64,000 nt of DNA, taken from assembly GCF_000170795.1 (NCBI RefSeq), contig NZ_ABCM01000006.1, forward strand, positions 186,001 through 250,000, given 5' to 3'. The notes beneath the pieces are model-generated. The model saw only the letters and a list, made by a program, of their open reading frames with translations, had not been told where the DNA came from and ran no database searches. Origin of the DNA: Pedobacter sp. BAL39 (GTDB taxonomy: Bacteria > Bacteroidota > Bacteroidia > Sphingobacteriales > Sphingobacteriaceae). A program made the translations under genes and the position numbers. Shown one piece after another: positions 1 to 64,000 of the stretch (position 1 is the first letter of the stretch; each line of letters begins with the position of its first letter).

Positions 1-564
1 TATGCCGGATACATTACCATCGCCGATGAGCTTAAGGAGGACGCGGCAGAAACCATAAAAAGACTGCGCAGCCTCAACATCCTGACCGTCATACTTAGCG
101 GCGACAAGCAATCGGTGGTTGATAAAATTGCTGCTCAGCTGGGAATAGACCGCGCTTTTGGAGACCTCTTGCCGGAAGATAAAGTGCATCAGCTGGAACT
201 GGTAAAAAAGGAAAGAAAAGGGATTGCTTTTGTAGGTGATGGCATCAATGACTCACCCGTGATTGCCCTTGCGGATGCCGGAATGGCCATGGGTGGCCTG
301 GGAAGTGATGCGGCCATAGAAACCGCAGACATCGTCATCCAAAATGACCAGCCCTCGAAAATCGTGGATGCCATAAAAATCGGCAAGCTCACCAGGAATG
401 TGGTCTGGCAGAACATTGTCCTGGCGATGTCCGTGAAGTTAATCGTGTTAGGCCTTGGTGCCGGTGGCGTGGCGACCTTATGGGAAGCAGTTATTGCTGA
501 TGTAGGTGTAGCCTTGTTGGCCATCCTGAACGCAGTACGCATTCAAAACCTGAAAATCAGGTAA
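1..564 (+). CDS. P1B-type heavy-metal ATPase, C-terminal part (5' end outside window)
   Basis: The reading frame is open from base 1, so only the last 187 residues are here. They hold the end of the P domain: an SGD motif (usually TGD) near residue 35, the hinge motif GDGINDSP near residue 78, and the two last membrane helices. The Lys in the first helix (MSVKLIVLG) and the Asp in the last (ADVGVALLAILNAVR) fit the Zn/Cd/Pb export class (CadA/ZntA-like) rather than the copper class; that metal assignment is inferred from family knowledge. The protein would export metal across the inner membrane using ATP. Its stop codon directly abuts the stop codon of the convergent LytTR gene, with no base between them. 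Confidence 0.9.
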   Translation, partial: YAGYITIADELKEDAAETIKRLRSLNILTVILSGDKQSVVDKIAAQLGIDRAFGDLLPEDKVHQLELVKKERKGIAFVGDGINDSPVIALADAGMAMGGLGSDAAIETADIVIQNDQPSKIVDAIKIGKLTRNVVWQNIVLAMSVKLIVLGLGAGGVATLWEAVIADVGVALLAILNAVRIQNLKIR

Positions 565-1326
565 CTATTGATTTAACCATTGTTTAAAATCCTCGGCCCT
601 TTCTTCACTGACCACCGCCTCTGTGCCCGTCGGAGGGGCCGGGGACAATACAATTCTGACGCGGTTGCGGGACAGCTTGTACATCTCTTTGATCGCGGTG
701 ATGTTGACGATGAACTTCCTGTTGATGCGGAAAAATTCTGCAGGATCCAGCTGATGCTCAAGACTCCCAATCGTTTCCTCAATGATGTAATTCTGCTTGT
801 CGTGGGTCACCAGAAACAGGTACTTGTCATCCGCCATGAAATAGGCCACATCTTCAGCGCCAACGGTCTTGATCAGCTTGCCCAGCTTCACCATAAAACG
901 GTTCCTGATTTTTAAAGCAACAGTTTGTTCGGGAGGTTTTTGCTGCACAGGCGGCAGGTTCAGGGCTGATCCCTTGCGGATGCTGCTCAACTTCAACAGC
1001 GCAGCACGTACATCCTCTTCATCAAAGGGTTTCAGTAAATAATCGATGCCCTGATTCTTGAAAGCTTTCAACGTATACTGATCGTACGCCGTTGTAAAAA
1101 TCACCGGACTGCTCACCTCTACCTGCTGAAAAATCTGGAAACTTTCCCCATCTCCAAGGTGGATATCCATGAACAGCAGGTCTGCCTTGTTTTTTTTGAG
1201 CCACGCTACAGCGGACTCAACAGTACCGAGGATCGCCAGCACCTGAATATTAGGATTGATCTCCAGTAGGGTGCTCTGCAATGTATCTGCAGCAAGATCT
1301 TCATCCTCAATAATTAATACCCTCAT
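565..1326 (-). CDS. LytTR-family response regulator
   Basis: This 253-residue protein has an N-terminal receiver domain (about 1-120) and a C-terminal LytTR DNA-binding domain (about 145-250). The acidic pocket is E7/D8, the likely phosphoacceptor is D54 in LFMDIHLGDG, and the conserved Lys is K99 in LLKPF. LytTR regulators act with LytS-type kinases. The only such kinase nearby lies at 9054-10622 on the same strand, on the other side of a metalloprotease-SusC-SusD group, so I infer that the two form a split pair. A terminator (1353-1391) separates this gene from susD, so it probably has its own promoter or depends on read-through. Confidence 0.93.
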   Translation of the reverse strand: MRVLIIEDEDLAADTLQSTLLEINPNIQVLAILGTVESAVAWLKKNKADLLFMDIHLGDGESFQIFQQVEVSSPVIFTTAYDQYTLKAFKNQGIDYLLKPFDEEDVRAALLKLSSIRKGSALNLPPVQQKPPEQTVALKIRNRFMVKLGKLIKTVGAEDVAYFMADDKYLFLVTHDKQNYIIEETIGSLEHQLDPAEFFRINRKFIVNITAIKEMYKLSRNRVRIVLSPAPPTGTEAVVSEERAEDFKQWLNQ

Positions 1327-1352
1327 TACATTTTTTCCTACCCTGTAAATGT

Positions 1353-1391
1353 AAAAAAAAACTCCGGTCCGCGAAAATGCAGACCGGAGTT
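1353..1391 (-). terminator. Rho-independent terminator after the first susCD pair
   Basis: A 10-bp perfect inverted repeat (AACTCCGGTC at 1360-1369, GACCGGAGTT at 1382-1391) is followed on the minus strand by a run of T (the A-run at 1353-1360). It sits just past the stop codon of the SusD gene and before the LytTR gene. Confidence 0.88.
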
Positions 1392-1415
1392 CAAAGGAAC
1401 AATCTTTAAATGTAG

Positions 1416-2744
1416 TTATTGAAGGTTCGGGTTGTTGGCTACGGCCTCCCTCGGGAACCGGATGGTATACTTCGGATCGTTTTTCTGCAGTGTATAAGAG
1501 CTTCCATTCTCAAAGCTGTGTACCAGTTCAGGCTGTCCATACCTGCGCAGGTCGTACCACCTGTGGCCTTCCAATGCCAGTTCCCTTTCACGTTCATTCA
1601 GGATCTCCTGAAGCAGGGCCGGTTTGGCCAATGCAGAAATACGCGTAGCTTCCGTCTGATAGTAAGCTGGCTTCAGGCGTTTCACCTTCAGATCCAGCAG
1701 GCTTTTCAGTGCCAGCGCAAGGTTATCAGACTGCAATGCAGCTTCCGCCTGGATCAGGTACAACTCCCCATTCCTGAAAGAGATCTTATTTTCATTGAAT
1801 GCACCCTTTAAAGACACAGTATTGCCAAAAGCTCTTCCAAAATACATGGGATAACGTAGGTCGTTTGCCTGATCGTAAATATTCAGCAGATGATCTGAGA
1901 TCATGGACGTATTCGTAACTCCGGCATCAAAAGCCTTTTCCATAGACATGATGTTCTCCTTTGAACGGTAGTTGTTCGGCAACACCGCTCCTGTCACATT
2001 CAGGTCTTCCAGGTCGCCGTTCAGGGCAAGTGCCTGTTGGCTTGAGGCAAGTGCATTGGCCCAGTCACCCTTGAACTCGTATACCCGTGCGGTTAAAGCT
2101 GCAGCGGCACGTTTGGTGAAACGATAGTTAAATCCAGCATCAAAATTTGTGACATTCAACAATTGCCTGCCTGCCTCGATATCCGCAAGTATTTGTGCAT
2201 ATACTTCTGCAACGGTAGCTGTTTTGTAGTTCTGCTCCAGGTCTATAGCTAACGACAATACGATACCACGATCTGTAGCCGCCGTTCCCGCGTTATAAGG
2301 TTTTGCATATAGGTTTAACAACTCAAAGTGAGCGTATGCACGCAGCAAATAAGCCTCTCCCTTAATCTGCGCAGTTTCAGGACTCACACCGGCCTCCTTT
2401 TCTACCTCTGCAATTACATGGTTTGCGTTGAATATTGACGTGTAAAACGCTGTGTAGGGCATTGAACTAGTCAGCCCGTCTGCATCATTATCATTCCAGG
2501 CATAGATATCCTTATATGCAGGGAATCCAGTGGCATATTCGTCCATTAACAACTCATCCGTGCGTACCGCCAGCAGTGATTTATGGGCTGGAAAGAAATT
2601 ATAAGCTGAAGTAAGCAGTCCTCTGAAATCTTCCGTTGTTTTAGGAATCACCCGCCCTGCCGGTTCGATATCCAAATATTTTTTGCAGCTGCTTGCGGAA
2701 AGTACAACAAGTGCGACGGCTGCTAATTTTATGATCTTATTCAT
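1416..2744 (-). CDS. SusD/RagB-family outer-membrane nutrient-binding lipoprotein
   Basis: This 442-residue protein starts with a lipoprotein signal peptide; the lipobox ends at the Cys of LSASSCKKYLDIEP. SusD proteins are helical TPR-like lids that sit on a SusC barrel and bind the substrate at the cell surface. The C-terminal block with NERERELALEGHRWYDLRRYG is the classic family signature. The gene starts 12 bases after the susC stop, so the two are co-transcribed. The length is on the short side for the family, which usually has about 450-550 residues. The substrate cannot be read from the sequence. Confidence 0.95.
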   Translation of the reverse strand: MNKIIKLAAVALVVLSASSCKKYLDIEPAGRVIPKTTEDFRGLLTSAYNFFPAHKSLLAVRTDELLMDEYATGFPAYKDIYAWNDNDADGLTSSMPYTAFYTSIFNANHVIAEVEKEAGVSPETAQIKGEAYLLRAYAHFELLNLYAKPYNAGTAATDRGIVLSLAIDLEQNYKTATVAEVYAQILADIEAGRQLLNVTNFDAGFNYRFTKRAAAALTARVYEFKGDWANALASSQQALALNGDLEDLNVTGAVLPNNYRSKENIMSMEKAFDAGVTNTSMISDHLLNIYDQANDLRYPMYFGRAFGNTVSLKGAFNENKISFRNGELYLIQAEAALQSDNLALALKSLLDLKVKRLKPAYYQTEATRISALAKPALLQEILNERERELALEGHRWYDLRRYGQPELVHSFENGSSYTLQKNDPKYTIRFPREAVANNPNLQ

Positions 2745-2756
2745 GAGTATTTTAGA

Positions 2757-5700
2757 TTAAAATGTTGCATTCAAACCAAAAGAAATGCTTTTGGTAATCG
2801 GCTGTGAATAAATGTTACCATAGGTCTCAGGATCAAAGTATCCTTTGTAGCTGGAACCAAATACAAATGGATTTCTTGCTTCTACACTAAATCTAATGCT
2901 GTTTGCCTTGATCCTTTTTGCGATCGCTGAAGGCAGTGTGTATCCCATACGCATACTGTTGATGCGAACATAGCTCATTTTTTTTGCGTAGATATCAAGA
3001 TTACTGAAAGATGATCCGGTGTCTCCATTATTTAAATAATAGTATGCCATCCATCTATCTTCATACGTATCTTTTCCAAAGATCGCCGGTAGCTGACTGC
3101 CGCTTCCTGGTGTCACCACACTTAACAGGTCTTTGGAGAAATTCTGACCACGGTCAAATGCAGCAGGATTATATGGAGCCCTTGCCATCACCCACTGGTT
3201 AAGATTAAATATTGCAGTCACCGCCAGATCAAAGTTCCCCAGACGGAACCGGTTGGTTAATCCTCCTGTGAATTTAGGGTCCCGATCTCCAACATAGGTA
3301 TACAAATCCTTGAACTGATCAGCAGTAAGTCTCGTTTCCGCAGCTTCACCGGGGAAGAAATCTGCATAAGGATCATACAATTGGTAGAAATCCTCAATGC
3401 TCAATACCTGTCCATCTTTAACCAGTAAAGGCAAACCATTGGCATCCAAACCAGCAGTCTTAAGTACGAACAATGAATTCACCGGAAGACCTTCTCTGGA
3501 TGGGGTACGCTGATTTGAAGCAACATTCTCCCTCAACACCTTACTTTTATTATGGCTGATGTTGAAATCCGTTGACCAGCTGAATTTATTCGTACTGATA
3601 TTTCTCGTAGAAACGCTCAGCTCCAATCCTTTATTTCTGATCCTGGCGAAGTTGGAGTTGGTAAACTCAAACCCATTTTCAAGTTGCAATGCCTGAGAAC
3701 CAATCAGATCCTTACCATATCGGTTGTAATAATCTACCGTTACCTGCAAAGCATTATTGAATAACCCCAGTTCCAATCCAGCATTGAATGTAGAAGTCTT
3801 TTCCCATCTTAATTTATCATTTGGAGGGCTGGTCACAATTACAGCCGTCTCTGTTCCACCAGGTAAGATCGTCACGTCATCATAACGTCCAATAATCTTT
3901 GGTGACGTGTTCTTGTCGACATTCCCCTGCAATCCATAAGAAGCACGTAAACGGAGATTAGAAATCACTTTGATGTTTTTGATGAAATCTTCCTCTGAGG
4001 CATTCCATGCTCCCGAAACAGAATAGATCGGCAGGTACCTGTATTTCGGATCTACACCAAATAAATCTGAGCCATCATAACGGATACTTCCGTATACGGT
4101 ATATTTACGGTCGTAGGTATAAGACAACGTTCCATAAATAGAAGCAAATGCATTCTCTACGAATCCCTTTCTATAAGTACGGAAGCTCTCATAGCCGGCA
4201 AAGTCAGCATTTGGGAAAACAATATTCGAATTTGTTAACGTCTGTTCATTAAATCCAAATGCCCTGGTCGTCAGATCGGTATTTTTATTTCTTCTCAATT
4301 CTGTTCCTAAAACAGCTTCAATCTCATGCTTATCAGCAATCACCTTACTGTATTCCGCCATCATTTTCCAGTTGTATTGAAAAAGAGAAGTTTTGTCATT
4401 CTGCATTGCACCACCTGCTGGAAGGAAGTACTCATACTTCCTGGTTGCCGAATTATAATATCTTGTAGATTCCTTTAATTTACGTCCTGCGTAAGAATTC
4501 ACTCCCATATAACGTTCAGCGCCGGTTTCTTCAAACTGTAGCCCCAGCTGTGTACTTAATTTTAAATCACTATATACCTGATAATTCAAATCAAAAACAC
4601 CCTTGAGACTGCTGTTATCAAGACCATAACGTGTGTTCTCTCTTTCTTCGACCGCATTAAACGGAAGATAAACATCACCAGTCAGGTTGCTTGTCCCGAA
4701 GATGTCCTGATCGTAAACAAAATTACCATTGGCATCTCTCACGGTTTGATAAGGATTTACATTCCTGGAGTAATTGGAAGGATTGGTACGTGCATCAATT
4801 TCAGTCAGGTAACTCTTACGATTGGTTTTTGATCCGAACAATGCAGCTCCAGCGGTAAGCTTCGGTGAGATCGTAAAATCGGTTTTCAACGTAACATTAT
4901 ACTTTTCAAGACCAGTTTCCTTGGTGGTACCTTTTTCGTTGTAGTAACCTGAAGAAAAATAATAGTTGGCGGCATCACTTCCGCCCGAAAGGCTCAGGCC
5001 GTACTGCTGATTTACCGCAGACTGGTAAAGCTCATTGCCCCAATTGGTATTGTTTTGTCTGAGGTTATTGATCTCAGCCTGTGTTGCCGGGCTCAGCGCA
5101 GCAAAACCATTCGCACGGTAATTCGCAAGCTCATTATTGTTATTCAGTATTCTTGCAATGGAGCCCTGATTATCTCTGTAAGTCAGGTCGGCACGATTGG
5201 CCAGGGCAAGTTCGAAATCAACTTTCTCTGAAGCATTCATCAGGTTCAGCTTGTCGAAATCCGGACGTTCCGCAATGAAGGTACTTGCATTGAAATTAAT
5301 TGCCGTCGGACCTTTTTTCCCTTTTTTTGTCGTAATAACGATCACGCCATTAGAAGCCCTGGCACCATAAATAGCCGTAGCGGCTGCATCCTTCAGGATC
5401 GTGATGTCAGCAATATCATCTGGGTTCAATCCCGCAATAGGAAGGTTGCGCAAAGCATCAATATTGTCTTTGTCATAGATAGCAGGAAGGTTTGTTCCTT
5501 CCAAAGGAATCCCATCCAGCACCCATAGCGGATCCTGGCCGCCATTTAATGAGGCTGTTCCACGGATCCTGATTTTTGGTGCCGAACCAGGGCCACCACT
5601 GATGTTGGTGACATTCACACCGGCAACCTGCCCCTGTAACATCTGATCTACACCAGAAACCCCTGTCTGACGGATTTTATCGTACTCGATCAGCGCCGTA

Positions 5701-6110
5701 GCTGTTGTATTCTTGCGTTTTGCAATGTTTGTATATCCATTCACCACCACCTCGCTCAACGCATTGTCATTGCTCTCCATACGGATGGAGAAATCAGCTT
5801 TGTTCTCAATGTTAATGGCGATTGAACTGTAACCCAGGTAACTTACACGGATCGTTTTTGTTCCTGCAGGAACATTCAGACTGAACTTTCCGTCGGTACC
5901 AGTCATGGTGCCAATGGCGGAGTTCTGGATCACTCCTGGAACACCACTTTGCGCTCCGATTGTGGCCTTATCCACAAAAACGGATGCCCCCGGAATGGGA
6001 AGACCGTCCTTTGCTCCCACAACCCTACCGGTGATGGTACGCTGCTCCTGCCCGAAACCTGTCAGCCCGAAGCCCAACAGCAGCAGTATTAAAAGTAATT
6101 GTTTATTCAT
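2757..6110 (-). CDS. SusC/RagA-family TonB-dependent outer-membrane transporter
   Basis: This 1117-residue protein has a signal peptide ending near GFGQEQ, a carboxypeptidase-regulatory-like domain (about 25-110), a TonB plug (about 120-260, with IRIRGTASL and LKDAAATAIYGARASNGVI) and a long C-terminal barrel. It imports a large substrate using TonB energy together with the SusD encoded 12 bases downstream. It has no N-terminal STN signalling domain, unlike the two other SusC proteins in this window, and there is no sigma/FecR pair beside it. This fits control by the neighbouring two-component pair instead. The gene starts 59 bases after the metalloprotease stop codon. Confidence 0.95.
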   Translation of the reverse strand: MNKQLLLILLLLGFGLTGFGQEQRTITGRVVGAKDGLPIPGASVFVDKATIGAQSGVPGVIQNSAIGTMTGTDGKFSLNVPAGTKTIRVSYLGYSSIAINIENKADFSIRMESNDNALSEVVVNGYTNIAKRKNTTATALIEYDKIRQTGVSGVDQMLQGQVAGVNVTNISGGPGSAPKIRIRGTASLNGGQDPLWVLDGIPLEGTNLPAIYDKDNIDALRNLPIAGLNPDDIADITILKDAAATAIYGARASNGVIVITTKKGKKGPTAINFNASTFIAERPDFDKLNLMNASEKVDFELALANRADLTYRDNQGSIARILNNNNELANYRANGFAALSPATQAEINNLRQNNTNWGNELYQSAVNQQYGLSLSGGSDAANYYFSSGYYNEKGTTKETGLEKYNVTLKTDFTISPKLTAGAALFGSKTNRKSYLTEIDARTNPSNYSRNVNPYQTVRDANGNFVYDQDIFGTSNLTGDVYLPFNAVEERENTRYGLDNSSLKGVFDLNYQVYSDLKLSTQLGLQFEETGAERYMGVNSYAGRKLKESTRYYNSATRKYEYFLPAGGAMQNDKTSLFQYNWKMMAEYSKVIADKHEIEAVLGTELRRNKNTDLTTRAFGFNEQTLTNSNIVFPNADFAGYESFRTYRKGFVENAFASIYGTLSYTYDRKYTVYGSIRYDGSDLFGVDPKYRYLPIYSVSGAWNASEEDFIKNIKVISNLRLRASYGLQGNVDKNTSPKIIGRYDDVTILPGGTETAVIVTSPPNDKLRWEKTSTFNAGLELGLFNNALQVTVDYYNRYGKDLIGSQALQLENGFEFTNSNFARIRNKGLELSVSTRNISTNKFSWSTDFNISHNKSKVLRENVASNQRTPSREGLPVNSLFVLKTAGLDANGLPLLVKDGQVLSIEDFYQLYDPYADFFPGEAAETRLTADQFKDLYTYVGDRDPKFTGGLTNRFRLGNFDLAVTAIFNLNQWVMARAPYNPAAFDRGQNFSKDLLSVVTPGSGSQLPAIFGKDTYEDRWMAYYYLNNGDTGSSFSNLDIYAKKMSYVRINSMRMGYTLPSAIAKRIKANSIRFSVEARNPFVFGSSYKGYFDPETYGNIYSQPITKSISFGLNATF

Positions 6111-6169
6111 ATCCCCTATTAGTTGTTTAGTTGTTGTTTGTGTGTTTGGTTAATAAATCTATGAATTGG

Positions 6170-8917
6170 CTATTTGGTTAAATCGTTAGCGGCATTGATC
6201 TGGAGGCTCTGCTGAATCCGAAGGATCAGGTCCTGATAATGTCCTCTTGTCGCATCGTCTCCAGTACCACGTTTCTTCGTCAATACCAACAGGATCTGCA
6301 TCAGCTCCGTACGTTTAGCCGCAGCGACGTCTGAAGTTCTGCTCATCGAAGACACATGGATGTTCCTCAATGACACATCAGCACTGGCCGGCTTCTGCGT
6401 GCTCAAGCCACCTTCGTTAAGGCCCAGGTCGCAGGTTTGTGGCAGGTTATTCAAGCTGGCGTTAGCTCCTGCCATCGACGCCTCGTCTGTCAGACCTGTT
6501 TTTTTAATTTTGTCCAGCATTTTATCCGTACTCACCAACAACACATCTACGTAATTCTGTTGCAGCATGCGCTCGGTAATGGACAGTGTTTTACCAGACA
6601 TCGTTTTCTGAAACACGGTTCCTCTGATTTCCTTCAACAAATCGCCAGCGGTCAACACTTCCTGCGTACCCATCAATATTTCCATCTCCATCATCCGCAG
6701 CAGACGCTCTTCGCTCAGCAGGCTATATAGCAGTCCGTATTGCTGCTCACGTCTCAGATTATAAGGCCCGTATTCGAAAGGACCAACCGGTGTATCTTTG
6801 ATCGGAAAAGTCTTCAGTAGCAATTCCTTCGGATACAACCAATCTGGTACCGTCATTACTTCGTTTTTCAGGTAGTCGAGGGCCTTCAGTTGCATGTCCT
6901 TAGGCACAGGTGTATAGGCATTTTTACGGTCACCCGTCACCGGGTTCTCCAGATAATATCCACCAATATTGGCAGTCACATGCTCCGCATAAGTGTACCA
7001 CTGATAAATCGCGGCCATATACAGTTTACCAGCCTGGTAATAATCTTCCCCGTCATTAGATGCCCAGGCAGCAATCTGCGGGATCAGTCTTTTCAAATTC
7101 TTCAGTCCATATTCGCTGGCTTTAACCGCATCGTCACCAAGATCTTCTGATTGCGCACGCGGATCAATCACATTGGTAGAATTCTGTTGTTCTCCATAAT
7201 GATACAAAGGATCATCAGCATGGTCTTTAATCCATTTGCCCAATACCGGTAGCTCCTCATGCGGATCTTTAACATCCAGCCAGCGATAAGCCCAGGCGAT
7301 GGCATATTTATCGTATACCCCAATCTGAGGGGTAATGTTAGTCACATTGTCTTCCGGCTGTGCAACATAGTTAAAACGTGCATAATCCATAATGGAGGGT
7401 GCTGTTCCTCCCATTCTGTTCGTAAAGGAAACTGACCGCAACGAATCTACGGGGTAGGCAAACGATGCCCCCATATTGTGCTTGAGTCCGAGTGTGTGTC
7501 CGATTTCATGTGAGGACACAAAGCGGATCGCATGTCCCATACGCGCATCAGAAAAATGATTCCCTCTGGCACCAGTATCGATTACACCAGTCTGAATGCG
7601 CATCCATGACTGCAGGGAAGTCATCACATTGTGCCACCAGATGACATCCGCCTCCAGGATTTCTCCGGAACGGGGATCCACTACCGAAGGCCCCATTGCG
7701 TTGGACTTTGGCGATGCAGCATAAGTAATTTCAGAATAACGCACATCGTCACCATCATAATCCGTCGTGTCAGTCACTTCACGTGCCTGGATCGCATTCT
7801 TGAAACCTGCAGCTTCAAAAGCTTTCTGCCAGTCTACTACGCCAGCGATAATTTCTTTTCTCCATTGCGGTGGTGTTGCGGGATCAATATAAAAGACAAT
7901 TGGCTTTACAGGCTCCACAAGTTCTCCGTTCAGGTATTTCGCCCGGTCCTCCGGTTTAGGTTCCATCCTCCAGCGCGTCACCAGCTCCCTGCTTTCCATC
8001 TTATGCTGGGCATCCGAGAAATACCAGCGGGGTGTGCTGAACAAACCTACCCTTGGATCGGCAAAGCGGGGCTTCATCGGCGTTTCCGGAAGCAACAGGA
8101 TATTGGTTGTCACCGCTACACTGATCGGGATGCTGCTCTGTCCCTCTGTAACCCTGGTACTCAATAAAGCGCGTACCACAATATTCTGAGGAAAACTCTT
8201 AATTCTTTCTATTGCTGATAAGGACGATTTAGGCGAGGTGCCCAGGCCAATATCTGTAAATACATCATTGAAACTTTTCTCGGTACCATCAAAAACCTTG
8301 TTCATTTTGATGACCACTGCTGCTGAATCAGGTGAGTAGGCTTCAATCTTAAAGGACTCAATTACAGATCCTGTGAAGTTATCATTTACCGAGCGACTGA
8401 TGGCATCACCGGCAACAGTTTCTACCTGGGGCACAATCGTTTTCACCCACACTGTTTTTGATAGCTTATTCTGGGAGAAACGGATCACCTTATTTTCAAA
8501 GTTCATCCCCTTGTTCAATCCTGATTCATTTAATGCCATCGGCACAGAGGAGATCTTATTGATGAGCAACAAGTCTTTACCCATCATCTTCAGGGGAATT
8601 TCAAAATAATAATCCGTTTCTACCTGGTGGACCTTAAACAGACCATTAACAGTAACCGCCTTTTTCAACAGCTCCCGGTAGTTCTTCAACCCTCCGGAAG
8701 CACTGCTGTCGGCAGCATCTTTCTTTTTAACAGTATCAGCGGCCTTCTTCACGAGGCCTTTCGGTAATTTTTTAGGCAGTTTTTTGGGGGTCTGTGCGTC
8801 GACAGACACACTGCAAAGCATCACCAGCACAACCATCAGCGCAAATTTCAACAGTCTCAAAATGCTGATGTTCCGGTTATTCTGGACAGAAAAAAATGAA
8901 GTCTTATTCAAAATCAT
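6170..8917 (-). CDS. Secreted zinc metalloprotease, DUF5117/DUF5118 type
   Basis: The zincin motif HEIGHTLGLKH starts at about residue 470 and is followed by SIMDYARFNY, which looks like a Met-turn. The flanking regions match the large Bacteroidota family with DUF5118 and DUF5117 domains on either side of the catalytic part. I chose the ATG at 8917 (915 residues) because it is followed by a good signal peptide ending at VSVDAQ; the longer frame up to 9103 would begin inside the kinase gene. A low-complexity Lys/Pro stretch follows the signal peptide. The enzyme likely acts in the periplasm or outside the cell, and its place directly before susC suggests that its products, or the SusC substrate, are peptides or glycopeptides. 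That last point is inference. Confidence 0.88.
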   Translation of the reverse strand: MILNKTSFFSVQNNRNISILRLLKFALMVVLVMLCSVSVDAQTPKKLPKKLPKGLVKKAADTVKKKDAADSSASGGLKNYRELLKKAVTVNGLFKVHQVETDYYFEIPLKMMGKDLLLINKISSVPMALNESGLNKGMNFENKVIRFSQNKLSKTVWVKTIVPQVETVAGDAISRSVNDNFTGSVIESFKIEAYSPDSAAVVIKMNKVFDGTEKSFNDVFTDIGLGTSPKSSLSAIERIKSFPQNIVVRALLSTRVTEGQSSIPISVAVTTNILLLPETPMKPRFADPRVGLFSTPRWYFSDAQHKMESRELVTRWRMEPKPEDRAKYLNGELVEPVKPIVFYIDPATPPQWRKEIIAGVVDWQKAFEAAGFKNAIQAREVTDTTDYDGDDVRYSEITYAASPKSNAMGPSVVDPRSGEILEADVIWWHNVMTSLQSWMRIQTGVIDTGARGNHFSDARMGHAIRFVSSHEIGHTLGLKHNMGASFAYPVDSLRSVSFTNRMGGTAPSIMDYARFNYVAQPEDNVTNITPQIGVYDKYAIAWAYRWLDVKDPHEELPVLGKWIKDHADDPLYHYGEQQNSTNVIDPRAQSEDLGDDAVKASEYGLKNLKRLIPQIAAWASNDGEDYYQAGKLYMAAIYQWYTYAEHVTANIGGYYLENPVTGDRKNAYTPVPKDMQLKALDYLKNEVMTVPDWLYPKELLLKTFPIKDTPVGPFEYGPYNLRREQQYGLLYSLLSEERLLRMMEMEILMGTQEVLTAGDLLKEIRGTVFQKTMSGKTLSITERMLQQNYVDVLLVSTDKMLDKIKKTGLTDEASMAGANASLNNLPQTCDLGLNEGGLSTQKPASADVSLRNIHVSSMSRTSDVAAAKRTELMQILLVLTKKRGTGDDATRGHYQDLILRIQQSLQINAANDLTK

Positions 8918-9053
8918 GTTCCAAAATGCTTCATAAATAAGAGATTTGAAAACAAACAGAAGTGAACCCACCCATTTACAGGGATGAAACCGCAGTTTTA
9001 AGGAGTGAAAACAAACCGCAACCACCTCCTTCTGCTGTCCTGAAAATGAGGCA

Positions 9054-10622
9054 CTAAGGGAGCAATGGCAGGTAGCAAACATAATCATCCCCCTCAATCC
9101 CATACTTCAAATGCCTGTCCCCAAAATAGATATAAGTACTTTGCAAATAGTTCAACCCCTGTTTTCCTGAATCCCCAACATCTGTCCTCAGCTGCAGGTT
9201 ATTCGTCACCACTAGGTCTGTTCCGTTGCTTTTTATGCTAATTTTCAAAGGTTTTTCCTTGGATAGCTTGTTGTGTTTTACTGCATTCTCCACCAGCGTC
9301 TGCAGGCTCATGAAAGGCAGCTTGTAGGATTGGTCCGCATCAGGCACCGCCAGCTCCAGCGGCAGCAACGCATCCCCGAAGCGAATCTTCATCAGGAAGA
9401 AATATTCATTCACAAAACGCAGCTCCTCTTCAACTGTAGCCAGCCCGTTTGGCGAAGCTTCCAATACATACCGGTATACCCTCGATAATTTCAAAACAAA
9501 CAGCTGTGCCATCTTTGTGTCCTGGGCAATCAGTGCATTCAGCGAACTCAGTGAATTGAATAAAAAATGAGGGTTTACTTTCTCCTTCAGTTTATCCAGC
9601 TGCAGCAACGCGTTGTCCTTCTGCTGTTCTGCCTCGTTGATCTCCACCTGCCGCCGCAGCAAAAACTCTTTCTGCCACTTCTGCTGATACAACCAGGTTA
9701 ATCCAAGAATGATCGCTATGGCGAGGAGCCCCATGTAAATGGAATAGGTATGTATGGCTTCCACATCTTCATCTACCACCAGCTTCGGCACATCAACAAC
9801 GGTGGTCCAATTTGTCCCTACAATACCTGAGGGTACAAAATACCTGGTGACTGGAATTTTAAGGTATTCGGATAACGTCTCTTCATGTCTTACATTGCCA
9901 TCCCAGGCACCATGCATCAATACAGCCGACTTGTCCATGTTCGACAGGTGTCGCCCAATCATCGACTCCTCGGGATGGGAAATGCATAAGCCCTCTTCAT
10001 CAATGATAAAAGCATAGGAAAAGGCTTTCTCGTCTACCAGATAAAATGTCCGCTGCAAAGCTTTAAGGTCAACATCCAGCCCGAGCACCAGTTGTCCTGA
10101 TCTTTTCCATGAAACACGCGAGGCAGTAAGCCAGTGTACCGCATCACCGGCAGCCACTACTTTGCTGACCGCCGCCAGCGAGGTGTCCGGAAGGACGAGC
10201 CGATGCCCTGCCCAACGTTTGAGGTAAACCGGAAGAACGCCACTGCGGTAACCATTTTGTGTGCGCGACAAGTACACGTAACTGGTATCCTGAGGTCCGG
10301 CAATGGCATACCATGCGTTCGTAACCCGGGCATCGGCAAACAACAATGCAGCAAGGTCAGCCTGAAGCTCATCAGCGTCAATACGATCTTCAGTAGCAGC
10401 AATAAAGTTACTGGCGTCGGCAGTCCCGTTCAACAATTGGTTGAACTCATAGCGAAACACCGTAGCCTTCTGCCGGTAAACGTTTGTCCCCGCCAGCTCG
10501 CCAATACGTGCAATGCGCTCATCCTGCAGGCGGCTGATGAAAAAGACAATTCCTGTGATCGACAAAATCACAGTTAACCCTATAGCAATGATATACTTTG
10601 GATTATGCAAGACAGGCCTCAT
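9054..10622 (-). CDS. LytS-like sensor histidine kinase (His_kinase family)
   Basis: This 522-residue protein has a transmembrane helix at about 11-29, a periplasmic sensor region of about 260 residues that looks like a Cache-type fold, a second helix at about 295-312, a short coiled coil, and the His_kinase box VNPHFLFNSLSSLNAL with the phosphoacceptor H352. An N-box (VENAVKHN) lies near residue 440. Such kinases phosphorylate LytTR regulators; the likely partner is encoded at 565-1326. The ATG lies 5 bases after a TATCTTTG box, so the gene may have its own leaderless transcript as well as read-through from the gene 18 bases upstream. Confidence 0.92.
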   Translation of the reverse strand: MRPVLHNPKYIIAIGLTVILSITGIVFFISRLQDERIARIGELAGTNVYRQKATVFRYEFNQLLNGTADASNFIAATEDRIDADELQADLAALLFADARVTNAWYAIAGPQDTSYVYLSRTQNGYRSGVLPVYLKRWAGHRLVLPDTSLAAVSKVVAAGDAVHWLTASRVSWKRSGQLVLGLDVDLKALQRTFYLVDEKAFSYAFIIDEEGLCISHPEESMIGRHLSNMDKSAVLMHGAWDGNVRHEETLSEYLKIPVTRYFVPSGIVGTNWTTVVDVPKLVVDEDVEAIHTYSIYMGLLAIAIILGLTWLYQQKWQKEFLLRRQVEINEAEQQKDNALLQLDKLKEKVNPHFLFNSLSSLNALIAQDTKMAQLFVLKLSRVYRYVLEASPNGLATVEEELRFVNEYFFLMKIRFGDALLPLELAVPDADQSYKLPFMSLQTLVENAVKHNKLSKEKPLKISIKSNGTDLVVTNNLQLRTDVGDSGKQGLNYLQSTYIYFGDRHLKYGIEGDDYVCYLPLLP

Positions 10623-10627
10623 GCCCG

Positions 10628-10635
10628 CAAAGATA
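10628..10635 (-). promoter_or_regulatory. Bacteroidota -7 box for the sensor kinase
   Basis: TATCTTTG matches TAnnTTTG and is followed after 5 bases (CGGGC) by the kinase ATG. No clear -33 TTTG is seen 19 bases upstream. If used, the transcript would start at or near the ATG. Confidence 0.5.
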
Positions 10636-10640
10636 CGGCA

Positions 10641-12035
10641 TTACTTTAAACCCCAGCGCCAGTTTGCGTAAAGCACTGGTTTTACAGGCACAATCATTCG
10701 CTTACTTTCCTCATAACCAGAGGATAAGAATATGGTTTCCCCAGGAGTCGTAGTAAAGCTGATGTTCATCTTCCCCCCGGTTTCAAATACGGTAAAAGAT
10801 AGCTCAGACCTTTTGTCCGACGTCACCATATTCACCTTCATATCTGTCTGCAGCTGACAGCTGTCACCCTTTAAACTATAAATCTTAATGAAGGAAGTCG
10901 TATCGTTTTCCTTTTTTGCAGATACCAGGAAGTTGCTGCCCGCAGAAAGCTTATCGAAAGAAACATTCTTCCAGGAAGCGGGAATTGCCGGAAATACCTT
11001 CAGCTTACCTTCTCCGTTTTGCAGCAGCATCTGCGGAATGGTTAAGGCTACCGCCGGCAGACTATCTTTCATCGATCCATTGTCGTGTAAAACATTCGAT
11101 TTCGCCAATCCGTCAAATAACTGGTTCAGCCACTCACTATATTGATCTCCTGTATTTGTCAGGTCAGGAAGGTAGCTCATCGCCGGTGGCAGGCTATTTC
11201 CCTTTTTCTTTGACGCCAATGCATAGTAATAACGGTGGATCCAGTAAAAACTCTCCACACGCTGGTCGGGAACGGAAGCGAAATTCTGCTGGTAATACTG
11301 GTGCCACCACTTCCGGTGTGCCTCCTGCATTACAGGCAGTTTGGCAATTGTAAAAAGCTTAATGCCATTCTGTGCTTCCTTCAACTCATCCTGCATACCA
11401 TTGGGATCATATCCTACGGCAACCAGCATCGTGCTCTCCGCTGGCGTAACAACACTGCGCCAGGCCGTCGCAAAACCAGCATTGTCGCCCAGGGACTGAA
11501 CACACACCTGATCATTCAGCACCTTTCTGATCACTGGCACTACAGCTTCAGCCTGCTTTTCCGCAACAAACTGCCACCTGATGTTTTTCTCCAGCCTGTT
11601 GCCCACAGCCTTTATCCATACCACATTCCCATTCGCAGGCACAAAGGAGCTGAATTGAATCGTTCCCGAGGTGGTGCTGATGATCCCTTTTGCAGTAGCA
11701 TTGTAGAGGTCAAGCTCCAGCTTCACCGCGGTAATCTTACCCCTTGTCTTCAACAGCATCTTCCCCGTCCTCCCTCCCGATAGTGGCATGGCGATTCCGC
11801 TCAGGTCCGACCTACCAATGTCAAAACGAATTGCATTTTCGCTCTCCTTGTAGATATTGGTGTTCAGCAGGCCATTTCCCAGCAACAATCCTGTATTGGG
11901 GTTTGTGCTGACAGAATCCCAGCGCATCGACTGCCGGGCCATAAATTCCGCCCAGCTGAAAAGTGGTTTACCGGTCTGCCCTTCAGAATTGCCGGCAAAA
12001 ATAAACAAAGCAAGAATAGTAAATGTCCATTTCAT
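10641..12035 (-). CDS. DUF5703/GH95-like secreted protein with internally shortened catalytic region
   Basis: A signal peptide (ending near SEGQ) is followed by a region resembling the DUF5703 N-terminal domain of GH95-like glycoside hydrolases (LLLGNGLLNTNIYKESENAIRFDIGRSDLSG, given in two parts here: LLLGNGLLNTNIY and IRFDIGRSDLSG). The C-terminus resembles the end of GH95-type enzymes (KLKVFPAIPASWKNVSFDKL). Full-length relatives have about 700-800 residues; this one has 464. The central alpha/alpha barrel is reduced to a short stretch around FYWIHRYYYALASKKK and YLPDLTNTGDQYSEWL. It may therefore bind rather than cleave sugars. It is the first gene of the kinase-metalloprotease-susCD run; the kinase starts 18 bases after its stop. 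Confidence 0.68.
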   Translation of the reverse strand: MKWTFTILALFIFAGNSEGQTGKPLFSWAEFMARQSMRWDSVSTNPNTGLLLGNGLLNTNIYKESENAIRFDIGRSDLSGIAMPLSGGRTGKMLLKTRGKITAVKLELDLYNATAKGIISTTSGTIQFSSFVPANGNVVWIKAVGNRLEKNIRWQFVAEKQAEAVVPVIRKVLNDQVCVQSLGDNAGFATAWRSVVTPAESTMLVAVGYDPNGMQDELKEAQNGIKLFTIAKLPVMQEAHRKWWHQYYQQNFASVPDQRVESFYWIHRYYYALASKKKGNSLPPAMSYLPDLTNTGDQYSEWLNQLFDGLAKSNVLHDNGSMKDSLPAVALTIPQMLLQNGEGKLKVFPAIPASWKNVSFDKLSAGSNFLVSAKKENDTTSFIKIYSLKGDSCQLQTDMKVNMVTSDKRSELSFTVFETGGKMNISFTTTPGETIFLSSGYEESKRMIVPVKPVLYANWRWGLK

Positions 12036-12261
12036 GAGTTTGTAAATTACTTTTGTATAAATAATAGCTCACTCTCCGAAATATCCTCCCTACGAAAACA
12101 TTCCGATCAACATATATTGGTTATCCTAAAATACAAATAAATATCCAACATTACGACTGCAACATTTGCTCAATCAGACTTAAACCTCCGGAATAAAACA
12201 CAGTTTTCAGCAGCGAGACTTTTCTCCTATTTGCCGACGGGTCTCTTCTCATATTTTTTAC

Positions 12262-12269
12262 TATTTTTG
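12262..12269 (+). promoter_or_regulatory. Bacteroidota -7 box for the NrtR-type regulator
   Basis: TATTTTTG matches TAnnTTTG and is followed after 8 bases by the ATG at 12278. A second, weaker box (TATTTTTT at 12252-12259) lies 18 bases after a TTTG at 12230-12233. The 242-base region between the divergent genes (12036-12277) holds no other element I can support. Confidence 0.5.
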
Positions 12270-12277
12270 GGGCTAAT

Positions 12278-12982
12278 ATGTACAGAGATCAAACCCGTTT
12301 CTTGATAGCAGTCGACTGTATCGTCTTCGGCTTCGATGGAGAACACTTGAAAATATTATTGGTTAAACGCGCACTGGAGCCGGAAAAAGACAAATGGAGC
12401 TTAATGGGCGGTTTTGTTAAACCCGGTGAAAGCCTCGATGAAGCGGCTCAGAATGTACTCAACCTCAACACTGGATTAAAAGGCGTCTACCTGGAGCAGA
12501 TCCAGGCTTACGGAGATCCACTCAGAGATCCCATCGAGCGTACGCTGTCCGTGACCTACTTCGCGTTGATTGACATCCATAAATATGAAACACAGATCAA
12601 CGACGAGTACCATGCGGAGTGGTTCCTCCTCAAGGACATGCCGCAGCTGATCTTCGATCATGATGAAATGGTGGAAACAGCAAAGCGAAAAATCCGCTAT
12701 AAAGCGGCCCTGCACCCGATCCTTTTTGAGTTGCTGCCTAAGAAATTTACCATTCCTCAGCTGCAGAACCTTTATGAGGATGTTTACAATACACAGATCG
12801 ACAACAGGAACTTCATCCGTAAACTTACCTCAACAGGCCTGCTCATCAAGCTTCCTGAAAAGGATAAGTCGGGATCAAAAAAAGGCGCCTTTTATTTTAA
12901 GCTGGACAAGAAAAAATACAAAGCTAATTTCCAGGCCTTCCTCAATCTGATCCCTAAACCAGATAAACTGGTCATGGGCTAA
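12278..12982 (+). CDS. NrtR/AraR-type transcriptional regulator with degenerate Nudix domain
   Basis: Residues about 5-145 form a Nudix fold and about 155-230 a winged-helix DNA-binding domain (FTIPQLQNLYEDVYNTQIDN and RNFIRKLTSTGLL). This is the NrtR layout, used in Bacteroides for the arabinose regulator AraR. The Nudix box keeps GFVKPGE, but where the catalytic REUxEExG should be it reads NVLNLNTG, so the metal-binding glutamates are lost and the domain should sense a ligand rather than hydrolyse one. It is divergent from the DUF5703/GH95-like gene and convergent (4-base overlap) with the HAD gene, which suggests control of sugar use. The effector cannot be read from the sequence. Confidence 0.88.
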   Translation: MYRDQTRFLIAVDCIVFGFDGEHLKILLVKRALEPEKDKWSLMGGFVKPGESLDEAAQNVLNLNTGLKGVYLEQIQAYGDPLRDPIERTLSVTYFALIDIHKYETQINDEYHAEWFLLKDMPQLIFDHDEMVETAKRKIRYKAALHPILFELLPKKFTIPQLQNLYEDVYNTQIDNRNFIRKLTSTGLLIKLPEKDKSGSKKGAFYFKLDKKKYKANFQAFLNLIPKPDKLVMG

Positions 12983-13641
12983 CTGAACAGCTGCTCCAGC
13001 TTTGCATCGTTATAATCGCTTACAAAGGCTATTACATTGTGGTAAGCCGCAAAATCCTCCTTCGGATGCATGGTGGTAAGTACCACACAGCGCATACCTG
13101 CATTCTGCGCAGCTTCCACCCCTTTAGGAGCATCTTCAAATACCACAGCGTCAGCGGGTGACACACCAAGCAGACCTGCAGCTTTCAAAAAAGTTTCAGG
13201 ATCCGGTTTGCTCAGCACCACATCTTCGGCGCTCACAACCGCTGTAAAGTAATCATGTAGCTGTAGGTTGTCCAGCACGAAATTAATATTAAAAGGAATG
13301 GCAGCAGAGCCGATGGCCATACCGATGTCCTGTGCCTTCGCTTTTTTGATAAAAGCATCCAGTCCCTCAATGAGCTTCAGATGTGGCAGGTATTCTTTCT
13401 GATATCTCCGCTCTTTCTCCATGGAGATTTCATGCTCACGCTCTGGAGTGAATGCTGATGGTCCGAACACACGCGCCAGGAGCTCACTGTTTTTACCATA
13501 CATCTGCAACTTCACCTGCTCATAGGTCAGTGAAGCACCGAGGTCCTCATTCAGAATCTTCTGCCAGGCACGTCCGTGAAAGGCCATGTCGTCGATCATC
13601 GTTCCGTTCATGTCGAAAAGGAACGCTTTTGGTTTTGTCAT
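12979..13641 (-). CDS. HAD-superfamily hydrolase, beta-phosphoglucomutase-like
   Basis: This 220-residue protein has the HAD core with an alpha-helical cap. Motif I reads FDMNGTMIDD; the canonical form is DxDGT, so the second, acid/base Asp is Asn here. Later motifs are present: IGSAA (motif II), LSKPDPE (motif III Lys) and VVFEDAPKGVEAA (motif IV). Beta-PGM-like HADs isomerise or dephosphorylate sugar phosphates; with Asn in motif I the activity is uncertain. The 3' end overlaps the regulator gene by 4 bases, tail to tail. The SDR gene lies 46 bases upstream on the same strand, so the two are probably co-transcribed. Confidence 0.85.
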   Translation of the reverse strand: MTKPKAFLFDMNGTMIDDMAFHGRAWQKILNEDLGASLTYEQVKLQMYGKNSELLARVFGPSAFTPEREHEISMEKERRYQKEYLPHLKLIEGLDAFIKKAKAQDIGMAIGSAAIPFNINFVLDNLQLHDYFTAVVSAEDVVLSKPDPETFLKAAGLLGVSPADAVVFEDAPKGVEAAQNAGMRCVVLTTMHPKEDFAAYHNVIAFVSDYNDAKLEQLFS

Positions 13642-13687
13642 CTTCTAAAATATAAATAGATATCTGCTAGTTTACGGTTGATGTAAC

Positions 13688-14476
13688 TCAGGCATTCGCC
13701 AGGGCACGGTCGAGGTGTACATATCCGCCATCAACATACACAATCTGCCCAGTAGTGTGGCTTGACCGCGAAGACATCAGGAAAGCTGCAGTATTGGCAA
13801 TCTCCTCTACAGTCGTCATCCTGTTTTCCAGGGGGATCTTCGAAGAAATCTCCTTTAGTTTCTCCGCAGCATCGGGCAAAGTTTCAATCCAGGTTTCATA
13901 TTGGGGTGTCCAGCACTCTGCGACTACAATAGCGTTCACACGGATGTTGTATTTGAGCAACTCCACCGCCCACTCCCTGGTTAAGGCATTACGTGCGCCA
14001 TTGGAAGCTGCGTAGGCCGATGTATTTCCCTGTCCTGTCTCTCCGGTTTTTGAGGTGATATTGACAATAGCGCCCTTGCTCCTGATCAGTTCCGGCAAAG
14101 CATGGTGTGCCATCAGGTAATAATGAACAACATTTTTGTGGAGCGAGGACAGGAAATCGGCATAGTTCCCATGCTCAAGGCCAACGCCATCATTCACACC
14201 GGCATTGTTCACTAAGCCGTCTATGCGTCCGAACTGCTCGATTACCGCCTTCACAGCCTTTTCACAGGCCTCAGGGTCACTCAACTCGGCCTCCACCTGG
14301 AAAGCCCTGCCCCCCTTTGCGGTAATCTCCGCAACCACCAGCTGGTTGTCTGCAGCCTTCCTGCCCACAATCACGGCTACCGCGCCCTCGCCGGCAAACA
14401 CTTCTGCAATTCCCCTGCCGATGCCTTTGGCTGCGCCGGTAATGATGATTACTTTATCATTCAGTTCTAAGTTCAT
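13688..14476 (-). CDS. Short-chain dehydrogenase, L-fucose-dehydrogenase-like
   Basis: This 262-residue Rossmann-fold SDR has the coenzyme motif TGAAKGIG near residue 12 and NNAG near residue 90. The catalytic motif YxxxK is replaced: the frame reads Y155-A-A-S-N159. From memory, the stretches VNDGVGLEHGNY and VVAECWTPQYE match Bacteroidota proteins annotated as L-fucose dehydrogenase; that assignment is recall, not a search. The C-terminal VDGGYVHLDRALA is typical of this group. The HAD gene follows 46 bases downstream. The nearby GH95-like and NrtR genes would fit a deoxy-sugar theme. Confidence 0.82.
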   Translation of the reverse strand: MNLELNDKVIIITGAAKGIGRGIAEVFAGEGAVAVIVGRKAADNQLVVAEITAKGGRAFQVEAELSDPEACEKAVKAVIEQFGRIDGLVNNAGVNDGVGLEHGNYADFLSSLHKNVVHYYLMAHHALPELIRSKGAIVNITSKTGETGQGNTSAYAASNGARNALTREWAVELLKYNIRVNAIVVAECWTPQYETWIETLPDAAEKLKEISSKIPLENRMTTVEEIANTAAFLMSSRSSHTTGQIVYVDGGYVHLDRALANA

Positions 14477-14653
14477 TATCTAGTATTCGATTTGGTTATT
14501 CTTTGTTTTAATGTGCTTTGCTTTGTTTGCACTGCCAATCTACTAAATAATCTGATTTATTTAGGCGATTGCGCCCTAACAGGGCCAGGTTAAAAACACA
14601 TCGAGCTGGACTATTCTATTAGTTAGCGACTGTTAACATCTGATTCTTAGCAA

Positions 14654-15988
14654 TTAAAAATCCAAAATCCCGTCTGCTTTTTTTAGCAGCTCTGCTCCCT
14701 TTTCTTTGAGGTCTTTTTTTCCCTTTTCCATGGTCTTTCCGGCCGAAAATTCCGATGTGGCATTGGAAATGGCTTTCAAACGATCTACCGTCGCAAACAT
14801 TTTATCCGCATGAGGCACTTTGTTTTTCTTCAACAACTCCTTCCAATTAATTTTTGAAAGTACTGAAATCATGTACTTTGTAGCTATTTTTGTCAGAAAA
14901 ACCTTATCGTAAACGCCATTGAGTGCTGCATCGGGGTCTTTTTCCTGAAGATGGACAATCGTCTGGTCAATTGCTGCCTGCTCATCCTTACCAAATAAAG
15001 GACTGTTTCTCAGCTTCTTCAAGGGCGCAATTGCGGCCTCCGGTTTACCCTTTTTCATCTGGAGGTAGCTATCCACTCCCCATACCACTTCGTTCTCCAG
15101 CCCCAGCTTTCTCGTATCTTCCAGGAAGGCCTCAAAATCCTCAAGTCCCCGTTCTTCATCGATGTCCCTTTCCATGCGCATCCGGTCAAATCCCCGGAAC
15201 AGGTGGTTCATGGAATGAAAGGCGATATGCGTCTGCTCATCATTCATCCGGCTCCATCCGAAGAAAGCCTTGGTATAGGGCATCCCAATCCCGGTATGTT
15301 TGTTCAGCCATTCAATATTTCTGGAATAGCCATCTTCAGACAGGTAATACAGGCCATGGTTAAAAAACAAAAAGCCCCTGATGAACTCCAGCAACGTTTT
15401 CATTTCACCATCATCGAGCAGCTCAGGTTTCGTATATGCACATTCATAAAGCGCAAAATCCTGGCCCAGGTCGCGACTGGCCAGCACCAGCACACTTAAA
15501 ATGGCATGTTCCACATTCTGCTGGTAGATCTTATCGCTGCCTCTCAGCAAGACCTGAGTTTTGGATGTGTCACCGTAAACGGCATTGAAGCCCTCCACCA
15601 ACGAAGGAAACTGATCTTCATCCGTCTCTTTCACAAATCCTTTAACCTTGCGGTAATCCTGATACATTAAAAAGGCTTCCGCCACGGAAATACGTTCCTT
15701 ACCGCCAACATCAACCTGGTTGAGACTTGACATCACCGTCTGCGAGTGTTTCGCAAACTGCCTGAACTCCTTGCTGTTCGTGTCCTGCACTGCTGCCGAA
15801 CGCATCGCGATCTTTACAAACTTGTAAAACATCACTTTCTCATAGTTGATCTTTTCCTGAAGGGCATGTTTGTCCTTTTCCAATAACAAAGCATCTGTCA
15901 CAGGGTCTGAGCAGCCTGAAATCAGCAAAGAGGATCCGGAAATCACCACGATAAAAAAAAGGAGCAGCAAGCGTGAGTTCGTACGCAT
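14654..15988 (-). CDS. Lipoprotein of unknown function
   Basis: This 444-residue protein starts with a signal peptide whose lipobox ends at Cys (LLISGCSDP). The rest is mostly helical and charged, with possible TPR-like stretches (GKPEAAIAPLKKLRNSPLFG) and a Lys/Glu-rich amphipathic tail (KGKKDLKEKGAELLKKAD). I recognise no catalytic motif. It probably sits in the outer membrane facing the periplasm. It is divergent from the STM3941-like gene, with a 119-base region between them. Confidence 0.75.
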   Translation of the reverse strand: MRTNSRLLLLFFIVVISGSSLLISGCSDPVTDALLLEKDKHALQEKINYEKVMFYKFVKIAMRSAAVQDTNSKEFRQFAKHSQTVMSSLNQVDVGGKERISVAEAFLMYQDYRKVKGFVKETDEDQFPSLVEGFNAVYGDTSKTQVLLRGSDKIYQQNVEHAILSVLVLASRDLGQDFALYECAYTKPELLDDGEMKTLLEFIRGFLFFNHGLYYLSEDGYSRNIEWLNKHTGIGMPYTKAFFGWSRMNDEQTHIAFHSMNHLFRGFDRMRMERDIDEERGLEDFEAFLEDTRKLGLENEVVWGVDSYLQMKKGKPEAAIAPLKKLRNSPLFGKDEQAAIDQTIVHLQEKDPDAALNGVYDKVFLTKIATKYMISVLSKINWKELLKKNKVPHADKMFATVDRLKAISNATSEFSAGKTMEKGKKDLKEKGAELLKKADGILDF

Positions 15989-16071
15989 AAATAAGTTTAT
16001 CCTCTAAATATATAAATTATTCCGGCTTTTCAATATTTACTCTTTATCCACATAAATGGTGGCTTATGGAA

Positions 16072-16079
16072 TATTTTTG
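16072..16079 (+). promoter_or_regulatory. Bacteroidota -7 box for the STM3941-like gene
   Basis: TATTTTTG matches TAnnTTTG and lies 28 bases before the ATG at 16108. It overlaps the alternative upstream ATG at 16066, which is therefore unlikely to be the start. Confidence 0.55.
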
Positions 16080-16107
16080 TAGTTTCGCCCCTTTCATTAA
16101 CCTACCT

Positions 16108-16632
16108 ATGGATCATTTTTTTTATAGAAGCAGAAGTAAGACTATTAAACAATTATGGATGTCAGGGGGACTCCTGGTACTAATGATTGCCATCGCCGCC
16201 TTTTCTTTTGGATCGGCCGACGGAAGCCTCAAGATCGGCATCTTTGCCATCGCCTTTTTCCTGTTAATCGGATACTTTTTCGCCAGCTCCCTCAGCCAGC
16301 TCAATAGCAAACTGCCACTCCTCTCCGTTACTGCCGAAGGCATCACCGCTGGTGTAACCCCGGTAAGCAAAGCCACCGGCACCATGCTGTGGAAAGACAT
16401 CCGCAGCACTGAAATTGTAGAAACGGACAACGATACACTGGTGCTCATCCATTTGAATAGGACGACGCCTTATGCCGAAAGGATCAGGAAGAAACTCAGC
16501 AAAATGGCACTGGATGGAATCATCGACCAGGAAGCGGATCAGCTGACCATCCCGCTTACCGCCTCTGAACTGGAAGGAGATGCACACCAGGTACATCGTG
16601 CGATTACGGAATCCTTAAAAAGCAACTCATAA
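16108..16632 (+). CDS. STM3941-like membrane protein
   Basis: From the ATG at 16108 the product has 174 residues. It has two N-terminal membrane helices (about 18-38 and 42-62) followed by a soluble domain of about 110 residues with a PH-like pattern (GTMLWKDIRSTEIVETDNDT). This layout matches the small STM3941 family of unknown function. The ATG at 16066 falls inside the -7 box region and was not used. The gene is 65 bases upstream of the outer-membrane barrel gene. Confidence 0.72.
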   Translation: MDHFFYRSRSKTIKQLWMSGGLLVLMIAIAAFSFGSADGSLKIGIFAIAFFLLIGYFFASSLSQLNSKLPLLSVTAEGITAGVTPVSKATGTMLWKDIRSTEIVETDNDTLVLIHLNRTTPYAERIRKKLSKMALDGIIDQEADQLTIPLTASELEGDAHQVHRAITESLKSNS

Positions 16633-16697
16633 TCAAATTGTTACCATCATATCATGTTTAATTTCCTAAATTAGGGTACACACAAATAAAACATGCT

Positions 16698-17435
16698 ATG
16701 AAATCTAAATTATTCCTGGCTGTGCTGCTCTGCTATGGGCTGCACGCTCAGGGCCAGCGACCGACAAAACTGGTGCGTGTTGGCCTTAAAGCTGGCATCA
16801 ACGGCTCCCTCTTCACCAGAAATGTAGCTCCTTTTGACGGTGGTTACGTCAGACAGCTGCCGGACTATCGCCGCTTTTTCCGCCCCTCCGGATTTGGAGG
16901 ATTTACGGCTGATTTCCAGGTCTCCTCCCGCTTCATGATCGGCACCGAATTGCTCTTCAACTCCCGCGGAATGGTCTACCGTGAAAAAAATGATGCTGTT
17001 GTCATCATAGATGATGAGGGTTATGAACAACAGGCTTACAACCGCTACAATTATAACATCGACTATTTTGAACTCCCACTTACCTTAAACTACAACCTGA
17101 GGGCCTCCAATACCTGGCTGGTCATTTATGGTGGCATCGCCCCTGCCATGGCCACCAACCATAAAACAAAGTTGTACTACGAGGAATCCATAAGGAGTGA
17201 TGGCCGAAGGGCACAAAATGTACGGGAACGACTCGACTACGTCCGCAAGATCAACAACAATGCCATCGCCGGAATTAAGGTGGGGGATGACACCAACGAT
17301 AAGGTGGCGGCGTATGCGGATTTTCGCTTCAGTCATACGCTGCGGCCTGTATTCACCAGATCTACAGATGCTTCTGGACACAACCTCCATACACAGATGT
17401 TTACCTTCTCGGCAAGCGTCGGCTTCAGGTTCTGA
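16698..17435 (+). CDS. Outer-membrane beta-barrel protein (PorT-like)
   Basis: This 245-residue protein has a signal peptide (ending near HAQGQ) followed by alternating beta strands typical of small barrels: VGLKAGINGSLF at the start, IDYFELPLTLNYNLR in the middle, and a C-terminal FSASVGFRF ending in an aromatic residue, the usual barrel-assembly signal. It resembles the PorT/OmpA-beta-barrel class of Bacteroidota; the role is unknown. An inverted repeat follows at 17453-17480. Confidence 0.8.
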   Translation: MKSKLFLAVLLCYGLHAQGQRPTKLVRVGLKAGINGSLFTRNVAPFDGGYVRQLPDYRRFFRPSGFGGFTADFQVSSRFMIGTELLFNSRGMVYREKNDAVVIIDDEGYEQQAYNRYNYNIDYFELPLTLNYNLRASNTWLVIYGGIAPAMATNHKTKLYYEESIRSDGRRAQNVRERLDYVRKINNNAIAGIKVGDDTNDKVAAYADFRFSHTLRPVFTRSTDASGHNLHTQMFTFSASVGFRF

Positions 17436-17452
17436 CCTCATTCCCTTTCTAC

Positions 17453-17480
17453 ATACCGCTGGTTCGCAGACCAGCGGTAT
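17453..17480. terminator. Perfect hairpin after the barrel gene, no T-run
   Basis: ATACCGCTGG (17453-17462) and CCAGCGGTAT (17471-17480) form a 10-bp stem with an 8-base loop. It starts 17 bases after the stop codon but lacks a T-run, so it may end or stabilise the mRNA rather than act as a classic terminator. Confidence 0.5.
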
Positions 17481-17562
17481 CAATGTGCTTCCAGGCATTT
17501 TGAAGAAAACTAAACATTTTTATCCCCCCGGCAGTTAGTTATAGAAGTATAAATGAATTGAT

Positions 17563-18528
17563 ATGCCAAATTATAAAACGATAGTCATTACAGGGGCGTC
17601 AAGTGGTGTTGGAAAAGCAATCGCTTTGGCATTTGCCGCGGAGCGTCATGCCTTGGTGCTTGCCTCCAGAAACCTGGATGCACTGAATGAGGTTGCGCTC
17701 GAATGTGAAGCGATGGGAGCTGTAGTGCGCTGTGTGAAGACAGACGTCACGGAGGCCGGAGACATGATCAGCCTGGCCGCTGAAGCGGAAAGCTTCCGGG
17801 GAAAAATAGACGTTTGGGTGAACAATGCAGGTGTACTGGCTGCGGGAACATTCGACGAAACCCCCATTGCAGTGCTCGACCAGGTCATCCGTACCAATCT
17901 TATGGGTTACATCCATGGAGCGCATGCGGTACTTCCTTATTTCAAAAAACAACAACATGGTACCCTCATCAACAACATCTCCATCGGTGGTTTTCTTCCT
18001 GTACCTTTTGGTGTAGGCTACTCGGCCAGCAAATTCGGACTGCGTGGCTTCTCTTCGGCACTAAAGGCGGAATTAACAGACTTCCCGGACATCCACATCT
18101 GCGATGCCTTCCCGGCTTTTCTGGATACTCCCGGCATACAGCATGCGGCGAACTATACCGGCAGGCACATCAGGCCTGCTCCTCCAGTGTATGACCCGGC
18201 AAGGGTAGCTGAAGCCATACTGAAACTCGCCTACCACCCTAAATCCGAAACCATGATTGGCAGTACCTCCAGCTTATTGAGGACGTCCTATGGACTCTTC
18301 CCAGCCCTGACAAGGGGAATTGCAGGATGGGTCATTGGCCGCTATCTAAAGGGCGCCGACGAGATCCCAAAAACCGACGGAAATATCTTTAACACTGTAA
18401 AATACGGAAATGCTGTATATGGTGGCTGGGGGCTTCCTGGTAAACCAAAGGCGCATCGCAAATACCTGGTGGCCGGACTGCTCTCCATTGCTGCGGTAGG
18501 ATTCTTGATGTTACAAAAGAAACATTGA
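17563..18528 (+). CDS. Short-chain dehydrogenase with C-terminal membrane helix
   Basis: This 321-residue SDR has an N-terminal coenzyme motif TGASSGVG, NNAG near residue 87, a catalytic Ser in NNISIGG and the canonical YSASK. The C-terminal extension ends in a hydrophobic stretch (YLVAGLLSIAAVGFLML) that should anchor it to a membrane. SDRs of this shape often act on lipids or sterol-like substrates; the substrate is not known. Two hairpins lie between it and the UbiA-like gene. Confidence 0.85.
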   Translation: MPNYKTIVITGASSGVGKAIALAFAAERHALVLASRNLDALNEVALECEAMGAVVRCVKTDVTEAGDMISLAAEAESFRGKIDVWVNNAGVLAAGTFDETPIAVLDQVIRTNLMGYIHGAHAVLPYFKKQQHGTLINNISIGGFLPVPFGVGYSASKFGLRGFSSALKAELTDFPDIHICDAFPAFLDTPGIQHAANYTGRHIRPAPPVYDPARVAEAILKLAYHPKSETMIGSTSSLLRTSYGLFPALTRGIAGWVIGRYLKGADEIPKTDGNIFNTVKYGNAVYGGWGLPGKPKAHRKYLVAGLLSIAAVGFLMLQKKH

Positions 18529-18538
18529 AGAAAAAATC

Positions 18539-18556
18539 CCGGCAGTCATCTGCCGG
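18539..18556. terminator. Short GC-rich hairpin
   Basis: CCGGCAG (18539-18545), a 4-base loop, and CTGCCGG (18550-18556) lie 10 bases past the SDR stop codon. On the minus strand it is followed by GGGATTTTTT, so it may end transcription arriving from the right; on the plus strand there is no T-run. Confidence 0.4.
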
Positions 18557-18593
18557 AATGAGAGAAACAACGCTAAGCATCAGCCAAGATCAC

Positions 18594-18636
18594 TGAATCT
18601 GGATTTAAAAAATGATTACCTTTAAATCCAGATTCA
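18594..18636. promoter_or_regulatory. 16-bp perfect inverted repeat before the UbiA-like gene
   Basis: TGAATCTGGATTTAAA (18594-18609) and TTTAAATCCAGATTCA (18621-18636) are perfect complements with an 11-base loop. The repeat ends 12 bases before the ATG at 18649, so as RNA it could mask the start region, and as DNA it could bind a dimeric regulator. Confidence 0.55.
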
Positions 18637-18648
18637 TCAATTGATTAA

Positions 18649-19563
18649 ATGGGCGGCAAGGTCATCAGGTTTATATTTTTCGGGAACTACTTTGTTGGCC
18701 TCCTGGCCATCGCACTTACCATTGAAGCTACCTTACAGTTACGCGTCGCCTTCAACACTTTCAGCTATTACCTATTGATTTTCTGTGCGCCCGTAGCCTA
18801 TTATACCTACGCTTATATGGGCGCCACCAGGTTCAGCAGCTCGGCAAACCCAAGGACACAATGGTACATCAAACACCAGGCATTCCTCAGACGCAGTCAG
18901 CTGCTGCTGACCTCCATCGCCATCATCATTTTCCTTTACCTCTTTATCAGTAATTTTTCAGGCATCCTGCAGCTGCCCTATTATTACTGGTTAATTGTAT
19001 TGATCATGCTTGCTGCGGCAACACTATACTATGGACTGCTCCCTGCATACTTTTTCAACCTGAACCTTCGGAATACAGGCTGGCTGAAACCCTTTATCAT
19101 TGGTTTCATATGGGCCTGCACAGCCAACATCATCCCGCTCATTGTCCTAAGGATCAACTCCGGGACAGATGTAGTCGTATCTTCCTTCTGGGTATGGCTG
19201 TTTGTCAAAAACTGGATGTTCTGCACGGTAAATGCAGTGATGTTCGACATCAAGGATTATGCAATAGATGCCAACCACGAACTGAAGACGTTTGTCGTCC
19301 GCATTGGCATCAGAAAAACCATCTTCTATTTTCTCATTCCCCTGCTTTGCATCGGCATGGTATCCCTGCTCATCTATGCCAGCATCCAGCAGTTCCCCTT
19401 TCTTCAGATCGCACTAAACCTGGTTCCCTTTGTGCTGACCATCATCGTTGCTTTCTCCCTGCATGCCCGGAAAAATATCATGTATTACCTGATCGTTATT
19501 GATGGCCTAATCCTCCTGAAAGCAGTCTGCGGAAGTACAGCAATATTACTATTACCTGGTTAA
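18649..19563 (+). CDS. UbiA-like prenyltransferase-family membrane protein
   Basis: This 304-residue protein has eight or nine membrane helices. The stretch FDIKDYAIDANHELKTFVVRIG matches the second Asp motif of UbiA prenyltransferases in position and pattern (given here as FDIKDYAID and LKTFVVRIG). The first NDxxDxxxD motif is not evident; the equivalent loop reads around YAYMGATRFSSSANPRTQ. It may be a degenerate member without normal prenyl transfer activity. The methyltransferase gene starts 14 bases downstream, so the two are probably one operon. Confidence 0.68.
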   Translation: MGGKVIRFIFFGNYFVGLLAIALTIEATLQLRVAFNTFSYYLLIFCAPVAYYTYAYMGATRFSSSANPRTQWYIKHQAFLRRSQLLLTSIAIIIFLYLFISNFSGILQLPYYYWLIVLIMLAAATLYYGLLPAYFFNLNLRNTGWLKPFIIGFIWACTANIIPLIVLRINSGTDVVVSSFWVWLFVKNWMFCTVNAVMFDIKDYAIDANHELKTFVVRIGIRKTIFYFLIPLLCIGMVSLLIYASIQQFPFLQIALNLVPFVLTIIVAFSLHARKNIMYYLIVIDGLILLKAVCGSTAILLLPG

Positions 19564-19577
19564 TGAGTTAAAAAGCC

Positions 19578-20213
19578 ATGACAGGAAACTACGACCGCAT
19601 CGCCCGCTTTTACGATCCCCTCAGCCGATTGGTATTTTTCAATGCACAACGAAATGCCCAGAAAAACCAGCTGAAGTTCATCAATGGCGATCAACAGTTG
19701 CTCATCGTCGGTGGAGGCACCGGATGGATCCTCGAAGCCATCGGAAAGTCCCATAGTGGGCTCGAAATTACTTTTGTGGAAATCTCTGCAAAAATGATCG
19801 ACATGGCACGGCGTAAAGATGCCGGAAACAATGTCGTACACTTTGTCCATGCGGCGGCAGAGGAATTTCAATCTGAAATTACTTATGATCTGCTCATCAC
19901 TGCTTTTCTATTTGATAACTTCGGCACGGAAAAGGCAGGTCAGGTATTTTATAAACTGGATGCTTTATTGAAACCGGGAGGCCTGTGGTTATTTTCAGAT
20001 TTCTACTTAAACCAACACAAACCTGGCATCTGGCAACGGATACTCCTGAAATCAATGTATGTATTTTTCCGTACCATAGCCCAGGTTGAAGCCAAAACAC
20101 TGCCCGACACAGAGGGACTCTTCCAGGCAGCTGGTTACTGTCAGCAGGCGGTATCCATGCATTATAATGGGTTTATAAAAGCCATTGTTTACAGGAAAGC
20201 TCCGTTAAAATGA
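19578..20213 (+). CDS. SAM-dependent methyltransferase, UbiE-like
   Basis: This 211-residue class I methyltransferase has motif I LLIVGGGTGWILEAIG near residue 41, the acidic residue in FVEISAKMIDMARR, and LKPGGLWLFSDFY near residue 133. The opening NYDRIARFYDPLSRLVF resembles UbiE/MenG enzymes, which methylate isoprenoid quinones. Coupling to a UbiA-like gene 14 bases upstream supports a lipid or quinone-like substrate, which is inference. It ends 3 bases before the convergent kinase gene. Confidence 0.85.
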   Translation: MTGNYDRIARFYDPLSRLVFFNAQRNAQKNQLKFINGDQQLLIVGGGTGWILEAIGKSHSGLEITFVEISAKMIDMARRKDAGNNVVHFVHAAAEEFQSEITYDLLITAFLFDNFGTEKAGQVFYKLDALLKPGGLWLFSDFYLNQHKPGIWQRILLKSMYVFFRTIAQVEAKTLPDTEGLFQAAGYCQQAVSMHYNGFIKAIVYRKAPLK

Positions 20214-20216
20214 GCA

Positions 20217-22271
20217 CTACAATAATGGAAGACTGAAATGAAACACGGAGCCCTTGCCGACTTCACTTTCCACCCATATCCTGCCATGATGGCGCTCAAT
20301 GATCTCTGCACTCAGGTACAGACCAATCCCGAAACCTGAAATCAGGTTGTTGCTCTCCACCCGGTAGTAACGTTCAAACAACCTGCCATGGTCTTCTGCA
20401 GGAATGCCGATGCCGCTATCTTTCACACTCACGATGGCCTCGTCCCCTTCCCGGCTGCAATGGATCTCAATGACACTTTCCGCAGATGAATACTTTGCCG
20501 CATTGCTGATCAGGTTAGAAACGACATGGCCAATCTTATCCCTGTCGGCATTAAGCATCAGCCCTTCACAACGATGGAACTCAATATGATGAACGGGAAA
20601 CAAGACTTCATTTTCATCAATCACCTCAGCAATCAGCTGATCCAGTGCAAATTCTTCCATCACCAGCAGGATCTTTCCGGACTCCAGCCTGGAAATGCTG
20701 AGGAAGCCGTTGATCATGGCGTTCATCTTATTCACCTGGTTGTTTACTTTCGACAGCATCCCCGAAGCAAATTCGTCTTTCACCTTGCTCGCCTTTCCAT
20801 GAAGCACCTGCACGTAACCTTTGAGGGAGGTCAGCGGTGTCTTCAACTCATGGCTCACCATGCCGATGAAGTCGTTTTTACGGAGGTCATCTCTACGTTG
20901 CTCAGTAATGTCAAAGCTCACGCCCATCATATATACTGCCTCTCCAGAATGGTTATAGGTCGGCAAACCGGAAACACGAACCCAGTGTTCGGTACCGTCC
21001 GGCCAAAGTATCGGATATTCGGCATTATAGATCTGTTTTTCAGCAATTGCTTTCTCCACCTGCAGCATCACATACTGCTTAAAATCGGCATGTACCACCT
21101 CCATCATATCGGAAAAATCAAATTTATCCTGTTCCGTCAGCCCGAAGTTATGCTTAAACTGTGCGGAACAACTCATCTTTCCCAACTTCAGGTCCAGTTT
21201 ATAGGCACCCAGCCTTGCTGCTTCCATGGCCAGCTCCAGTCCTTTTCTGGACTCTTCCAGCTCTACACGGGTCTGCTCCTCTTCTGTGATGTCCTGTAAG
21301 GTACCGCTAAACCTGGTGGCCTGACCATTCTCATCAAACAAAGCCTTACCTTTTGCCCTTACCTTTCTTGGTATCCCTGTAATCGGGTTCATGATGGTAT
21401 ACTTGATGTCGTATAGCCCTCCCGATTGATAGTCCATCGCTCTTTCAATGGCCGCCAGCACACGTTCACGGTCCTGATCAAAGATTACATTAGTTGCCTG
21501 ATCCAAGGGGATTTCCTGATAAGGACGCAAGCCAAACCAGTTTCTCAACCGCTCATTCCCTGCGAAAGACATCATTGAAGGATCCAGGTCCCAGGTACCA
21601 AGGTTGGCAGCATCAATCGCAAAATTCAGGTTGTCCTCGCTGTATTTAAGGTTCTTGTTCAGCAAGGATACTTGTTGCGTAGCTTGCTGAAGCTCATCGT
21701 TCATGGCAGAAAGTTCCTCATTCAGGGAGGTCAGCTCTTCATTTGAAGCTGCCAGCTCCTCATTGGATGCAACAAGCTCTTCGTTAGACGCAGCAAGCTC
21801 CTCGTTCAGGTCTTGCTCCCTGCGCTCAGCTTCTGCGATGGCCTTCTGCCCGAGATAACGCGCAGTTACATCCCTCGCCGTGTTCATCACGCAATAGGTT
21901 TCGCCTGCCTCATTTTTTATGGCCCGGTATTTAAAATCGAAATAAAATGTTTGTCTCTTCCCATCAACGACCAGATCCGCCGGCATGTTGTCCGACTGGT
22001 AAGTGATCCCCGTCCGCATGACATCGAGAAATATCTGCTTAAAGGGCTGATCATGAAGCTCCGGTAAGGCCTCTTCGATGGTTTTACCAATTACGCTCCG
22101 GTCTTTTCCCCAAATCCGGATGATGGCATCATTGGCAAAAGCGATCACCATCTGGTCGGTATGATAAATTGCCGTTGCATCTTCTGAAAGTGCCAGCACC
22201 TGAAGTAATTGGCTGTCGTTATCTAGTAAAGGTCTTTTTTTCATCAAAATTGGGTTCGCGGATGGATACAT
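20217..22271 (-). CDS. Multi-PAS sensor histidine kinase
   Basis: From the ATG at 22271 the product has 684 residues; a TTG at 22283 and an ATG at 22244 are alternative starts. The order is PAS, then a coiled coil of repeated ASNEEL heptads (about 160-200), two further PAS/PAC domains, HisKA with H in MVSHELKTPLTSLKGY, and an HATPase domain (ISNAAKYSS, DSGIGIP, GFGIGLYLS). There is no membrane helix, so it is cytoplasmic. It has no receiver domain and no partner next to it. A possible short leader ORF and a promoter lie upstream. Confidence 0.92.
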   Translation of the reverse strand: MYPSANPILMKKRPLLDNDSQLLQVLALSEDATAIYHTDQMVIAFANDAIIRIWGKDRSVIGKTIEEALPELHDQPFKQIFLDVMRTGITYQSDNMPADLVVDGKRQTFYFDFKYRAIKNEAGETYCVMNTARDVTARYLGQKAIAEAERREQDLNEELAASNEELVASNEELAASNEELTSLNEELSAMNDELQQATQQVSLLNKNLKYSEDNLNFAIDAANLGTWDLDPSMMSFAGNERLRNWFGLRPYQEIPLDQATNVIFDQDRERVLAAIERAMDYQSGGLYDIKYTIMNPITGIPRKVRAKGKALFDENGQATRFSGTLQDITEEEQTRVELEESRKGLELAMEAARLGAYKLDLKLGKMSCSAQFKHNFGLTEQDKFDFSDMMEVVHADFKQYVMLQVEKAIAEKQIYNAEYPILWPDGTEHWVRVSGLPTYNHSGEAVYMMGVSFDITEQRRDDLRKNDFIGMVSHELKTPLTSLKGYVQVLHGKASKVKDEFASGMLSKVNNQVNKMNAMINGFLSISRLESGKILLVMEEFALDQLIAEVIDENEVLFPVHHIEFHRCEGLMLNADRDKIGHVVSNLISNAAKYSSAESVIEIHCSREGDEAIVSVKDSGIGIPAEDHGRLFERYYRVESNNLISGFGIGLYLSAEIIERHHGRIWVESEVGKGSVFHFSLPLL

Positions 22272-22311
22272 AAGCTGATACAAGGATTGTACCGTTATAA
22301 ATCATTATTCC

Positions 22312-22419
22312 TCATAGTGATAACAATCCCCGAATAGCAACCACCTGATGCCACCTGGAAGCGTCCATCTCCTGGATGCTATTCACGTCTGCCTGCAACT
22401 GCGGGGATAGGTTGTTCAA
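22312..22419 (-). CDS. Candidate 35-residue leader ORF upstream of the PAS kinase
   Basis: A TTG start is preceded by AAGGAG and the frame gives a protein-like 35-residue sequence (LNNLSPQLQADVNSIQEMD, then ASRWHQVVAIRGLLSL). It lies between the promoter at 22448-22455 and the kinase start. The start codon is non-standard and no homologue is known to me, so this is only a candidate. Confidence 0.35.
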   Translation of the reverse strand: MNNLSPQLQADVNSIQEMDASRWHQVVAIRGLLSL

Positions 22420-22447
22420 TGTAATGGTGCTCCTTAATGATGATACA

Positions 22448-22455
22448 CAAATATA
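22448..22455 (-). promoter_or_regulatory. Promoter for the PAS kinase transcript
   Basis: On the minus strand TATATTTG matches TAnnTTTG, and GTTG (one mismatch to TTTG) lies exactly 19 bases upstream at 22475-22478. Transcription would start near 22441, about 170 bases before the kinase ATG. Confidence 0.55.
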
Positions 22456-22559
22456 AGATGTTTTACAGAAACAGCAACCTTTTACAGCACCTACAACCGG
22501 CTAGTCTGAAACAATTTTCAGCCCTAACGGTTATACCATTACCTATTTAGCACAAGATT

Positions 22560-22715
22560 ATGGCACAATTAAGCGTACAGCCCAAAAGAAAAAGTAAGTT
22601 CTGGCTTTGGGTATTGCTCATTTTCATTATTGGCATCATTGCCTTCGTATTTTTCAATAGGAACAATACGGAAACATCTGATACCCCTCCGCAGGATACG
22701 GTGTTGACGCCCTGA
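22560..22715 (+). CDS. Small single-helix membrane protein, 51 residues
   Basis: A basic N-terminus (QPKRKSKFW) is followed by one hydrophobic helix (LWVLLIFIIGIIAFVFF) and a polar Thr/Asp/Pro tail (TSDTPPQDTVLTP). The layout predicts an inner-membrane anchor with the tail in the periplasm. A similar small gene, unrelated by eye in sequence, lies at 34786-34950. It is followed by the interrupted small gene at 22748. Confidence 0.62.
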   Translation: MAQLSVQPKRKSKFWLWVLLIFIIGIIAFVFFNRNNTETSDTPPQDTVLTP

Positions 22716-22747
22716 TAAAGAATGCCAGCTCATCAAACTCAAAGGTT

Positions 22748-22870
22748 ATGACGACAAAAAAGACTGATTAAGACCCCTGCTGGCAAAATTACGAGCAGGT
22801 AGGTACTAAGAAAAAAGCGGGTAAAACCGTCCCAAACTGCGTCCCGAAGAAGAAAGCCGATAAGAAATAA
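22748..22870 (+). pseudogene. Small DPCW...PNCVP gene interrupted by a stop codon
   Basis: From the ATG at 22748 the frame reads seven codons, then TAA at 22769-22771, then DPCWQNYEQVGTKKKAGK followed by TVPNCVPKKKADKK and a stop. The DPCWxxYExVGxKxKxGKxVPNCVPK pattern is one I know as a short C-terminal module in Bacteroidota and phage proteins. A single A-to-T change (AAA to TAA) would explain the interruption. Another frame just upstream reads ECQLIKLKGYDDKKD before its own stop, so a frameshifted longer gene is also possible. Confidence 0.55.
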
Positions 22871-22874
22871 CAAA

Positions 22875-23573
22875 ATGGAAACTGATATGGAAAATTCGAA
22901 AAACGAAGAAAAAAAAGAACAGCAGCATCCTCAGCCTGCTGATGATATACAAATGAACATCGAAACGGTCACCCCTGACACGGAGAAAGATCAGCCAGAC
23001 TCTAAACAGGAAACGCATAAAGCGCCAAAGGATGCTGTCGAAAGTGAGCCGGAAAACGAAGAGCTCAACACTGAAAAACCGAAAGCTGAAGAACCGAAAG
23101 CTGAAGATGCGGTCACTGACCAACAGGATAACATCAACCACTACCAGGAATCCAAGCAAGAGCCTCTTCCCGGACAAGCTACTGGCGACACCAGTTCGGC
23201 GGAAAATGAAACTCCACCACCGGGAAACCAGGCCGATCAGCCTGATGCCGGTGGTGACGAAGAGACTCCAGCTGATGATCGTCCCGAAGACACAGACGAA
23301 AATGACGATAACACTGCTGATACAAAAGAAAACTCAGAAAATACGACGGATCATTCTGCCAAAATGGGATCAGGCGCTGATGATTCAGTAGAAAATGACT
23401 CAACTGGAGAAGATTCAACAAAAGAGCAATCAAAAGAAGAAGAAGAAAATTCCGCAGACGATAGTGAAAATAATGATGGCTCAGCAAACAGTGAAGAAAC
23501 TAATCAGGATGACGATGGAGAAAATGATCAGACTAAAGGCCCTGCAGGTGATGTGGAAACGGTAAGTCCCTGA
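22875..23573 (+). CDS. Highly acidic, intrinsically disordered protein
   Basis: This 232-residue protein is almost entirely Glu, Asp, Asn, Thr, Ser, Pro, Gln and Lys, with no hydrophobic core, no Cys, and no signal peptide. It has short internal repeats such as AEEPKAED. It starts 4 bases after the stop codon of the interrupted small gene, so it likely shares its transcript. I do not recognise a family; low-complexity proteins of this type may buffer charge or bind basic partners, but nothing in the sequence shows that. Confidence 0.68.
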   Translation: METDMENSKNEEKKEQQHPQPADDIQMNIETVTPDTEKDQPDSKQETHKAPKDAVESEPENEELNTEKPKAEEPKAEDAVTDQQDNINHYQESKQEPLPGQATGDTSSAENETPPPGNQADQPDAGGDEETPADDRPEDTDENDDNTADTKENSENTTDHSAKMGSGADDSVENDSTGEDSTKEQSKEEEENSADDSENNDGSANSEETNQDDDGENDQTKGPAGDVETVSP

Positions 23574-23640
23574 CCGTCATTCGTCATAGAAAAGTCAATG
23601 CTTCATAATGAGAAAACCAGATTAATCCATCTTCCGTTAA

Positions 23641-23867
23641 TTAAGTCAAACAGTGAGCGCGCGCAGAGAGGGATTGGAGAGAGGGAGTTGGATGTGTCTA
23701 TGTGAGTTGGAATTTGAGAAGGCGAAGAGAGAGATGTGATTAGGATTTGTGAGGTTGATGGAAAGGGCGGAGAGAAGGAAGAGAGAGAGGATAGACACGG
23801 GAGAAAAACACAGGTGAGATTGATTTGAGGGGAGGAAAAGAAACGGGACTTTATAAGTCCCGTTTTT
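23641..23867 (+). ncRNA. Candidate cytosine-poor, purine-rich non-coding RNA
   Basis: No convincing ORF lies between 23574 and 23978. Bases 23671-23840 are almost all G, A and T on the plus strand; I count 7 cytosines in 170 bases. The stretch is rich in GAGAG and GGAG runs and ends in the terminator at 23841-23867. It could be a 3' untranslated region of the acidic gene or a separate small RNA; no clear -7 box was seen just upstream. Confidence 0.35.
23841..23867 (+). terminator. Strong Rho-independent terminator
   Basis: AAACGGGACTT (23841-23851) and AAGTCCCGTTT (23855-23865) form an 11-bp perfect stem with a 3-base loop, and the T-run continues to 23867. Confidence 0.88.
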
Positions 23868-23954
23868 GTTTATATCGGAATTATGCTTTCTCATAACATA
23901 AATCAGTCCGCTGGTCAGCAAACCGTAAACAAACCTTGCCTTATTTGGAATTAC

Positions 23955-23966
23955 CATCCATGGATG
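23955..23966. promoter_or_regulatory. MarR operator, copy 1 (before marR)
   Basis: CATCCATGGATG is a 12-bp perfect palindrome. It lies 12 bases before the marR ATG at 23979 and directly upstream of TACTTTTG (23968-23975), a TAnnTTTG box. The same palindrome recurs at 24435-24446. Confidence 0.7.
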
Positions 23967-23978
23967 ATACTTTTGACT

Positions 23979-24416
23979 ATGAAAATCGAAGAAGAGTTAA
24001 AACATGACTTCGCCAGTCCCCAGCAAAGGGCACTGACCAACATCATCTTCACTTCAAACTGGGTGCTCAATCGCATCGCATCTGCACTAAAGCCTACCAA
24101 TCTGTCCCTGCAGCAGTTCAATGTGCTCAGCATCCTCTATGGACAGCCGGATCAGACTGCTACTGTCAACCTGATCACCGAGCGACTGATCGACAGGATG
24201 CCTAATACCTCCAGGCTCCTCCATAAACTCATGGATAAAAAGCTCATTGAAAAAGAACGAAACAGCAACGACCAGCGCGTTGTTTATGTAAGACTCACAC
24301 CTGAAGGTGCCATACTGAAAGAACAGGGCAGAAAAATCATTAACAACATCCTGGTCAACCTTAACGATCAGGAAGCCGATCTATTGAATGACATGCTCGA
24401 AAAAATAAGGAGCTAA
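23979..24416 (+). CDS. MarR-family transcriptional repressor
   Basis: The product has 145 residues: an N-terminal dimerisation helix region, a winged helix (LSLQQFNVLSILYG, LIDRMPNTSRLLHKLMDKKLIEKE shown here in part as MPNTSRLLHKLMDKKL, and a wing with NDQRVVYVRLT) and a C-terminal helix. I chose the ATG at 23979; frames starting at 23883 or 23964 would begin in or before the operator. The protein has no Cys, so a thiol-redox switch is excluded. It probably represses itself and the reductase gene through the shared palindrome. The reductase starts 61 bases downstream. Confidence 0.9.
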   Translation: MKIEEELKHDFASPQQRALTNIIFTSNWVLNRIASALKPTNLSLQQFNVLSILYGQPDQTATVNLITERLIDRMPNTSRLLHKLMDKKLIEKERNSNDQRVVYVRLTPEGAILKEQGRKIINNILVNLNDQEADLLNDMLEKIRS

Positions 24417-24434
24417 AAAAATTTTATTAAATAA

Positions 24435-24446
24435 CATCCATGGATG
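24435..24446. promoter_or_regulatory. MarR operator, copy 2 (before the NADPH reductase)
   Basis: CATCCATGGATG again, within ATAACATCCATGGATGATAT, which is palindromic over 20 bases except for one central-flank pair. It lies 31 bases before the ATG at 24478. Confidence 0.7.
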
Positions 24447-24477
24447 ATATCTTCCTGGATCTAAACCAATACCCATC

Positions 24478-25473
24478 ATGAATAAAGTCATCTTGTTAAA
24501 TAAACGCCCCGAGGGTATTCCTACCCCGGAAGATTTTAAATTTATTGAAGAAGAAAAACCTGTAGCCACCGATGGTCAGATTTTGCTGAAAACACTATAT
24601 GTCTCTGTAGATCCATACCTGCGCGGAAGGATGAGCGATGCCAAATCCTACATCCCTCCTTTTGAACTGAATAAACCCATCCAGTCTGCATTGGTCGCAG
24701 AGGTGCAGGACTCCAAAAATCCTGATTTCAAAACCGGCGATTTCGTCACTGGCATGCTCGAATGGAAGTTATTCCAGACCTCTACAGGTAAAGGCCTGAC
24801 CAAGGTCGACGGTGAAAAAGCAAGTCTTTCTGCTTATCTCGGTGTCCTGGGAATGACTGGTCTCACGGCCTATTTTGGCCTCAAAGAAATTGGCCATCCC
24901 AAAGCAGGTGAGACACTCTTCGTCTCGGGTGCCGCAGGTGCCGTAGGCAGTGTTGCCGGACAAATCGGAAAGATCATGGGCTGCAGGGTAATTGGTGCCG
25001 CTGGCTCGGATGAAAAGGTAAACCTGCTCCGATCGAAGTTTGGCTACGATGCAGCCATCAATTACAAAACGACCCATGACCTGACTAAGGACATCGCAGC
25101 TATTGCCCCTGATGGGATCGATGTATATTTCGACAATGTTGGTGGCGATATTTCCGACGCTGTACTTGCCAACATCAACAGGCTGGGCCGTGTGCCCCTA
25201 TGTGGCTCCATCTCTTCCTACAACGATAAGGAAGTAGCTACCGGTCCGAGGGTACAAACCGTAATGGTCAAAAAAAGCGTGCTGATGCAGGGATTCATCG
25301 TCTCCAACTATGCTGCGCAATTTCCGGAAGGCATCGCTCAGCTCAGCAAATGGTTCAGCGAAGGCAAGCTCACACATAGTGAGACCATTGTAGAAGGCTT
25401 CGAGCAGATCCCTCAGGCCTTTATAGACCTATTTGCCGGCAAAAACGAAGGAAAAATGGTGGTCAAAATCTAG
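24478..25473 (+). CDS. NADP-dependent medium-chain reductase (CurA/leukotriene-B4-12-hydroxydehydrogenase-like)
   Basis: This 331-residue protein is a zinc-independent medium-chain dehydrogenase/reductase. The N-terminal half has VSVDPYLRGRMSD, typical of the CurA group, and the coenzyme-binding region has VSGAAGAVGSVAGQIGK with IGAAGSDEKVNLL next. It should reduce activated C=C double bonds in enals, enones or quinones with NADPH. The MarR operator in front and the aldehyde dehydrogenase-like gene behind point to electrophile defence, which is inference. Confidence 0.9.
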   Translation: MNKVILLNKRPEGIPTPEDFKFIEEEKPVATDGQILLKTLYVSVDPYLRGRMSDAKSYIPPFELNKPIQSALVAEVQDSKNPDFKTGDFVTGMLEWKLFQTSTGKGLTKVDGEKASLSAYLGVLGMTGLTAYFGLKEIGHPKAGETLFVSGAAGAVGSVAGQIGKIMGCRVIGAAGSDEKVNLLRSKFGYDAAINYKTTHDLTKDIAAIAPDGIDVYFDNVGGDISDAVLANINRLGRVPLCGSISSYNDKEVATGPRVQTVMVKKSVLMQGFIVSNYAAQFPEGIAQLSKWFSEGKLTHSETIVEGFEQIPQAFIDLFAGKNEGKMVVKI

Positions 25474-25549
25474 AAAATAAAAACGGCAAACAGAACGACA
25501 CGTACAAACAAAACGACACCTCAAACAGAATAATAAAAAAACAATCATA

Positions 25550-26710
25550 ATGTTAAACTTCGAATATATGAACCCTACCAAAATCATTTTTGGTAAAGGA
25601 CAAATTGAAAAAATCAGTAAAGAGATCCCGAAAGACGCCAAAGTGCTGCTGCTGTACGGTGGCGGAAGCATCAAGAGCAACGGCATCTACGATCAGGTGA
25701 AACGAGCGCTATCAGGCTTTGACGTGCTGGAGTTCAGCGGGATCCCTGCTAATCCGGAATATGAAATCCTGATGGAGGCTTTGAAAATTATCAAATCTGA
25801 GCAGGTCACTTTTATGCTTGCTGTAGGTGGTGGCTCTGTGATAGATGGTGTTAAATTCCTATCCTCCGCAGCACTGTATGAAGGCGACGAGCCCTGGGAT
25901 ATCCTTACCAAATCCATCCGGACAGAGAAAGGACTCCCATTCGGAACAGTACTTACCCTTCCTGCTACAGGCTCTGAGATGAACTCCGGATCGGTCATCA
26001 CCAGGAAAGAAACTCAGGAAAAGCTTTCTATGGGTGGCCCTGGCCTGTTCCCGGTATTCTCCGTCCTGGATCCCCAAGTCGTGCAGTCCATCCCTCAGCG
26101 TCAACTGGCCAATGGCATCACCGATGCTTTTACCCATGTGCTGGAGCAATACATGACCTACCCCATCCAGGCATTCCTGCAAGACCGCATCGCGGAAAGC
26201 ATCCTGCAAACGCTGGTAGAAATCGCTCCGAGGATCATGAAAAACCCGGCCGACTACGAGGCTGCAGCAAACTTTATGTGGAGCTGTACCATGGCCCTGA
26301 ACGGCCTGATCCAAAAAGGTGTCCCTACCGACTGGGCAGTACATGCTATGGGGCATGAACTTACCGCCATGTTCGGTATAGACCACGCCAGAACGCTTGC
26401 CGTCATCGCACCAGGACACTACCAGTATAACTTTGAAACCAAAAAAGAAAAGCTGGCGCAATATGGCAAACGGGTATGGAACATTCAGGAAGGCTCGACG
26501 GAGGAAATCGCAAAGGCTGCAATTGAAAAAACGGTTGAATTTTTCCATTCACTGGGGATCGACACCAAATTATCCGATTATACCAAAGATTTCGAAGGCA
26601 CTGCAGAGAAGATCTCAGAGCGCTTTAGCCAAAGAGGATGGCTCGGACTGGGAGAGCATAAAACGCTTGCACCGGCAGACGTCCTTGAGATTGTTAAGAT
26701 GAGCTACTAA
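25550..26710 (+). CDS. Iron-containing alcohol dehydrogenase, YqhD/BDH-like
   Basis: This 386-residue protein has the family coenzyme motif GGGSVIDGVKF near residue 92, and metal-ligand regions DAFTHVLEQYM, HAMGHELTAMFGIDHARTLA. The opening NFEYMNPTKIIFGKGQ and overall length match YqhD and butanol-dehydrogenase-like enzymes, which reduce aldehydes with NADPH. It starts 76 bases after the reductase gene with no operator of its own visible, so it is probably in the same transcript. A terminator follows. Confidence 0.92.
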   Translation: MLNFEYMNPTKIIFGKGQIEKISKEIPKDAKVLLLYGGGSIKSNGIYDQVKRALSGFDVLEFSGIPANPEYEILMEALKIIKSEQVTFMLAVGGGSVIDGVKFLSSAALYEGDEPWDILTKSIRTEKGLPFGTVLTLPATGSEMNSGSVITRKETQEKLSMGGPGLFPVFSVLDPQVVQSIPQRQLANGITDAFTHVLEQYMTYPIQAFLQDRIAESILQTLVEIAPRIMKNPADYEAAANFMWSCTMALNGLIQKGVPTDWAVHAMGHELTAMFGIDHARTLAVIAPGHYQYNFETKKEKLAQYGKRVWNIQEGSTEEIAKAAIEKTVEFFHSLGIDTKLSDYTKDFEGTAEKISERFSQRGWLGLGEHKTLAPADVLEIVKMSY

Positions 26711-26726
26711 ACTGCTTTTCAATATT

Positions 26727-26777
26727 AAAAAAAGCCCTGCGTTCCCTGTGCAGTCCACTGGAGCGCAGGGCTTTTTT
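26727..26777 (+). terminator. Rho-independent terminator after the aldehyde reductase
   Basis: GCCCTGCG (26734-26741) pairs with CGCAGGGC (26764-26771) and the stem extends a few pairs further inward. It is flanked by an A-run on the left and a run of six T on the right, so it could work in both directions. Confidence 0.88.
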
Positions 26778-26903
26778 ATGACCTAAACCTGCCCGGAATT
26801 CTTTATCTTCATCACCGCCAGCCATGACAACAATAAATTGAAATTAATGGGTTAACGAATCCGGCAATGCGGCACCTACTATGTGAATTTAAAAATTGAA
26901 ACT

Positions 26904-27770
26904 ATGAAATATCATCTATTTGCGTTCGTCTTTGCACTCCTGACCATCTGCGCTCCTTCAACCTATGCACAGGTCAAACCGATAGAAAATTCATTGCTGT
27001 GGGAAATCAGTGGAAACGGGCTTTCCAAGCCATCATACCTATTCGGAACGTTCCATATCCTCTGCCCCGACAACTTCGCTATTGCCGACAATGTAAAAAC
27101 AGCACTTTCCAAAACCGACCGCATCACATTTGAGGTAAACATCGCCGACCCTGAATTTATCCCTTCCATTCAGAAAGCTATGATGTCTCCCATTCCCTTG
27201 AGCAAAAGGTTAAGCCCCCAACAGTTCCAGGCGCTGGATTCTGTATTGACCGTACTAAAGTCTCCCTACACCCTCAAACAAATGGACAACCTTAGCCTTC
27301 AGGCTGTCAGCAGTTTCCTGATGCAAAAAATTCTGCCATGTGAAACCCCTGTGTCTTTCGAAGGAGAACTGCTGAAAGTAGCGCAGGAACAGCACAAACC
27401 TGCTGCCGGACTGGAAACCGTAGAATTCCAGATGGAATGTCTCCGTAACGCTTTTTCAGATGAACATCTCTATCAGCAGATTCTTAAAATCGAAAAGATG
27501 GATGCTGACCTGAAAGCCATGATTGCCATGTATCAACAGCAAAATCTGAACGGCATATATAGCTATGTGATGAAAAAAGAAACTGTGGAGACGGAATCTG
27601 AAAAATGGATGATGGAAGTGCGCAACAAAAACTGGGTGGCAGCCATGCCTGTCATGATGGAAAAGGAAAGCAACCTGTTTGCAGTCGGCGCCGGCCACCT
27701 TGGCGGCAAATACAGTCTCGTTACCATGCTCCGCGAAAAGGGATATACGGTAAAGCCCATCTACAAGTAA
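26904..27770 (+). CDS. TraB/GumN-family secreted protein
   Basis: From the ATG at 26904 the product has 288 residues with a signal peptide ending at TYAQ. The family marks are SKPSYLFGTFHIL near residue 30 and AVGAGHLGGKYSLVTMLREKGY at the C-terminus (shown here as AVGAGHLGG). TraB/GumN proteins share a fold with EreA/ChaN-like enzymes, and some are thought to be metalloproteases, but the role is not settled. The GTG at 26883 is a weaker start because it would precede the signal peptide. It is convergent with the AraC gene. Confidence 0.88.
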   Translation: MKYHLFAFVFALLTICAPSTYAQVKPIENSLLWEISGNGLSKPSYLFGTFHILCPDNFAIADNVKTALSKTDRITFEVNIADPEFIPSIQKAMMSPIPLSKRLSPQQFQALDSVLTVLKSPYTLKQMDNLSLQAVSSFLMQKILPCETPVSFEGELLKVAQEQHKPAAGLETVEFQMECLRNAFSDEHLYQQILKIEKMDADLKAMIAMYQQQNLNGIYSYVMKKETVETESEKWMMEVRNKNWVAAMPVMMEKESNLFAVGAGHLGGKYSLVTMLREKGYTVKPIYK

Positions 27771-27866
27771 GCGCCCTGAGTGCTCCTGCTAAAACCGGGT
27801 TCTCCTACTTTATCAGGTGGGCAGTTCATTATTCCTACGGCCGTTATCTGAAAGAGCTGGGAGAGA

Positions 27867-28703
27867 TCAGGAAAAGTCTGATTGAGGCCTAGCCACCCCA
27901 CCCTCCGGTAGCTCTGTCGGCGCGTAGCCGAAGTGCTTCTTGAAAAGAAAAGAGAAATGAGACAGGTTTTCAAACCCTGTCTCAAAAATCACCTCCACAG
28001 GCCTTCTACCCTGGACTGACATCAGGTAATGCGCCAGTTCCAGCCGCTTTTGCATCAGCCATTTATGAGGAGTGGTGTTATAGGTCTTCTTAAAATCACG
28101 CTTAAAGGTCGTGATGCTCCTGCCAGTAAGATACCCGAACTTTGTCATCGTCATGTTGAACATATAGTTCTTTTCCATAAAACCTGACAGGTCCACCTTA
28201 CCGGGTTCTTCGAAATTGGCCAGTACGCCGTCCACTTCGGGATCGATAGACCTTAAAATGCTGATGGCCTCATTAATTTTCAGCGAGGCAAGGTTTGGAG
28301 GCAACTCCTCCATCTCGAAATAGGGAACCAATGATGCCAGGCAGCTTTCAAGCAAAGGATGGCGCTTAAAACTGCGGATTTTCGGTATGGGCACAACCTC
28401 AGCCTTCACCTTTACACTTGCGTAGAAGTCGTTCAACGTTGCTGCCGACAATAACATGACTACCGATTTATGAGGCAAGCCGTCTTTTGGATAATTGATA
28501 ATCGTTGCTGGCTGATTTCTCGGGATCAGGAAGATGTCCCCTGCTTTAAAAGTATGACTTGCCCCTGCCTGCAGAATTTTCGTTTCCCCTGACATAAACC
28601 AAATGAGCATGTGCTGATCAAACACCACTTCGGATTTAAAAAGCTTGTCTTCGTAACAGGACAACTTAATATCGGGTGTGATATATTTTGAAGTATGTTC
28701 CAT
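27867..28703 (-). CDS. AraC-family transcriptional regulator
   Basis: This 278-residue protein has an N-terminal cupin-like sensing domain (FKAGDIFLIPRNQPATI) and a C-terminal double HTH region (about 175-268) with FGYLTGRSITTFKRDFKK and ending FLFKKHFGYAPTELP. It follows the SDR gene by 25 bases on the same strand. Two 15-bp direct repeats upstream of that operon (29797-29834) have the spacing expected for AraC binding, so this protein probably controls its own operon. Confidence 0.92.
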   Translation of the reverse strand: MEHTSKYITPDIKLSCYEDKLFKSEVVFDQHMLIWFMSGETKILQAGASHTFKAGDIFLIPRNQPATIINYPKDGLPHKSVVMLLSAATLNDFYASVKVKAEVVPIPKIRSFKRHPLLESCLASLVPYFEMEELPPNLASLKINEAISILRSIDPEVDGVLANFEEPGKVDLSGFMEKNYMFNMTMTKFGYLTGRSITTFKRDFKKTYNTTPHKWLMQKRLELAHYLMSVQGRRPVEVIFETGFENLSHFSFLFKKHFGYAPTELPEGGVARPQSDFS

Positions 28704-28728
28704 AAATCATTTTTGTCCATTAAACCAA

Positions 28729-29754
28729 TTAAAAAGGCTGAAACTGTATGCCAATCATTTTTTCAGTCAGCGTCCATAGTTTCTTCGCCCTTTCCTTATC
28801 CAGCGAATAGGGCTTTACACCATGCAATGTCCATGGCTCATCATACCGGTGCCCTATATTTCCCGTATCCAGCACGGCAATGTCAGCATCTTCACAATAA
28901 ACGCCTCCAATGTCATCCAGCAGTGGACTTGTTGCACACCAAATGGTCGTCGCTGCCCCTTGGGGGATGGTCTTCAGCCGCTCAGCGACTTCCTTTTTGA
29001 TCAGGCCATGCTCGTCATAAGTACCCATCTGCTGAAACAATGCAATAGGCTCTTCCCTACCTAAATCTGTACCATATACGGCTCCGGGATGTACCGAATA
29101 TGCACGCACACCAAGGTCAGCCCCACGTTGGTCCAGCTCCATCGCAAAGAGGTTACTGGCAGTTTTTGACTGTCCGTAGCCCAACAAGGTATCGTATTCC
29201 CGGCTTTCAAAGTTAGGATCTTCAAAGTTGAATGCTGACATCTGATGCCCAAATGAAGAAACATTGATCACTCTCGCTCCCCTCGCTGCCTTAAGTGCAG
29301 GCCATAAGCCCGACACAAGCTGAAACTGTCCCAGGTAATTGGTGGCCAATTGCGATTCGATGCCACGGCTATCCCTTCGTAAGGGCACCCACATGATCCC
29401 GGCGTTGTTGATCAGCAAATGAAGCGGCCTTTCCGTAGTGATAAATCTATCCACAAACCCATCGACAGACTTGGAATCCATTAAATCCATCTGCTCCAAT
29501 TCCACATTTGGAAAGCCCTGAAACACTTTCATTGCCTTTTCAACTGACCTCACCGGCACAATAACTTTCGCCCCTACTGAGGCAAGTACCTTAACCGTTT
29601 CCAATCCGATTCCGGCACTTCCACCGGTAACCACAGCAATCTTCCCTGTAAGGTCAGCACCATTGATCACCTCGGCCGCAGTTGATGATGCATTGAAACC
29701 CGAACCCAATGGCTGTTGCAATGCCCCCTGATAATTATTTTTTTTCATATCCAT
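28729..29754 (-). CDS. Short-chain dehydrogenase (WWOX/retinol-dehydrogenase-like)
   Basis: From the ATG at 29754 the product has 341 residues. It has TGGSAGIG, NNAG and the catalytic YGQSK, plus a long C-terminal region (AVLDTGNIGHRYDEPW). The frame is open to 29772, but that point lies inside the -7 box (29770-29777), so the ATG at 29754 or 29748 is the real start. SDRs of this group reduce diverse small carbonyl compounds. It forms an operon with the araC gene behind it. Confidence 0.88.
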   Translation of the reverse strand: MDMKKNNYQGALQQPLGSGFNASSTAAEVINGADLTGKIAVVTGGSAGIGLETVKVLASVGAKVIVPVRSVEKAMKVFQGFPNVELEQMDLMDSKSVDGFVDRFITTERPLHLLINNAGIMWVPLRRDSRGIESQLATNYLGQFQLVSGLWPALKAARGARVINVSSFGHQMSAFNFEDPNFESREYDTLLGYGQSKTASNLFAMELDQRGADLGVRAYSVHPGAVYGTDLGREEPIALFQQMGTYDEHGLIKKEVAERLKTIPQGAATTIWCATSPLLDDIGGVYCEDADIAVLDTGNIGHRYDEPWTLHGVKPYSLDKERAKKLWTLTEKMIGIQFQPF

Positions 29755-29769
29755 TCTATTTTGTTGATT

Positions 29770-29777
29770 CAAAGATA
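29770..29777 (-). promoter_or_regulatory. Promoter -7 box of the SDR-araC operon
   Basis: On the minus strand TATCTTTG matches TAnnTTTG, 15 bases before the ATG at 29754. The -33 position, 19 bases upstream, reads AAGT instead of TTTG and is part of the proximal direct repeat, as expected for an activator-dependent promoter. Confidence 0.6.
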
Positions 29778-29796
29778 GATGGACAGAAAATTCAGC

Positions 29797-29834
29797 ACTT
29801 TGTTTTAAGGACTTATTTGACTTTGTTTTAAGGA
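29797..29834. repeat. Two 15-bp direct repeats, likely AraC operator
   Basis: ACTTTGTTTTAAGGA occurs at 29797-29811 and 29820-29834, identical and 23 bases apart start to start, about two helical turns. The proximal copy ends exactly where the -33 element should be. The spacing and position match class II AraC activator sites. Confidence 0.72.
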
Positions 29835-29842
29835 TCAGTCCA

Positions 29843-31966
29843 CTATTTTAACAATTCCCCCACAGCCCGTACCAGGCCATTCGGATCACTTGGCCTTGGC
29901 GCTGTCATCGTCACCACCTTTCCTTCCTGATCAACCAGCATATATGTCGGAAAGGAATTGATCGAAAAGCGGTTCTCAATCAGCCGCTGCTGTTCTTCTG
30001 GAAGCCGGTAGTGAACGATGTTTTCCCCGGTCAGGTCCATCTCCTTGATCATGCTCTTCCAGAGTTCTTCCGGAGACCTGTTTGCGAAATACATGAAAAT
30101 CACCTCTTTATTTTTCAATGCCTCTTTTGCAACTCCGGCATACTTCATCTCCTCCTTACACGGACCACACCAGGTACCCCAGAAATCAAGATAAATGATT
30201 TTACCGCGGTACGGTGCGATCAGCTCCTTAAACAGGGCGTCTGCCTCCTTCTCCGACTTCAGGTGATCCGTATTCTTAATGCTTTGAGCAAAAGTGAAAT
30301 CCGCATTTTTGGTTTTCAGCAAATGGTCATTGTAGGCCGATAGCTGAGCTCTGAATACAGGAGACTTCACCAGGCCCGCAAACTCCTCAAACTTCAGCGA
30401 CTCCATGGGTTTTCTCGTTCGCTCAAAATACTGATAAATGCTTCTGGCCTGAAAGACGTCCCTGATGTCTTCATCCGCAATAATTTTTGGATAGAAACCT
30501 CCTGCAAATCGAAGCTCGTTAAGCCAGAGTTGCTGGTCACCGGCCGTCATAATTTTGTCCTGATGGCGCACTTGCAACCCCTCCAGTAACTTAGATTGCG
30601 CAGCAGTTACTGTCTGTGCAAGCGCCTGACCACGCTGGGCATCAATACTGCTGAGACGTTCAATTTCCATATCCACCTCTGCCACCCTTTTTTCTTCGGC
30701 AGAAGCCGTCACCGTGCCATCCGCAATCAGGCTTACCAATGCCTCCGCATAAGAGCCCGTTGAGCCCTCAAACTCATCTCTGGAATAGTCTGTATAGTCC
30801 CTGATGAAAGTCGAAAAATTTGCGTTGAGGACAAAAGGAGCCAAAGGTGTTGTAAAAAGAGAATCTTTAACAAAACTCATGTATTCCCTGGGGAAACGCT
30901 CTTTACTGCGTCGGTCCAGGTCAAAACGCTTCTGCATCAGATCGGCGCCAATGGCGTACCTGTTGTAGTTTAGGATGAAATACTTAGCCTTCGCCGACAG
31001 AGATGGATTTCTTTTGAAATAATCGTTCGAGTAAACATTCGCCCTGGACAACACAGCCCACTTCGCATTCAGATATTCCATGCCCTTCATTTGTTTGCTC
31101 GCCCGCTCTTCTTCGCTATCTGCATATATTCCCGACGAAGTGGTATAAGGATTGTAACGGGCCAGTTCATTCTGAACCCTTGCCTTGTCGCCCATAAATA
31201 CCTGCTCCCCCGTTGAAAAATCGTAAAACAACAGGTAACGTTCCCCAGGTTCCAGCACACTTGCCTTACTCATCCTTCCCATATCGAGATAAACCTCGGC
31301 AGAATTCAATAACGGCACCTTGACGACAAAACGACCTGCGGAGTCTACCGTGCCAAATACCTTATCATTTTTATCGGTAATCACATTTCTATAGGAAATT
31401 GAAAAAGGTTCCTGATTCGGTGCATTTCTCAGATATCCTGTAACGTAAACAGTATCCATGATTTGATAATGCGTATCCTTGAAGACACTTGCATCAGCCG
31501 GGCTGTATGCAGGCAATATTTTAGCCACCTTTCGATAATCCTGCACGGCATGACTGCCAATCTTAACGGCTATCAGGCTATCTCCTCTTTTGCTGATCTT
31601 CAAACTCAACCGCTCAGCTCCATTTTTCAGCACTGCCCTTCCTGATTTTCCCGAGAACTGGAAAGATTCATAATCCCAAAATTTCTGGTCATAAATGGCA
31701 AAGTCCTCAAAAAAACCGAACGTCCATTCTCCTGACTTCGGATGATACCAGTTGCCCAATACCTCAGATACCATTGGATTGCGATCTTTACGAACATCAT
31801 TACCGGCACCCCACAGCACAGCGTTTTTTTCAAGATCATCTTTGAAAATAGCACCATCCGGGCAAAAGCGTTCTAAGCATACAGGTGGTATCTTGTCAGA
31901 TGCAACAGCATAGGAAACATAGCAAAAATTCAGCAATAACAGCAAGGCAGGGATAGAGCGCTTCAT
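29843..31966 (-). CDS. TlpA-like thioredoxin-domain protein
   Basis: This 707-residue exported protein has a signal peptide (ending near YAVAS), a long middle region of beta-sandwich and helical character, and a C-terminal TlpA/AhpC-type thioredoxin domain with the active site W599-C600-G-P-C603 in FWGTWCGPCKEEM. Such proteins reduce or isomerise disulphides in the periplasm and are common near outer-membrane transporters in Bacteroidota. The region around 185-245 (YVTGYLRNAPNQ, KVFGTVDSAGRFVVKVP) looks like the DUF4369-type domain often fused to TlpA. The gene is on the same strand as, and 88 bases upstream of, the SDR-araC operon. Confidence 0.88.
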   Translation of the reverse strand: MKRSIPALLLLLNFCYVSYAVASDKIPPVCLERFCPDGAIFKDDLEKNAVLWGAGNDVRKDRNPMVSEVLGNWYHPKSGEWTFGFFEDFAIYDQKFWDYESFQFSGKSGRAVLKNGAERLSLKISKRGDSLIAVKIGSHAVQDYRKVAKILPAYSPADASVFKDTHYQIMDTVYVTGYLRNAPNQEPFSISYRNVITDKNDKVFGTVDSAGRFVVKVPLLNSAEVYLDMGRMSKASVLEPGERYLLFYDFSTGEQVFMGDKARVQNELARYNPYTTSSGIYADSEEERASKQMKGMEYLNAKWAVLSRANVYSNDYFKRNPSLSAKAKYFILNYNRYAIGADLMQKRFDLDRRSKERFPREYMSFVKDSLFTTPLAPFVLNANFSTFIRDYTDYSRDEFEGSTGSYAEALVSLIADGTVTASAEEKRVAEVDMEIERLSSIDAQRGQALAQTVTAAQSKLLEGLQVRHQDKIMTAGDQQLWLNELRFAGGFYPKIIADEDIRDVFQARSIYQYFERTRKPMESLKFEEFAGLVKSPVFRAQLSAYNDHLLKTKNADFTFAQSIKNTDHLKSEKEADALFKELIAPYRGKIIYLDFWGTWCGPCKEEMKYAGVAKEALKNKEVIFMYFANRSPEELWKSMIKEMDLTGENIVHYRLPEEQQRLIENRFSINSFPTYMLVDQEGKVVTMTAPRPSDPNGLVRAVGELLK

Positions 31967-32156
31967 TGATCAGATATTTGGTTAGGATTAATTTTAACAG
32001 GAAAGCGCAATCATGCTACTTCCAAGCGCAATTACGGAATAATCATTTAGATATCAAACCATTAAAACACGAGAAATGTGACTGGTATCCTAAAAAAGAG
32101 ACCAAATTTTATAATGGCAATAAACTTGCTGTAATCCTCCATAATCCCGAAGCCCA

Positions 32157-33023
32157 ATGAACCACACTGATCCGATCAAAAGATTACCCTACAAAGTTAT
32201 CAATATTGATTTACCTTACCAGTACATCAGCAATGGCAGTCACAGCTATAAAATTCCCTCAGCGGTAGACCTCGCACAGTGGCATCCCCTTTCCGACAGT
32301 TATTCCAAAGACAACGATTACCTCTTCAGATATGGAGAAGTTGCACTTGAAAAACAAATGAAACTCATCGACCTGCCGAGTTTTGAAGTGGTTCTGGAAC
32401 ATCCCCAAATGACACTCTGCTATTTCAAAGATAAAAACCGGGTATACATAGATAGCTACATGTGCCCTTTCACTATTCTCCCTGATGCTGATCCATCCAC
32501 TTTTGAATTGATCTCATCAACGCCTGGCTTTAGCCGGGACCACAAACGCACCTACTATTACAATCAGCTGCTCCCTTATCAGTGGGAAGAAATAAACATC
32601 CTCAACAACCATTACGCCACTGCCAATGGCATCATCTACTCCGGATATCACCGTCCGGTTCCTGAAGCAGACATCGAAACCTTCGAAATCCCGGAACCCA
32701 TACGTGCGGATAACGTTGCTAAAGACAAAAACCATGTATATTTCAGGGATCAGATCGTTGAAGGCATAGATCCACAGAGTTTTCATTTCCTTGAAGGTTG
32801 TACCGGCCCTGAACACCTCAATTACTACAATAGCGATATCGACCTGTATGCAAAGGACAATCACAATGCCTACTTCGTCAAGACCATCGCCAGGGCATTC
32901 AAGAAGATCCGCTCAAAAAGCCTGGAGGATTTCAAATTTAAGGTTATTGATGACCAGGGATATGGATATGACCAGGAAAACCTATACCATATGGGAAAAA
33001 AGATTCGTTCCAAATCGACCTGA
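32157..33023 (+). CDS. DKNYY-family protein
   Basis: This 288-residue protein carries several DKNYY-type repeats, in which an Asp/Lys/Asn stretch is followed by an aromatic residue and a Pro-x-Phe end, for example AKDKNHVYFRDQIV followed by GIDPQSFHFLE, and YAKDNHNAYFVKTIARAFKK. There is no signal peptide, so it is likely cytoplasmic. DKNYY proteins have no assigned function and often lie in variable regions near toxin- or immunity-like genes. No partner is evident here. Confidence 0.8.
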   Translation: MNHTDPIKRLPYKVINIDLPYQYISNGSHSYKIPSAVDLAQWHPLSDSYSKDNDYLFRYGEVALEKQMKLIDLPSFEVVLEHPQMTLCYFKDKNRVYIDSYMCPFTILPDADPSTFELISSTPGFSRDHKRTYYYNQLLPYQWEEINILNNHYATANGIIYSGYHRPVPEADIETFEIPEPIRADNVAKDKNHVYFRDQIVEGIDPQSFHFLEGCTGPEHLNYYNSDIDLYAKDNHNAYFVKTIARAFKKIRSKSLEDFKFKVIDDQGYGYDQENLYHMGKKIRSKST

Positions 33024-33159
33024 CGTTGGAAGTTCAAAATGACCATCGGCATCCATTCATTTTCTGGAAGGATTTTTGCACTTCGTGCATGATCAAATCC
33101 TGTATCAACATTAAAAACCATCTAGACAAATACATCCTTACCTTAAGGCCTGAAACCCG

Positions 33160-34689
33160 ATGAAAAAATACACGTTACTCACGCTTTTATTATTCATGAC
33201 CATGACCCTCTCCGCTCAACAAATGCAAACCGATGCCCGTTACCAGCAATACGAGGGCCGTTACGGCAGTAAATCAGGCGTTTGCCTGTTTGCAGACGGC
33301 ACATTCCTTCTTTATGGTTATGCGACGGGCGTCTTTGGCCACTACAAATTTGAAAAAGACCAGCTCCTCTTTTTCCCGGACAAACAGGAATTGTTTATAG
33401 TGTATGCACATCAGAACAAAGGCCTGGGTGATTCCATAAGAATAAATTACCGTGGTTTTCAGGAGGGGAAAACATACATACAATTTGATCAGGATAAAGT
33501 ACAACGGGTATTCAACGACAATGCCAACTGTTTTGATTCGCCCTTTGTAGATCAGTTGGCAAAATCGGCTACCACCATTACTTTGTCGGCTGTCGTCGAA
33601 CAAACCAGCAGGGAGCCGCAGCAACCCAACCATTCCTGGAACTATACACTAGCCAAAGGTCAAAATGATTTAATTCTGATTTACAACAAACCAAAAAGGG
33701 AGTATCAGGACTTCATGGCAGTCATGGAACACGCTAATGGTAAAAGCAGACTAAAACTTTCCAGCTACGGTGGTGAGGAAGGTTATATCAAGCAAAATAA
33801 CGACAAAGATGAGCAGAAACAATGGCAGGAAGTCCTCAGCTGGAAAACCTCATATGACGACTCAAAAAACAATCCGGAGAACACAGTTTTTGCAAACAAA
33901 CATTACCATTCCTTTCCTCAACCAGACCTGGCAGAATACAGCCTGGATCAGGCCTCAAACCAACTCGTGATGGCAAATGCGGTCGAAAATGAAGCCTATT
34001 TTCGCAACGACCAGTATAATGACAACCGCTATCTGCGGCAATATGCGATCTTGCAACCTAAAAGCAAAAGCACCAAAGAGATTGTTACTAAAAATATAAC
34101 TGCGGGCAGCATATTTTTCACCACCTGCGAGGATCCTGAAAAATCATATCATTATAATGGATACCTGCCCAGGGAGGACGATGATCAGGAAAAACCTCTC
34201 ACACTAGTCGATCCTCCCAAGCCAATTGCACCCGTGGAAAATCAGAATAAGATCACCGAAAACGCTGACATCCCCGGCGCAAATAAAACTGATGAAGATG
34301 CCGCATACACTGGCATCTTCCGTCCCTTTTCTGTTGATCGCGAAGATGGATTTTACCGTGTTTCCAAAAGAGACAATAAGGATTTCAGTAAAACAATCCT
34401 GGAGAAACAACCTGCGCTGACCGGCCAGGACATCTCTTCTGTTGAGTCTCTAACGGATGAATTCGGCCAGGCAGTCATCCGGATAAAATTTACCGATGGT
34501 GGCCGGGAAAAGTTGAGAAAGGTTACTGCGGCGGCTGTAGGGCAACCCATTGCACTGGTGGTCTCCAAAAAAGTCATCTTCATGCCGATCGTGAACGAAC
34601 CCATCTCTGGTGGCGACGTGCATATCGCAGGAATAGGCTCTGCGGAGGATGCAAAATCAATCGCGCAACAACTGCAGCCAAAAAAATAG
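33160..34689 (+). CDS. Secreted protein with a SecD P1-head-like C-terminal domain
   Basis: This 509-residue protein has a signal peptide (ending near LSAQQ), a first region of beta character (about 25-130), a middle region, and a C-terminal domain at about 415-505. That domain reads like the P1 head of SecD: TGQDISSVESL, AVIRIKFTDGGREKLRKVT, GQPIALVVSKKVIFMPIVNE, then GGDVHIAGIGSAEDAKSIA. In SecD this periplasmic domain helps pull out secreted proteins; here it stands without the SecD membrane part. The function of such free P1-head domains is unknown to me. Confidence 0.72.
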   Translation: MKKYTLLTLLLFMTMTLSAQQMQTDARYQQYEGRYGSKSGVCLFADGTFLLYGYATGVFGHYKFEKDQLLFFPDKQELFIVYAHQNKGLGDSIRINYRGFQEGKTYIQFDQDKVQRVFNDNANCFDSPFVDQLAKSATTITLSAVVEQTSREPQQPNHSWNYTLAKGQNDLILIYNKPKREYQDFMAVMEHANGKSRLKLSSYGGEEGYIKQNNDKDEQKQWQEVLSWKTSYDDSKNNPENTVFANKHYHSFPQPDLAEYSLDQASNQLVMANAVENEAYFRNDQYNDNRYLRQYAILQPKSKSTKEIVTKNITAGSIFFTTCEDPEKSYHYNGYLPREDDDQEKPLTLVDPPKPIAPVENQNKITENADIPGANKTDEDAAYTGIFRPFSVDREDGFYRVSKRDNKDFSKTILEKQPALTGQDISSVESLTDEFGQAVIRIKFTDGGREKLRKVTAAAVGQPIALVVSKKVIFMPIVNEPISGGDVHIAGIGSAEDAKSIAQQLQPKK

Positions 34690-34785
34690 TATGCAAGCTT
34701 TACCGGCTACTTTGACCTATCGCCCCTTTACAGCGCAACCGGGAATAATCGGGATTCGTGGTATGTTAATTGTTAATGATCAATC

Positions 34786-34950
34786 ATGAGAAAAACGTGG
34801 CTGAAGGTTGCACTTACCCTATTCGTTATCATATTGATCATCATAGGCATACGCATCCTGCGGTCCGCCAATAAAGGGACGCCAAATCAACATCAGAAAG
34901 GCAATCCCAGTAAGACGCTCCCTCCTCCATCAGAGCAAAAACAACAATAA
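34786..34950 (+). CDS. Small single-helix membrane protein, 54 residues
   Basis: An N-terminal basic residue pair (MRKTW) is followed by one hydrophobic helix (LTLFVIILIIIGIRIL) and a polar Pro/Gln/Lys tail. No family is known to me. It lies 96 bases after the SecD-head protein gene on the same strand. Confidence 0.55.
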   Translation: MRKTWLKVALTLFVIILIIIGIRILRSANKGTPNQHQKGNPSKTLPPPSEQKQQ

Positions 34951-35016
34951 TCAGGCGCAAAAATTAACATTGATTGGTTAGATATCGTTAGGTTCGTTTT
35001 AATGAACTTAGCACGT

Positions 35017-35595
35017 TTAGTTTCGCAGCTGCCTTCTCATTTCATTGTGAAGTGCCCTAATCTCAGCTGATGTACTAGTTGCTGTTTCTTTAGAAATCGC
35101 CTCACCTTCTTTCCCAATGACATTGCCGTTCTTTAGAACAAAGGAGGCCATTTGTTCTTTGGCAATCTTAACAGGTTCTATACCAACCGGAGATTGATAG
35201 GAAGTCACCTTGCTTATAAATAGAACAGGTTGCGTATGTTCAAGATAAAGCTGATATTCATTTTTACCACTTTCCCCGTAGTAGGTAGCTGTAAGTTTTA
35301 AGGTGTCTGAGTCATGATGGTAAATGTTGATTTCGCCACCTTCAGAAGAAACACCAAACACGTCATGTTTCGTCTCCTTAAGCGTAGAAAGACTGCCGTT
35401 TACGCTATCTGCATACTTTTCCACCTGCAGGATATACGACGCGGTATCTACTAAATTTCCCTGATCTTTATGTTCAGTAGCTGGTCTCAAAACAGTCTGC
35501 TCCTCGGCAGCAGCATCACGCGATCTAACCTGACTGCAGCTGTACACGCATAAAAGTAAAGCCAGGCTCGCCAATAACAAAGTACCTCTAATCAT
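35017..35595 (-). CDS. Small lipoprotein of unknown function
   Basis: From the ATG at 35595 the product has 192 residues with a lipoprotein signal peptide (lipobox LLCVYSCSQ). The mature part is Glu/Lys-rich with predicted beta strands in the middle (GEINIYHHDSDTLKLTATYYGE). I recognise no family. The GTG at 35598 is a weaker start. It is divergent from the sigma factor gene, with about 250 bases between them. Confidence 0.7.
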   Translation of the reverse strand: MIRGTLLLASLALLLCVYSCSQVRSRDAAAEEQTVLRPATEHKDQGNLVDTASYILQVEKYADSVNGSLSTLKETKHDVFGVSSEGGEINIYHHDSDTLKLTATYYGESGKNEYQLYLEHTQPVLFISKVTSYQSPVGIEPVKIAKEQMASFVLKNGNVIGKEGEAISKETATSTSAEIRALHNEMRRQLRN

Positions 35596-35844
35596 CACTT
35601 ATTTCTTAAACTTTATGAATCACAAAGTAATTGAATTCAAACTAAAAACTACTTTTTTATTACCAGTAAAATATAAGATATCTATAGATTCGGCGTGATT
35701 GGTTCTCATTATTTTGCTATCGTTAAAATGCTTCCTATATTACATCGAAATTGTTGATGCATCAAAAACACTAAACCGCCAGACAACAACTCAGCATACC
35801 TGAGCAAATACAAACTGGTGCATCAGCATACGTTTTTAGGGGGA

Positions 35845-36405
35845 ATGGATACAGGAAGTCATCTTAGCGATCAGGAACTGACGGCCCAGCTCAGGCTAGG
35901 TAGCCGGAATGCGTTCAATGAAATCTATTTCCGCCATTCCGAATACCTTTACCGGTTTGCTTTTAACATCATCAAAGACGAAGATGAGTGCACAGATGCC
36001 ATTCAGGACGTTTTTATCTGGCTTTGGTCCAACAAGGAAAAGATCCAGGTGACCTCCTTAAAAGGGTACCTCTGCGCGGCTGTCAAGTACAAACTCAGCC
36101 GTGTCATTCAAAGCAGCAAGCGACGTTCAGAGATCCTGGCCCAACGGCCGGAGATCGAAATGACCGCTGCAAATGATCCCATGGAAATCAGGGAACTTGA
36201 GCAGGCAATCGACGACTTTATCGAGACTTTACCCCCAAAAGCAAGGAAAATTTTCGAAATGAGCCGCAAAGAATACCTCAGCAACAAAGAAATTGCAGAA
36301 AAACTAGGTATTTCCACCAAAACTGTGGAAAACCAAATGACAATCACCCTAAAAAAGCTGAAAGAAAACTTAGGAAAGATGTCTTTCTGGTCAGTCCTCC
36401 TTTAA
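35845..36405 (+). CDS. ECF RNA polymerase sigma factor (SusCD-linked)
   Basis: From the ATG at 35845, preceded by GGGGG, the product has 186 residues; a GTG at 35818 is an alternative start. It has sigma region 2 (AFNEIYFRHSEYLYRFAFNI and CTDAIQDVFIWLWSN) and region 4 (EYLSNKEIAEKLGISTKTVE). In Bacteroidota such sigma factors are released when a FecR anti-sigma receives a signal from an STN-bearing SusC. The FecR and STN-SusC genes follow directly. Confidence 0.93.
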   Translation: MDTGSHLSDQELTAQLRLGSRNAFNEIYFRHSEYLYRFAFNIIKDEDECTDAIQDVFIWLWSNKEKIQVTSLKGYLCAAVKYKLSRVIQSSKRRSEILAQRPEIEMTAANDPMEIRELEQAIDDFIETLPPKARKIFEMSRKEYLSNKEIAEKLGISTKTVENQMTITLKKLKENLGKMSFWSVLL

Positions 36406-36441
36406 ACTTCTAAATATTTAATAAATATTTTACTTCGTCTT

Positions 36442-36455
36442 GGGGGCTAACCCCC
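36442..36455. other. G5-loop-C5 hairpin between sigma and fecR genes
   Basis: GGGGG (36442-36446), CTAA, CCCCC (36451-36455) forms a short GC-only stem. It may attenuate transcription or stabilise mRNA between the two genes. Confidence 0.4.
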
Positions 36456-36510
36456 TTTCATGTCCCTATACATCAAATGGCAATGCTAAAATTGCTTCAT
36501 TTGGGGAAAA

Positions 36511-37692
36511 ATGAAACATCAAAACGGGGATTTTGACAAATCCAACGCACATCATCAGCAGGAAGAGCTGGCGCGTCTACAAAGAATCGCCAGCGGACTT
36601 GCCAATAAAGAAGATCTGGAATGGTACAATACCTGGTGTAATGCTTTACAGCAGGATGCCCGGACTTCAAACCTGGAGGAACAGATCTCCAACTTCAGCA
36701 GCACCCAGTCGGACATCTTCGCTAAAATCAATCAGCAGCTCGACCACAAACCCCTCATCCGTAAAATCAACATCCCAAGGTTGGCAGCCGCAGCGGCCAT
36801 CGTGGTTACGCTGTCTGTCGGCCTGTTTTTCTACATGAACAAGCCAGATGTCAGCAATAACATCGTCACCCTTAAAGGGGCCGACATCACCCCCGGCAGG
36901 AGTTCTGCGACGCTTACCTTAGCCAATGGGCGTAAAATACTGCTTGCAGGCACTGTAAACGGTCGGCTGGCAAAGGAAAGCGGTGTGACCATCACTAAAA
37001 ATGCAGATGGGGAACTGATTTATGAAATCAGCAATCAGCCGGCCTTAAAAAGCGGAGGTCAGTCCTACAACACGCTTTCTACCACAAAAGGCGAGCAGTA
37101 CCAGGTACGTCTCCCTGACGGATCCAAAGTATGGCTAAATGCAGCCTCCTCCCTCAGGTATCCGACCACCTTTTCTTCGCAGCAGAAACGCCAGGTGGAA
37201 TTAAATGGCGAAGCCTATTTTGAAGTCGCAAAAGACAAAAACCATCCTTTCGTCGTGAATGCCAAAGGACAACAGATTGAAGTTTTAGGTACTCATTTTA
37301 ACATCAATGGTTATGCCGATGAAGCATTCACAAGAACCACCCTGCTGGAAGGCAGCGTCAGGATCAACGGCAAAACCACCATCATACCCGGACAACAGGC
37401 TACCGGTAATGCCGACCAAATGCGCGTGACGAAAGCGGATGTGGATGCGGCGACCGACTGGACCAATGGCGATTTCATCTTCAATGAAAGCGACGACTTC
37501 AAATCGGCAATGCGCAAAATTGCACGCTGGTACGATGTCGACATCATATATGACGCTGAAGCCAACACTGATATGGAACTCCGCGGATGGATTTCACGTA
37601 AAAACAAGCTGTCGGTGGTGCTCCAAAGGATCGCCTCGACAGGAAAAGTACACTTTAAAATTGAAGGAAGGAGGGTGACTGTGACGAGATAA
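36511..37692 (+). CDS. FecR-family anti-sigma factor
   Basis: This 393-residue protein has a cytoplasmic N-terminus of about 95 residues that should bind the sigma factor, one membrane helix (AAAAAIVVTLSVGLFFYM), and a periplasmic FecR domain (GEQYQVRLPDGSKVWLNAASS, shown as QVRLPDGSKVWLNAASS, then GEAYFEVAKDKNHPFVV and LGTHFNINGY). The C-terminal part resembles a DUF4974/STN-type domain. It passes the signal from the SusC STN domain to the sigma factor. The start ATG is preceded by GGGGAAAA. Confidence 0.94.
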   Translation: MKHQNGDFDKSNAHHQQEELARLQRIASGLANKEDLEWYNTWCNALQQDARTSNLEEQISNFSSTQSDIFAKINQQLDHKPLIRKINIPRLAAAAAIVVTLSVGLFFYMNKPDVSNNIVTLKGADITPGRSSATLTLANGRKILLAGTVNGRLAKESGVTITKNADGELIYEISNQPALKSGGQSYNTLSTTKGEQYQVRLPDGSKVWLNAASSLRYPTTFSSQQKRQVELNGEAYFEVAKDKNHPFVVNAKGQQIEVLGTHFNINGYADEAFTRTTLLEGSVRINGKTTIIPGQQATGNADQMRVTKADVDAATDWTNGDFIFNESDDFKSAMRKIARWYDVDIIYDAEANTDMELRGWISRKNKLSVVLQRIASTGKVHFKIEGRRVTVTR

Positions 37693-37853
37693 TTACACGC
37701 ATAGTACGCCTTATCAAAAAGAGCAGGAAGTGCAGCAAACACCCCCTGACCCTTATGTAAGGTTTTTTATCAATTAATTTCTGGAACCAACTAACCAGCA
37801 GTACCTGTAGCCTTCGAAAACATCAGGTATCCTGCTCAAACCAAACTTAACAA

Positions 37854-40800
37854 ATGTATAAAATTTATACCACCAAAACGGGTATACCACATGCCTGTAT
37901 AAGAAAAATCCTGCTCATTATGCGCCTAACCACCGTCATCATTCTGGGAACTTTAATGCAGCTGAGTGCCGCCACATTCGGGCAGCAAGTCACTGTGTCC
38001 ATGCGTAAAGCATCCCTTGAAAACATACTGAAGGCCATCCGCACGCAAAGCGGTTACGACATTCTGTATGACAACAAGGATCTTTCGGGGATTAAGCCCA
38101 TCGACATGTCGATCCAGGGCGTCAGTCTGCAACAAGCCCTCAACAGTGCCCTTGCTGGTCAGCCGCTTACCTTTTCTATTGAAGGAAAGGTAGTCGTGAT
38201 CAAACGCAAAGAAACAAGCCTGGTGGATAAAATGAAAGCTTACCTGGCTGAAATTGACATCAAAGGAAAAGTATTCGATGAGGCCGGAAATCCAATGTCG
38301 GGTGCTACCATCACCGTAAAAGGAAGCGGCAGGTATACGATGACCAATGATAAAGGGGAATTTACCCTCGACAATGTCAGTGACCAGGCCATCCTTGCCA
38401 TCACCTATCTCGGTTACGAAACCCTGGAAATCAAGGCAAAATCGGACATTTCTGTTTCCATGAAACCAGGAAGTGCCAAGCTGGAAGAAGTCAACATCAC
38501 TTACAACACTGGTTATCAGAAAATCTCCAAGGAACGTGCTACAGGATCCTTCGCCAAACCGGACATGAAAGTGTTCAGTCAGCGCACCGCATCTCAGGAC
38601 ATCATGAGCCGTCTCGACGGACTGGTACCGGGACTGACTGTCATTTCAGGAAATGCAGGTGCTTATGGAAATGAACAAACCGGCCGTACACAGCGTGCAC
38701 TGGTACGCGGGACGGGTAGTGTCCGGTCGACTACTGAGCCGCTTTACGTCGTGAACGGCATCGTCATCCAGAACTTTTCCAGCATTAATCCTGATGACGT
38801 TGAAGACATTACCGTGCTGAAAGATGCAGCAGCAGCAGCAATCTGGGGTGCGAGGGCAGCGAATGGCGTCATTGTGGTGACCACCAAATCGGGCTCAAAA
38901 AACCAGAAAATTGACATTAACTATTCGGGATATGTAAACTTCCAGGGAAAACCAGACTTCGACTACCTGAATCAAATGAGCTCTGCCCAATATATCCAGA
39001 CTGCCAGGGAGATTTTTAATCCTACAGCTTATCCTTCGAGAACACTCAGCGGCAGATTTGTTGCGCCTCACGAACGCCTGATGTACGACAATGCCGACGG
39101 CTTGATCAGTGAAGCAGCCATGAACAGAGGCCTTGATAGCCTCGCGTCGATCGACAACAGGAAACAGCTCAACGACTTGTTCTACGGAAACACCATTAGC
39201 AACAACCATACTTTATCCTTAGGTGGTGGCAACCAGCAATACGCCGCCTACAGCTCGTTTTCTTATACGAATGCAACAGGCAGGCCAGGTGTCAAAAATG
39301 AAACCTATAAACTCAACCTTAATCAGACATACAACCCTACCAAATTCTTGAGCCTGACTTTATTCACTGCATTAAATAATACACTGAACAAAAGCAACAA
39401 CCAGCTCAACATCCCTCAGGATATCCTGCCATACCAGCTGTTCAGAGATGCCCAGGGCAACAACATCACCATGAACTATGTGCAGGCGATGGACCCTGAA
39501 ATCAAGCTGGATTATGAACAACGCAGTCGCATCAACCTCGACTATACGCCGCTGGATGAACTCAATTACGGCTTTCAGGATAACAATGCGACTTCCATCA
39601 ACCTGATCGGTGGTGTGGGCATCAAAATATGGAAAGGCCTCGCCTTTCAGGGGAATTACGGATTTAATAAGTCGCCACAAACTTCCCATCGCTATACGGA
39701 CATCAAGTCGTTCGGCATGAGAAATCAATTGGTAAATTTTACGGTAGCGCCAACAGCGGAGTCTACACCTGTTTATTACCTTCCTACTACCGGTGGTATG
39801 TACCAGACGGGCGATTATCAGCGCAAAGACTGGACCGTGCGTAACCAGCTGACCTACAACTCACGCGTTAGGGATGGAAAGGACTTCATTTCCGTACAGG
39901 TTGGTCAGGAAGCCCAGGAGCAGCACACCAGCTCTCAATACAATACCCTGATGGGATATGATCTTGACCTGCAATCTTACGCCGCAATTGACTATGTCAC
40001 GCTTGCACGTGGTATTCCAGGTGTGGTTCCCGGAGGCCGCGCCAGATTCTCACAGAACCCTACAACGATGAGCGACCAAAAAAGCCGGTTCACCTCTTAC
40101 TTCGCCTTAGCAAATTATACCTTTGATGGCAAGTATTCAATGGACTTTAGCTGGCGCCAGGACAAGAGTACACTTATTGGGGCCGACCTGTCGTCCCAAA
40201 ACAAACCCATCTATAGCATTGGGGGTAAATGGGAAATGACTAAAGAATCCTTTATGCAGGGAATTTCCTGGCTCAACAATCTCGGCGTCCGCGCGACTTA
40301 CGGGATCACCGGGAACTCTCCTTTTGTAGGGGCATCGTCTTCTAAGGACATCCTGGCATTGGAAAACACCTCTACTGCACCTCCTGCAGGTTATGGTGCA
40401 CATGTCGACCAGCCTGCCAACGGAAAGCTAAACTGGGAATCTACACGTACCATCAACTTCGGGATCAACTTCGACGTGTTCGACTCTAAACTGAGTGGTA
40501 ACATTGACATGTACGACCGTAAAACCACAAATTTACTCGCTGTTGTGGTCATGAACCCTTTCCTGAGCTTTGGCAGTTCCACAGGTAACCTGGGTTCGCT
40601 TTCTAATAGAGGAATTGAGCTTGGCCTGAGCACCAAAATTTTCGAAAGCAAAGATTTCAACTGGAACACCTCACTGACATTTAGCTACAACTACAACAAA
40701 CTGCTTAGCTATGAAGAAGATCCAATCGCCCTTTCGTATGCTACAGCTAAGGTGGCTGCCAGTTACCTGATCGGTCACAGCATGTCTTCCCTGTTTGCCT

Positions 40801-41447
40801 ATCAGTATGCCGGCCTTGATGCGATGGGTGATCCTTTAGTAAGACTGAATGATGGTACCGTAACCAAAGAAAGAAATGTAGCGTCTCCTGATGACATCGT
40901 GTATATGGGTACGACCGTTCCTAAGTTCAACGGCGGTTTGTTAAATAGTTTCGGTTACAAAGGCTTTACGCTTTCTGCCAACATCGGCTACAACTTTGGC
41001 CATGTGATGCGCAGCGAAACCAACGACTTCTTCACCGGCCGTCTGACTGGAAATGAGGGCAGCTTCAGCGGCAACATCAACAGCATTTTCAACAACCGCT
41101 GGAAAGTCCCTGGTGATGAGGCCCGTACCGACATTCCTGCCTACGTTGCCGGAAATGCCAATAACAACCGCAGAGAGTTGAGCTACTACAGCATGGGTGA
41201 CACCAATGTTGAAAGTGCTTCGTACATTAAACTGCGTGACATTTCCTTAGGATACAACCTGCCTGCAAGCATGCTGAGAGCGATCCACCTGTCTTCTGTC
41301 CGTGTGTTTTTCCAGGCCAACAACTTCCTGTTGTGGACCGCCAACAACGATGGCATCGATCCTGAATTCTATGGTCTGACTAACGGAGGACGTTCATTAC
41401 CTCCATTTAAACACTCATTCAGCTTAGGTACAAACATCTCCTTTTAA
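37854..41447 (+). CDS. SusC/RagA TonB-dependent transporter with STN signalling domain
   Basis: This 1197-residue protein has a long signal region (MYKIYTTKTG followed by MRLTTVIILGTLMQLSAATFGQQ), an STN secretin-like domain (about 45-105), a carboxypeptidase-regulatory domain (about 130-205), a plug (IRIRG-like VRGTGSVRSTTEPLYVVNG and LKDAAAAAIWGARAANG) and a C-terminal barrel. The STN domain should signal to the FecR protein encoded upstream. The longer start at 37854 matches N-termini I know from Pedobacter. SusD follows after 18 bases. Confidence 0.95.
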   Translation: MYKIYTTKTGIPHACIRKILLIMRLTTVIILGTLMQLSAATFGQQVTVSMRKASLENILKAIRTQSGYDILYDNKDLSGIKPIDMSIQGVSLQQALNSALAGQPLTFSIEGKVVVIKRKETSLVDKMKAYLAEIDIKGKVFDEAGNPMSGATITVKGSGRYTMTNDKGEFTLDNVSDQAILAITYLGYETLEIKAKSDISVSMKPGSAKLEEVNITYNTGYQKISKERATGSFAKPDMKVFSQRTASQDIMSRLDGLVPGLTVISGNAGAYGNEQTGRTQRALVRGTGSVRSTTEPLYVVNGIVIQNFSSINPDDVEDITVLKDAAAAAIWGARAANGVIVVTTKSGSKNQKIDINYSGYVNFQGKPDFDYLNQMSSAQYIQTAREIFNPTAYPSRTLSGRFVAPHERLMYDNADGLISEAAMNRGLDSLASIDNRKQLNDLFYGNTISNNHTLSLGGGNQQYAAYSSFSYTNATGRPGVKNETYKLNLNQTYNPTKFLSLTLFTALNNTLNKSNNQLNIPQDILPYQLFRDAQGNNITMNYVQAMDPEIKLDYEQRSRINLDYTPLDELNYGFQDNNATSINLIGGVGIKIWKGLAFQGNYGFNKSPQTSHRYTDIKSFGMRNQLVNFTVAPTAESTPVYYLPTTGGMYQTGDYQRKDWTVRNQLTYNSRVRDGKDFISVQVGQEAQEQHTSSQYNTLMGYDLDLQSYAAIDYVTLARGIPGVVPGGRARFSQNPTTMSDQKSRFTSYFALANYTFDGKYSMDFSWRQDKSTLIGADLSSQNKPIYSIGGKWEMTKESFMQGISWLNNLGVRATYGITGNSPFVGASSSKDILALENTSTAPPAGYGAHVDQPANGKLNWESTRTINFGINFDVFDSKLSGNIDMYDRKTTNLLAVVVMNPFLSFGSSTGNLGSLSNRGIELGLSTKIFESKDFNWNTSLTFSYNYNKLLSYEEDPIALSYATAKVAASYLIGHSMSSLFAYQYAGLDAMGDPLVRLNDGTVTKERNVASPDDIVYMGTTVPKFNGGLLNSFGYKGFTLSANIGYNFGHVMRSETNDFFTGRLTGNEGSFSGNINSIFNNRWKVPGDEARTDIPAYVAGNANNNRRELSYYSMGDTNVESASYIKLRDISLGYNLPASMLRAIHLSSVRVFFQANNFLLWTANNDGIDPEFYGLTNGGRSLPPFKHSFSLGTNISF

Positions 41448-41465
41448 TCCATTTACGAAAAAGAC

Positions 41466-42929
41466 ATGAAAAAATATAGTTATATCTTCCTACTCTTAGG
41501 TTCGCTGAGCCTTACCGGTATCAGCTCCTGCAAAGACAGCTTCCTGGAAGTAGACCAAAAACAACGCATCGTGGCGACCAGGGTTGCCGACTACGAACTG
41601 CTGATGAACAGCAAGGACCTGTACGATTTCTCTTCTGAGGGTGGCTGGCAGTCTACAGTACTCCTGGGTGATGAGGTGGCAGCGGAAAGCGATTTCCTGA
41701 ACAGCGGCACCATCCAGACGCAACGCCTCTTCCGCTATGAAGATGTGGTTTATGAGGAAGGCCAGGATTCATACGATCAGAAATATTTCCATAACAACCT
41801 CTACAACCTCAATAAAATCATCAACGAGGTGGGCGATGCTACAGAGGGCACCGAGCAGCAGAAGCAAGTGCTGATTGCTGAAGCCAGGGCTACACGCGCA
41901 TGGGTATACCTGCAGCTCATCAACTTTTATGCGAAACCTTACGATGCCAGCACCGCAGCCAGCGACCTTGGTTATCCCATCATCAAAACTGCCGATATCT
42001 CGATCCGTTACTTCAGTCGCAATACCGTGCAGGAAGTGTATGACTTTATCCTCGAAGACCTGAACACAGCGTTACCAGCACTACCTGTAACGCCAAAAGC
42101 AGCCACCCGGATGGGTAAAGCTGCTGCCGAAGCCGTTCTGGGCAAAGTATATTTATATATGGGCCGTTTCCCTGAGGCGCTGACACATTTCGAAGCTTCA
42201 TTCGCGGCGATCGCACAACAGAACAACCCGGCACGGTTGTACAATTTCAACGAGACTTTCGCTGATGATGGCTCCTTCCTTCCTATTGATGAGTATGCTG
42301 GGCCAAATGGTATCGGCAACAATCCTAATGATTACACAGAGTCGGTATTAGTAAGAACACACTATGTAGGTAGCTACCAGCCCATTGGAAATGACGGACT
42401 GGTCCTTACTGAGGCTACTCAAGCCCTTTTTGGCAGCACCGATTTAAGACTCAACTTCTATACGGTGAACACTCCGGATCTGGAACCGAACCCTTCGGGC
42501 AGGTTGCGCAGATATTCGACTACCTATAATAAGTTCGGCGTTCAGCTTCCCGATCTTTACCTGATGCGCGCCGAATGCCGTGCGCGCCAGAACAACCTTA
42601 CGGGTGCTGTTGAAGACCTCCTGACCTTGCGCAGAAACAGGATGCCCGAGGAAGATGCGGCTGTTCCTGCCAACGTCAGCAACAACCAGCGCGACCTTTT
42701 ACATTTCATCATGGATGAACGCATCCGCGAGTTTGCATCCGAAGGATACCGTTGGTTTGACATGCGCAGGCTGCACAAAGACCCTTTGTTCAGCTCCGTG
42801 TTACCACCGCACATCGAATACGACAGTAATAACAATCCAACGGCCTACCCATTGCGTGAGGAACGTTTAACCTTAAGGTTGCCATCATTTTACATTGCCG
42901 CCAATCCAGGCATGCCTAATAACCCATAA
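41466..42929 (+). CDS. SusD/RagB-family lipoprotein
   Basis: This 487-residue lipoprotein has a lipobox ending at SSCKDSF. TPR-like helices are seen around LIAEARATRAWVYLQLINFY and the C-terminal family signature MDERIREFASEGYRWFDMRR is present. It should form the lid of the SusC barrel encoded 18 bases upstream. The ABC ATPase gene starts 18 bases downstream, which ties the import pair to an ABC system. Confidence 0.95.
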   Translation: MKKYSYIFLLLGSLSLTGISSCKDSFLEVDQKQRIVATRVADYELLMNSKDLYDFSSEGGWQSTVLLGDEVAAESDFLNSGTIQTQRLFRYEDVVYEEGQDSYDQKYFHNNLYNLNKIINEVGDATEGTEQQKQVLIAEARATRAWVYLQLINFYAKPYDASTAASDLGYPIIKTADISIRYFSRNTVQEVYDFILEDLNTALPALPVTPKAATRMGKAAAEAVLGKVYLYMGRFPEALTHFEASFAAIAQQNNPARLYNFNETFADDGSFLPIDEYAGPNGIGNNPNDYTESVLVRTHYVGSYQPIGNDGLVLTEATQALFGSTDLRLNFYTVNTPDLEPNPSGRLRRYSTTYNKFGVQLPDLYLMRAECRARQNNLTGAVEDLLTLRRNRMPEEDAAVPANVSNNQRDLLHFIMDERIREFASEGYRWFDMRRLHKDPLFSSVLPPHIEYDSNNNPTAYPLREERLTLRLPSFYIAANPGMPNNP

Positions 42930-42947
42930 CACACAACAAAAGACCAA

Positions 42948-43889
42948 ATGCAAGACAGTATTGTAAAGATTGAACAGCTATCACACCGTTATGGCAGGGA
43001 TTGGGCCATACAGAATATAAATTTTGAAATCAGGGAAAATGAAGGCATCCTGGGTTTGCTCGGCTCAAACGGAGCAGGCAAATCCACCATCATGAACATC
43101 CTCTGCGGGGTACTGACGCAAACCAGCGGCAACGTATCCATAGGAGGGATCGACCTGGCAAAAGAACCCGAGGAGGCTAAAAAGCTCCTCGGATTCTTAC
43201 CGCAAACACCGCCCCTGTATTTCGACTTCACCGTAAAAGAATACCTCACCTATTGCGCTTACCTGCGACTGATCCCGGAAAAGCAAATCCCGGAAGCCGT
43301 AGACCGTGCCATGGAAAAATGCGGGGTGGCACACTTCCATAAGCGCCTGATCAACAACCTCTCCGGAGGTTACCGTCAGCGTGTGGGCATCGCCCAGGCC
43401 ATCCTGCATACACCAAGATTGGTGGTGCTTGATGAGCCTACAAACGGACTGGACCCGAACCAGATCCTGGAAGTCCGCGGACTCATTAAAGAGATCGCAC
43501 AGGACCGCTCCGTGATCTTCTCTTCGCACATCCTTGCCGAAGTGCAGGCCACCTGCCAGCACATCCGCATGATTGAAAGTGGAAAGATGGTGTTTGAAGA
43601 CAGCATGGATGCATTTAACAACTACATCCAGCCGGATAGCCTGCTGGCCACCTGGCGCAACCCACCAGCCATCAGTGAGCTGCTGCTCATCCCAGGCATC
43701 TCCGGCGCTGAAGTCCTCAACAACGGACAGTTCCGCCTCCATTTCCAAAACAACCCGGACATCACCGAGATGATCATCGACCTGAGCGGCCAGCACAACT
43801 GGCGCCTGCGTGAGATCACGCTGGAGCGGAGTTCGCTGGAAGCCATTTTTGCCCAATTGTCCAATAAAACAAAAAAGATTTCGGAATAA
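42948..43889 (+). CDS. ABC transporter ATPase, GldA-like
   Basis: This 313-residue ATPase has Walker A GSNGAGKST near residue 38, the signature LSGGYRQRVGIAQAI near residue 138, Walker B VVLDEPTNGLD near residue 158, and a switch His in FSSHILAEV. The C-terminal extension of about 95 residues matches the GldA/NatA group. It should drive the fused permease encoded 12 bases downstream. Both genes continue the susCD transcript. Confidence 0.93.
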   Translation: MQDSIVKIEQLSHRYGRDWAIQNINFEIRENEGILGLLGSNGAGKSTIMNILCGVLTQTSGNVSIGGIDLAKEPEEAKKLLGFLPQTPPLYFDFTVKEYLTYCAYLRLIPEKQIPEAVDRAMEKCGVAHFHKRLINNLSGGYRQRVGIAQAILHTPRLVVLDEPTNGLDPNQILEVRGLIKEIAQDRSVIFSSHILAEVQATCQHIRMIESGKMVFEDSMDAFNNYIQPDSLLATWRNPPAISELLLIPGISGAEVLNNGQFRLHFQNNPDITEMIIDLSGQHNWRLREITLERSSLEAIFAQLSNKTKKISE

Positions 43890-43901
43890 TCTATCCCAAC
43901 A

Positions 43902-46178
43902 ATGAAAGTTACCCTAAAAATAGCCAGGCAGGAACTGGAGACCTTGTTCTTCTCTCCCATCGCCTGGATCATCCTCATCATATTCTCTATCCAGTGCGGC
44001 GTTAGCTTCACGGATAAACTGGCCATCTTTGAAGCCAGTCAGTATGGAGGTTCTCCAATGTCACAGCTGACAATTTACCTCTTCAGCAGCGGCAGCAGCT
44101 TCTTTGCACAATTACAGAAATACCTGTACCTGTACATCCCACTGGTCACCATGGGACTGATGAGCAGGGAAACCAGCAGCGGCACCATTAAACTGCTGTT
44201 TTCATCGCCGGTGAAACTATCATCCATCATCTTCGGAAAATACCTGTCCATGATGGTTTATGGCCTGCTGCTCACTCTATTTATCGTGTTCATCTGCCTT
44301 GGTGGAATTTACTCCGTTGAAAACATCGACATGGGCATGCTGTTCTGTGGAGTGTTGGGCCTTTACCTGCTGATCTGTGCCTACGCGGCAATTGGCCTTT
44401 ACATGTCCTGCCTCACTTCCTATCAGATGATCGCTGCATTGAGCACACTTGTGGTCCTGGGTGTCCTGAGTTACATCGGTGGCGTATGGCAGAACATCGC
44501 TTTTATCCGTGACATCACCTATTTCCTTTCGATAAACGGTCGCGCAGGACACATGTTCTTCGGGTTGATTTCCAGTAAAGACATCATTTATTTTATCATC
44601 GTGATCGGCCTGTTCCTTACCCTGGCGATCATGAAGCTACAAAATGACCGCCATGCCAGAGGTTCTTATGCCTCTGCAATCCGCTACATCGTGGTGGTCT
44701 CTGTGATCCTGCTGATCGGTTATGCCAGCTCCCGCCCATCGCTAACCTTCTATGCGGATTTATCAGCCAACAAGAGCAACACGCTGACTAAAACCAGTCA
44801 GGATATGATTGCCAAGCTAGACGGCCCGATGAAGCTGACTTCTTACGTGAACATTCTTGATGATGGCTCTTACATGGCGATGCCCGCAAACCAGCTGAAT
44901 GATATGGAGCGTTTTGAAAGCTATGTAAGGTTTAAGCCGGACCTGGAAATGGAATATATTTACTACTATGACCAGCCATTGAACCGCCGTGCCCCGGAAG
45001 ATGGAAGGTCGCTGGAAGAACGGGCAAAACGTAAAGCCGAAGCTGAGGACATGAACTTCGACAAGATCCTGTCGCCCTCAGAAATCCGTAAACTGATTGA
45101 CCTCAGACCTGAAAGCAACCGCTTTGTACGTCAGCTGACTTATGGCAATAAAAAAACGTTCCTGCGGATGTTTGATGATCCTGAGATGTATCCTTCTGAA
45201 GTTGAAACCACTGTGGCCCTCAAACGCCTGATGGTGAAAGCACCAAAGGTCGGCTTTGTAAGTGGTCATGATGAGCCTAACATCGTCAGCGATGGAGAGC
45301 CGCACTATAGCCAGGTGGTCAGCTATAGCGGATCCAGGTCGTCCCTGATCAATATGGGATACGATGTGATGGACATTTCCCTTCAGAAAGAGATCCCCGC
45401 AGATGTAGATGTTCTGATCCTTGCTGATCCGCGTAGCGCATTAAGTACCATGGAAGCAATGCGCATCCACCAGTTTATTGAAAAGGGTGGCTCCATGATG
45501 ATTGCGGGCGAACCCGGACGCCAATCGTACATCAACCCCATCATCAGTCCACTGGGACTTCAGATGAAACCAGGCATGGTAATCCAGGACACACAAGACC
45601 TGAGTGTCAACTACGTACTTGGCCGCTTTGCCCCCGGCGCTTCTGCAATTCCTGACTTCAGCAGAACTGCTTCATTCAATAATCCTGTGGCCTTGCCGGG
45701 CGCCGTAGCCTTAAGCTACCAGCCTGATGGGAAATTTAAAGCCTCTGCACTGCTGTTAACCGATACAGTTGCAAACTGGATCCGTACGGCCCCATTGGTA
45801 GGCGATTCTCTTCGTCTGCGTTACAATTCGGCTATTGGCGACCAGAAAGGTGTATTTCCTCTGGCTTACGCATTAAACAGGACGCATCAGGGTAAAGACC
45901 AGCGCATCCTTGTGATCGGTGATGCGAATTTCTTCAGCAACGGAGAGATTTTTAAGTCTAACGTTGCGAAGGTCAACTTCCCTTTTATACAAGACGTATT
46001 CCATTGGTTAAGTATGGGCAACTTCCCTGTCGATGTAAGCAGACCTATGCCACAGGATAACCTCCTCAAAATCAGCAGACGTGATGTATCAGTCATGAAA
46101 ATGATCTATATGGGCGCAATTCCGGTGCTGATCGGGCTCAGCGGTGCCACCCTGCTCCTTCGCAGGCGACGCAACTAA
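43902..46178 (+). CDS. Fused GldF-GldG-like ABC permease and auxiliary protein
   Basis: This 758-residue protein joins two parts. Residues about 1-245 form an ABC-2 permease with six helices, including SRETSSGTIKLLFSSPVKLS, as in GldF. Residues about 265-730 form a periplasmic domain of the GldG/ABC-auxiliary type, with a middle SGHDEPN region and IAGEPGRQSYINPIISPLG, and a final helix followed by RRRRN. In gliding flavobacteria GldF and GldG are separate proteins. Here they are one, and the gene lies 12 bases after the ATPase in a susCD operon. The substrate is unknown. Confidence 0.9.
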   Translation: MKVTLKIARQELETLFFSPIAWIILIIFSIQCGVSFTDKLAIFEASQYGGSPMSQLTIYLFSSGSSFFAQLQKYLYLYIPLVTMGLMSRETSSGTIKLLFSSPVKLSSIIFGKYLSMMVYGLLLTLFIVFICLGGIYSVENIDMGMLFCGVLGLYLLICAYAAIGLYMSCLTSYQMIAALSTLVVLGVLSYIGGVWQNIAFIRDITYFLSINGRAGHMFFGLISSKDIIYFIIVIGLFLTLAIMKLQNDRHARGSYASAIRYIVVVSVILLIGYASSRPSLTFYADLSANKSNTLTKTSQDMIAKLDGPMKLTSYVNILDDGSYMAMPANQLNDMERFESYVRFKPDLEMEYIYYYDQPLNRRAPEDGRSLEERAKRKAEAEDMNFDKILSPSEIRKLIDLRPESNRFVRQLTYGNKKTFLRMFDDPEMYPSEVETTVALKRLMVKAPKVGFVSGHDEPNIVSDGEPHYSQVVSYSGSRSSLINMGYDVMDISLQKEIPADVDVLILADPRSALSTMEAMRIHQFIEKGGSMMIAGEPGRQSYINPIISPLGLQMKPGMVIQDTQDLSVNYVLGRFAPGASAIPDFSRTASFNNPVALPGAVALSYQPDGKFKASALLLTDTVANWIRTAPLVGDSLRLRYNSAIGDQKGVFPLAYALNRTHQGKDQRILVIGDANFFSNGEIFKSNVAKVNFPFIQDVFHWLSMGNFPVDVSRPMPQDNLLKISRRDVSVMKMIYMGAIPVLIGLSGATLLLRRRRN

Positions 46179-46211
46179 ACAAAAAACTAATCAAATTAAT
46201 CCCTTCAATTG

Positions 46212-46247
46212 ATAGTCCTGGTTCAAAAGACCGGGACTATTTTTTTT
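46212..46247 (+). terminator. Terminator of the susCD-gldAFG operon
   Basis: ATAGTCCTGGT (46212-46222) pairs with ACCGGGACTAT (46230-46240), with one G-T pair, and a T-run continues to 46247. Confidence 0.9.
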
Positions 46248-46295
46248 ACAGTCGCCCCGAATATATCCTTCAGTTCATATCAGCCAAAACCAGGT

Positions 46296-47129
46296 TTACT
46301 CCTGCTGCCCGGGGCTACTGCCGTACTTACGCTGCAAGGCCATGTATTCTGCCTGCAGTACACGAAATGACTTCGTATCCGGAAATTCACCCCCTGCCTG
46401 CTCCAATACCTGTAGATACTTCGCTTCTATCGTTTTGAAATGGGCTTTATCATGCTCATATTTTTCCTGATTTTTAACATCCTGAGCTGTCAGGGCAGCA
46501 CCGTTGAGGTTCCCCAGATAGATGCTGTTAGAGATTTCAGTACCATCGGCAGTTTTGAAACACATGAAAGCCTCCATTGGCTCATTTGCAAAGGAATCAC
46601 GGAGCGGAATGTACACCTGACCATCCTTTCTCTTTGCCGCGTTAAACATCGGAATAGACATCCTCTTACCAGGAAGATACAGCAACACCATCACCATATC
46701 ATTTTGATTGGACCAATGGATTTTATCATCGGTTTGCCAGCTGATGGTCACACCTCCCTTTACTTTAGTAATGCTCGATGCCGGTGTTACAGGAACAGCT
46801 CCATTACTCAGGATAACCTTACTATAATCCACACGCATGTTAGGATACTGACCTGTTAAAGCATGTTTTTTTACATACGAAGTAGCGAGATTATGGGCAT
46901 TTTTTGTTGTCCCCTGTGCCTCAAGCGCAAAACTTACCTTTATAAAAGAGTTGACCGCCCGTACAAAATCCATAGTAACAGACATCGCGTGTTGGTTTGC
47001 CAGTTGTTTCTCAGTTTTCCTTTTTGGTTGCTTTCCGATAGTACGACTGACATACTGCCCTCTAAGCATATAGTATACTACGTTTCTCATTTTTCCGATG
47101 AACCTTCCATCTCTTCCTGCAATTGCCAT
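46296..47129 (-). CDS. DUF6266-family protein
   Basis: This 277-residue protein has the family's Gly/Arg-rich opening (GRDGRFIGKMRNVVYYMLRG, then QYVSRTIGKQPKRKTEKQLA) and beta-rich middle (GGVTISWQTDDKIHWSNQND). There is no signal peptide or membrane helix. DUF6266 proteins occur in Bacteroidota, often in several copies; their function is unknown. It stands alone, convergent with the susCD-gldAFG operon and 623 bases from the tRNA gene. Confidence 0.72.
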   Translation of the reverse strand: MAIAGRDGRFIGKMRNVVYYMLRGQYVSRTIGKQPKRKTEKQLANQHAMSVTMDFVRAVNSFIKVSFALEAQGTTKNAHNLATSYVKKHALTGQYPNMRVDYSKVILSNGAVPVTPASSITKVKGGVTISWQTDDKIHWSNQNDMVMVLLYLPGKRMSIPMFNAAKRKDGQVYIPLRDSFANEPMEAFMCFKTADGTEISNSIYLGNLNGAALTAQDVKNQEKYEHDKAHFKTIEAKYLQVLEQAGGEFPDTKSFRVLQAEYMALQRKYGSSPGQQE

Positions 47130-47669
47130 AATTGATTGTATTTAAGTTAATTATTAAACCGTATTTAATTTTAAACAAAATAGGAATCTTTCATATAACA
47201 ATCAAGACACTGTTTGTATCATCTTTGTTATTAAACGTTTGTTATCAATGAGTTGAGAAATCTATAAGTGGAAATTAAAAGGGCTATTTACTGTACCAAA
47301 GCCCTACCAAACCTGACTTAGAAATGTCTTAATAATGTAGCACTATAAAGCAGTATACGGACAGCATATCGGGATACTGATCCTGTCTTAAAAGGAGATC
47401 ACATTCGAGGTGTATCCATATCGCGGCGCAGCTAGGCTTATGTGTATTGCAATGGACATGGATTGTTGCAACTGATGGCAAGGATTTCTTGATCAAGATT
47501 CTGGTTGATGAGGATGCCATGTATTTAATCCTAAAAAACACAAAAAAGTTGTAGCTCAGCGACAAATGTTAATAATCAGACTGACAGCCATTTAACAAGC
47601 AATTAACAGATAAGTGGCCTGAGATCATCAAATCAATGATTTGATTTTTGAATTTAATTCTAAAATAAA
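47130..47669. other. AT-rich gap with a degraded ORF candidate
   Basis: No convincing gene lies here. One plus-strand frame (47447-47554, TTG start) reads as protein at its end (WIVATDGKDFLIKILVDEDA, then MYLILKNTKKL) but has no ATG and meets a stop upstream, so it may be a gene remnant. A 6-bp hairpin (AGGGCT/AGCCCT, 47280-47305) is also present. Confidence 0.3.
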
Positions 47670-47700
47670 TTTGGCGTTTAAAATAATTATCCTACTTTTG
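47670..47700 (+). promoter_or_regulatory. Consensus promoter of the tRNA-Pro gene
   Basis: TTTG (47670-47673), exactly 19 bases, and TACTTTTG (47693-47700) match the Bacteroidota consensus TTTG-N19-TAnnTTTG. The tRNA starts 52 bases downstream. Confidence 0.82.
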
Positions 47701-47752
47701 CAATCCCAACAACGACGTAGGTCTTTAAAAAACTGAAATTGTTGAACAAGTT

Positions 47753-47826
47753 CGGGGTGTAGCGTAGCCCGGTATCGCGCCACATTTGGGATGTGGAGGT
47801 CGTAGGTTCGAATCCTGCCACCCCGA
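47753..47826 (+). tRNA. tRNA-Pro (anticodon TGG)
   Basis: The 74-base sequence folds as a cloverleaf. The acceptor stem is CGGGGTG/CACCCCG, the anticodon arm is CCACA-TTTGGGA-TGTGG with anticodon TGG, and the T arm is GTAGG-TTCGAAT-CCTGC. The discriminator base is A and CCA is not encoded. The promoter and terminator flank it closely. Confidence 0.96.
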
Positions 47827-47830
47827 CTTA

Positions 47831-47864
47831 AAAAAATCCTTCAATTTCTTGAAGGATTTTTTTT
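47831..47864 (+). terminator. Terminator of the tRNA-Pro gene
   Basis: AAATCCTTCAA, a 4-base loop, and TTGAAGGATTT form a long stem followed by a T-run to 47864. Confidence 0.9.
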
Positions 47865-47924
47865 GTTACATTATTTTATAGTGTAGCTGTATATATTAAG
47901 ATATATAGCGGATTAAGCTACCCA

Positions 47925-48623
47925 CTAACAGATCAGAAGCAGTCTATATTCGCCTTCATTTTCTACCGGTGCCCGATGAACACAAGGCAAAGCCCGTTGC
48001 TCCGGATGGTCTACTGCCAATTTCCACAGATGACCCACACCCAAATTAAAATGATGGGCATCTGATTTAGGTTGATAATGCAGATCGAAAAAATATTCTT
48101 TCAAAAAATTTTCAAATCCTGTTTCCTGTCCATCATATAAGTCTATTAGCTTTTGCCTGATTTCCGGGACCAAAATTTTCTGCTCAACCTGACTGTTGGG
48201 TAAAATATCACTTGCAGCACCGTAATAAGTGCATAAAAAAGTATCGGCAGCTATAGGTGAGCGATCTACATGATAAGAATATACATCTGTAGAAATAAAG
48301 TCGAATTCATCATCACGTTCATAGCTTTTGAGTAGATTCAGAGAAGGCAAGGCACCAAAATCTGTTAACGCTTTTAAATCGTTCAATATAATTTCCCTCG
48401 CGATCCCCCCTTGTTCTGATAGTTCCAGGGCCAAAAGCGCTTCAATGGAAATATCTGTGATGTTTTCCTTTAACTGAAGCTTAGAAGCCACTTCTTTGAA
48501 ATCTCCAGCCAAATTTCTGTACCAGCAAATTGCGTTTTTTGCTCCCTGAAATTCCGCATGTATCAGTTCATCAAATGTTGAAACCATTCCAACCTGGCGG
48601 TTACCGGAAAATTTCTTGTTCAT
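47925..48623 (-). CDS. DUF1826-family protein
   Basis: This 232-residue protein has the family pattern YSYHVDRSPIAADTFLCTYY with GAASDILPNSQV next, and a C-terminal HRAP motif in PCVHRAPVENEGEYRLLL. The His/Asp pair (HVD) and the distal HR suggest a metal-binding fold, which is inference. DUF1826 genes often sit near zinc-related genes in proteobacteria; none is seen here. No signal peptide is present. Confidence 0.78.
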   Translation of the reverse strand: MNKKFSGNRQVGMVSTFDELIHAEFQGAKNAICWYRNLAGDFKEVASKLQLKENITDISIEALLALELSEQGGIAREIILNDLKALTDFGALPSLNLLKSYERDDEFDFISTDVYSYHVDRSPIAADTFLCTYYGAASDILPNSQVEQKILVPEIRQKLIDLYDGQETGFENFLKEYFFDLHYQPKSDAHHFNLGVGHLWKLAVDHPEQRALPCVHRAPVENEGEYRLLLIC

Positions 48624-48892
48624 ATCTTTTCATTTATCACCCCTGTTTATCTCCATTTTTTACCCAGTTCATTTCACTTTCAAAAAAGTAAACCAGGGTT
48701 TGCCAAATGCTGTCAGGCTAGTAAATAACACATTGCCGTGCATCTTAATAGCTGTCGCAAATCTAACTGATGAAAATAGTTTTGCAACTATATTATTGTA
48801 GTAGCGCAGTACAAACAGTCTATTACACTCAAATGAACCGCATTAATTCAATCTGCTTTTATGGGGCTGTAGGTTACACCAAATATACCAGA

Positions 48893-49519
48893 TCAGGAGG
48901 TAAGTGCGGGATATTGCCGAAGCATCGTAGGATTTTCGGCTTCATGCAGTAGAAAATCTGCTACATCGGCCCTGGAAATTTTGCCTATTTTGATTCCTTT
49001 GTAGAGCTCTGGCAGTACATGATACTCCTGGGTCATTGGGCCATCGGTAAGCATTCCCGGCCGAACAATTTCCCAGTTGAGGTCGCTGGTCGCAATCATC
49101 TCTTCCATCAGCGTTTTATTGACATATTGATGCTTCAGAAAAAGCCGGATCACGGTGCGCATGAAAAAGCTTAAAAACCTGGTACTTGCGCCGGCACCAA
49201 ACCCCGTAACGATTAAAATAGGTGATTTAAAACTTAATGCTGCTCCCGCCTTTACCAGCGCAGCAGCGGTATCAGAGAATAAGGTATTCGGCCTTTTATT
49301 TTTAGTACCAATGGCAATGATCACCGCTTCTGCGCCAGGCATCACCTTCATCAGGTCAGTTTCAGAGGTTGCGCTACCCTCAACTTTAGTTAAATTTTCA
49401 TGCTCAGGTATACCCGCCGTGCGGGTAGATAAAACCGTAACATGATGCCCTTTGGCGAGTGCCTGCTGAACGGTGACTAATCCTATGCCAGCCGAAGCTC
49501 CTATAATTGTGATTTTCAT
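48893..49519 (-). CDS. NAD(P)-binding oxidoreductase, atypical SDR
   Basis: This 208-residue protein opens with ITIIGASAGIGLVTVQQAL, an atypical-SDR coenzyme motif GASxGIG, and has KGHHVTVLSTRT, MPGAEAVIIAIGT and WEIVRPGMLTDGP. These match NAD(P)H-binding proteins of the YwnB/NmrA-like group. It has no YxxxK. The start overlaps the end of the inositol-phosphatase-like gene by 4 bases, so translation is probably coupled. Confidence 0.87.
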   Translation of the reverse strand: MKITIIGASAGIGLVTVQQALAKGHHVTVLSTRTAGIPEHENLTKVEGSATSETDLMKVMPGAEAVIIAIGTKNKRPNTLFSDTAAALVKAGAALSFKSPILIVTGFGAGASTRFLSFFMRTVIRLFLKHQYVNKTLMEEMIATSDLNWEIVRPGMLTDGPMTQEYHVLPELYKGIKIGKISRADVADFLLHEAENPTMLRQYPALTS

Positions 49520-50343
49520 TTGTGCGAGGTTTTGAATGGTTGATGGTTAGCCTGAGTTATAAAATGAGTTGCAATACCAGGCGCAGAGACCAGAAGGCTT
49601 TCATCGCCCCATTTCCAGATGTCTCCGTCGGCATTTAAAATATCAGCACCGGCCTCCCTGGCAATTAAAACTCCAGCCAGCCAATTGAAGGTATCCAATC
49701 CCAGTTGATGAAATACGTCTACCCTGCCAGCACCAACATAGGCCAACTGCAAACCATGTGGGCCATAGTTTCTAACGACCCCAAAAGTATTTAACAGATC
49801 CCTCAGGGCATGACCATGCTTTTCGTTAAAACCGGGAATGGCGGGCTCCTGATGTCCGTATTCGAAAACAGCTACCATAATGTCTGGCTCCCACTTAAAT
49901 ACCGGCTGGATCGGCTTGCCATTCAAAAACGCTCCTGATCCCTCCTGGGCCCAGAACATTTCATTGGCCAAGGGGTCATAGATCACAGAAAAGTGAAGTT
50001 CTCCATTTCTGATCAATGCCAGGTTGATGGTCCATCCGGGAATGTGCTGCAGATATTGTATGGCACCATCCATTGCATCACATATCCAATATTCAGGGAT
50101 CGGCAGTGGCTGTTTTTGTCCGTCGTTATCAAATTCATCAATTGTATTCCAGGGGGTATCCGGGAAATCATGGAGCAATCCGGACTTCAGAACAGTCATA
50201 CAGCGTTCGTCAATGGATTTCAGTTCTGTAAAAAACTGTTCTTTATTGGTGGGTATTGCGTTAAGCTTGTAGTCCTTTAGAAAAAGGTCGCCGGCACGCC
50301 TTACGGTATTCAAAATGGATTGAATATTTATTTCCTTGTTCAT
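49516..50343 (-). CDS. Inositol-monophosphatase-family protein with altered motif
   Basis: This 275-residue protein has the family motif WICDAMDGAIQYLQ (usually WxVDPIDGTxNF), an upstream acidic pair (TIDEFD) and the late motif FNWLAGVLIAREAGADI (usually WDxAAGxLIxxEAGG), in which the metal-binding Asp is Asn. It may be an inactive or altered phosphatase. It lies 75 bases downstream of the araC gene and overlaps the NAD(P)-binding gene by 4 bases. Confidence 0.85.
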   Translation of the reverse strand: MNKEINIQSILNTVRRAGDLFLKDYKLNAIPTNKEQFFTELKSIDERCMTVLKSGLLHDFPDTPWNTIDEFDNDGQKQPLPIPEYWICDAMDGAIQYLQHIPGWTINLALIRNGELHFSVIYDPLANEMFWAQEGSGAFLNGKPIQPVFKWEPDIMVAVFEYGHQEPAIPGFNEKHGHALRDLLNTFGVVRNYGPHGLQLAYVGAGRVDVFHQLGLDTFNWLAGVLIAREAGADILNADGDIWKWGDESLLVSAPGIATHFITQANHQPFKTSHK

Positions 50344-50418
50344 CTCCTTATCATTTAATACGACAAAGATCGCAGGTAATAATGTAAGGAAATATAATCA
50401 AACCACGAGATGATAGTC

Positions 50419-51282
50419 TCAATCGCGGTATTGCTGACGAAATTGTAACGGAGTAAGCCCCGTCACCTTTTTAAATAACTTTCCAAAATACACAGGCTCC
50501 TCGTAACCCAGCTGGTAACTGATCTCCCTAGCGGTCATCTTGCTAAAACATAACAAACGCTTAGCTTCCAGTATACAGTATTGCTGAATATAGGTAGATA
50601 CCGAATCGCCGGTAATGTTTTTAATGGTATCGTATAGATGTGCTACAGAAATATGGAGTTCTTCGGCATATCTTGCTGGATGCTTCCATTCTTTATAATG
50701 TATTTTAAGCAGTTGCATAAAAGACTGTTCAATTATTGCGGCCCTGTTTGTTTTGGATTTTCCGCCGGTATCAATAGAGGCAATTTCACCTGCAATTAAC
50801 CCAATTAAGGCATCCAGTAAAGAATGACTGGCACGCACCGCGTATACATTGACTGGCGATGTCTGCAGTTTCTCCAGCTGCTCCATTAGCGTGATGACAT
50901 GTCCATGAAAATCCGATTCTTTATCTAACGACAAGGGCTTGCGGAAACCTTTTTCAAGGATCAGTTGAAATTCCTTATCAACAAGTGTCGGGTCGATACT
51001 GATCCCCCAGCCCATCGGTTTACTTGCAGAAACCACATGATGGACCTGTCCTGGAAGGACGAGTACCATGGCAGGACCCTTCATGATGTTATTTTCAAAA
51101 TCTATATTGATCACAAACTGCCCTGCCGTCGCGATCATCAGTAAATAATGATCGTCCCGGTGAGGCTTTGAATGGTCATGCTCCGCAGCATGGCCGCTAA
51201 CTTTCATGTTCTTGATCAGCATACCGGCTTTAGCAAGCGGTGATATCGGAAACTTGAAGATATTGGTTTGCTGACTTTTCAT
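50419..51282 (-). CDS. AraC-family transcriptional regulator
   Basis: From the ATG at 51282 the product has 287 residues. It has an N-terminal cupin domain (HRDDHYLLMIATAGQFVINI, GPAMVLVLPGQVHHVV) and a C-terminal double HTH (YAEELHISVAHLYDTIKNIT and AREISYQLGYEEPVYFGKLF). It probably controls the inositol-phosphatase-like and NAD(P)-binding genes that follow on the same strand. The upstream frame from 51336 has no good start signal. Confidence 0.91.
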   Translation of the reverse strand: MKSQQTNIFKFPISPLAKAGMLIKNMKVSGHAAEHDHSKPHRDDHYLLMIATAGQFVINIDFENNIMKGPAMVLVLPGQVHHVVSASKPMGWGISIDPTLVDKEFQLILEKGFRKPLSLDKESDFHGHVITLMEQLEKLQTSPVNVYAVRASHSLLDALIGLIAGEIASIDTGGKSKTNRAAIIEQSFMQLLKIHYKEWKHPARYAEELHISVAHLYDTIKNITGDSVSTYIQQYCILEAKRLLCFSKMTAREISYQLGYEEPVYFGKLFKKVTGLTPLQFRQQYRD

Positions 51283-51390
51283 TTTTGAATATCGATTGTT
51301 ATCATACGATTCTATGAATTTGGGAATTAATCGCAATTATAGATAATCCTGGGATCATCAGCACAACGATACATCAAATTGTTTTGCGGC

Positions 51391-52308
51391 TTATTTATGC
51401 AGTTGCTTTTTTCGAAGGTACTCCAGCATCATTGCCGGTCGATCCGTTTGCAGAATTGTTGCACCATGCGCAATCAGCCAGTCCCAACTATCTTTAGTAT
51501 TGCCCTCATCAAAGGCAAGGTCATCTTCATGACCAGCATTTAAGCTTGCCCACAAGGAGTTGAGCCATACTTTCGATCCTCCTTTCAGGAAAAAAGCCTG
51601 GTCATTTAACATTGCAACTGTATCCGTAGAGAAGTTCAGCTCAAAGGCAACTGGTTTTATGGCCTGCTGATAATCTGAAATGATCTTTCTGGCTCCTGGT
51701 TTACTGATGTTTACTACCCCCATGAAAGTAATCTCCTTCAGCAGTGCAGGATAGGTTTGTTGTAAGTCCGCGTAGGTTTTATCCGTTTTAAATATCGCAT
51801 GATCTAGTGTGCCGGTGGTTTTTAATATCTGGTAAGCCTCTTCATAGCACTCGTAACTCTTATCGAGGTTGACCAGCACCTTGCCTTTGGCCAGGAGCAT
51901 CACTTCTTCAAGTGTCGGTATGGTATGTTTGGTCAGGCGGCCAAGGCCATTTTTCAGATGAAAGTTCTTAAGTTCAGCGAGGGTGTAATCCGAAGGTTTG
52001 CCTTTTCCGTTTGTCGTTCTGTCGATGGTCTGGTCGTGCATGATCACGACTACCCCATCACTTGTTTTTGCAAGGTCGACCTCGATAATGTCTACTCCCA
52101 TTGCTATCGCCAGCTCGTAAGCTTTCAAAGAATTTTCAGGAGCATTACGCCAGTCGCCGCGGTGTGAGGCCACCATTACATTTTTATCTGCCGGATTGTG
52201 TAGCTGGGCGATCAGTTTTGCCACCTGCGCCGAGGATTTCAGTCCACTGCATAGAAGCAGGGCAAGTAGCATGGCTTTAAAAGAAGTTTTCATTCTAAAA
52301 GATTTCAT
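51391..52308 (-). CDS. Secreted glycerophosphodiester phosphodiesterase
   Basis: This 305-residue protein has a signal peptide (ending near LKSSAQ) and the GDPD fold: SHRGDWRNAPENSLKAYELA near residue 48 with the catalytic His, IIEVDLAKTSDGVVVIMHD with the metal-binding Glu and Asp and the second His, and a C-terminal LIAHGATILQTDRPAMMLEY (TDxP motif). It cleaves glycerophosphodiesters to glycerol 3-phosphate and an alcohol, in the periplasm or outside. It lies downstream of the second susCD locus on the same strand, but a terminator separates them. ATG 52293 is an alternative start. Confidence 0.93.
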   Translation of the reverse strand: MKSFRMKTSFKAMLLALLLCSGLKSSAQVAKLIAQLHNPADKNVMVASHRGDWRNAPENSLKAYELAIAMGVDIIEVDLAKTSDGVVVIMHDQTIDRTTNGKGKPSDYTLAELKNFHLKNGLGRLTKHTIPTLEEVMLLAKGKVLVNLDKSYECYEEAYQILKTTGTLDHAIFKTDKTYADLQQTYPALLKEITFMGVVNISKPGARKIISDYQQAIKPVAFELNFSTDTVAMLNDQAFFLKGGSKVWLNSLWASLNAGHEDDLAFDEGNTKDSWDWLIAHGATILQTDRPAMMLEYLRKKQLHK

Positions 52309-52377
52309 TTTAATATGTTAAAAGAGGGCATCAATCAACCATTTTATTTTTCCGGTCATTGTATGACTTCTGTTCAA

Positions 52378-52477
52378 TGTATTATTTCAAGTTTCGTTGT
52401 ATTATTTCAAGTTCACTGCGCTATTTTTCTAGTTGCTGCGCAATTGTCCTGTACACTGCGTGCTGAATGACTGTTCA
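52378..52477. repeat. Degenerate 20-bp tandem repeat
   Basis: TGTATTATTTCAAGTT occurs twice at 52378-52393 and 52398-52413, 20 bases apart. Units in the same 20-base register continue to about 52477 (GCGCTATTTTTCTAGTTGCT at 52418-52437, then two weaker units). The repeats lie between the terminator and the phosphodiesterase gene. Confidence 0.55.
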
Positions 52478-52508
52478 AAAAAATAGAGGAGAACCCGACG
52501 TCCTCCTC
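52477..52508 (-). terminator. Terminator of the second susCD operon
   Basis: GAGGAG (52486-52491) pairs with CTCCTC (52503-52508) across an 11-base loop. On the minus strand the stem is followed by TATTTTTTT (the A-run at 52477-52483). Confidence 0.7.
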
Positions 52509-52532
52509 CATTTTCATTTTATGCCATAGGGA

Positions 52533-54050
52533 TTAGTAGCCCGGGTTCTGATACATCTTTACCGGATCGAGCTTATATTCGTCGAACGGTATCGGGAAGA
52601 ACCTGTCTTTAGTGGTAAAGTTGGCCAGCTGTGCCAGCCCGAATGAACTTTGAGGTTTTGCTTTAAAGTAAGCCACCAGTTCAGGCGTACTGAAATACCT
52701 GATCAGGTCAAACCACCTTTTGTGTTCAAAGGCAAGTTCTACGCGACGTTCGTGCAGGATAGCCAGTTTCAAAGTTGGGAATTTAGTATTGTAGGTCGCA
52801 TTCAAACGTGCCGTTGCATATAAAGGCACACCTGCCCTTGCGCGAACCATGTCCAGGTACTGAATGGCAGTCGCATCATTACCCTGAAGCATATTTACTT
52901 CCGCCAGCATCAGGATGACGTCTGCAAAACGCAGTATGGGCGTGTTATTGCCTCCATAACCAGTTGCACCTACATTTTTATCACGGTATTTGGTAACAAA
53001 CCAATCCTGGATCTGGGCATTTGCAGCAAATTTCACAGAGAAATCTTTTCTCGGATCATTCAGCTCATATTCATTAATCAGGTCAGCGGTCACATTTCCA
53101 CCCGCACCAAGACCCGGTTTATCAGAATTGATGGTTTCTCCCAAAGCCTGGTTGTTTGCAGCGATGCTTGAGCTGTAGGTAATGTCATTTGCTCTGTTAA
53201 CAATTTCAAAAATGGCTTCAGGGTTCGAGGTCTTTTTTGTGACGTCGAAAACATCTGCATAAGGAATTGCAGAGAGCGTAGTAAAATTACGCATGTTGTA
53301 AGCGGCAGTCAGATAGGTGTTCGCATTGGTCAGATTTTCAGCCTTATTCGCATCTATTGTAGAAGCCATGGTCAGGTAAACCTGCCCCAGCAGCGCATTG
53401 ATGGCAGCCTTTGAAACACGTCCCGCTCCTGCTCCGGTTTGCAGGTTAGGCAGGTTACTGGTCAGGCCATCTTTCAGATCGCTCACAATCTGGGCATAAA
53501 CTGCAGCTTCCGGCTGGCGGTAAGTGTTTGCAAACACCTCATCAGTAGTGGTCAGGGTTTTGGTGATCAATGGCACATCGCCCCATTTTCTTACCAGGTG
53601 GAAATAAATCATCGCCCTGATAAACTTCACCTCAGCCAGGTATTGCAGCTTCGTATCGTTGTTGGTGAAGGTAACTTTGTCAATATAGGTAGTTACGGCA
53701 TTACATTGCGTGATGGTCTGATATAAGCTTACCCAGTGTCTTTTCAGGTAAGTATTACTTGGCAGGATGCTGAAGTTACCAAACTGAAAGGGCTCACCCG
53801 CATTCGATTGGTTGTCATTGATACCAGTATCGTCAGAACGCTGATCAGTATAAAGACCACTGTTCTCACCGATGTTATCACCACCTCTCAGTGTAGCATA
53901 CGCTGCATTTACTGCCAGCAGTACGCTGCCCTCCGAGGTAAAAAATTTCTCTACCGTTGTTGCGTTGGGATTCGTCTGCTCAATGAAACTCTTTTTACAA
54001 GAAGCCAAAGTAAGAAGAGCCAGAAAAAAAACGATTGTATATTTTTTCAT
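52533..54050 (-). CDS. SusD/RagB-family lipoprotein
   Basis: This 505-residue lipoprotein has a lipobox ending at LASCKKS. TPR-like helices (LAEVKFIRAMIYFHLVRKWG) and the C-terminal signature LHERRVELAFEHKRWFDLIR are present, and it ends DPVKMYQNPGY, a common SusD ending. It pairs with the SusC encoded 23 bases upstream on the minus strand. Confidence 0.95.
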   Translation of the reverse strand: MKKYTIVFFLALLTLASCKKSFIEQTNPNATTVEKFFTSEGSVLLAVNAAYATLRGGDNIGENSGLYTDQRSDDTGINDNQSNAGEPFQFGNFSILPSNTYLKRHWVSLYQTITQCNAVTTYIDKVTFTNNDTKLQYLAEVKFIRAMIYFHLVRKWGDVPLITKTLTTTDEVFANTYRQPEAAVYAQIVSDLKDGLTSNLPNLQTGAGAGRVSKAAINALLGQVYLTMASTIDANKAENLTNANTYLTAAYNMRNFTTLSAIPYADVFDVTKKTSNPEAIFEIVNRANDITYSSSIAANNQALGETINSDKPGLGAGGNVTADLINEYELNDPRKDFSVKFAANAQIQDWFVTKYRDKNVGATGYGGNNTPILRFADVILMLAEVNMLQGNDATAIQYLDMVRARAGVPLYATARLNATYNTKFPTLKLAILHERRVELAFEHKRWFDLIRYFSTPELVAYFKAKPQSSFGLAQLANFTTKDRFFPIPFDEYKLDPVKMYQNPGY

Positions 54051-54073
54051 TGTTCTATTTTTATTGTTGCTGA

Positions 54074-57000
54074 TTAGAATGTTAGTTTGATACCAAGGTT
54101 ATAGGCTCTGGCAATAGGATAATTTCCATAATCCACACCCGGTGCCATATTCGCCCCGTTATTTGTCGTTGCACCTGGTGCAAGGTTAGCACCCAGGCTG
54201 TAATCTACATCCGGATTGTATCCTTTGTACTTGGTGATCGTGAAGGCATTGTCTACACTTGCGAAAACCCTGACATTCTCTACTTTTATCTTTTTGGAAA
54301 GTGCCTTAGGGAAATTATATCCGATAGTGGCATTGGTCATCCTTAAATAAGAACCGCTCTGTAAGTAGAAAGACGATAAACGAGTGTTGTTACTCTGCGT
54401 TCCTGCACGGGAAGCACGGTAGTTTAACCCGCTGCCAGGCTGTGATGGCGACCTGTAACGGTCCGCAACTTCTACATACTGGTTACCTGAACCTTCGAAG
54501 TTGTACAGGTAATAATCCTGTCCGTCGAGCACCTGATTTCCATAAGAACCATTGAATGAAGCACGAAGGTCAAATGATTTGTAGGCTGCGTTGATGGCAA
54601 AACCATAAGTGAACTTGGCATAAGGTGTTCCGATAACCGTTTTATCCAGGTCATTTACGACACCATCTCCGTTTACGTCTTCAAAATAAAGATCACCTAC
54701 TTTAGCAGGGTTGGATGAAGATGCCGATGGCGCTACCTTGCCCAGATTATCTTCAGTAATTCTGCCCAGCACTCTGAATCCATAGAACATACCGATCGGC
54801 TGTCCTTCCTGGGTGATGTGTGTTCTGTAAGAACGTTCAGCACCAGAAACAAGAATTGTACTTCCGTTACTCAGGTTTAATACCTTGTTTCTGTTCAGCG
54901 AGATGTTTCCGCTTAAGCCTAAAGTGAAATCGTTGCTCTGGATGATACGTCCGTCAACCTGGAAATCAAATCCTTTATTCTGAACCTTACTGTCGTCGAG
55001 GTTGGTCAGGATCGTTGAATTCGCAGTACCTGAAATGGATGATACCGGCTGGTCGTATAACAAGTTATAAGAACGGCTCAGGTAATAGTTGAAAATGAAT
55101 GACAACCTGTTTTTGAAAACTGTGATGTCTGTACCAAAGTTATATTGTGAAGTAGATTCCCAGCCCAATGTCTGGTCGGTCATATCGCCTACCAATACAC
55201 CAGAGCCAACTGTTCCGCTTCCAAATACGACACCACCCGGTGATTTTACGGTCTGAATCGCTTTATAATCAGCAATGTTGTTATTTCCGCTCAGTCCCCA
55301 AGAAGCCCTGAGTTTTACTGAAGAGCCTTCTCCAAGGAAATCGTTGTACCAATCTTCCTGAGACAAGCTCCATCCTGTAGCTACGGAAGGAAAAGTTCCC
55401 CATTTGTTTTGCGGACCGAATCGTGAAGATCCGTCGGTACGAAGTGAAGCCGTTACAAAATATTTACCGGCGTAGTTATAACCGATACGTCCGAAGTAAG
55501 ACATTAAGGTAGTTTTTACTTTAAAAGCATTAGGTATAGTCAGCAAATCTGCTGCTGCACCGCGATCAGAAATCTCACCGATGTTATCGCTGGTGAAACC
55601 TTTCGCATTGATCCTGGTGAAGTCGATTGTATTTTGCTGTGCCGAATATCCAGCCAGCGCATTCAGGTCATGCTTACCGAACTTCTTTGTGTAGTTCAGC
55701 GTAAACTCTGCGAGTTTATCCAACTCAGTTTTGTTCTGAGCAATCGCATTTGCGTTGAGCATAGACTGGTTTGAATACGGAGGATTACCGCCACCCGCAC
55801 TCAGGCTTGTAGGCAGGTAATAATCATATTTCTCCTGGTAAAGCTGTGCACCCAGGTTTGTCTTGAATGATAGCCCATCCAGGATCTGATAGGTTGCGTT
55901 GGCGTTGTAGGTACTTCTGTAACCTAACCTGTTGCTCTTTGTTTCCGCAACAGAAGCCAAGGGGTTTTCGATACCCTGAATACCAAATTCATTGGCGATG
56001 GCATTCATTCCATATTTAATAGGATTGCCATTTGCGTCCCTTGCCGGCAGGTAAGGAACATACAGCAAGGCTGCCATCATCGGGCTGAAACGTCCCTCAC
56101 CAACCTCGTTATTGGTCGTCTGCGTGAAGGCTACGTTTGCTCCGACTTTCAGTCGTTCGCTCACATTACCGTCCACATTGGCCCTGAAATTCAGCGCCTT
56201 CATTGCAGTATTTCTGACGATACCATCCTGATCCTGATAGCCACCGCTCAAATAGTATTTCATATTGTCATTACCACCTGAGAAGGAAAGGTTATGACGT
56301 TGAAAGAATGCATTTCTATACAACTCATCCTGCCAGTCTGTATCGACTGTAGGCGCAATCAATCGCTGGTTTGCAAAGTCATAAATATCAGTAGGGATGC
56401 TCACTGACGATCCGTTACCTACGTTTTTGATCCTTGTGGCATTGTCGTCAGAATACATCGCATCCGTCCAGGTTTTACCGCCATTTACGACAAAGTCTTT
56501 GTAAGCGTTGTTACGGGCATCGATAACCAGTTCTGCAAACTGAGAACCATTCAGCAATTTCACTTTTTTACCCAGTTGGGTGATGCCACTCTGTACATCA
56601 TAAGAAAATTTTCCTTTGCCATCTTTTCCTCTTTTGGTGGTGATCAGCACCACACCACCCGCTGCCCTTGATCCATAAATCGCAGACGACGCCGCATCTT
56701 TAAGGATGTCGATGGTTTCAATATCTTCAGGGTTGATGAAAATATTGTTCCCAGCAGGGTATCCGTCAACTACATATAAAGGATCCGAACCCGCCGTCAG
56801 TGAACTGGTACCACGAACACGGATTTTTGTACCTGCGTAAGGTGCACCACTGGTTTGTGACACCTGCACACCAGCAACCTTACCCACGAGGGCCTGCCCT
56901 ACCGTTGGTGCTGTCAGGTTCATTTCTGATGCTTTCACACTGCTGATCGATCCTACCACATCTGACTTCCTGATCTTCTGGTAACCGATGGCTACCACTT

Positions 57001-57673
57001 CCTGAAGGGAGTTGCTCGATTCCTGCAGTTTGATGTTTACAGTTTTCTGGTTGGTGATGGTGACGGTCTGTTTGTCGTAACCGATGTAGTTGAAACTCAG
57101 CTTAGAACCAGATGCCACGCTGATGGAGTATTTACCTTCAGCATCTGTTCCTGTTTTTTTACCAGAAGTCTCATCAACAACCGTTACACCTGGCAAAGCT
57201 CCATTTTTTGTATCCGTAACAGTACCACTTACCAGAACCTGCACGTTGTTGTTCACTACAGGCTCTTCCACTTTTACAGGTGCCGCTGCAATTTCCTGCT
57301 TTTGCACTTTAATCAGTACGTGGCTGTCGTCCACCTGGACTACATTACCTTTGTAATCTCTTAACAGTTGTTTCAAAACGGCATAAACAGACTTTGACTC
57401 AACGGTCATCGTTACCCGTTTTTTAACGTCCAGGACGTTATCATAGCCGATAAGGAAGTTGGACTTTTCCTCTACTACTTTTAACACCTGCTTTAAGGTC
57501 ATGTTTTTCGCAGAGAAGGAAATCATTGTGTTGTTCATGTTTTGCGCACTGGCAGCAAATCCCCGGAGGTTTAGCGGCAGAAAAAACACAAGAAGTAACA
57601 TTACCCTCAGCAAGCCGGATGAAATGCTCCGTTTCGCAGATTGCAAACATGGGATTAGATAAAATTTTCGCAT
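54074..57673 (-). CDS. SusC/RagA TonB-dependent transporter with STN domain
   Basis: This 1199-residue protein has a signal peptide (ending near FAASAQ), an STN domain (about 50-115), a carboxypeptidase-regulatory domain (about 145-225), a plug (KIRVRGTSSLTAGSDPLYVV, LKDAASSAIYGSRAAGGVV) and a long barrel. The STN domain fits signalling to the FecR protein encoded just upstream. It should import an unknown large substrate with its SusD partner. Confidence 0.95.
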   Translation of the reverse strand: MRKFYLIPCLQSAKRSISSGLLRVMLLLVFFLPLNLRGFAASAQNMNNTMISFSAKNMTLKQVLKVVEEKSNFLIGYDNVLDVKKRVTMTVESKSVYAVLKQLLRDYKGNVVQVDDSHVLIKVQKQEIAAAPVKVEEPVVNNNVQVLVSGTVTDTKNGALPGVTVVDETSGKKTGTDAEGKYSISVASGSKLSFNYIGYDKQTVTITNQKTVNIKLQESSNSLQEVVAIGYQKIRKSDVVGSISSVKASEMNLTAPTVGQALVGKVAGVQVSQTSGAPYAGTKIRVRGTSSLTAGSDPLYVVDGYPAGNNIFINPEDIETIDILKDAASSAIYGSRAAGGVVLITTKRGKDGKGKFSYDVQSGITQLGKKVKLLNGSQFAELVIDARNNAYKDFVVNGGKTWTDAMYSDDNATRIKNVGNGSSVSIPTDIYDFANQRLIAPTVDTDWQDELYRNAFFQRHNLSFSGGNDNMKYYLSGGYQDQDGIVRNTAMKALNFRANVDGNVSERLKVGANVAFTQTTNNEVGEGRFSPMMAALLYVPYLPARDANGNPIKYGMNAIANEFGIQGIENPLASVAETKSNRLGYRSTYNANATYQILDGLSFKTNLGAQLYQEKYDYYLPTSLSAGGGNPPYSNQSMLNANAIAQNKTELDKLAEFTLNYTKKFGKHDLNALAGYSAQQNTIDFTRINAKGFTSDNIGEISDRGAAADLLTIPNAFKVKTTLMSYFGRIGYNYAGKYFVTASLRTDGSSRFGPQNKWGTFPSVATGWSLSQEDWYNDFLGEGSSVKLRASWGLSGNNNIADYKAIQTVKSPGGVVFGSGTVGSGVLVGDMTDQTLGWESTSQYNFGTDITVFKNRLSFIFNYYLSRSYNLLYDQPVSSISGTANSTILTNLDDSKVQNKGFDFQVDGRIIQSNDFTLGLSGNISLNRNKVLNLSNGSTILVSGAERSYRTHITQEGQPIGMFYGFRVLGRITEDNLGKVAPSASSSNPAKVGDLYFEDVNGDGVVNDLDKTVIGTPYAKFTYGFAINAAYKSFDLRASFNGSYGNQVLDGQDYYLYNFEGSGNQYVEVADRYRSPSQPGSGLNYRASRAGTQSNNTRLSSFYLQSGSYLRMTNATIGYNFPKALSKKIKVENVRVFASVDNAFTITKYKGYNPDVDYSLGANLAPGATTNNGANMAPGVDYGNYPIARAYNLGIKLTF

Positions 57674-57712
57674 TTGATTAAATTAATTGTGATTATTTGT
57701 TGGGTTCTTTTT

Positions 57713-58678
57713 TTACTTAATAGAAGTGATGATTACTTTTCTTCCGTTCATATGGTAGGTTGTACCCGTCAGGGCTGACAATACATTGAGTACTTTGTCG
57801 GCACGTTCATTATGAAAACTCAGGGTATATTTTTTGGGGTCATAAGCCGCATCCATGGTGATGTCGAGGTCATACCACCTGCCCAGCATCCGGACGATTT
57901 CCGGATAAGAAGCATTGTCGAAGTTCAGGTGGTTGGTACGCCAGGCGCTGATGGAATCAGCATTTGCGGCTTTAACAAGGTGGCTTTCGCGCGTTTTGTT
58001 GTAAACGAGTGCCTGATTGGGAAGCAGTAATTTTGAGAAGGCAGCCCCTTTGTCGGAGGTTACCTTCTGCTGCACATTAACTTTACCGGCGGCGACGGTA
58101 ACTTTAACCTGCTCATCATCTGCATATGCTTTTACATCGAAGGAAGTACCGAGCACAGTGGTCTGGATTTTCCCTGAATAAATAATAAAAGGTCTGGATT
58201 TATCGTGCTGCACATTGAAGAATGCTTCTCCGACCAGTTTAACTTCTCTTTTTGTTTTCCCGAACTTCGAGGAGATGAAGACACTTGATCCTGAATTCAG
58301 GAATACCGTAGTGCCATCCTGAAGTGTCACTTCTTTTTTAACACCATTTAAAGACCTGATCTCGGTGTAACTCTCGGGCAGCTCTACTTTTGGTTTGTTC
58401 CTTACTTTAATGACCAGGCCGGTTCCCAGCAGCACCAGAAATACTGCAGCAGCCTGCAGCCATCTGAAGTTTAGTCTTCTTCGCTTCGGGCCCTCCTCCG
58501 TCATCATTGCGATCCTGGCATCAAGGTCAGCAAATACAGCTGAGGCTTCATCAAGGCTCAGCTTTTGCACCTCTTGTCCCTGATGACTTTCATACCATGC
58601 TTCGACCAGTCGGCGCTCTTCTGCGGTCGCTGTTCCATCCTGGTATCTTCTAAATAATATATTAATCCGGTTGTCCAA
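57713..58678 (-). CDS. FecR-family anti-sigma factor
   Basis: This 321-residue protein has a cytoplasmic N-terminus of about 70 residues, one membrane helix (FRWLQAAAVFLVLLGTGLVI), a FecR domain (VTLQDGTTVFLNSGSSVFIS, VGEAFFNVQHDKSRPFIIYS, LGTSFDVKAY) and a C-terminal STN-like part (YTLSFHNERADKVLNVLSAL). It should hold the sigma factor encoded upstream and release it on a signal from the STN-SusC. Confidence 0.94.
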   Translation of the reverse strand: MDNRINILFRRYQDGTATAEERRLVEAWYESHQGQEVQKLSLDEASAVFADLDARIAMMTEEGPKRRRLNFRWLQAAAVFLVLLGTGLVIKVRNKPKVELPESYTEIRSLNGVKKEVTLQDGTTVFLNSGSSVFISSKFGKTKREVKLVGEAFFNVQHDKSRPFIIYSGKIQTTVLGTSFDVKAYADDEQVKVTVAAGKVNVQQKVTSDKGAAFSKLLLPNQALVYNKTRESHLVKAANADSISAWRTNHLNFDNASYPEIVRMLGRWYDLDITMDAAYDPKKYTLSFHNERADKVLNVLSALTGTTYHMNGRKVIITSIK

Positions 58679-58862
58679 AACTATCCTTTAGTTACAGCAC
58701 GGTCTCGGAGCCTGAATGTCCTTTAAGGAATTGTTAACTTTACATTAGGTTTTTAATACCTGGAAAAATATTCGGGACAAGGGGATTCTGCGCATTTCAG
58801 CGAAGGTATAGATCACGAAAAAAAAAGATTTGGGTGTAGACTACTTCAACATGAGGTATGTA

Positions 58863-59402
58863 TTACTTCAGCATGAAAAGAAACAGTGCAAGCATTTCAG
58901 GATGCGTCTGCTTCAAGGTAATTCTCAATCGTTTTAGTGCTTCGGAAATATTATTGCGGACTGTTTTTTCAGAAATGTTCAATAAGTCGGCAATCTCACC
59001 GTTTCGCTTCCCTTCGTTCTTGCTGAGGATATAACACTGACGAGTGGTTTCCGGAAGTTTTTCAACGATGTCATTGATCTGCTGGTAAAGTTCCTTCGCC
59101 ATGGTACCTTCCTCGGCAGAATGATCCAGGGTATTCAATCCTTCAAGTAACAGTGTTTCATTTTTGAGCTGTATATTTTTCCTGCGGAAGGCAGAAATGA
59201 CATGGTTTCTGGAGGCCACGTAGAGGTAGGGTTTAATGTCGCGAACTTCAGCCAGGCTATCCCGCTTCAGCCAGAGTTCCATAAAGATCTCCTGCACTAC
59301 ATCTTTGGCATCCTCCACATCAGAAATGCGAAGATTTACCATGGCAAAAACACTCTTTTTATGTTCTTCGTAAAACTCCTGAAATAAATCTCTGTCCATC
59401 AT
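58863..59402 (-). CDS. ECF RNA polymerase sigma factor (SusCD-linked)
   Basis: This 179-residue protein has sigma region 2 (FYEEHKKSVFAMVNLRISD and DAKDVVQEIFMELWLKRDS) and region 4 (GKRNGEIADLLNISEKTVRN). It should start the sigma-FecR-SusC-SusD chain on this strand. A TACTTTTG box lies upstream. A short direct repeat (TACTTCAnCATGA) spans the last codons and the sequence just beyond the stop. Confidence 0.93.
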   Translation of the reverse strand: MMDRDLFQEFYEEHKKSVFAMVNLRISDVEDAKDVVQEIFMELWLKRDSLAEVRDIKPYLYVASRNHVISAFRRKNIQLKNETLLLEGLNTLDHSAEEGTMAKELYQQINDIVEKLPETTRQCYILSKNEGKRNGEIADLLNISEKTVRNNISEALKRLRITLKQTHPEMLALFLFMLK

Positions 59403-59427
59403 GATCCCTTCATGCTCACCTTTCGCA

Positions 59428-59435
59428 CAAAAGTA
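59428..59435 (-). promoter_or_regulatory. -7 box for the second sigma factor gene
   Basis: On the minus strand TACTTTTG matches TAnnTTTG; the start codon is 25 bases downstream and AAGGG lies just before it. No clear -33 was seen. Confidence 0.5.
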
Positions 59436-59490
59436 GGCCTAAGCTATATTCATGACATTACCACAATGTTAACAAAACATTAATCGCGAC

Positions 59491-60744
59491 TTATGGGTCC
59501 ATTGGTTCATCAAAGTCAATCTGCAGCGCGCTGGCGAGCGGATAAAACTCAGCTTCGGTATCAGAAAGTCTTTTGCCGTTTTTAAAAGGAACATATCCGA
59601 GTTCCTGGGAACATCTTTCCTGAAGCACACCTGTGATGTAATCGCTCTGCGACTTGGCTGTTGAGCTGATGCAAGGTTTATCCATCGGCAAACCGTATCT
59701 GAAAATCAGCCTCGCACAATTCCTCAGGTTTGTGGTGGTGTGTCTTGCATGAGGTTCCATGAGGATCGCCCGTTCGGGTATCTGCAGGTTTTCCATCAGA
59801 AATTTTTTCATTTCTACAGCCTCATTATATTTCGTTTTAAAGGGATGCACACATCCTCCGGAAACCATGATAAAGGGTGCAACACCATTTCTATATTGCA
59901 TCGCTGCCAGCCTGCAACGCAGCATCCCACCGGCACTGAGCGCCACTTCCGGCTCCTCGGGCCCCTCACCGGGCACCAGGATCAATGTATATTGATACTG
60001 ATCCCATTTTATTTTTTTCGAGTGCTCATAAGCCGCCTTATTCACTGTTTCCGTCATCGGCTCATACTCGCCCGCCTGATTGCGCTCATTGATTTCCAGG
60101 CTATGCAGTGCAAACAGCATTGACGATGAGAAAAACAGTGAATCCCGGGCTTCCTTAACTGACAACTGTTCATTGAGGGCCAGCAATTCAGGGTAACGCT
60201 TATCCCTGACATTGAAACTGATGGAATCGATTTTTACGTAGTTTGGCTTCGCTCCTCCCGCATAGACATCAATGGTATGGTTTATGGCTCTGGCATCCTG
60301 CTCCCATGCATTGATGAGTGTTTTTTGGAGATCAGTGTTTTGACCCAACTGATAACATCCCGAGGGGATCAAATGCTTTGTCACCAGGTTAGCCAGCGCA
60401 TTATCTTTCTGATATAATTCAGCTAACCTCGCACTCACCGCTTTAACTTCCTCATCACTGAATTTTGCCGCATTGATATAACAGGCGACATCCTTTCCAC
60501 AATTCTTTACCGCATCCTCCATTGCCTTCTGCTTCTCCAGCCTTATTGTGCAGAGTTGTTTGTCGGCTGCCAGCAGCTGCTTTAGCCCGCTGGTCTGACC
60601 CAAAAGTGTCAGGAAGTAATAGTTTTTTTGTGCCACAGCACCGACCCCGGTAACCAGTCTATACCTGGGATCCGGCGATTGTAGCTGCGCAAATGTGCTT
60701 ACAGAAATTAAGAGAAAAAACAGAATAATGATGCAACGTTTCAT
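59491..60744 (-). CDS. DUF218/YdcF-like exported protein
   Basis: This 417-residue protein has a signal peptide (ending near STFAQ), an N-terminal region with Cys residues (CGKDVACYINAA), and a C-terminal DUF218 domain with ILVPGEGPEE, IMVSGGCVHP, EMKKFLMENLQIPERAILME and HARHTTTNL. DUF218 (YdcF/ElyC/SanA) proteins act at the envelope, and some bind nucleotides; the exact role is open. The ATG lies 4 bases after a TACTTTTG box. Confidence 0.87.
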   Translation of the reverse strand: MKRCIIILFFLLISVSTFAQLQSPDPRYRLVTGVGAVAQKNYYFLTLLGQTSGLKQLLAADKQLCTIRLEKQKAMEDAVKNCGKDVACYINAAKFSDEEVKAVSARLAELYQKDNALANLVTKHLIPSGCYQLGQNTDLQKTLINAWEQDARAINHTIDVYAGGAKPNYVKIDSISFNVRDKRYPELLALNEQLSVKEARDSLFFSSSMLFALHSLEINERNQAGEYEPMTETVNKAAYEHSKKIKWDQYQYTLILVPGEGPEEPEVALSAGGMLRCRLAAMQYRNGVAPFIMVSGGCVHPFKTKYNEAVEMKKFLMENLQIPERAILMEPHARHTTTNLRNCARLIFRYGLPMDKPCISSTAKSQSDYITGVLQERCSQELGYVPFKNGKRLSDTEAEFYPLASALQIDFDEPMDP

Positions 60745-60748
60745 TCCG

Positions 60749-60756
60749 CAAAAGTA
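60749..60756 (-). promoter_or_regulatory. -7 box directly before the DUF218 gene
   Basis: On the minus strand TACTTTTG is followed by CGGA and then the ATG at 60744. If used, the mRNA would begin at or next to the start codon. Confidence 0.5.
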
Positions 60757-60801
60757 GCAATTGAACCGGCTGGAATGAGTTAATAATTTATTACGTATTG
60801 G

Positions 60802-60951
60802 TTAATAAACCAGATGTGCGGCAGTATCGATCTGTTCTTTTCCATCCGCGTTTTCATTATACCGCTCAAAGAGATCAGCTTTCTTCTTAATGATTAAACA
60901 CGTTTCATTTTGCTCCTTATTGGTTTGAAAATGCTCATCTCCCCGGCTCAA
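60802..60951 (-). CDS. Candidate small ORF, 49 residues, TTG start
   Basis: The frame reads as a plausible polar protein (DEHFQTNKEQNETCLIIKKK, then ADLFERYNENADGKEQID, then TAAHLVY) but has only a TTG start and no clear ribosome binding site. An in-frame TGA lies upstream. It fills most of the 300-base gap between two minus-strand genes. It may be real or a gene remnant. Confidence 0.28.
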   Translation of the reverse strand: MSRGDEHFQTNKEQNETCLIIKKKADLFERYNENADGKEQIDTAAHLVY

Positions 60952-60998
60952 TAATCCGGAGATTTGTGAAGTTAATCATACCATTAAATAAAATCACA

Positions 60999-61097
60999 AT
61001 GAAAAATCTTCAGGATACCGCAGATAAACTTGCTATAATTGCTGTCAGTATCGAATGTTTGCCCTATTTTTCAGAAAATCCTGATGTTTCTCTTTGA
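60999..61097 (+). CDS. Candidate small ORF, 32 residues
   Basis: An ATG opens MKNLQDTADKLAIIAVSIEC and then runs antisense through the last codons of the gene at 61045-61767. The first 18 residues look protein-like; the rest follows the other gene's complement. This may be the start of a gene truncated at this junction. Confidence 0.25.
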   Translation: MKNLQDTADKLAIIAVSIECLPYFSENPDVSL

Positions 61098-61767
61098 TAT
61101 ATAGCACGATATCATAATCCGTAGCGGTTTCCACCCATTTGTGATCCGGGCGGAACTCAGATATAAAATCATCCAGATCTTTACCTTCCAGCTGAGTGAT
61201 TGCAATAATCTGCTTTTTATTAAATCTGGCATCGATTTCATCCAACTGATATTCACTTTCCAATTTACGCTGCAGACGCCTGGCATCCTTTCCTTCTTTA
61301 CTTAACGCACTGAAGACTTTATTTACATTGACAGCGATGCCTACCGGCGTGACATTGACCATATTTTTTATATCCCCTTTCTGATAGATGCTTTTATAAA
61401 GCACCTTATTCAGCTGATATTTTTCCAAAGGCGAAGTACGTCTTCCCCTGATCCTCACTTCTTCCAACGCGATCGATCTTTTTACCATACCGATGTTGAT
61501 GAATTGCTCATTGAATACGATGACCGTATCTGGACGATAGCCTTTTTTAGAGATGATGATGGAATCACCCATGAAGGCATTTAAAGAAAAAGCTCCATCT
61601 CTTCCTGAAAGCGCCATACCATTAGTCCTTTTATCCATCAGATAGGCCGAATCAAGTAAAATGTGAGTTTCGGCGTCATAAATCCGGCCGGAAAACCGGG
61701 TAGTTTGAGCGTGGCAAATTGCACCATAAGAGACCAGCAATGCGCAAATAAAAAAGATTTTATACAT
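61045..61767 (-). CDS. Carboxypeptidase-regulatory-like domain protein
   Basis: From the ATG at 61767 the product has 240 residues with a signal peptide (ending near CHAQ). Residues about 23-100 form a carboxypeptidase-regulatory-like domain (FSGRIYDAETHILLDSAYLM, GDSIIISKKGYRPDTVIV). The rest is charged and helical (RLQRKLESEYQLDEIDARFN). Such proteins are common in the Bacteroidota envelope; the role is unknown. Sequence before the ATG has no better start. Confidence 0.82.
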   Translation of the reverse strand: MYKIFFICALLVSYGAICHAQTTRFSGRIYDAETHILLDSAYLMDKRTNGMALSGRDGAFSLNAFMGDSIIISKKGYRPDTVIVFNEQFINIGMVKRSIALEEVRIRGRRTSPLEKYQLNKVLYKSIYQKGDIKNMVNVTPVGIAVNVNKVFSALSKEGKDARRLQRKLESEYQLDEIDARFNKKQIIAITQLEGKDLDDFISEFRPDHKWVETATDYDIVLYIKEKHQDFLKNRANIRY

Positions 61768-62021
61768 CCACAACTAGCCTTACACATACATCACCAATTA
61801 TCATCTTAAATACCATCGCTTAATTATTTTTTTAGCAGCAACTGTGAATCAGGGAGCAAATTCAGCATTATGACATTCAGAAACAAAAGGTTAACATCTT
61901 TTAACAACTTATTGCTATAGACCAGAATTGAATCCAAATGAGATTTGCCTACAACAATCCAAGGATCGGCTACATCAGGCAGGAGGTGATATCCCAACTT
62001 TGTATCATCAAACCATAAACA

Positions 62022-62879
62022 ATGACAACTACAAAACAACAAAACGAAAAAGTATGGTTCGTGACCGGTGCATCCAAGGGATTAGGCGCGGACCTTGTAC
62101 AACGACTATTGGCTGAAGGCTACAAAGTGGCGGCTACCTCAAGAAAAAAGCAAAGCATGGTCGACCTGATCGGCGAACATGAAAATTTTCTGCCTTTGAC
62201 AATGGATGTAACCAGCAATCACGATGTAAAAAAAGCCATCGACCAGGTGGTTGATAAATTTGGAAGTATCGACATTGTGGTCAATAATGCAGGTTATAGC
62301 CAGATTGGAGCCATTGAGGAACTGACGGATGCAGAAGTGAAAAACAACTTCAACGTGAACGTATTTGGCCCTTTAAATGTGATCCGCAATGCAGCACCGT
62401 ATTTAAGAAAACAACGCGCTGGACATATCTTTAACATTGCGTCTATCGGTGGCTTCGTGGGCGACTTCGCGGCATTTGGCATCTACTGTTCTACGAAATT
62501 CGCCATGGCTGGTTATACCGAAGCTTTGGCTGTCGAGATGCAGCCATTCGGCGTGCACACTACACTAGTTTATCCTGGTTATTTCAGAACGACCTTTTTG
62601 GACAAAGATTCGGTGATGGTACCTGCAAGCCCGATTGAAGCGTATGCGAATGCACGTGAGGTCGAAGCGCAGCACCTGAAAGAAATCAATGGCAATCAAC
62701 CTAATGACCCGAAAAAGGCTGCTGAAGTTTTTATCGAGCTTAGCAAACAAGAAACTCCGCCGGTGCATTTCTTTATGGGCATTGATGCCGCAGCATTGGT
62801 AAATTCAAAGGTCAGGACCATCGAACTGGCGCTGGCCAATAACTTGAAACTGACAGAATCTACTGCAATTACTGAATGA
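62022..62879 (+). CDS. Short-chain dehydrogenase
   Basis: This 285-residue SDR has TGASKGLG near residue 17, NNAG near residue 90, and the catalytic YCSTK. The middle and C-terminus (VYPGYFRTTFLDKDSVMV) match many regulator-linked SDRs of unknown substrate. It is followed, with a 4-base overlap, by the Atu4866 gene and then an araC gene, so the three form an operon. Confidence 0.92.
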   Translation: MTTTKQQNEKVWFVTGASKGLGADLVQRLLAEGYKVAATSRKKQSMVDLIGEHENFLPLTMDVTSNHDVKKAIDQVVDKFGSIDIVVNNAGYSQIGAIEELTDAEVKNNFNVNVFGPLNVIRNAAPYLRKQRAGHIFNIASIGGFVGDFAAFGIYCSTKFAMAGYTEALAVEMQPFGVHTTLVYPGYFRTTFLDKDSVMVPASPIEAYANAREVEAQHLKEINGNQPNDPKKAAEVFIELSKQETPPVHFFMGIDAAALVNSKVRTIELALANNLKLTESTAITE

Positions 62880-63133
62880 TGAAAAAGACAATTGAAGAGA
62901 CAAAAGATTACATCGGTATGTGGGTGACAGAAGATGGTTTTGTACGCCATGAACTGCTACCCGAAGGACGATATGATGAAGCCCGGGGCAATCGGCAGAG
63001 TGCCTATCAGGGTGACTATTGGGTAACAGGTGATCACATTGAATACAAAGATGATACTGGCTTTGTCGCAGATGGCGACTTCCGTGATGGCATTTTATAC
63101 CACGGCGGCATGATCTTTCACAAGGAAAATTAA
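62876..63133 (+). CDS. Atu4866-family small protein
   Basis: This 85-residue protein has the family pattern YIGMWVTEDGFVRHELLPEG, with RYDEARGNRQSAYQGDYWVT following and a GGMIFHKE end. The fold is a small beta barrel in the family's known structure; no function is assigned. Two ATG codons (62876 and 62879) are possible starts; the first overlaps the SDR stop. Confidence 0.8.
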   Translation: MMKKTIEETKDYIGMWVTEDGFVRHELLPEGRYDEARGNRQSAYQGDYWVTGDHIEYKDDTGFVADGDFRDGILYHGGMIFHKEN

Positions 63134-63145
63134 TTATATTAGACT

Positions 63146-64000
63146 ATGAGTAACACATTCCGCTTTTCTGCGCTTAAGGACCTGCATGCCTACTATGGTC
63201 TGCCTCAGCCTGAGCATCCGCTCATCAGCGTGATCGATTACAGCAAGGTAAAATATCCTGAAGGTGCCCAGGACCTGAAATGGATACAGGATTTTTACAT
63301 TTTTGCACTAAAGCGGAATGTTGCCGCCAAGTTCAATTACGGTCAGCAACCCTACGACTTTGACTCCGGTGTATTGTCTTTTTTTGCTCCCCGTCAATTG
63401 TTGCAGGTAGAGATTGATCCTGACGTGCAGGTGAACCCCTCGGGCTGGCTGCTACTGCTTCATCCTGATTTCTTATGGAACACACCGCTGGCGGAACAGA
63501 TCAAAAGACATGATTACTTTCAATATAAGGTCAATGAAGCTTTGTTCCTTTCTGAAAAAGAAGAAATGGTAATTGCTGAAATATTCAGGAACATAGAGAA
63601 AGAATACCTGTCGAATATGGACAGTTTCAGCCAATCGTTAATCATTAACCAGCTGGAGTATCTGCTGATTCATGCGGACAGGTTTTATAACCGGCAATTT
63701 TTAACCCGAAAAATCAGTAACCATCAGATTTTAGTCAAACTGGAGTCACTGCTAGACGGCTGTTTTACAGATGATCAGCTGATTGAAAAAGGCCTGCCAA
63801 CTGTTCATTTTGTGGCAGAGCAGCTGAACATTTCAGCGAACTACCTGAGCACGATGCTGAAGGTCCTGACAGGCCAGAGCACCCAGCAGTTTATTCACGA
63901 CAAACTGATTGAGAAGGCAAAAGAAAAGCTTTCCAATACTGAGCTGTCTGTATCTGAGATTGCATACAGCCTAGGTTTCGAACATTCCCAGTCCTTCAGC
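63146..64000 (+). CDS. AraC-family transcriptional regulator, cut by window end
   Basis: The frame runs from the ATG at 63146 to the window edge (285 codons, no stop). It has an N-terminal sensing domain (SFFAPRQLLQVEIDPDVQ) and a C-terminal HTH with VAEQLNISANYLSTMLKVLT and ELSVSEIAYSLGFEHSQSFS. Only the end of the second HTH is missing. It lies 12 bases after the Atu4866 gene and probably controls this SDR operon. Confidence 0.92.
   Translation, partial: MSNTFRFSALKDLHAYYGLPQPEHPLISVIDYSKVKYPEGAQDLKWIQDFYIFALKRNVAAKFNYGQQPYDFDSGVLSFFAPRQLLQVEIDPDVQVNPSGWLLLLHPDFLWNTPLAEQIKRHDYFQYKVNEALFLSEKEEMVIAEIFRNIEKEYLSNMDSFSQSLIINQLEYLLIHADRFYNRQFLTRKISNHQILVKLESLLDGCFTDDQLIEKGLPTVHFVAEQLNISANYLSTMLKVLTGQSTQQFIHDKLIEKAKEKLSNTELSVSEIAYSLGFEHSQSFS

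Follow-up and report, generated by a model that had tools for sequence, protein, structure and literature searches.

The minus strand of the window, the 64,000-nt stretch of Pedobacter sp. BAL39 DNA analysed here, carries two repeats and a promoter-like box in front of an SDR oxidoreductase gene that is followed by the gene for an AraC-family regulator. This arrangement raises the question whether the repeats constitute an operator, which protein would read it and whether binding would switch the genes on or off. The first-pass annotation had proposed that the repeats are read by the AraC protein encoded at 27867-28703. Conservation of the architecture, retention of the site beside different enzymes and covariation between protein residues and operator bases all support this assignment, and we consider it highly probable that the protein acts as an ExsA-like, autoregulated activator whose tandem half-sites would drive its own SDR-araC operon. 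The features of the locus are compiled in Table 1.

Table 1. Positions of the predicted operator, the promoter box and the neighbouring genes in the window.
Feature	Position	Strand	Remarks
Distal AraC half-site (predicted), TGATCCTTAAAACAAAGT	29820..29837	-	Agrees with the logo of 170 sites at -10, -9, -6 and AACAAA
Proximal AraC half-site (predicted), AAGTCCTTAAAACAAAGT	29797..29814	-	Overlaps the -33 region; A at -9, consensus G
Spacer, 19 nt	29778..29796	-	Length nearly fixed, sequence hardly conserved
-7 box, TATCTTTG	29770..29777	-	Read from the sequence; consensus TAnnTTTG from PMC9723704
SDR oxidoreductase gene, putative operator target	28729..29748	-	Start ATG 29748, alternative ATG 29754
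AraC-family regulator gene	27867..28703	-	25 nt past the SDR stop codon, same strand
TlpA/ResA-like thiol-disulfide oxidoreductase gene, upstream	29843..31966	-	Outside the switch

By direct reading, two identical copies of TCCTTAAAACAAAGT occupy 29834-29820 and 29811-29797 on the minus strand, precisely where the two 15-bp repeats had been annotated. The distance of 23 bases given for them is correct as the period from start to start but not as a gap, which measures 8 bp from edge to edge, and the count of exactly 19 bases between the 3' end of the proximal copy and TATCTTTG was confirmed. The consensus TAnnTTTG has been placed at -12 to -5 (PMC9723704). With this placement, transcription is predicted to start near 29765, and the proximal AACAAA would lie at -39 to -34, within a half-site extending to -32. 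A single copy of TCCTTAAAACAAAGT is unremarkable: with up to three mismatches, six matches were found in the window at an expectation of 2.74, and 8 of 100 shuffles reached six. At one mismatch or less, these two copies were the only matches in the genome, and the 15-mer read backwards had five. The pattern AACAAA-N17-AACAAA-N21-TAnnTTTG has one exact match in the whole genome, which is the site in the window, and the next-best places have two mismatches. It is therefore the arrangement that is special and not the lone copy, because it occurs once in the genome and is conserved in relatives. Further regulon members did not emerge from a scan of the same genome with the 23-bp spacing, since 30 matches with up to three mismatches stood against 36 in the reversed control; the only exact match being the window site, we do not claim a second target with this spacing.

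The SDR protein matched Pfam adh_short (1.4e-27), and its top NCBIfam match was PRK06196 with 369 bits, below the cut-off of 414. Its orthologues begin with MKKNNYHGAL or MEKNNYQGAL, and translation probably starts at the ATG codons given in Table 1 and not at TTG 29772 of the mechanical ORF list. The regulator matched HTH_18 (8e-17), HTH_AraC (5.3e-12) and ExsA_N (34 bits, cut-off 27), and the two genes would be co-transcribed. The distal half-site follows the stop codon of the thiol-disulfide oxidoreductase gene after only 5 nt (29838-29842), too short a distance for a terminator, so that read-through into SDR-araC is possible.

Related loci were collected by searching 59 genomes with the SDR protein and 399 genomes of the same family with the AraC protein, 225 of the latter containing a match at E ≤ 1e-40; the searches recovered orthologues as well as paralogues. 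The 201 loci compared comprise 120 of the AraC loci from the family search, 80 named loci (the best 80 of 296) and the window. Almost all loci of the named set are labelled as Bacteroidota (Pedobacter, Runella, Chitinophaga, Flavobacterium, Chryseobacterium, Spirosoma and others). The two locus sets overlap; identical sites were dropped for the logo and the residue-base code and kept in the spacing count of the 201 loci. Exact pairs of AACAAA upstream of araC were spaced by 22 bp in 47 cases and by 23 bp in 125, as compared to five at most for any other distance from 15 to 32, and these 172 pairs come from 167 of the 201 loci. An exact TAnnTTTG followed 19 nt past AACAAANN in 142 of the 172 pairs and 20 nt past it in two, and was absent in 28 over the checked range of 5 to 45 nt. 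Among the 170 distinct sites, the first T of the -7 box was replaced by G in 16 and by C in four. A strict 23-bp spacing is ruled out, as 22 bp recurs and the two alternate, with at least eight changes on the AraC tree.

A site scoring at least 17/18 was present in 181 of the 201 loci, yielding the 170 distinct sites, and 20 loci had none at this threshold. Within the named set (best 80 of 296), 72 of the 80 loci scored; in four of the eight misses the site lies before the SDR gene, 230-300 bp beyond the fetched stretch, which raises the count to 76 of 80. A fifth miss has a site elsewhere in the same genome, before an SDR gene, and no site was found for the other three in the named set. Reversed sequences gave no match at 17/18 or better in the first locus set, compared to 112 in the forward direction, and one in the named set. 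Across the 399 genomes, the exact 23-bp pattern matched 67 times versus twice in reverse, and the 21/22-bp pattern 101 times versus nine.

The logo of the 170 distinct sites suggests a half-site of approximately 17-18 bp with the consensus T-G(-9)-R-n-C(-6)-T/G-T-T-T-A-AACAAA-G-Y, in which AACAAA had been used for finding the sites and the bases at -10 to -1 had not. Columns of the spacer mostly contain less than 0.3 bits, with 0.74 bits in the last column and 0.44 bits in column 14. The 15-bp unit of the first-pass annotation thus describes an identity that is real in this genome, but it does not hold as functional unit: exactly 15 bp is ruled out because the relatives conserve a longer and imperfect half-site. 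Perfect identity over 15 bp is particular to the window genome.

Among the 67 exact 23-bp sites, 52 lie upstream of an AraC gene recovered by the AraC searches, and nine of the other 15 precede a further AraC relative. Two are located before the SDR gene or an SDR fragment with no copy of this araC close by. Operator and -7 box without an AraC relative or SDR gene within about 4 kb downstream were found in the remaining four, which are possibly chance matches (the reversed pattern gave two) or distant targets. With the 21/22-bp search, 46 of 101 sites precede an AraC gene from the searches, and 18 of 20 sites sampled from the other 55 have an AraC gene downstream. Among the 44 first-set loci lacking a close SDR match, 34 retained the site at 17/18 or better; nine of the loci without such a match contributed ten upstream proteins, which proved to be SDRs of another subfamily, NAD-dependent epimerases or NAD(P)H-binding proteins, an aldo/keto reductase and a DJ-1-like protein. 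In the one case of an SDR orthologue without a relative of this AraC in 7.5 kb (L337), nothing reached 17/18; this locus has a different AraC-type frame nearby and a 16/18 match with non-standard spacing on the opposite strand, and its genome also contains two SDR-araC loci whose 16/18 sites are degenerate. Because the site is kept where the enzyme differs and the SDR gene of L337 is without it, the comparison supports that the operator accompanies the AraC regulator subfamily.

The organization of the loci varied in several respects. SDR and araC are separated by about 760-910 bp in eleven loci, and in two loci, L012 and L017, a second SDR-like frame was seen by eye to occupy the gap between them. 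Ahead of the SDR gene, L004 and L017 have a third AACAAA that precedes the distal copy by 21 and 19 bp, respectively, whereas most loci have two. In genome G416 (C16:375872-376687 and C16:390915; L066, L338 and L325), the SDR gene and a close AraC relative lie some 14 kb apart. Here the SDR gene has kept the operator, and the fetched 14-kb stretch revealed none near araC. Locus L153, oriented with araC on the plus strand, has three operator-like 17/18 sites at 939, 4628 and 4683. Two of these lie past araC in a back-to-back arrangement on opposite strands, which suggests that a divergent pair of genes is targeted as well. The region G000 C45:48000-60000 (L339) encodes another two AraC relatives, 46% and 39% identical to the L173 protein, at a distance of some 5 kb from each other, and a weak 16/18 site precedes one of these genes by roughly 1 kb. 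Contig PBYL01000281.1 is labelled as a Thalassovita sp. MAG (an alphaproteobacterial genus), yet its SDR-araC operon and operator are typical of Bacteroidota; this contig is probably wrongly binned.

In the predicted structure of the AraC protein, helices 186-192/197-208 and 235-241/247-258 form the two helix-turn-helix motifs of the C-terminal domain, and T198, K201 and R202 are located inside helix 197-208, the first recognition helix. Exactly these residues had the highest mutual information, weighted and corrected, with the bases at -10 to -1 (K201 0.60, R202 0.48 and T198 0.39, compared to at most 0.17 in the spacer control). K201 and R202 lead in both half-sites, and T198 covaries with -8 mainly in the proximal one. 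In the 170 protein-site pairs, all 131 proteins with K201 have C(-6) in both half-sites, whereas N201 is mostly accompanied by A(-6) (25/32 proximal, 19/32 distal) and R201 by G(-6) (5/5). Proteins with R202 have G(-9) in 152/155 proximal and 148/155 distal half-sites, whereas K202 occurs with G(-9) in none of 15 proximal and one of 15 distal half-sites; T198 coincides with G(-8) in 119/123 proximal and 88/123 distal half-sites and A198 with A in 14/14. When the 6,377 of 14,365 AraC pairs with less than 60% identity outside the helix were considered, residues 202, 198 and 201 ranked first among 239 testable columns for -9, -8 and -6, respectively, and did so in both half-sites. For the bases beyond these three, even the best columns covaried less strongly, and most of them do not belong to the helix; examples are F189 with -4 and S251 with distal -2.

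Twelve of the top 30 base-residue pairs fall into the first helix-turn-helix motif, compared to two in the spacer control, and 16 into the N-terminal domain, compared to 18 in the spacer control; therefore, shared ancestry contributes to the covariation. On a tree built without the helix, supported branches offer few independent pairs, namely four for residue 202, three for 201 and six for 198. In the proximal half-site none of these pointed in the opposite direction, with on average 0.7 of 3 and 1.0 of 6 showing no difference; in the distal half-site 0.1 were opposite on average for 202 and 198, and the median p values ranged from 0.06 to 0.5. Paralogues within one genome carry different codes in 11 of the 14 genomes with at least two studied sites and share the code in three; in G364, for example, SNR goes with GACA and TKR with GGCC. 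The window AraC, with T198, K201 and R202, predicts G(-8), C(-6) and G(-9). The bases at -8, -6 and -9 are A, C and G in the distal and G, C and A in the proximal half-site, and an A at proximal -9 occurs with three of the 155 R202 proteins. C(-6) is thus found in both half-sites, and the window operator may be weaker than the consensus because G(-9) and G(-8) each hold in only one of them. In the second recognition helix, S248, H249, F250, F254 and K255 are invariant in all 170 proteins; since AACAAA is likewise invariant, the second helix-turn-helix motif may read this box.

The view that the repeats arose by chance or mutational duplication beside an ordinary promoter finds some room in the single 15-mers, which are no rarer than controls. 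This view is ruled out by conservation of the geometry at 17/18 or better in 181 of 201 related loci, compared to 0, 1 and 2 matches in the reversed controls, and has next to no probability. It is very unlikely, too, that a different regulator reads the repeats and that the linkage to araC merely reflects gene order inherited with the operon. Sites and araC are indeed mostly part of one operon and would be inherited together, and four exact 23-bp sites lack an araC relative nearby. However, the site is kept beside another SDR, an epimerase, an aldo/keto reductase or a DJ-1-like gene, the residues covarying most strongly with its bases lie in the first recognition helix of this AraC, paralogue codes differ within 11 of 14 genomes, and the SDR of L337 without a relative of this AraC has no site, although this is one case with a different AraC-type frame nearby.

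Given that the AraC protein reads the site, it might also act as a negative autoregulator that occupies the -33 region and blocks RNA polymerase until a ligand releases it. The proximal half-site does cover the -33 region, an overlap that taken alone is compatible with repression too, and autoregulated AraC proteins are also able to repress. Against this stands the distance to the -7 box: of 144 measured cases, 142 have 19 nt, with little constraint on the sequence of the spacer. A fixed distance across a nearly free sequence points to contact with the polymerase, whereas mere blocking would not call for it. In addition, the closest relative of the N-terminal domain with a solved structure, ExsA, is an activator, and the first of its two sites overlaps the -35 region (PMC12648661). 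We therefore regard repression as unlikely and infer activation from the near-invariant 19 nt together with the overlap with the -33 region. The absence of a -33 motif, which the first-pass annotation had noted, adds little, because a -33 motif is reported not to have been identified in F. johnsoniae (PMC7366714). In the activation model, one AraC protomer would bind to each half-site, both in the same orientation, with the first helix-turn-helix motif contacting G(-9)-R(-8)-n-C(-6) through R202, T198 and K201 and the second contacting AACAAA. The proximal protomer would cover the -33 region at a fixed distance from TATCTTTG and recruit sigma factor and RNA polymerase, so that the SDR gene and araC would be switched on together. 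The trigger is probably a small molecule or, by analogy with ExsA, the release of AraC from a partner protein.

Tandem direct repeats for AraC-type proteins have been described before, also in Bacteroides (PMC3870299, PMC3878776). What appears to be new is the period of 22/23 bp, an operator common to a whole subfamily of mostly local regulators and a readable recognition code. Among the literature matches listed, nothing concerns such an operator for a Bacteroidota SDR-araC operon. The comparison turns a guess on one promoter into an operator that can be recognized from the sequence of many Bacteroidota genomes, and the associated protein-DNA code predicts the operator that a given AraC protein would bind. 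The SDR gains a dedicated candidate regulator, probably of a single operon. The system may be a source of mutually insulated inducible promoters for Bacteroidota and is relevant to the action of activators at TAnnTTTG promoters, where the -33 element is not always recognizable. A wider conjecture, which we put forward tentatively and rather doubt in its entirety, is that these loci form an unnamed, phylum-wide family of one-component switches. Each would pair an ExsA-like AraC protein, paralogous to the others, with a detoxifying enzyme of the NAD(P)-dependent or DJ-1-like kind encoded in the same operon. The AraC proteins would sense carbonyl or electrophile stress, and cross-talk would be prevented by the code of residues 198/201/202 matched to bases -8/-6/-9 of a uniform 22/23-bp operator that replaces the -33 element.

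The C-terminal domain of the predicted structure is similar to MarA in complex with DNA (Z 12.0), and AraC-type DNA-binding domains fit. T198, K201 and R202 in the first helix-turn-helix motif align with W40, Q43 and R44 of the 127-residue MarA record, which by our reading are W42, Q45 and R46 in the papers on MarA/SoxS/Rob. W42 and R46 of MarA are important for DNA binding, but MarA is devoid of an N-terminal domain and binds as monomer to a degenerate 20-bp marbox (PMC11633057). In its genetic context, the window system resembles YqhC-yqhD of E. coli, in which an AraC-family activator is dedicated to a neighbouring NADPH-dependent aldehyde reductase (PMC5297802). This likeness is one of description, yqhC is transcribed away from yqhDE, and the response to glyoxal or furfural is one of YqhC. 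Within the same phylum, direct repeats were predicted for RhaR and hybrid two-component AraC-type regulators of Bacteroides, but these have a 21-bp periodicity (21 bp; 16+5; 12+9), other N-terminal parts and carbohydrate targets (PMC3870299, PMC3878776).

ExsA of Pseudomonas aeruginosa, a member of the AraC/XylS family, shares the N-terminal family (Pfam ExsA_N) with the window AraC, whose predicted N-terminal domain is nearest to the ExsA regulatory domain (Z 17.2, rmsd 2.3, 149 aligned residues). Two helix-turn-helix motifs and direct-repeat, two-box half-sites adjoining the promoter likewise place the window AraC in the AraC/XylS family. ExsA also uses two tandem sites with centres at -44 and -65, each presumably bound by a monomer of its own; the near site overlaps the -35 region, and its first helix-turn-helix motif reads GnC (PMC12648661). 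The context of ExsA is secretion genes, whereas the window system concerns oxidoreductases and a Bacteroidota -7 promoter. The sites of ExsA are 21 bp apart with TGnnA as second box (PMC12648661), in contrast to 22 or 23 bp and AACAAA here, and because of this difference in period we call the window protein ExsA-like and not an ExsA.
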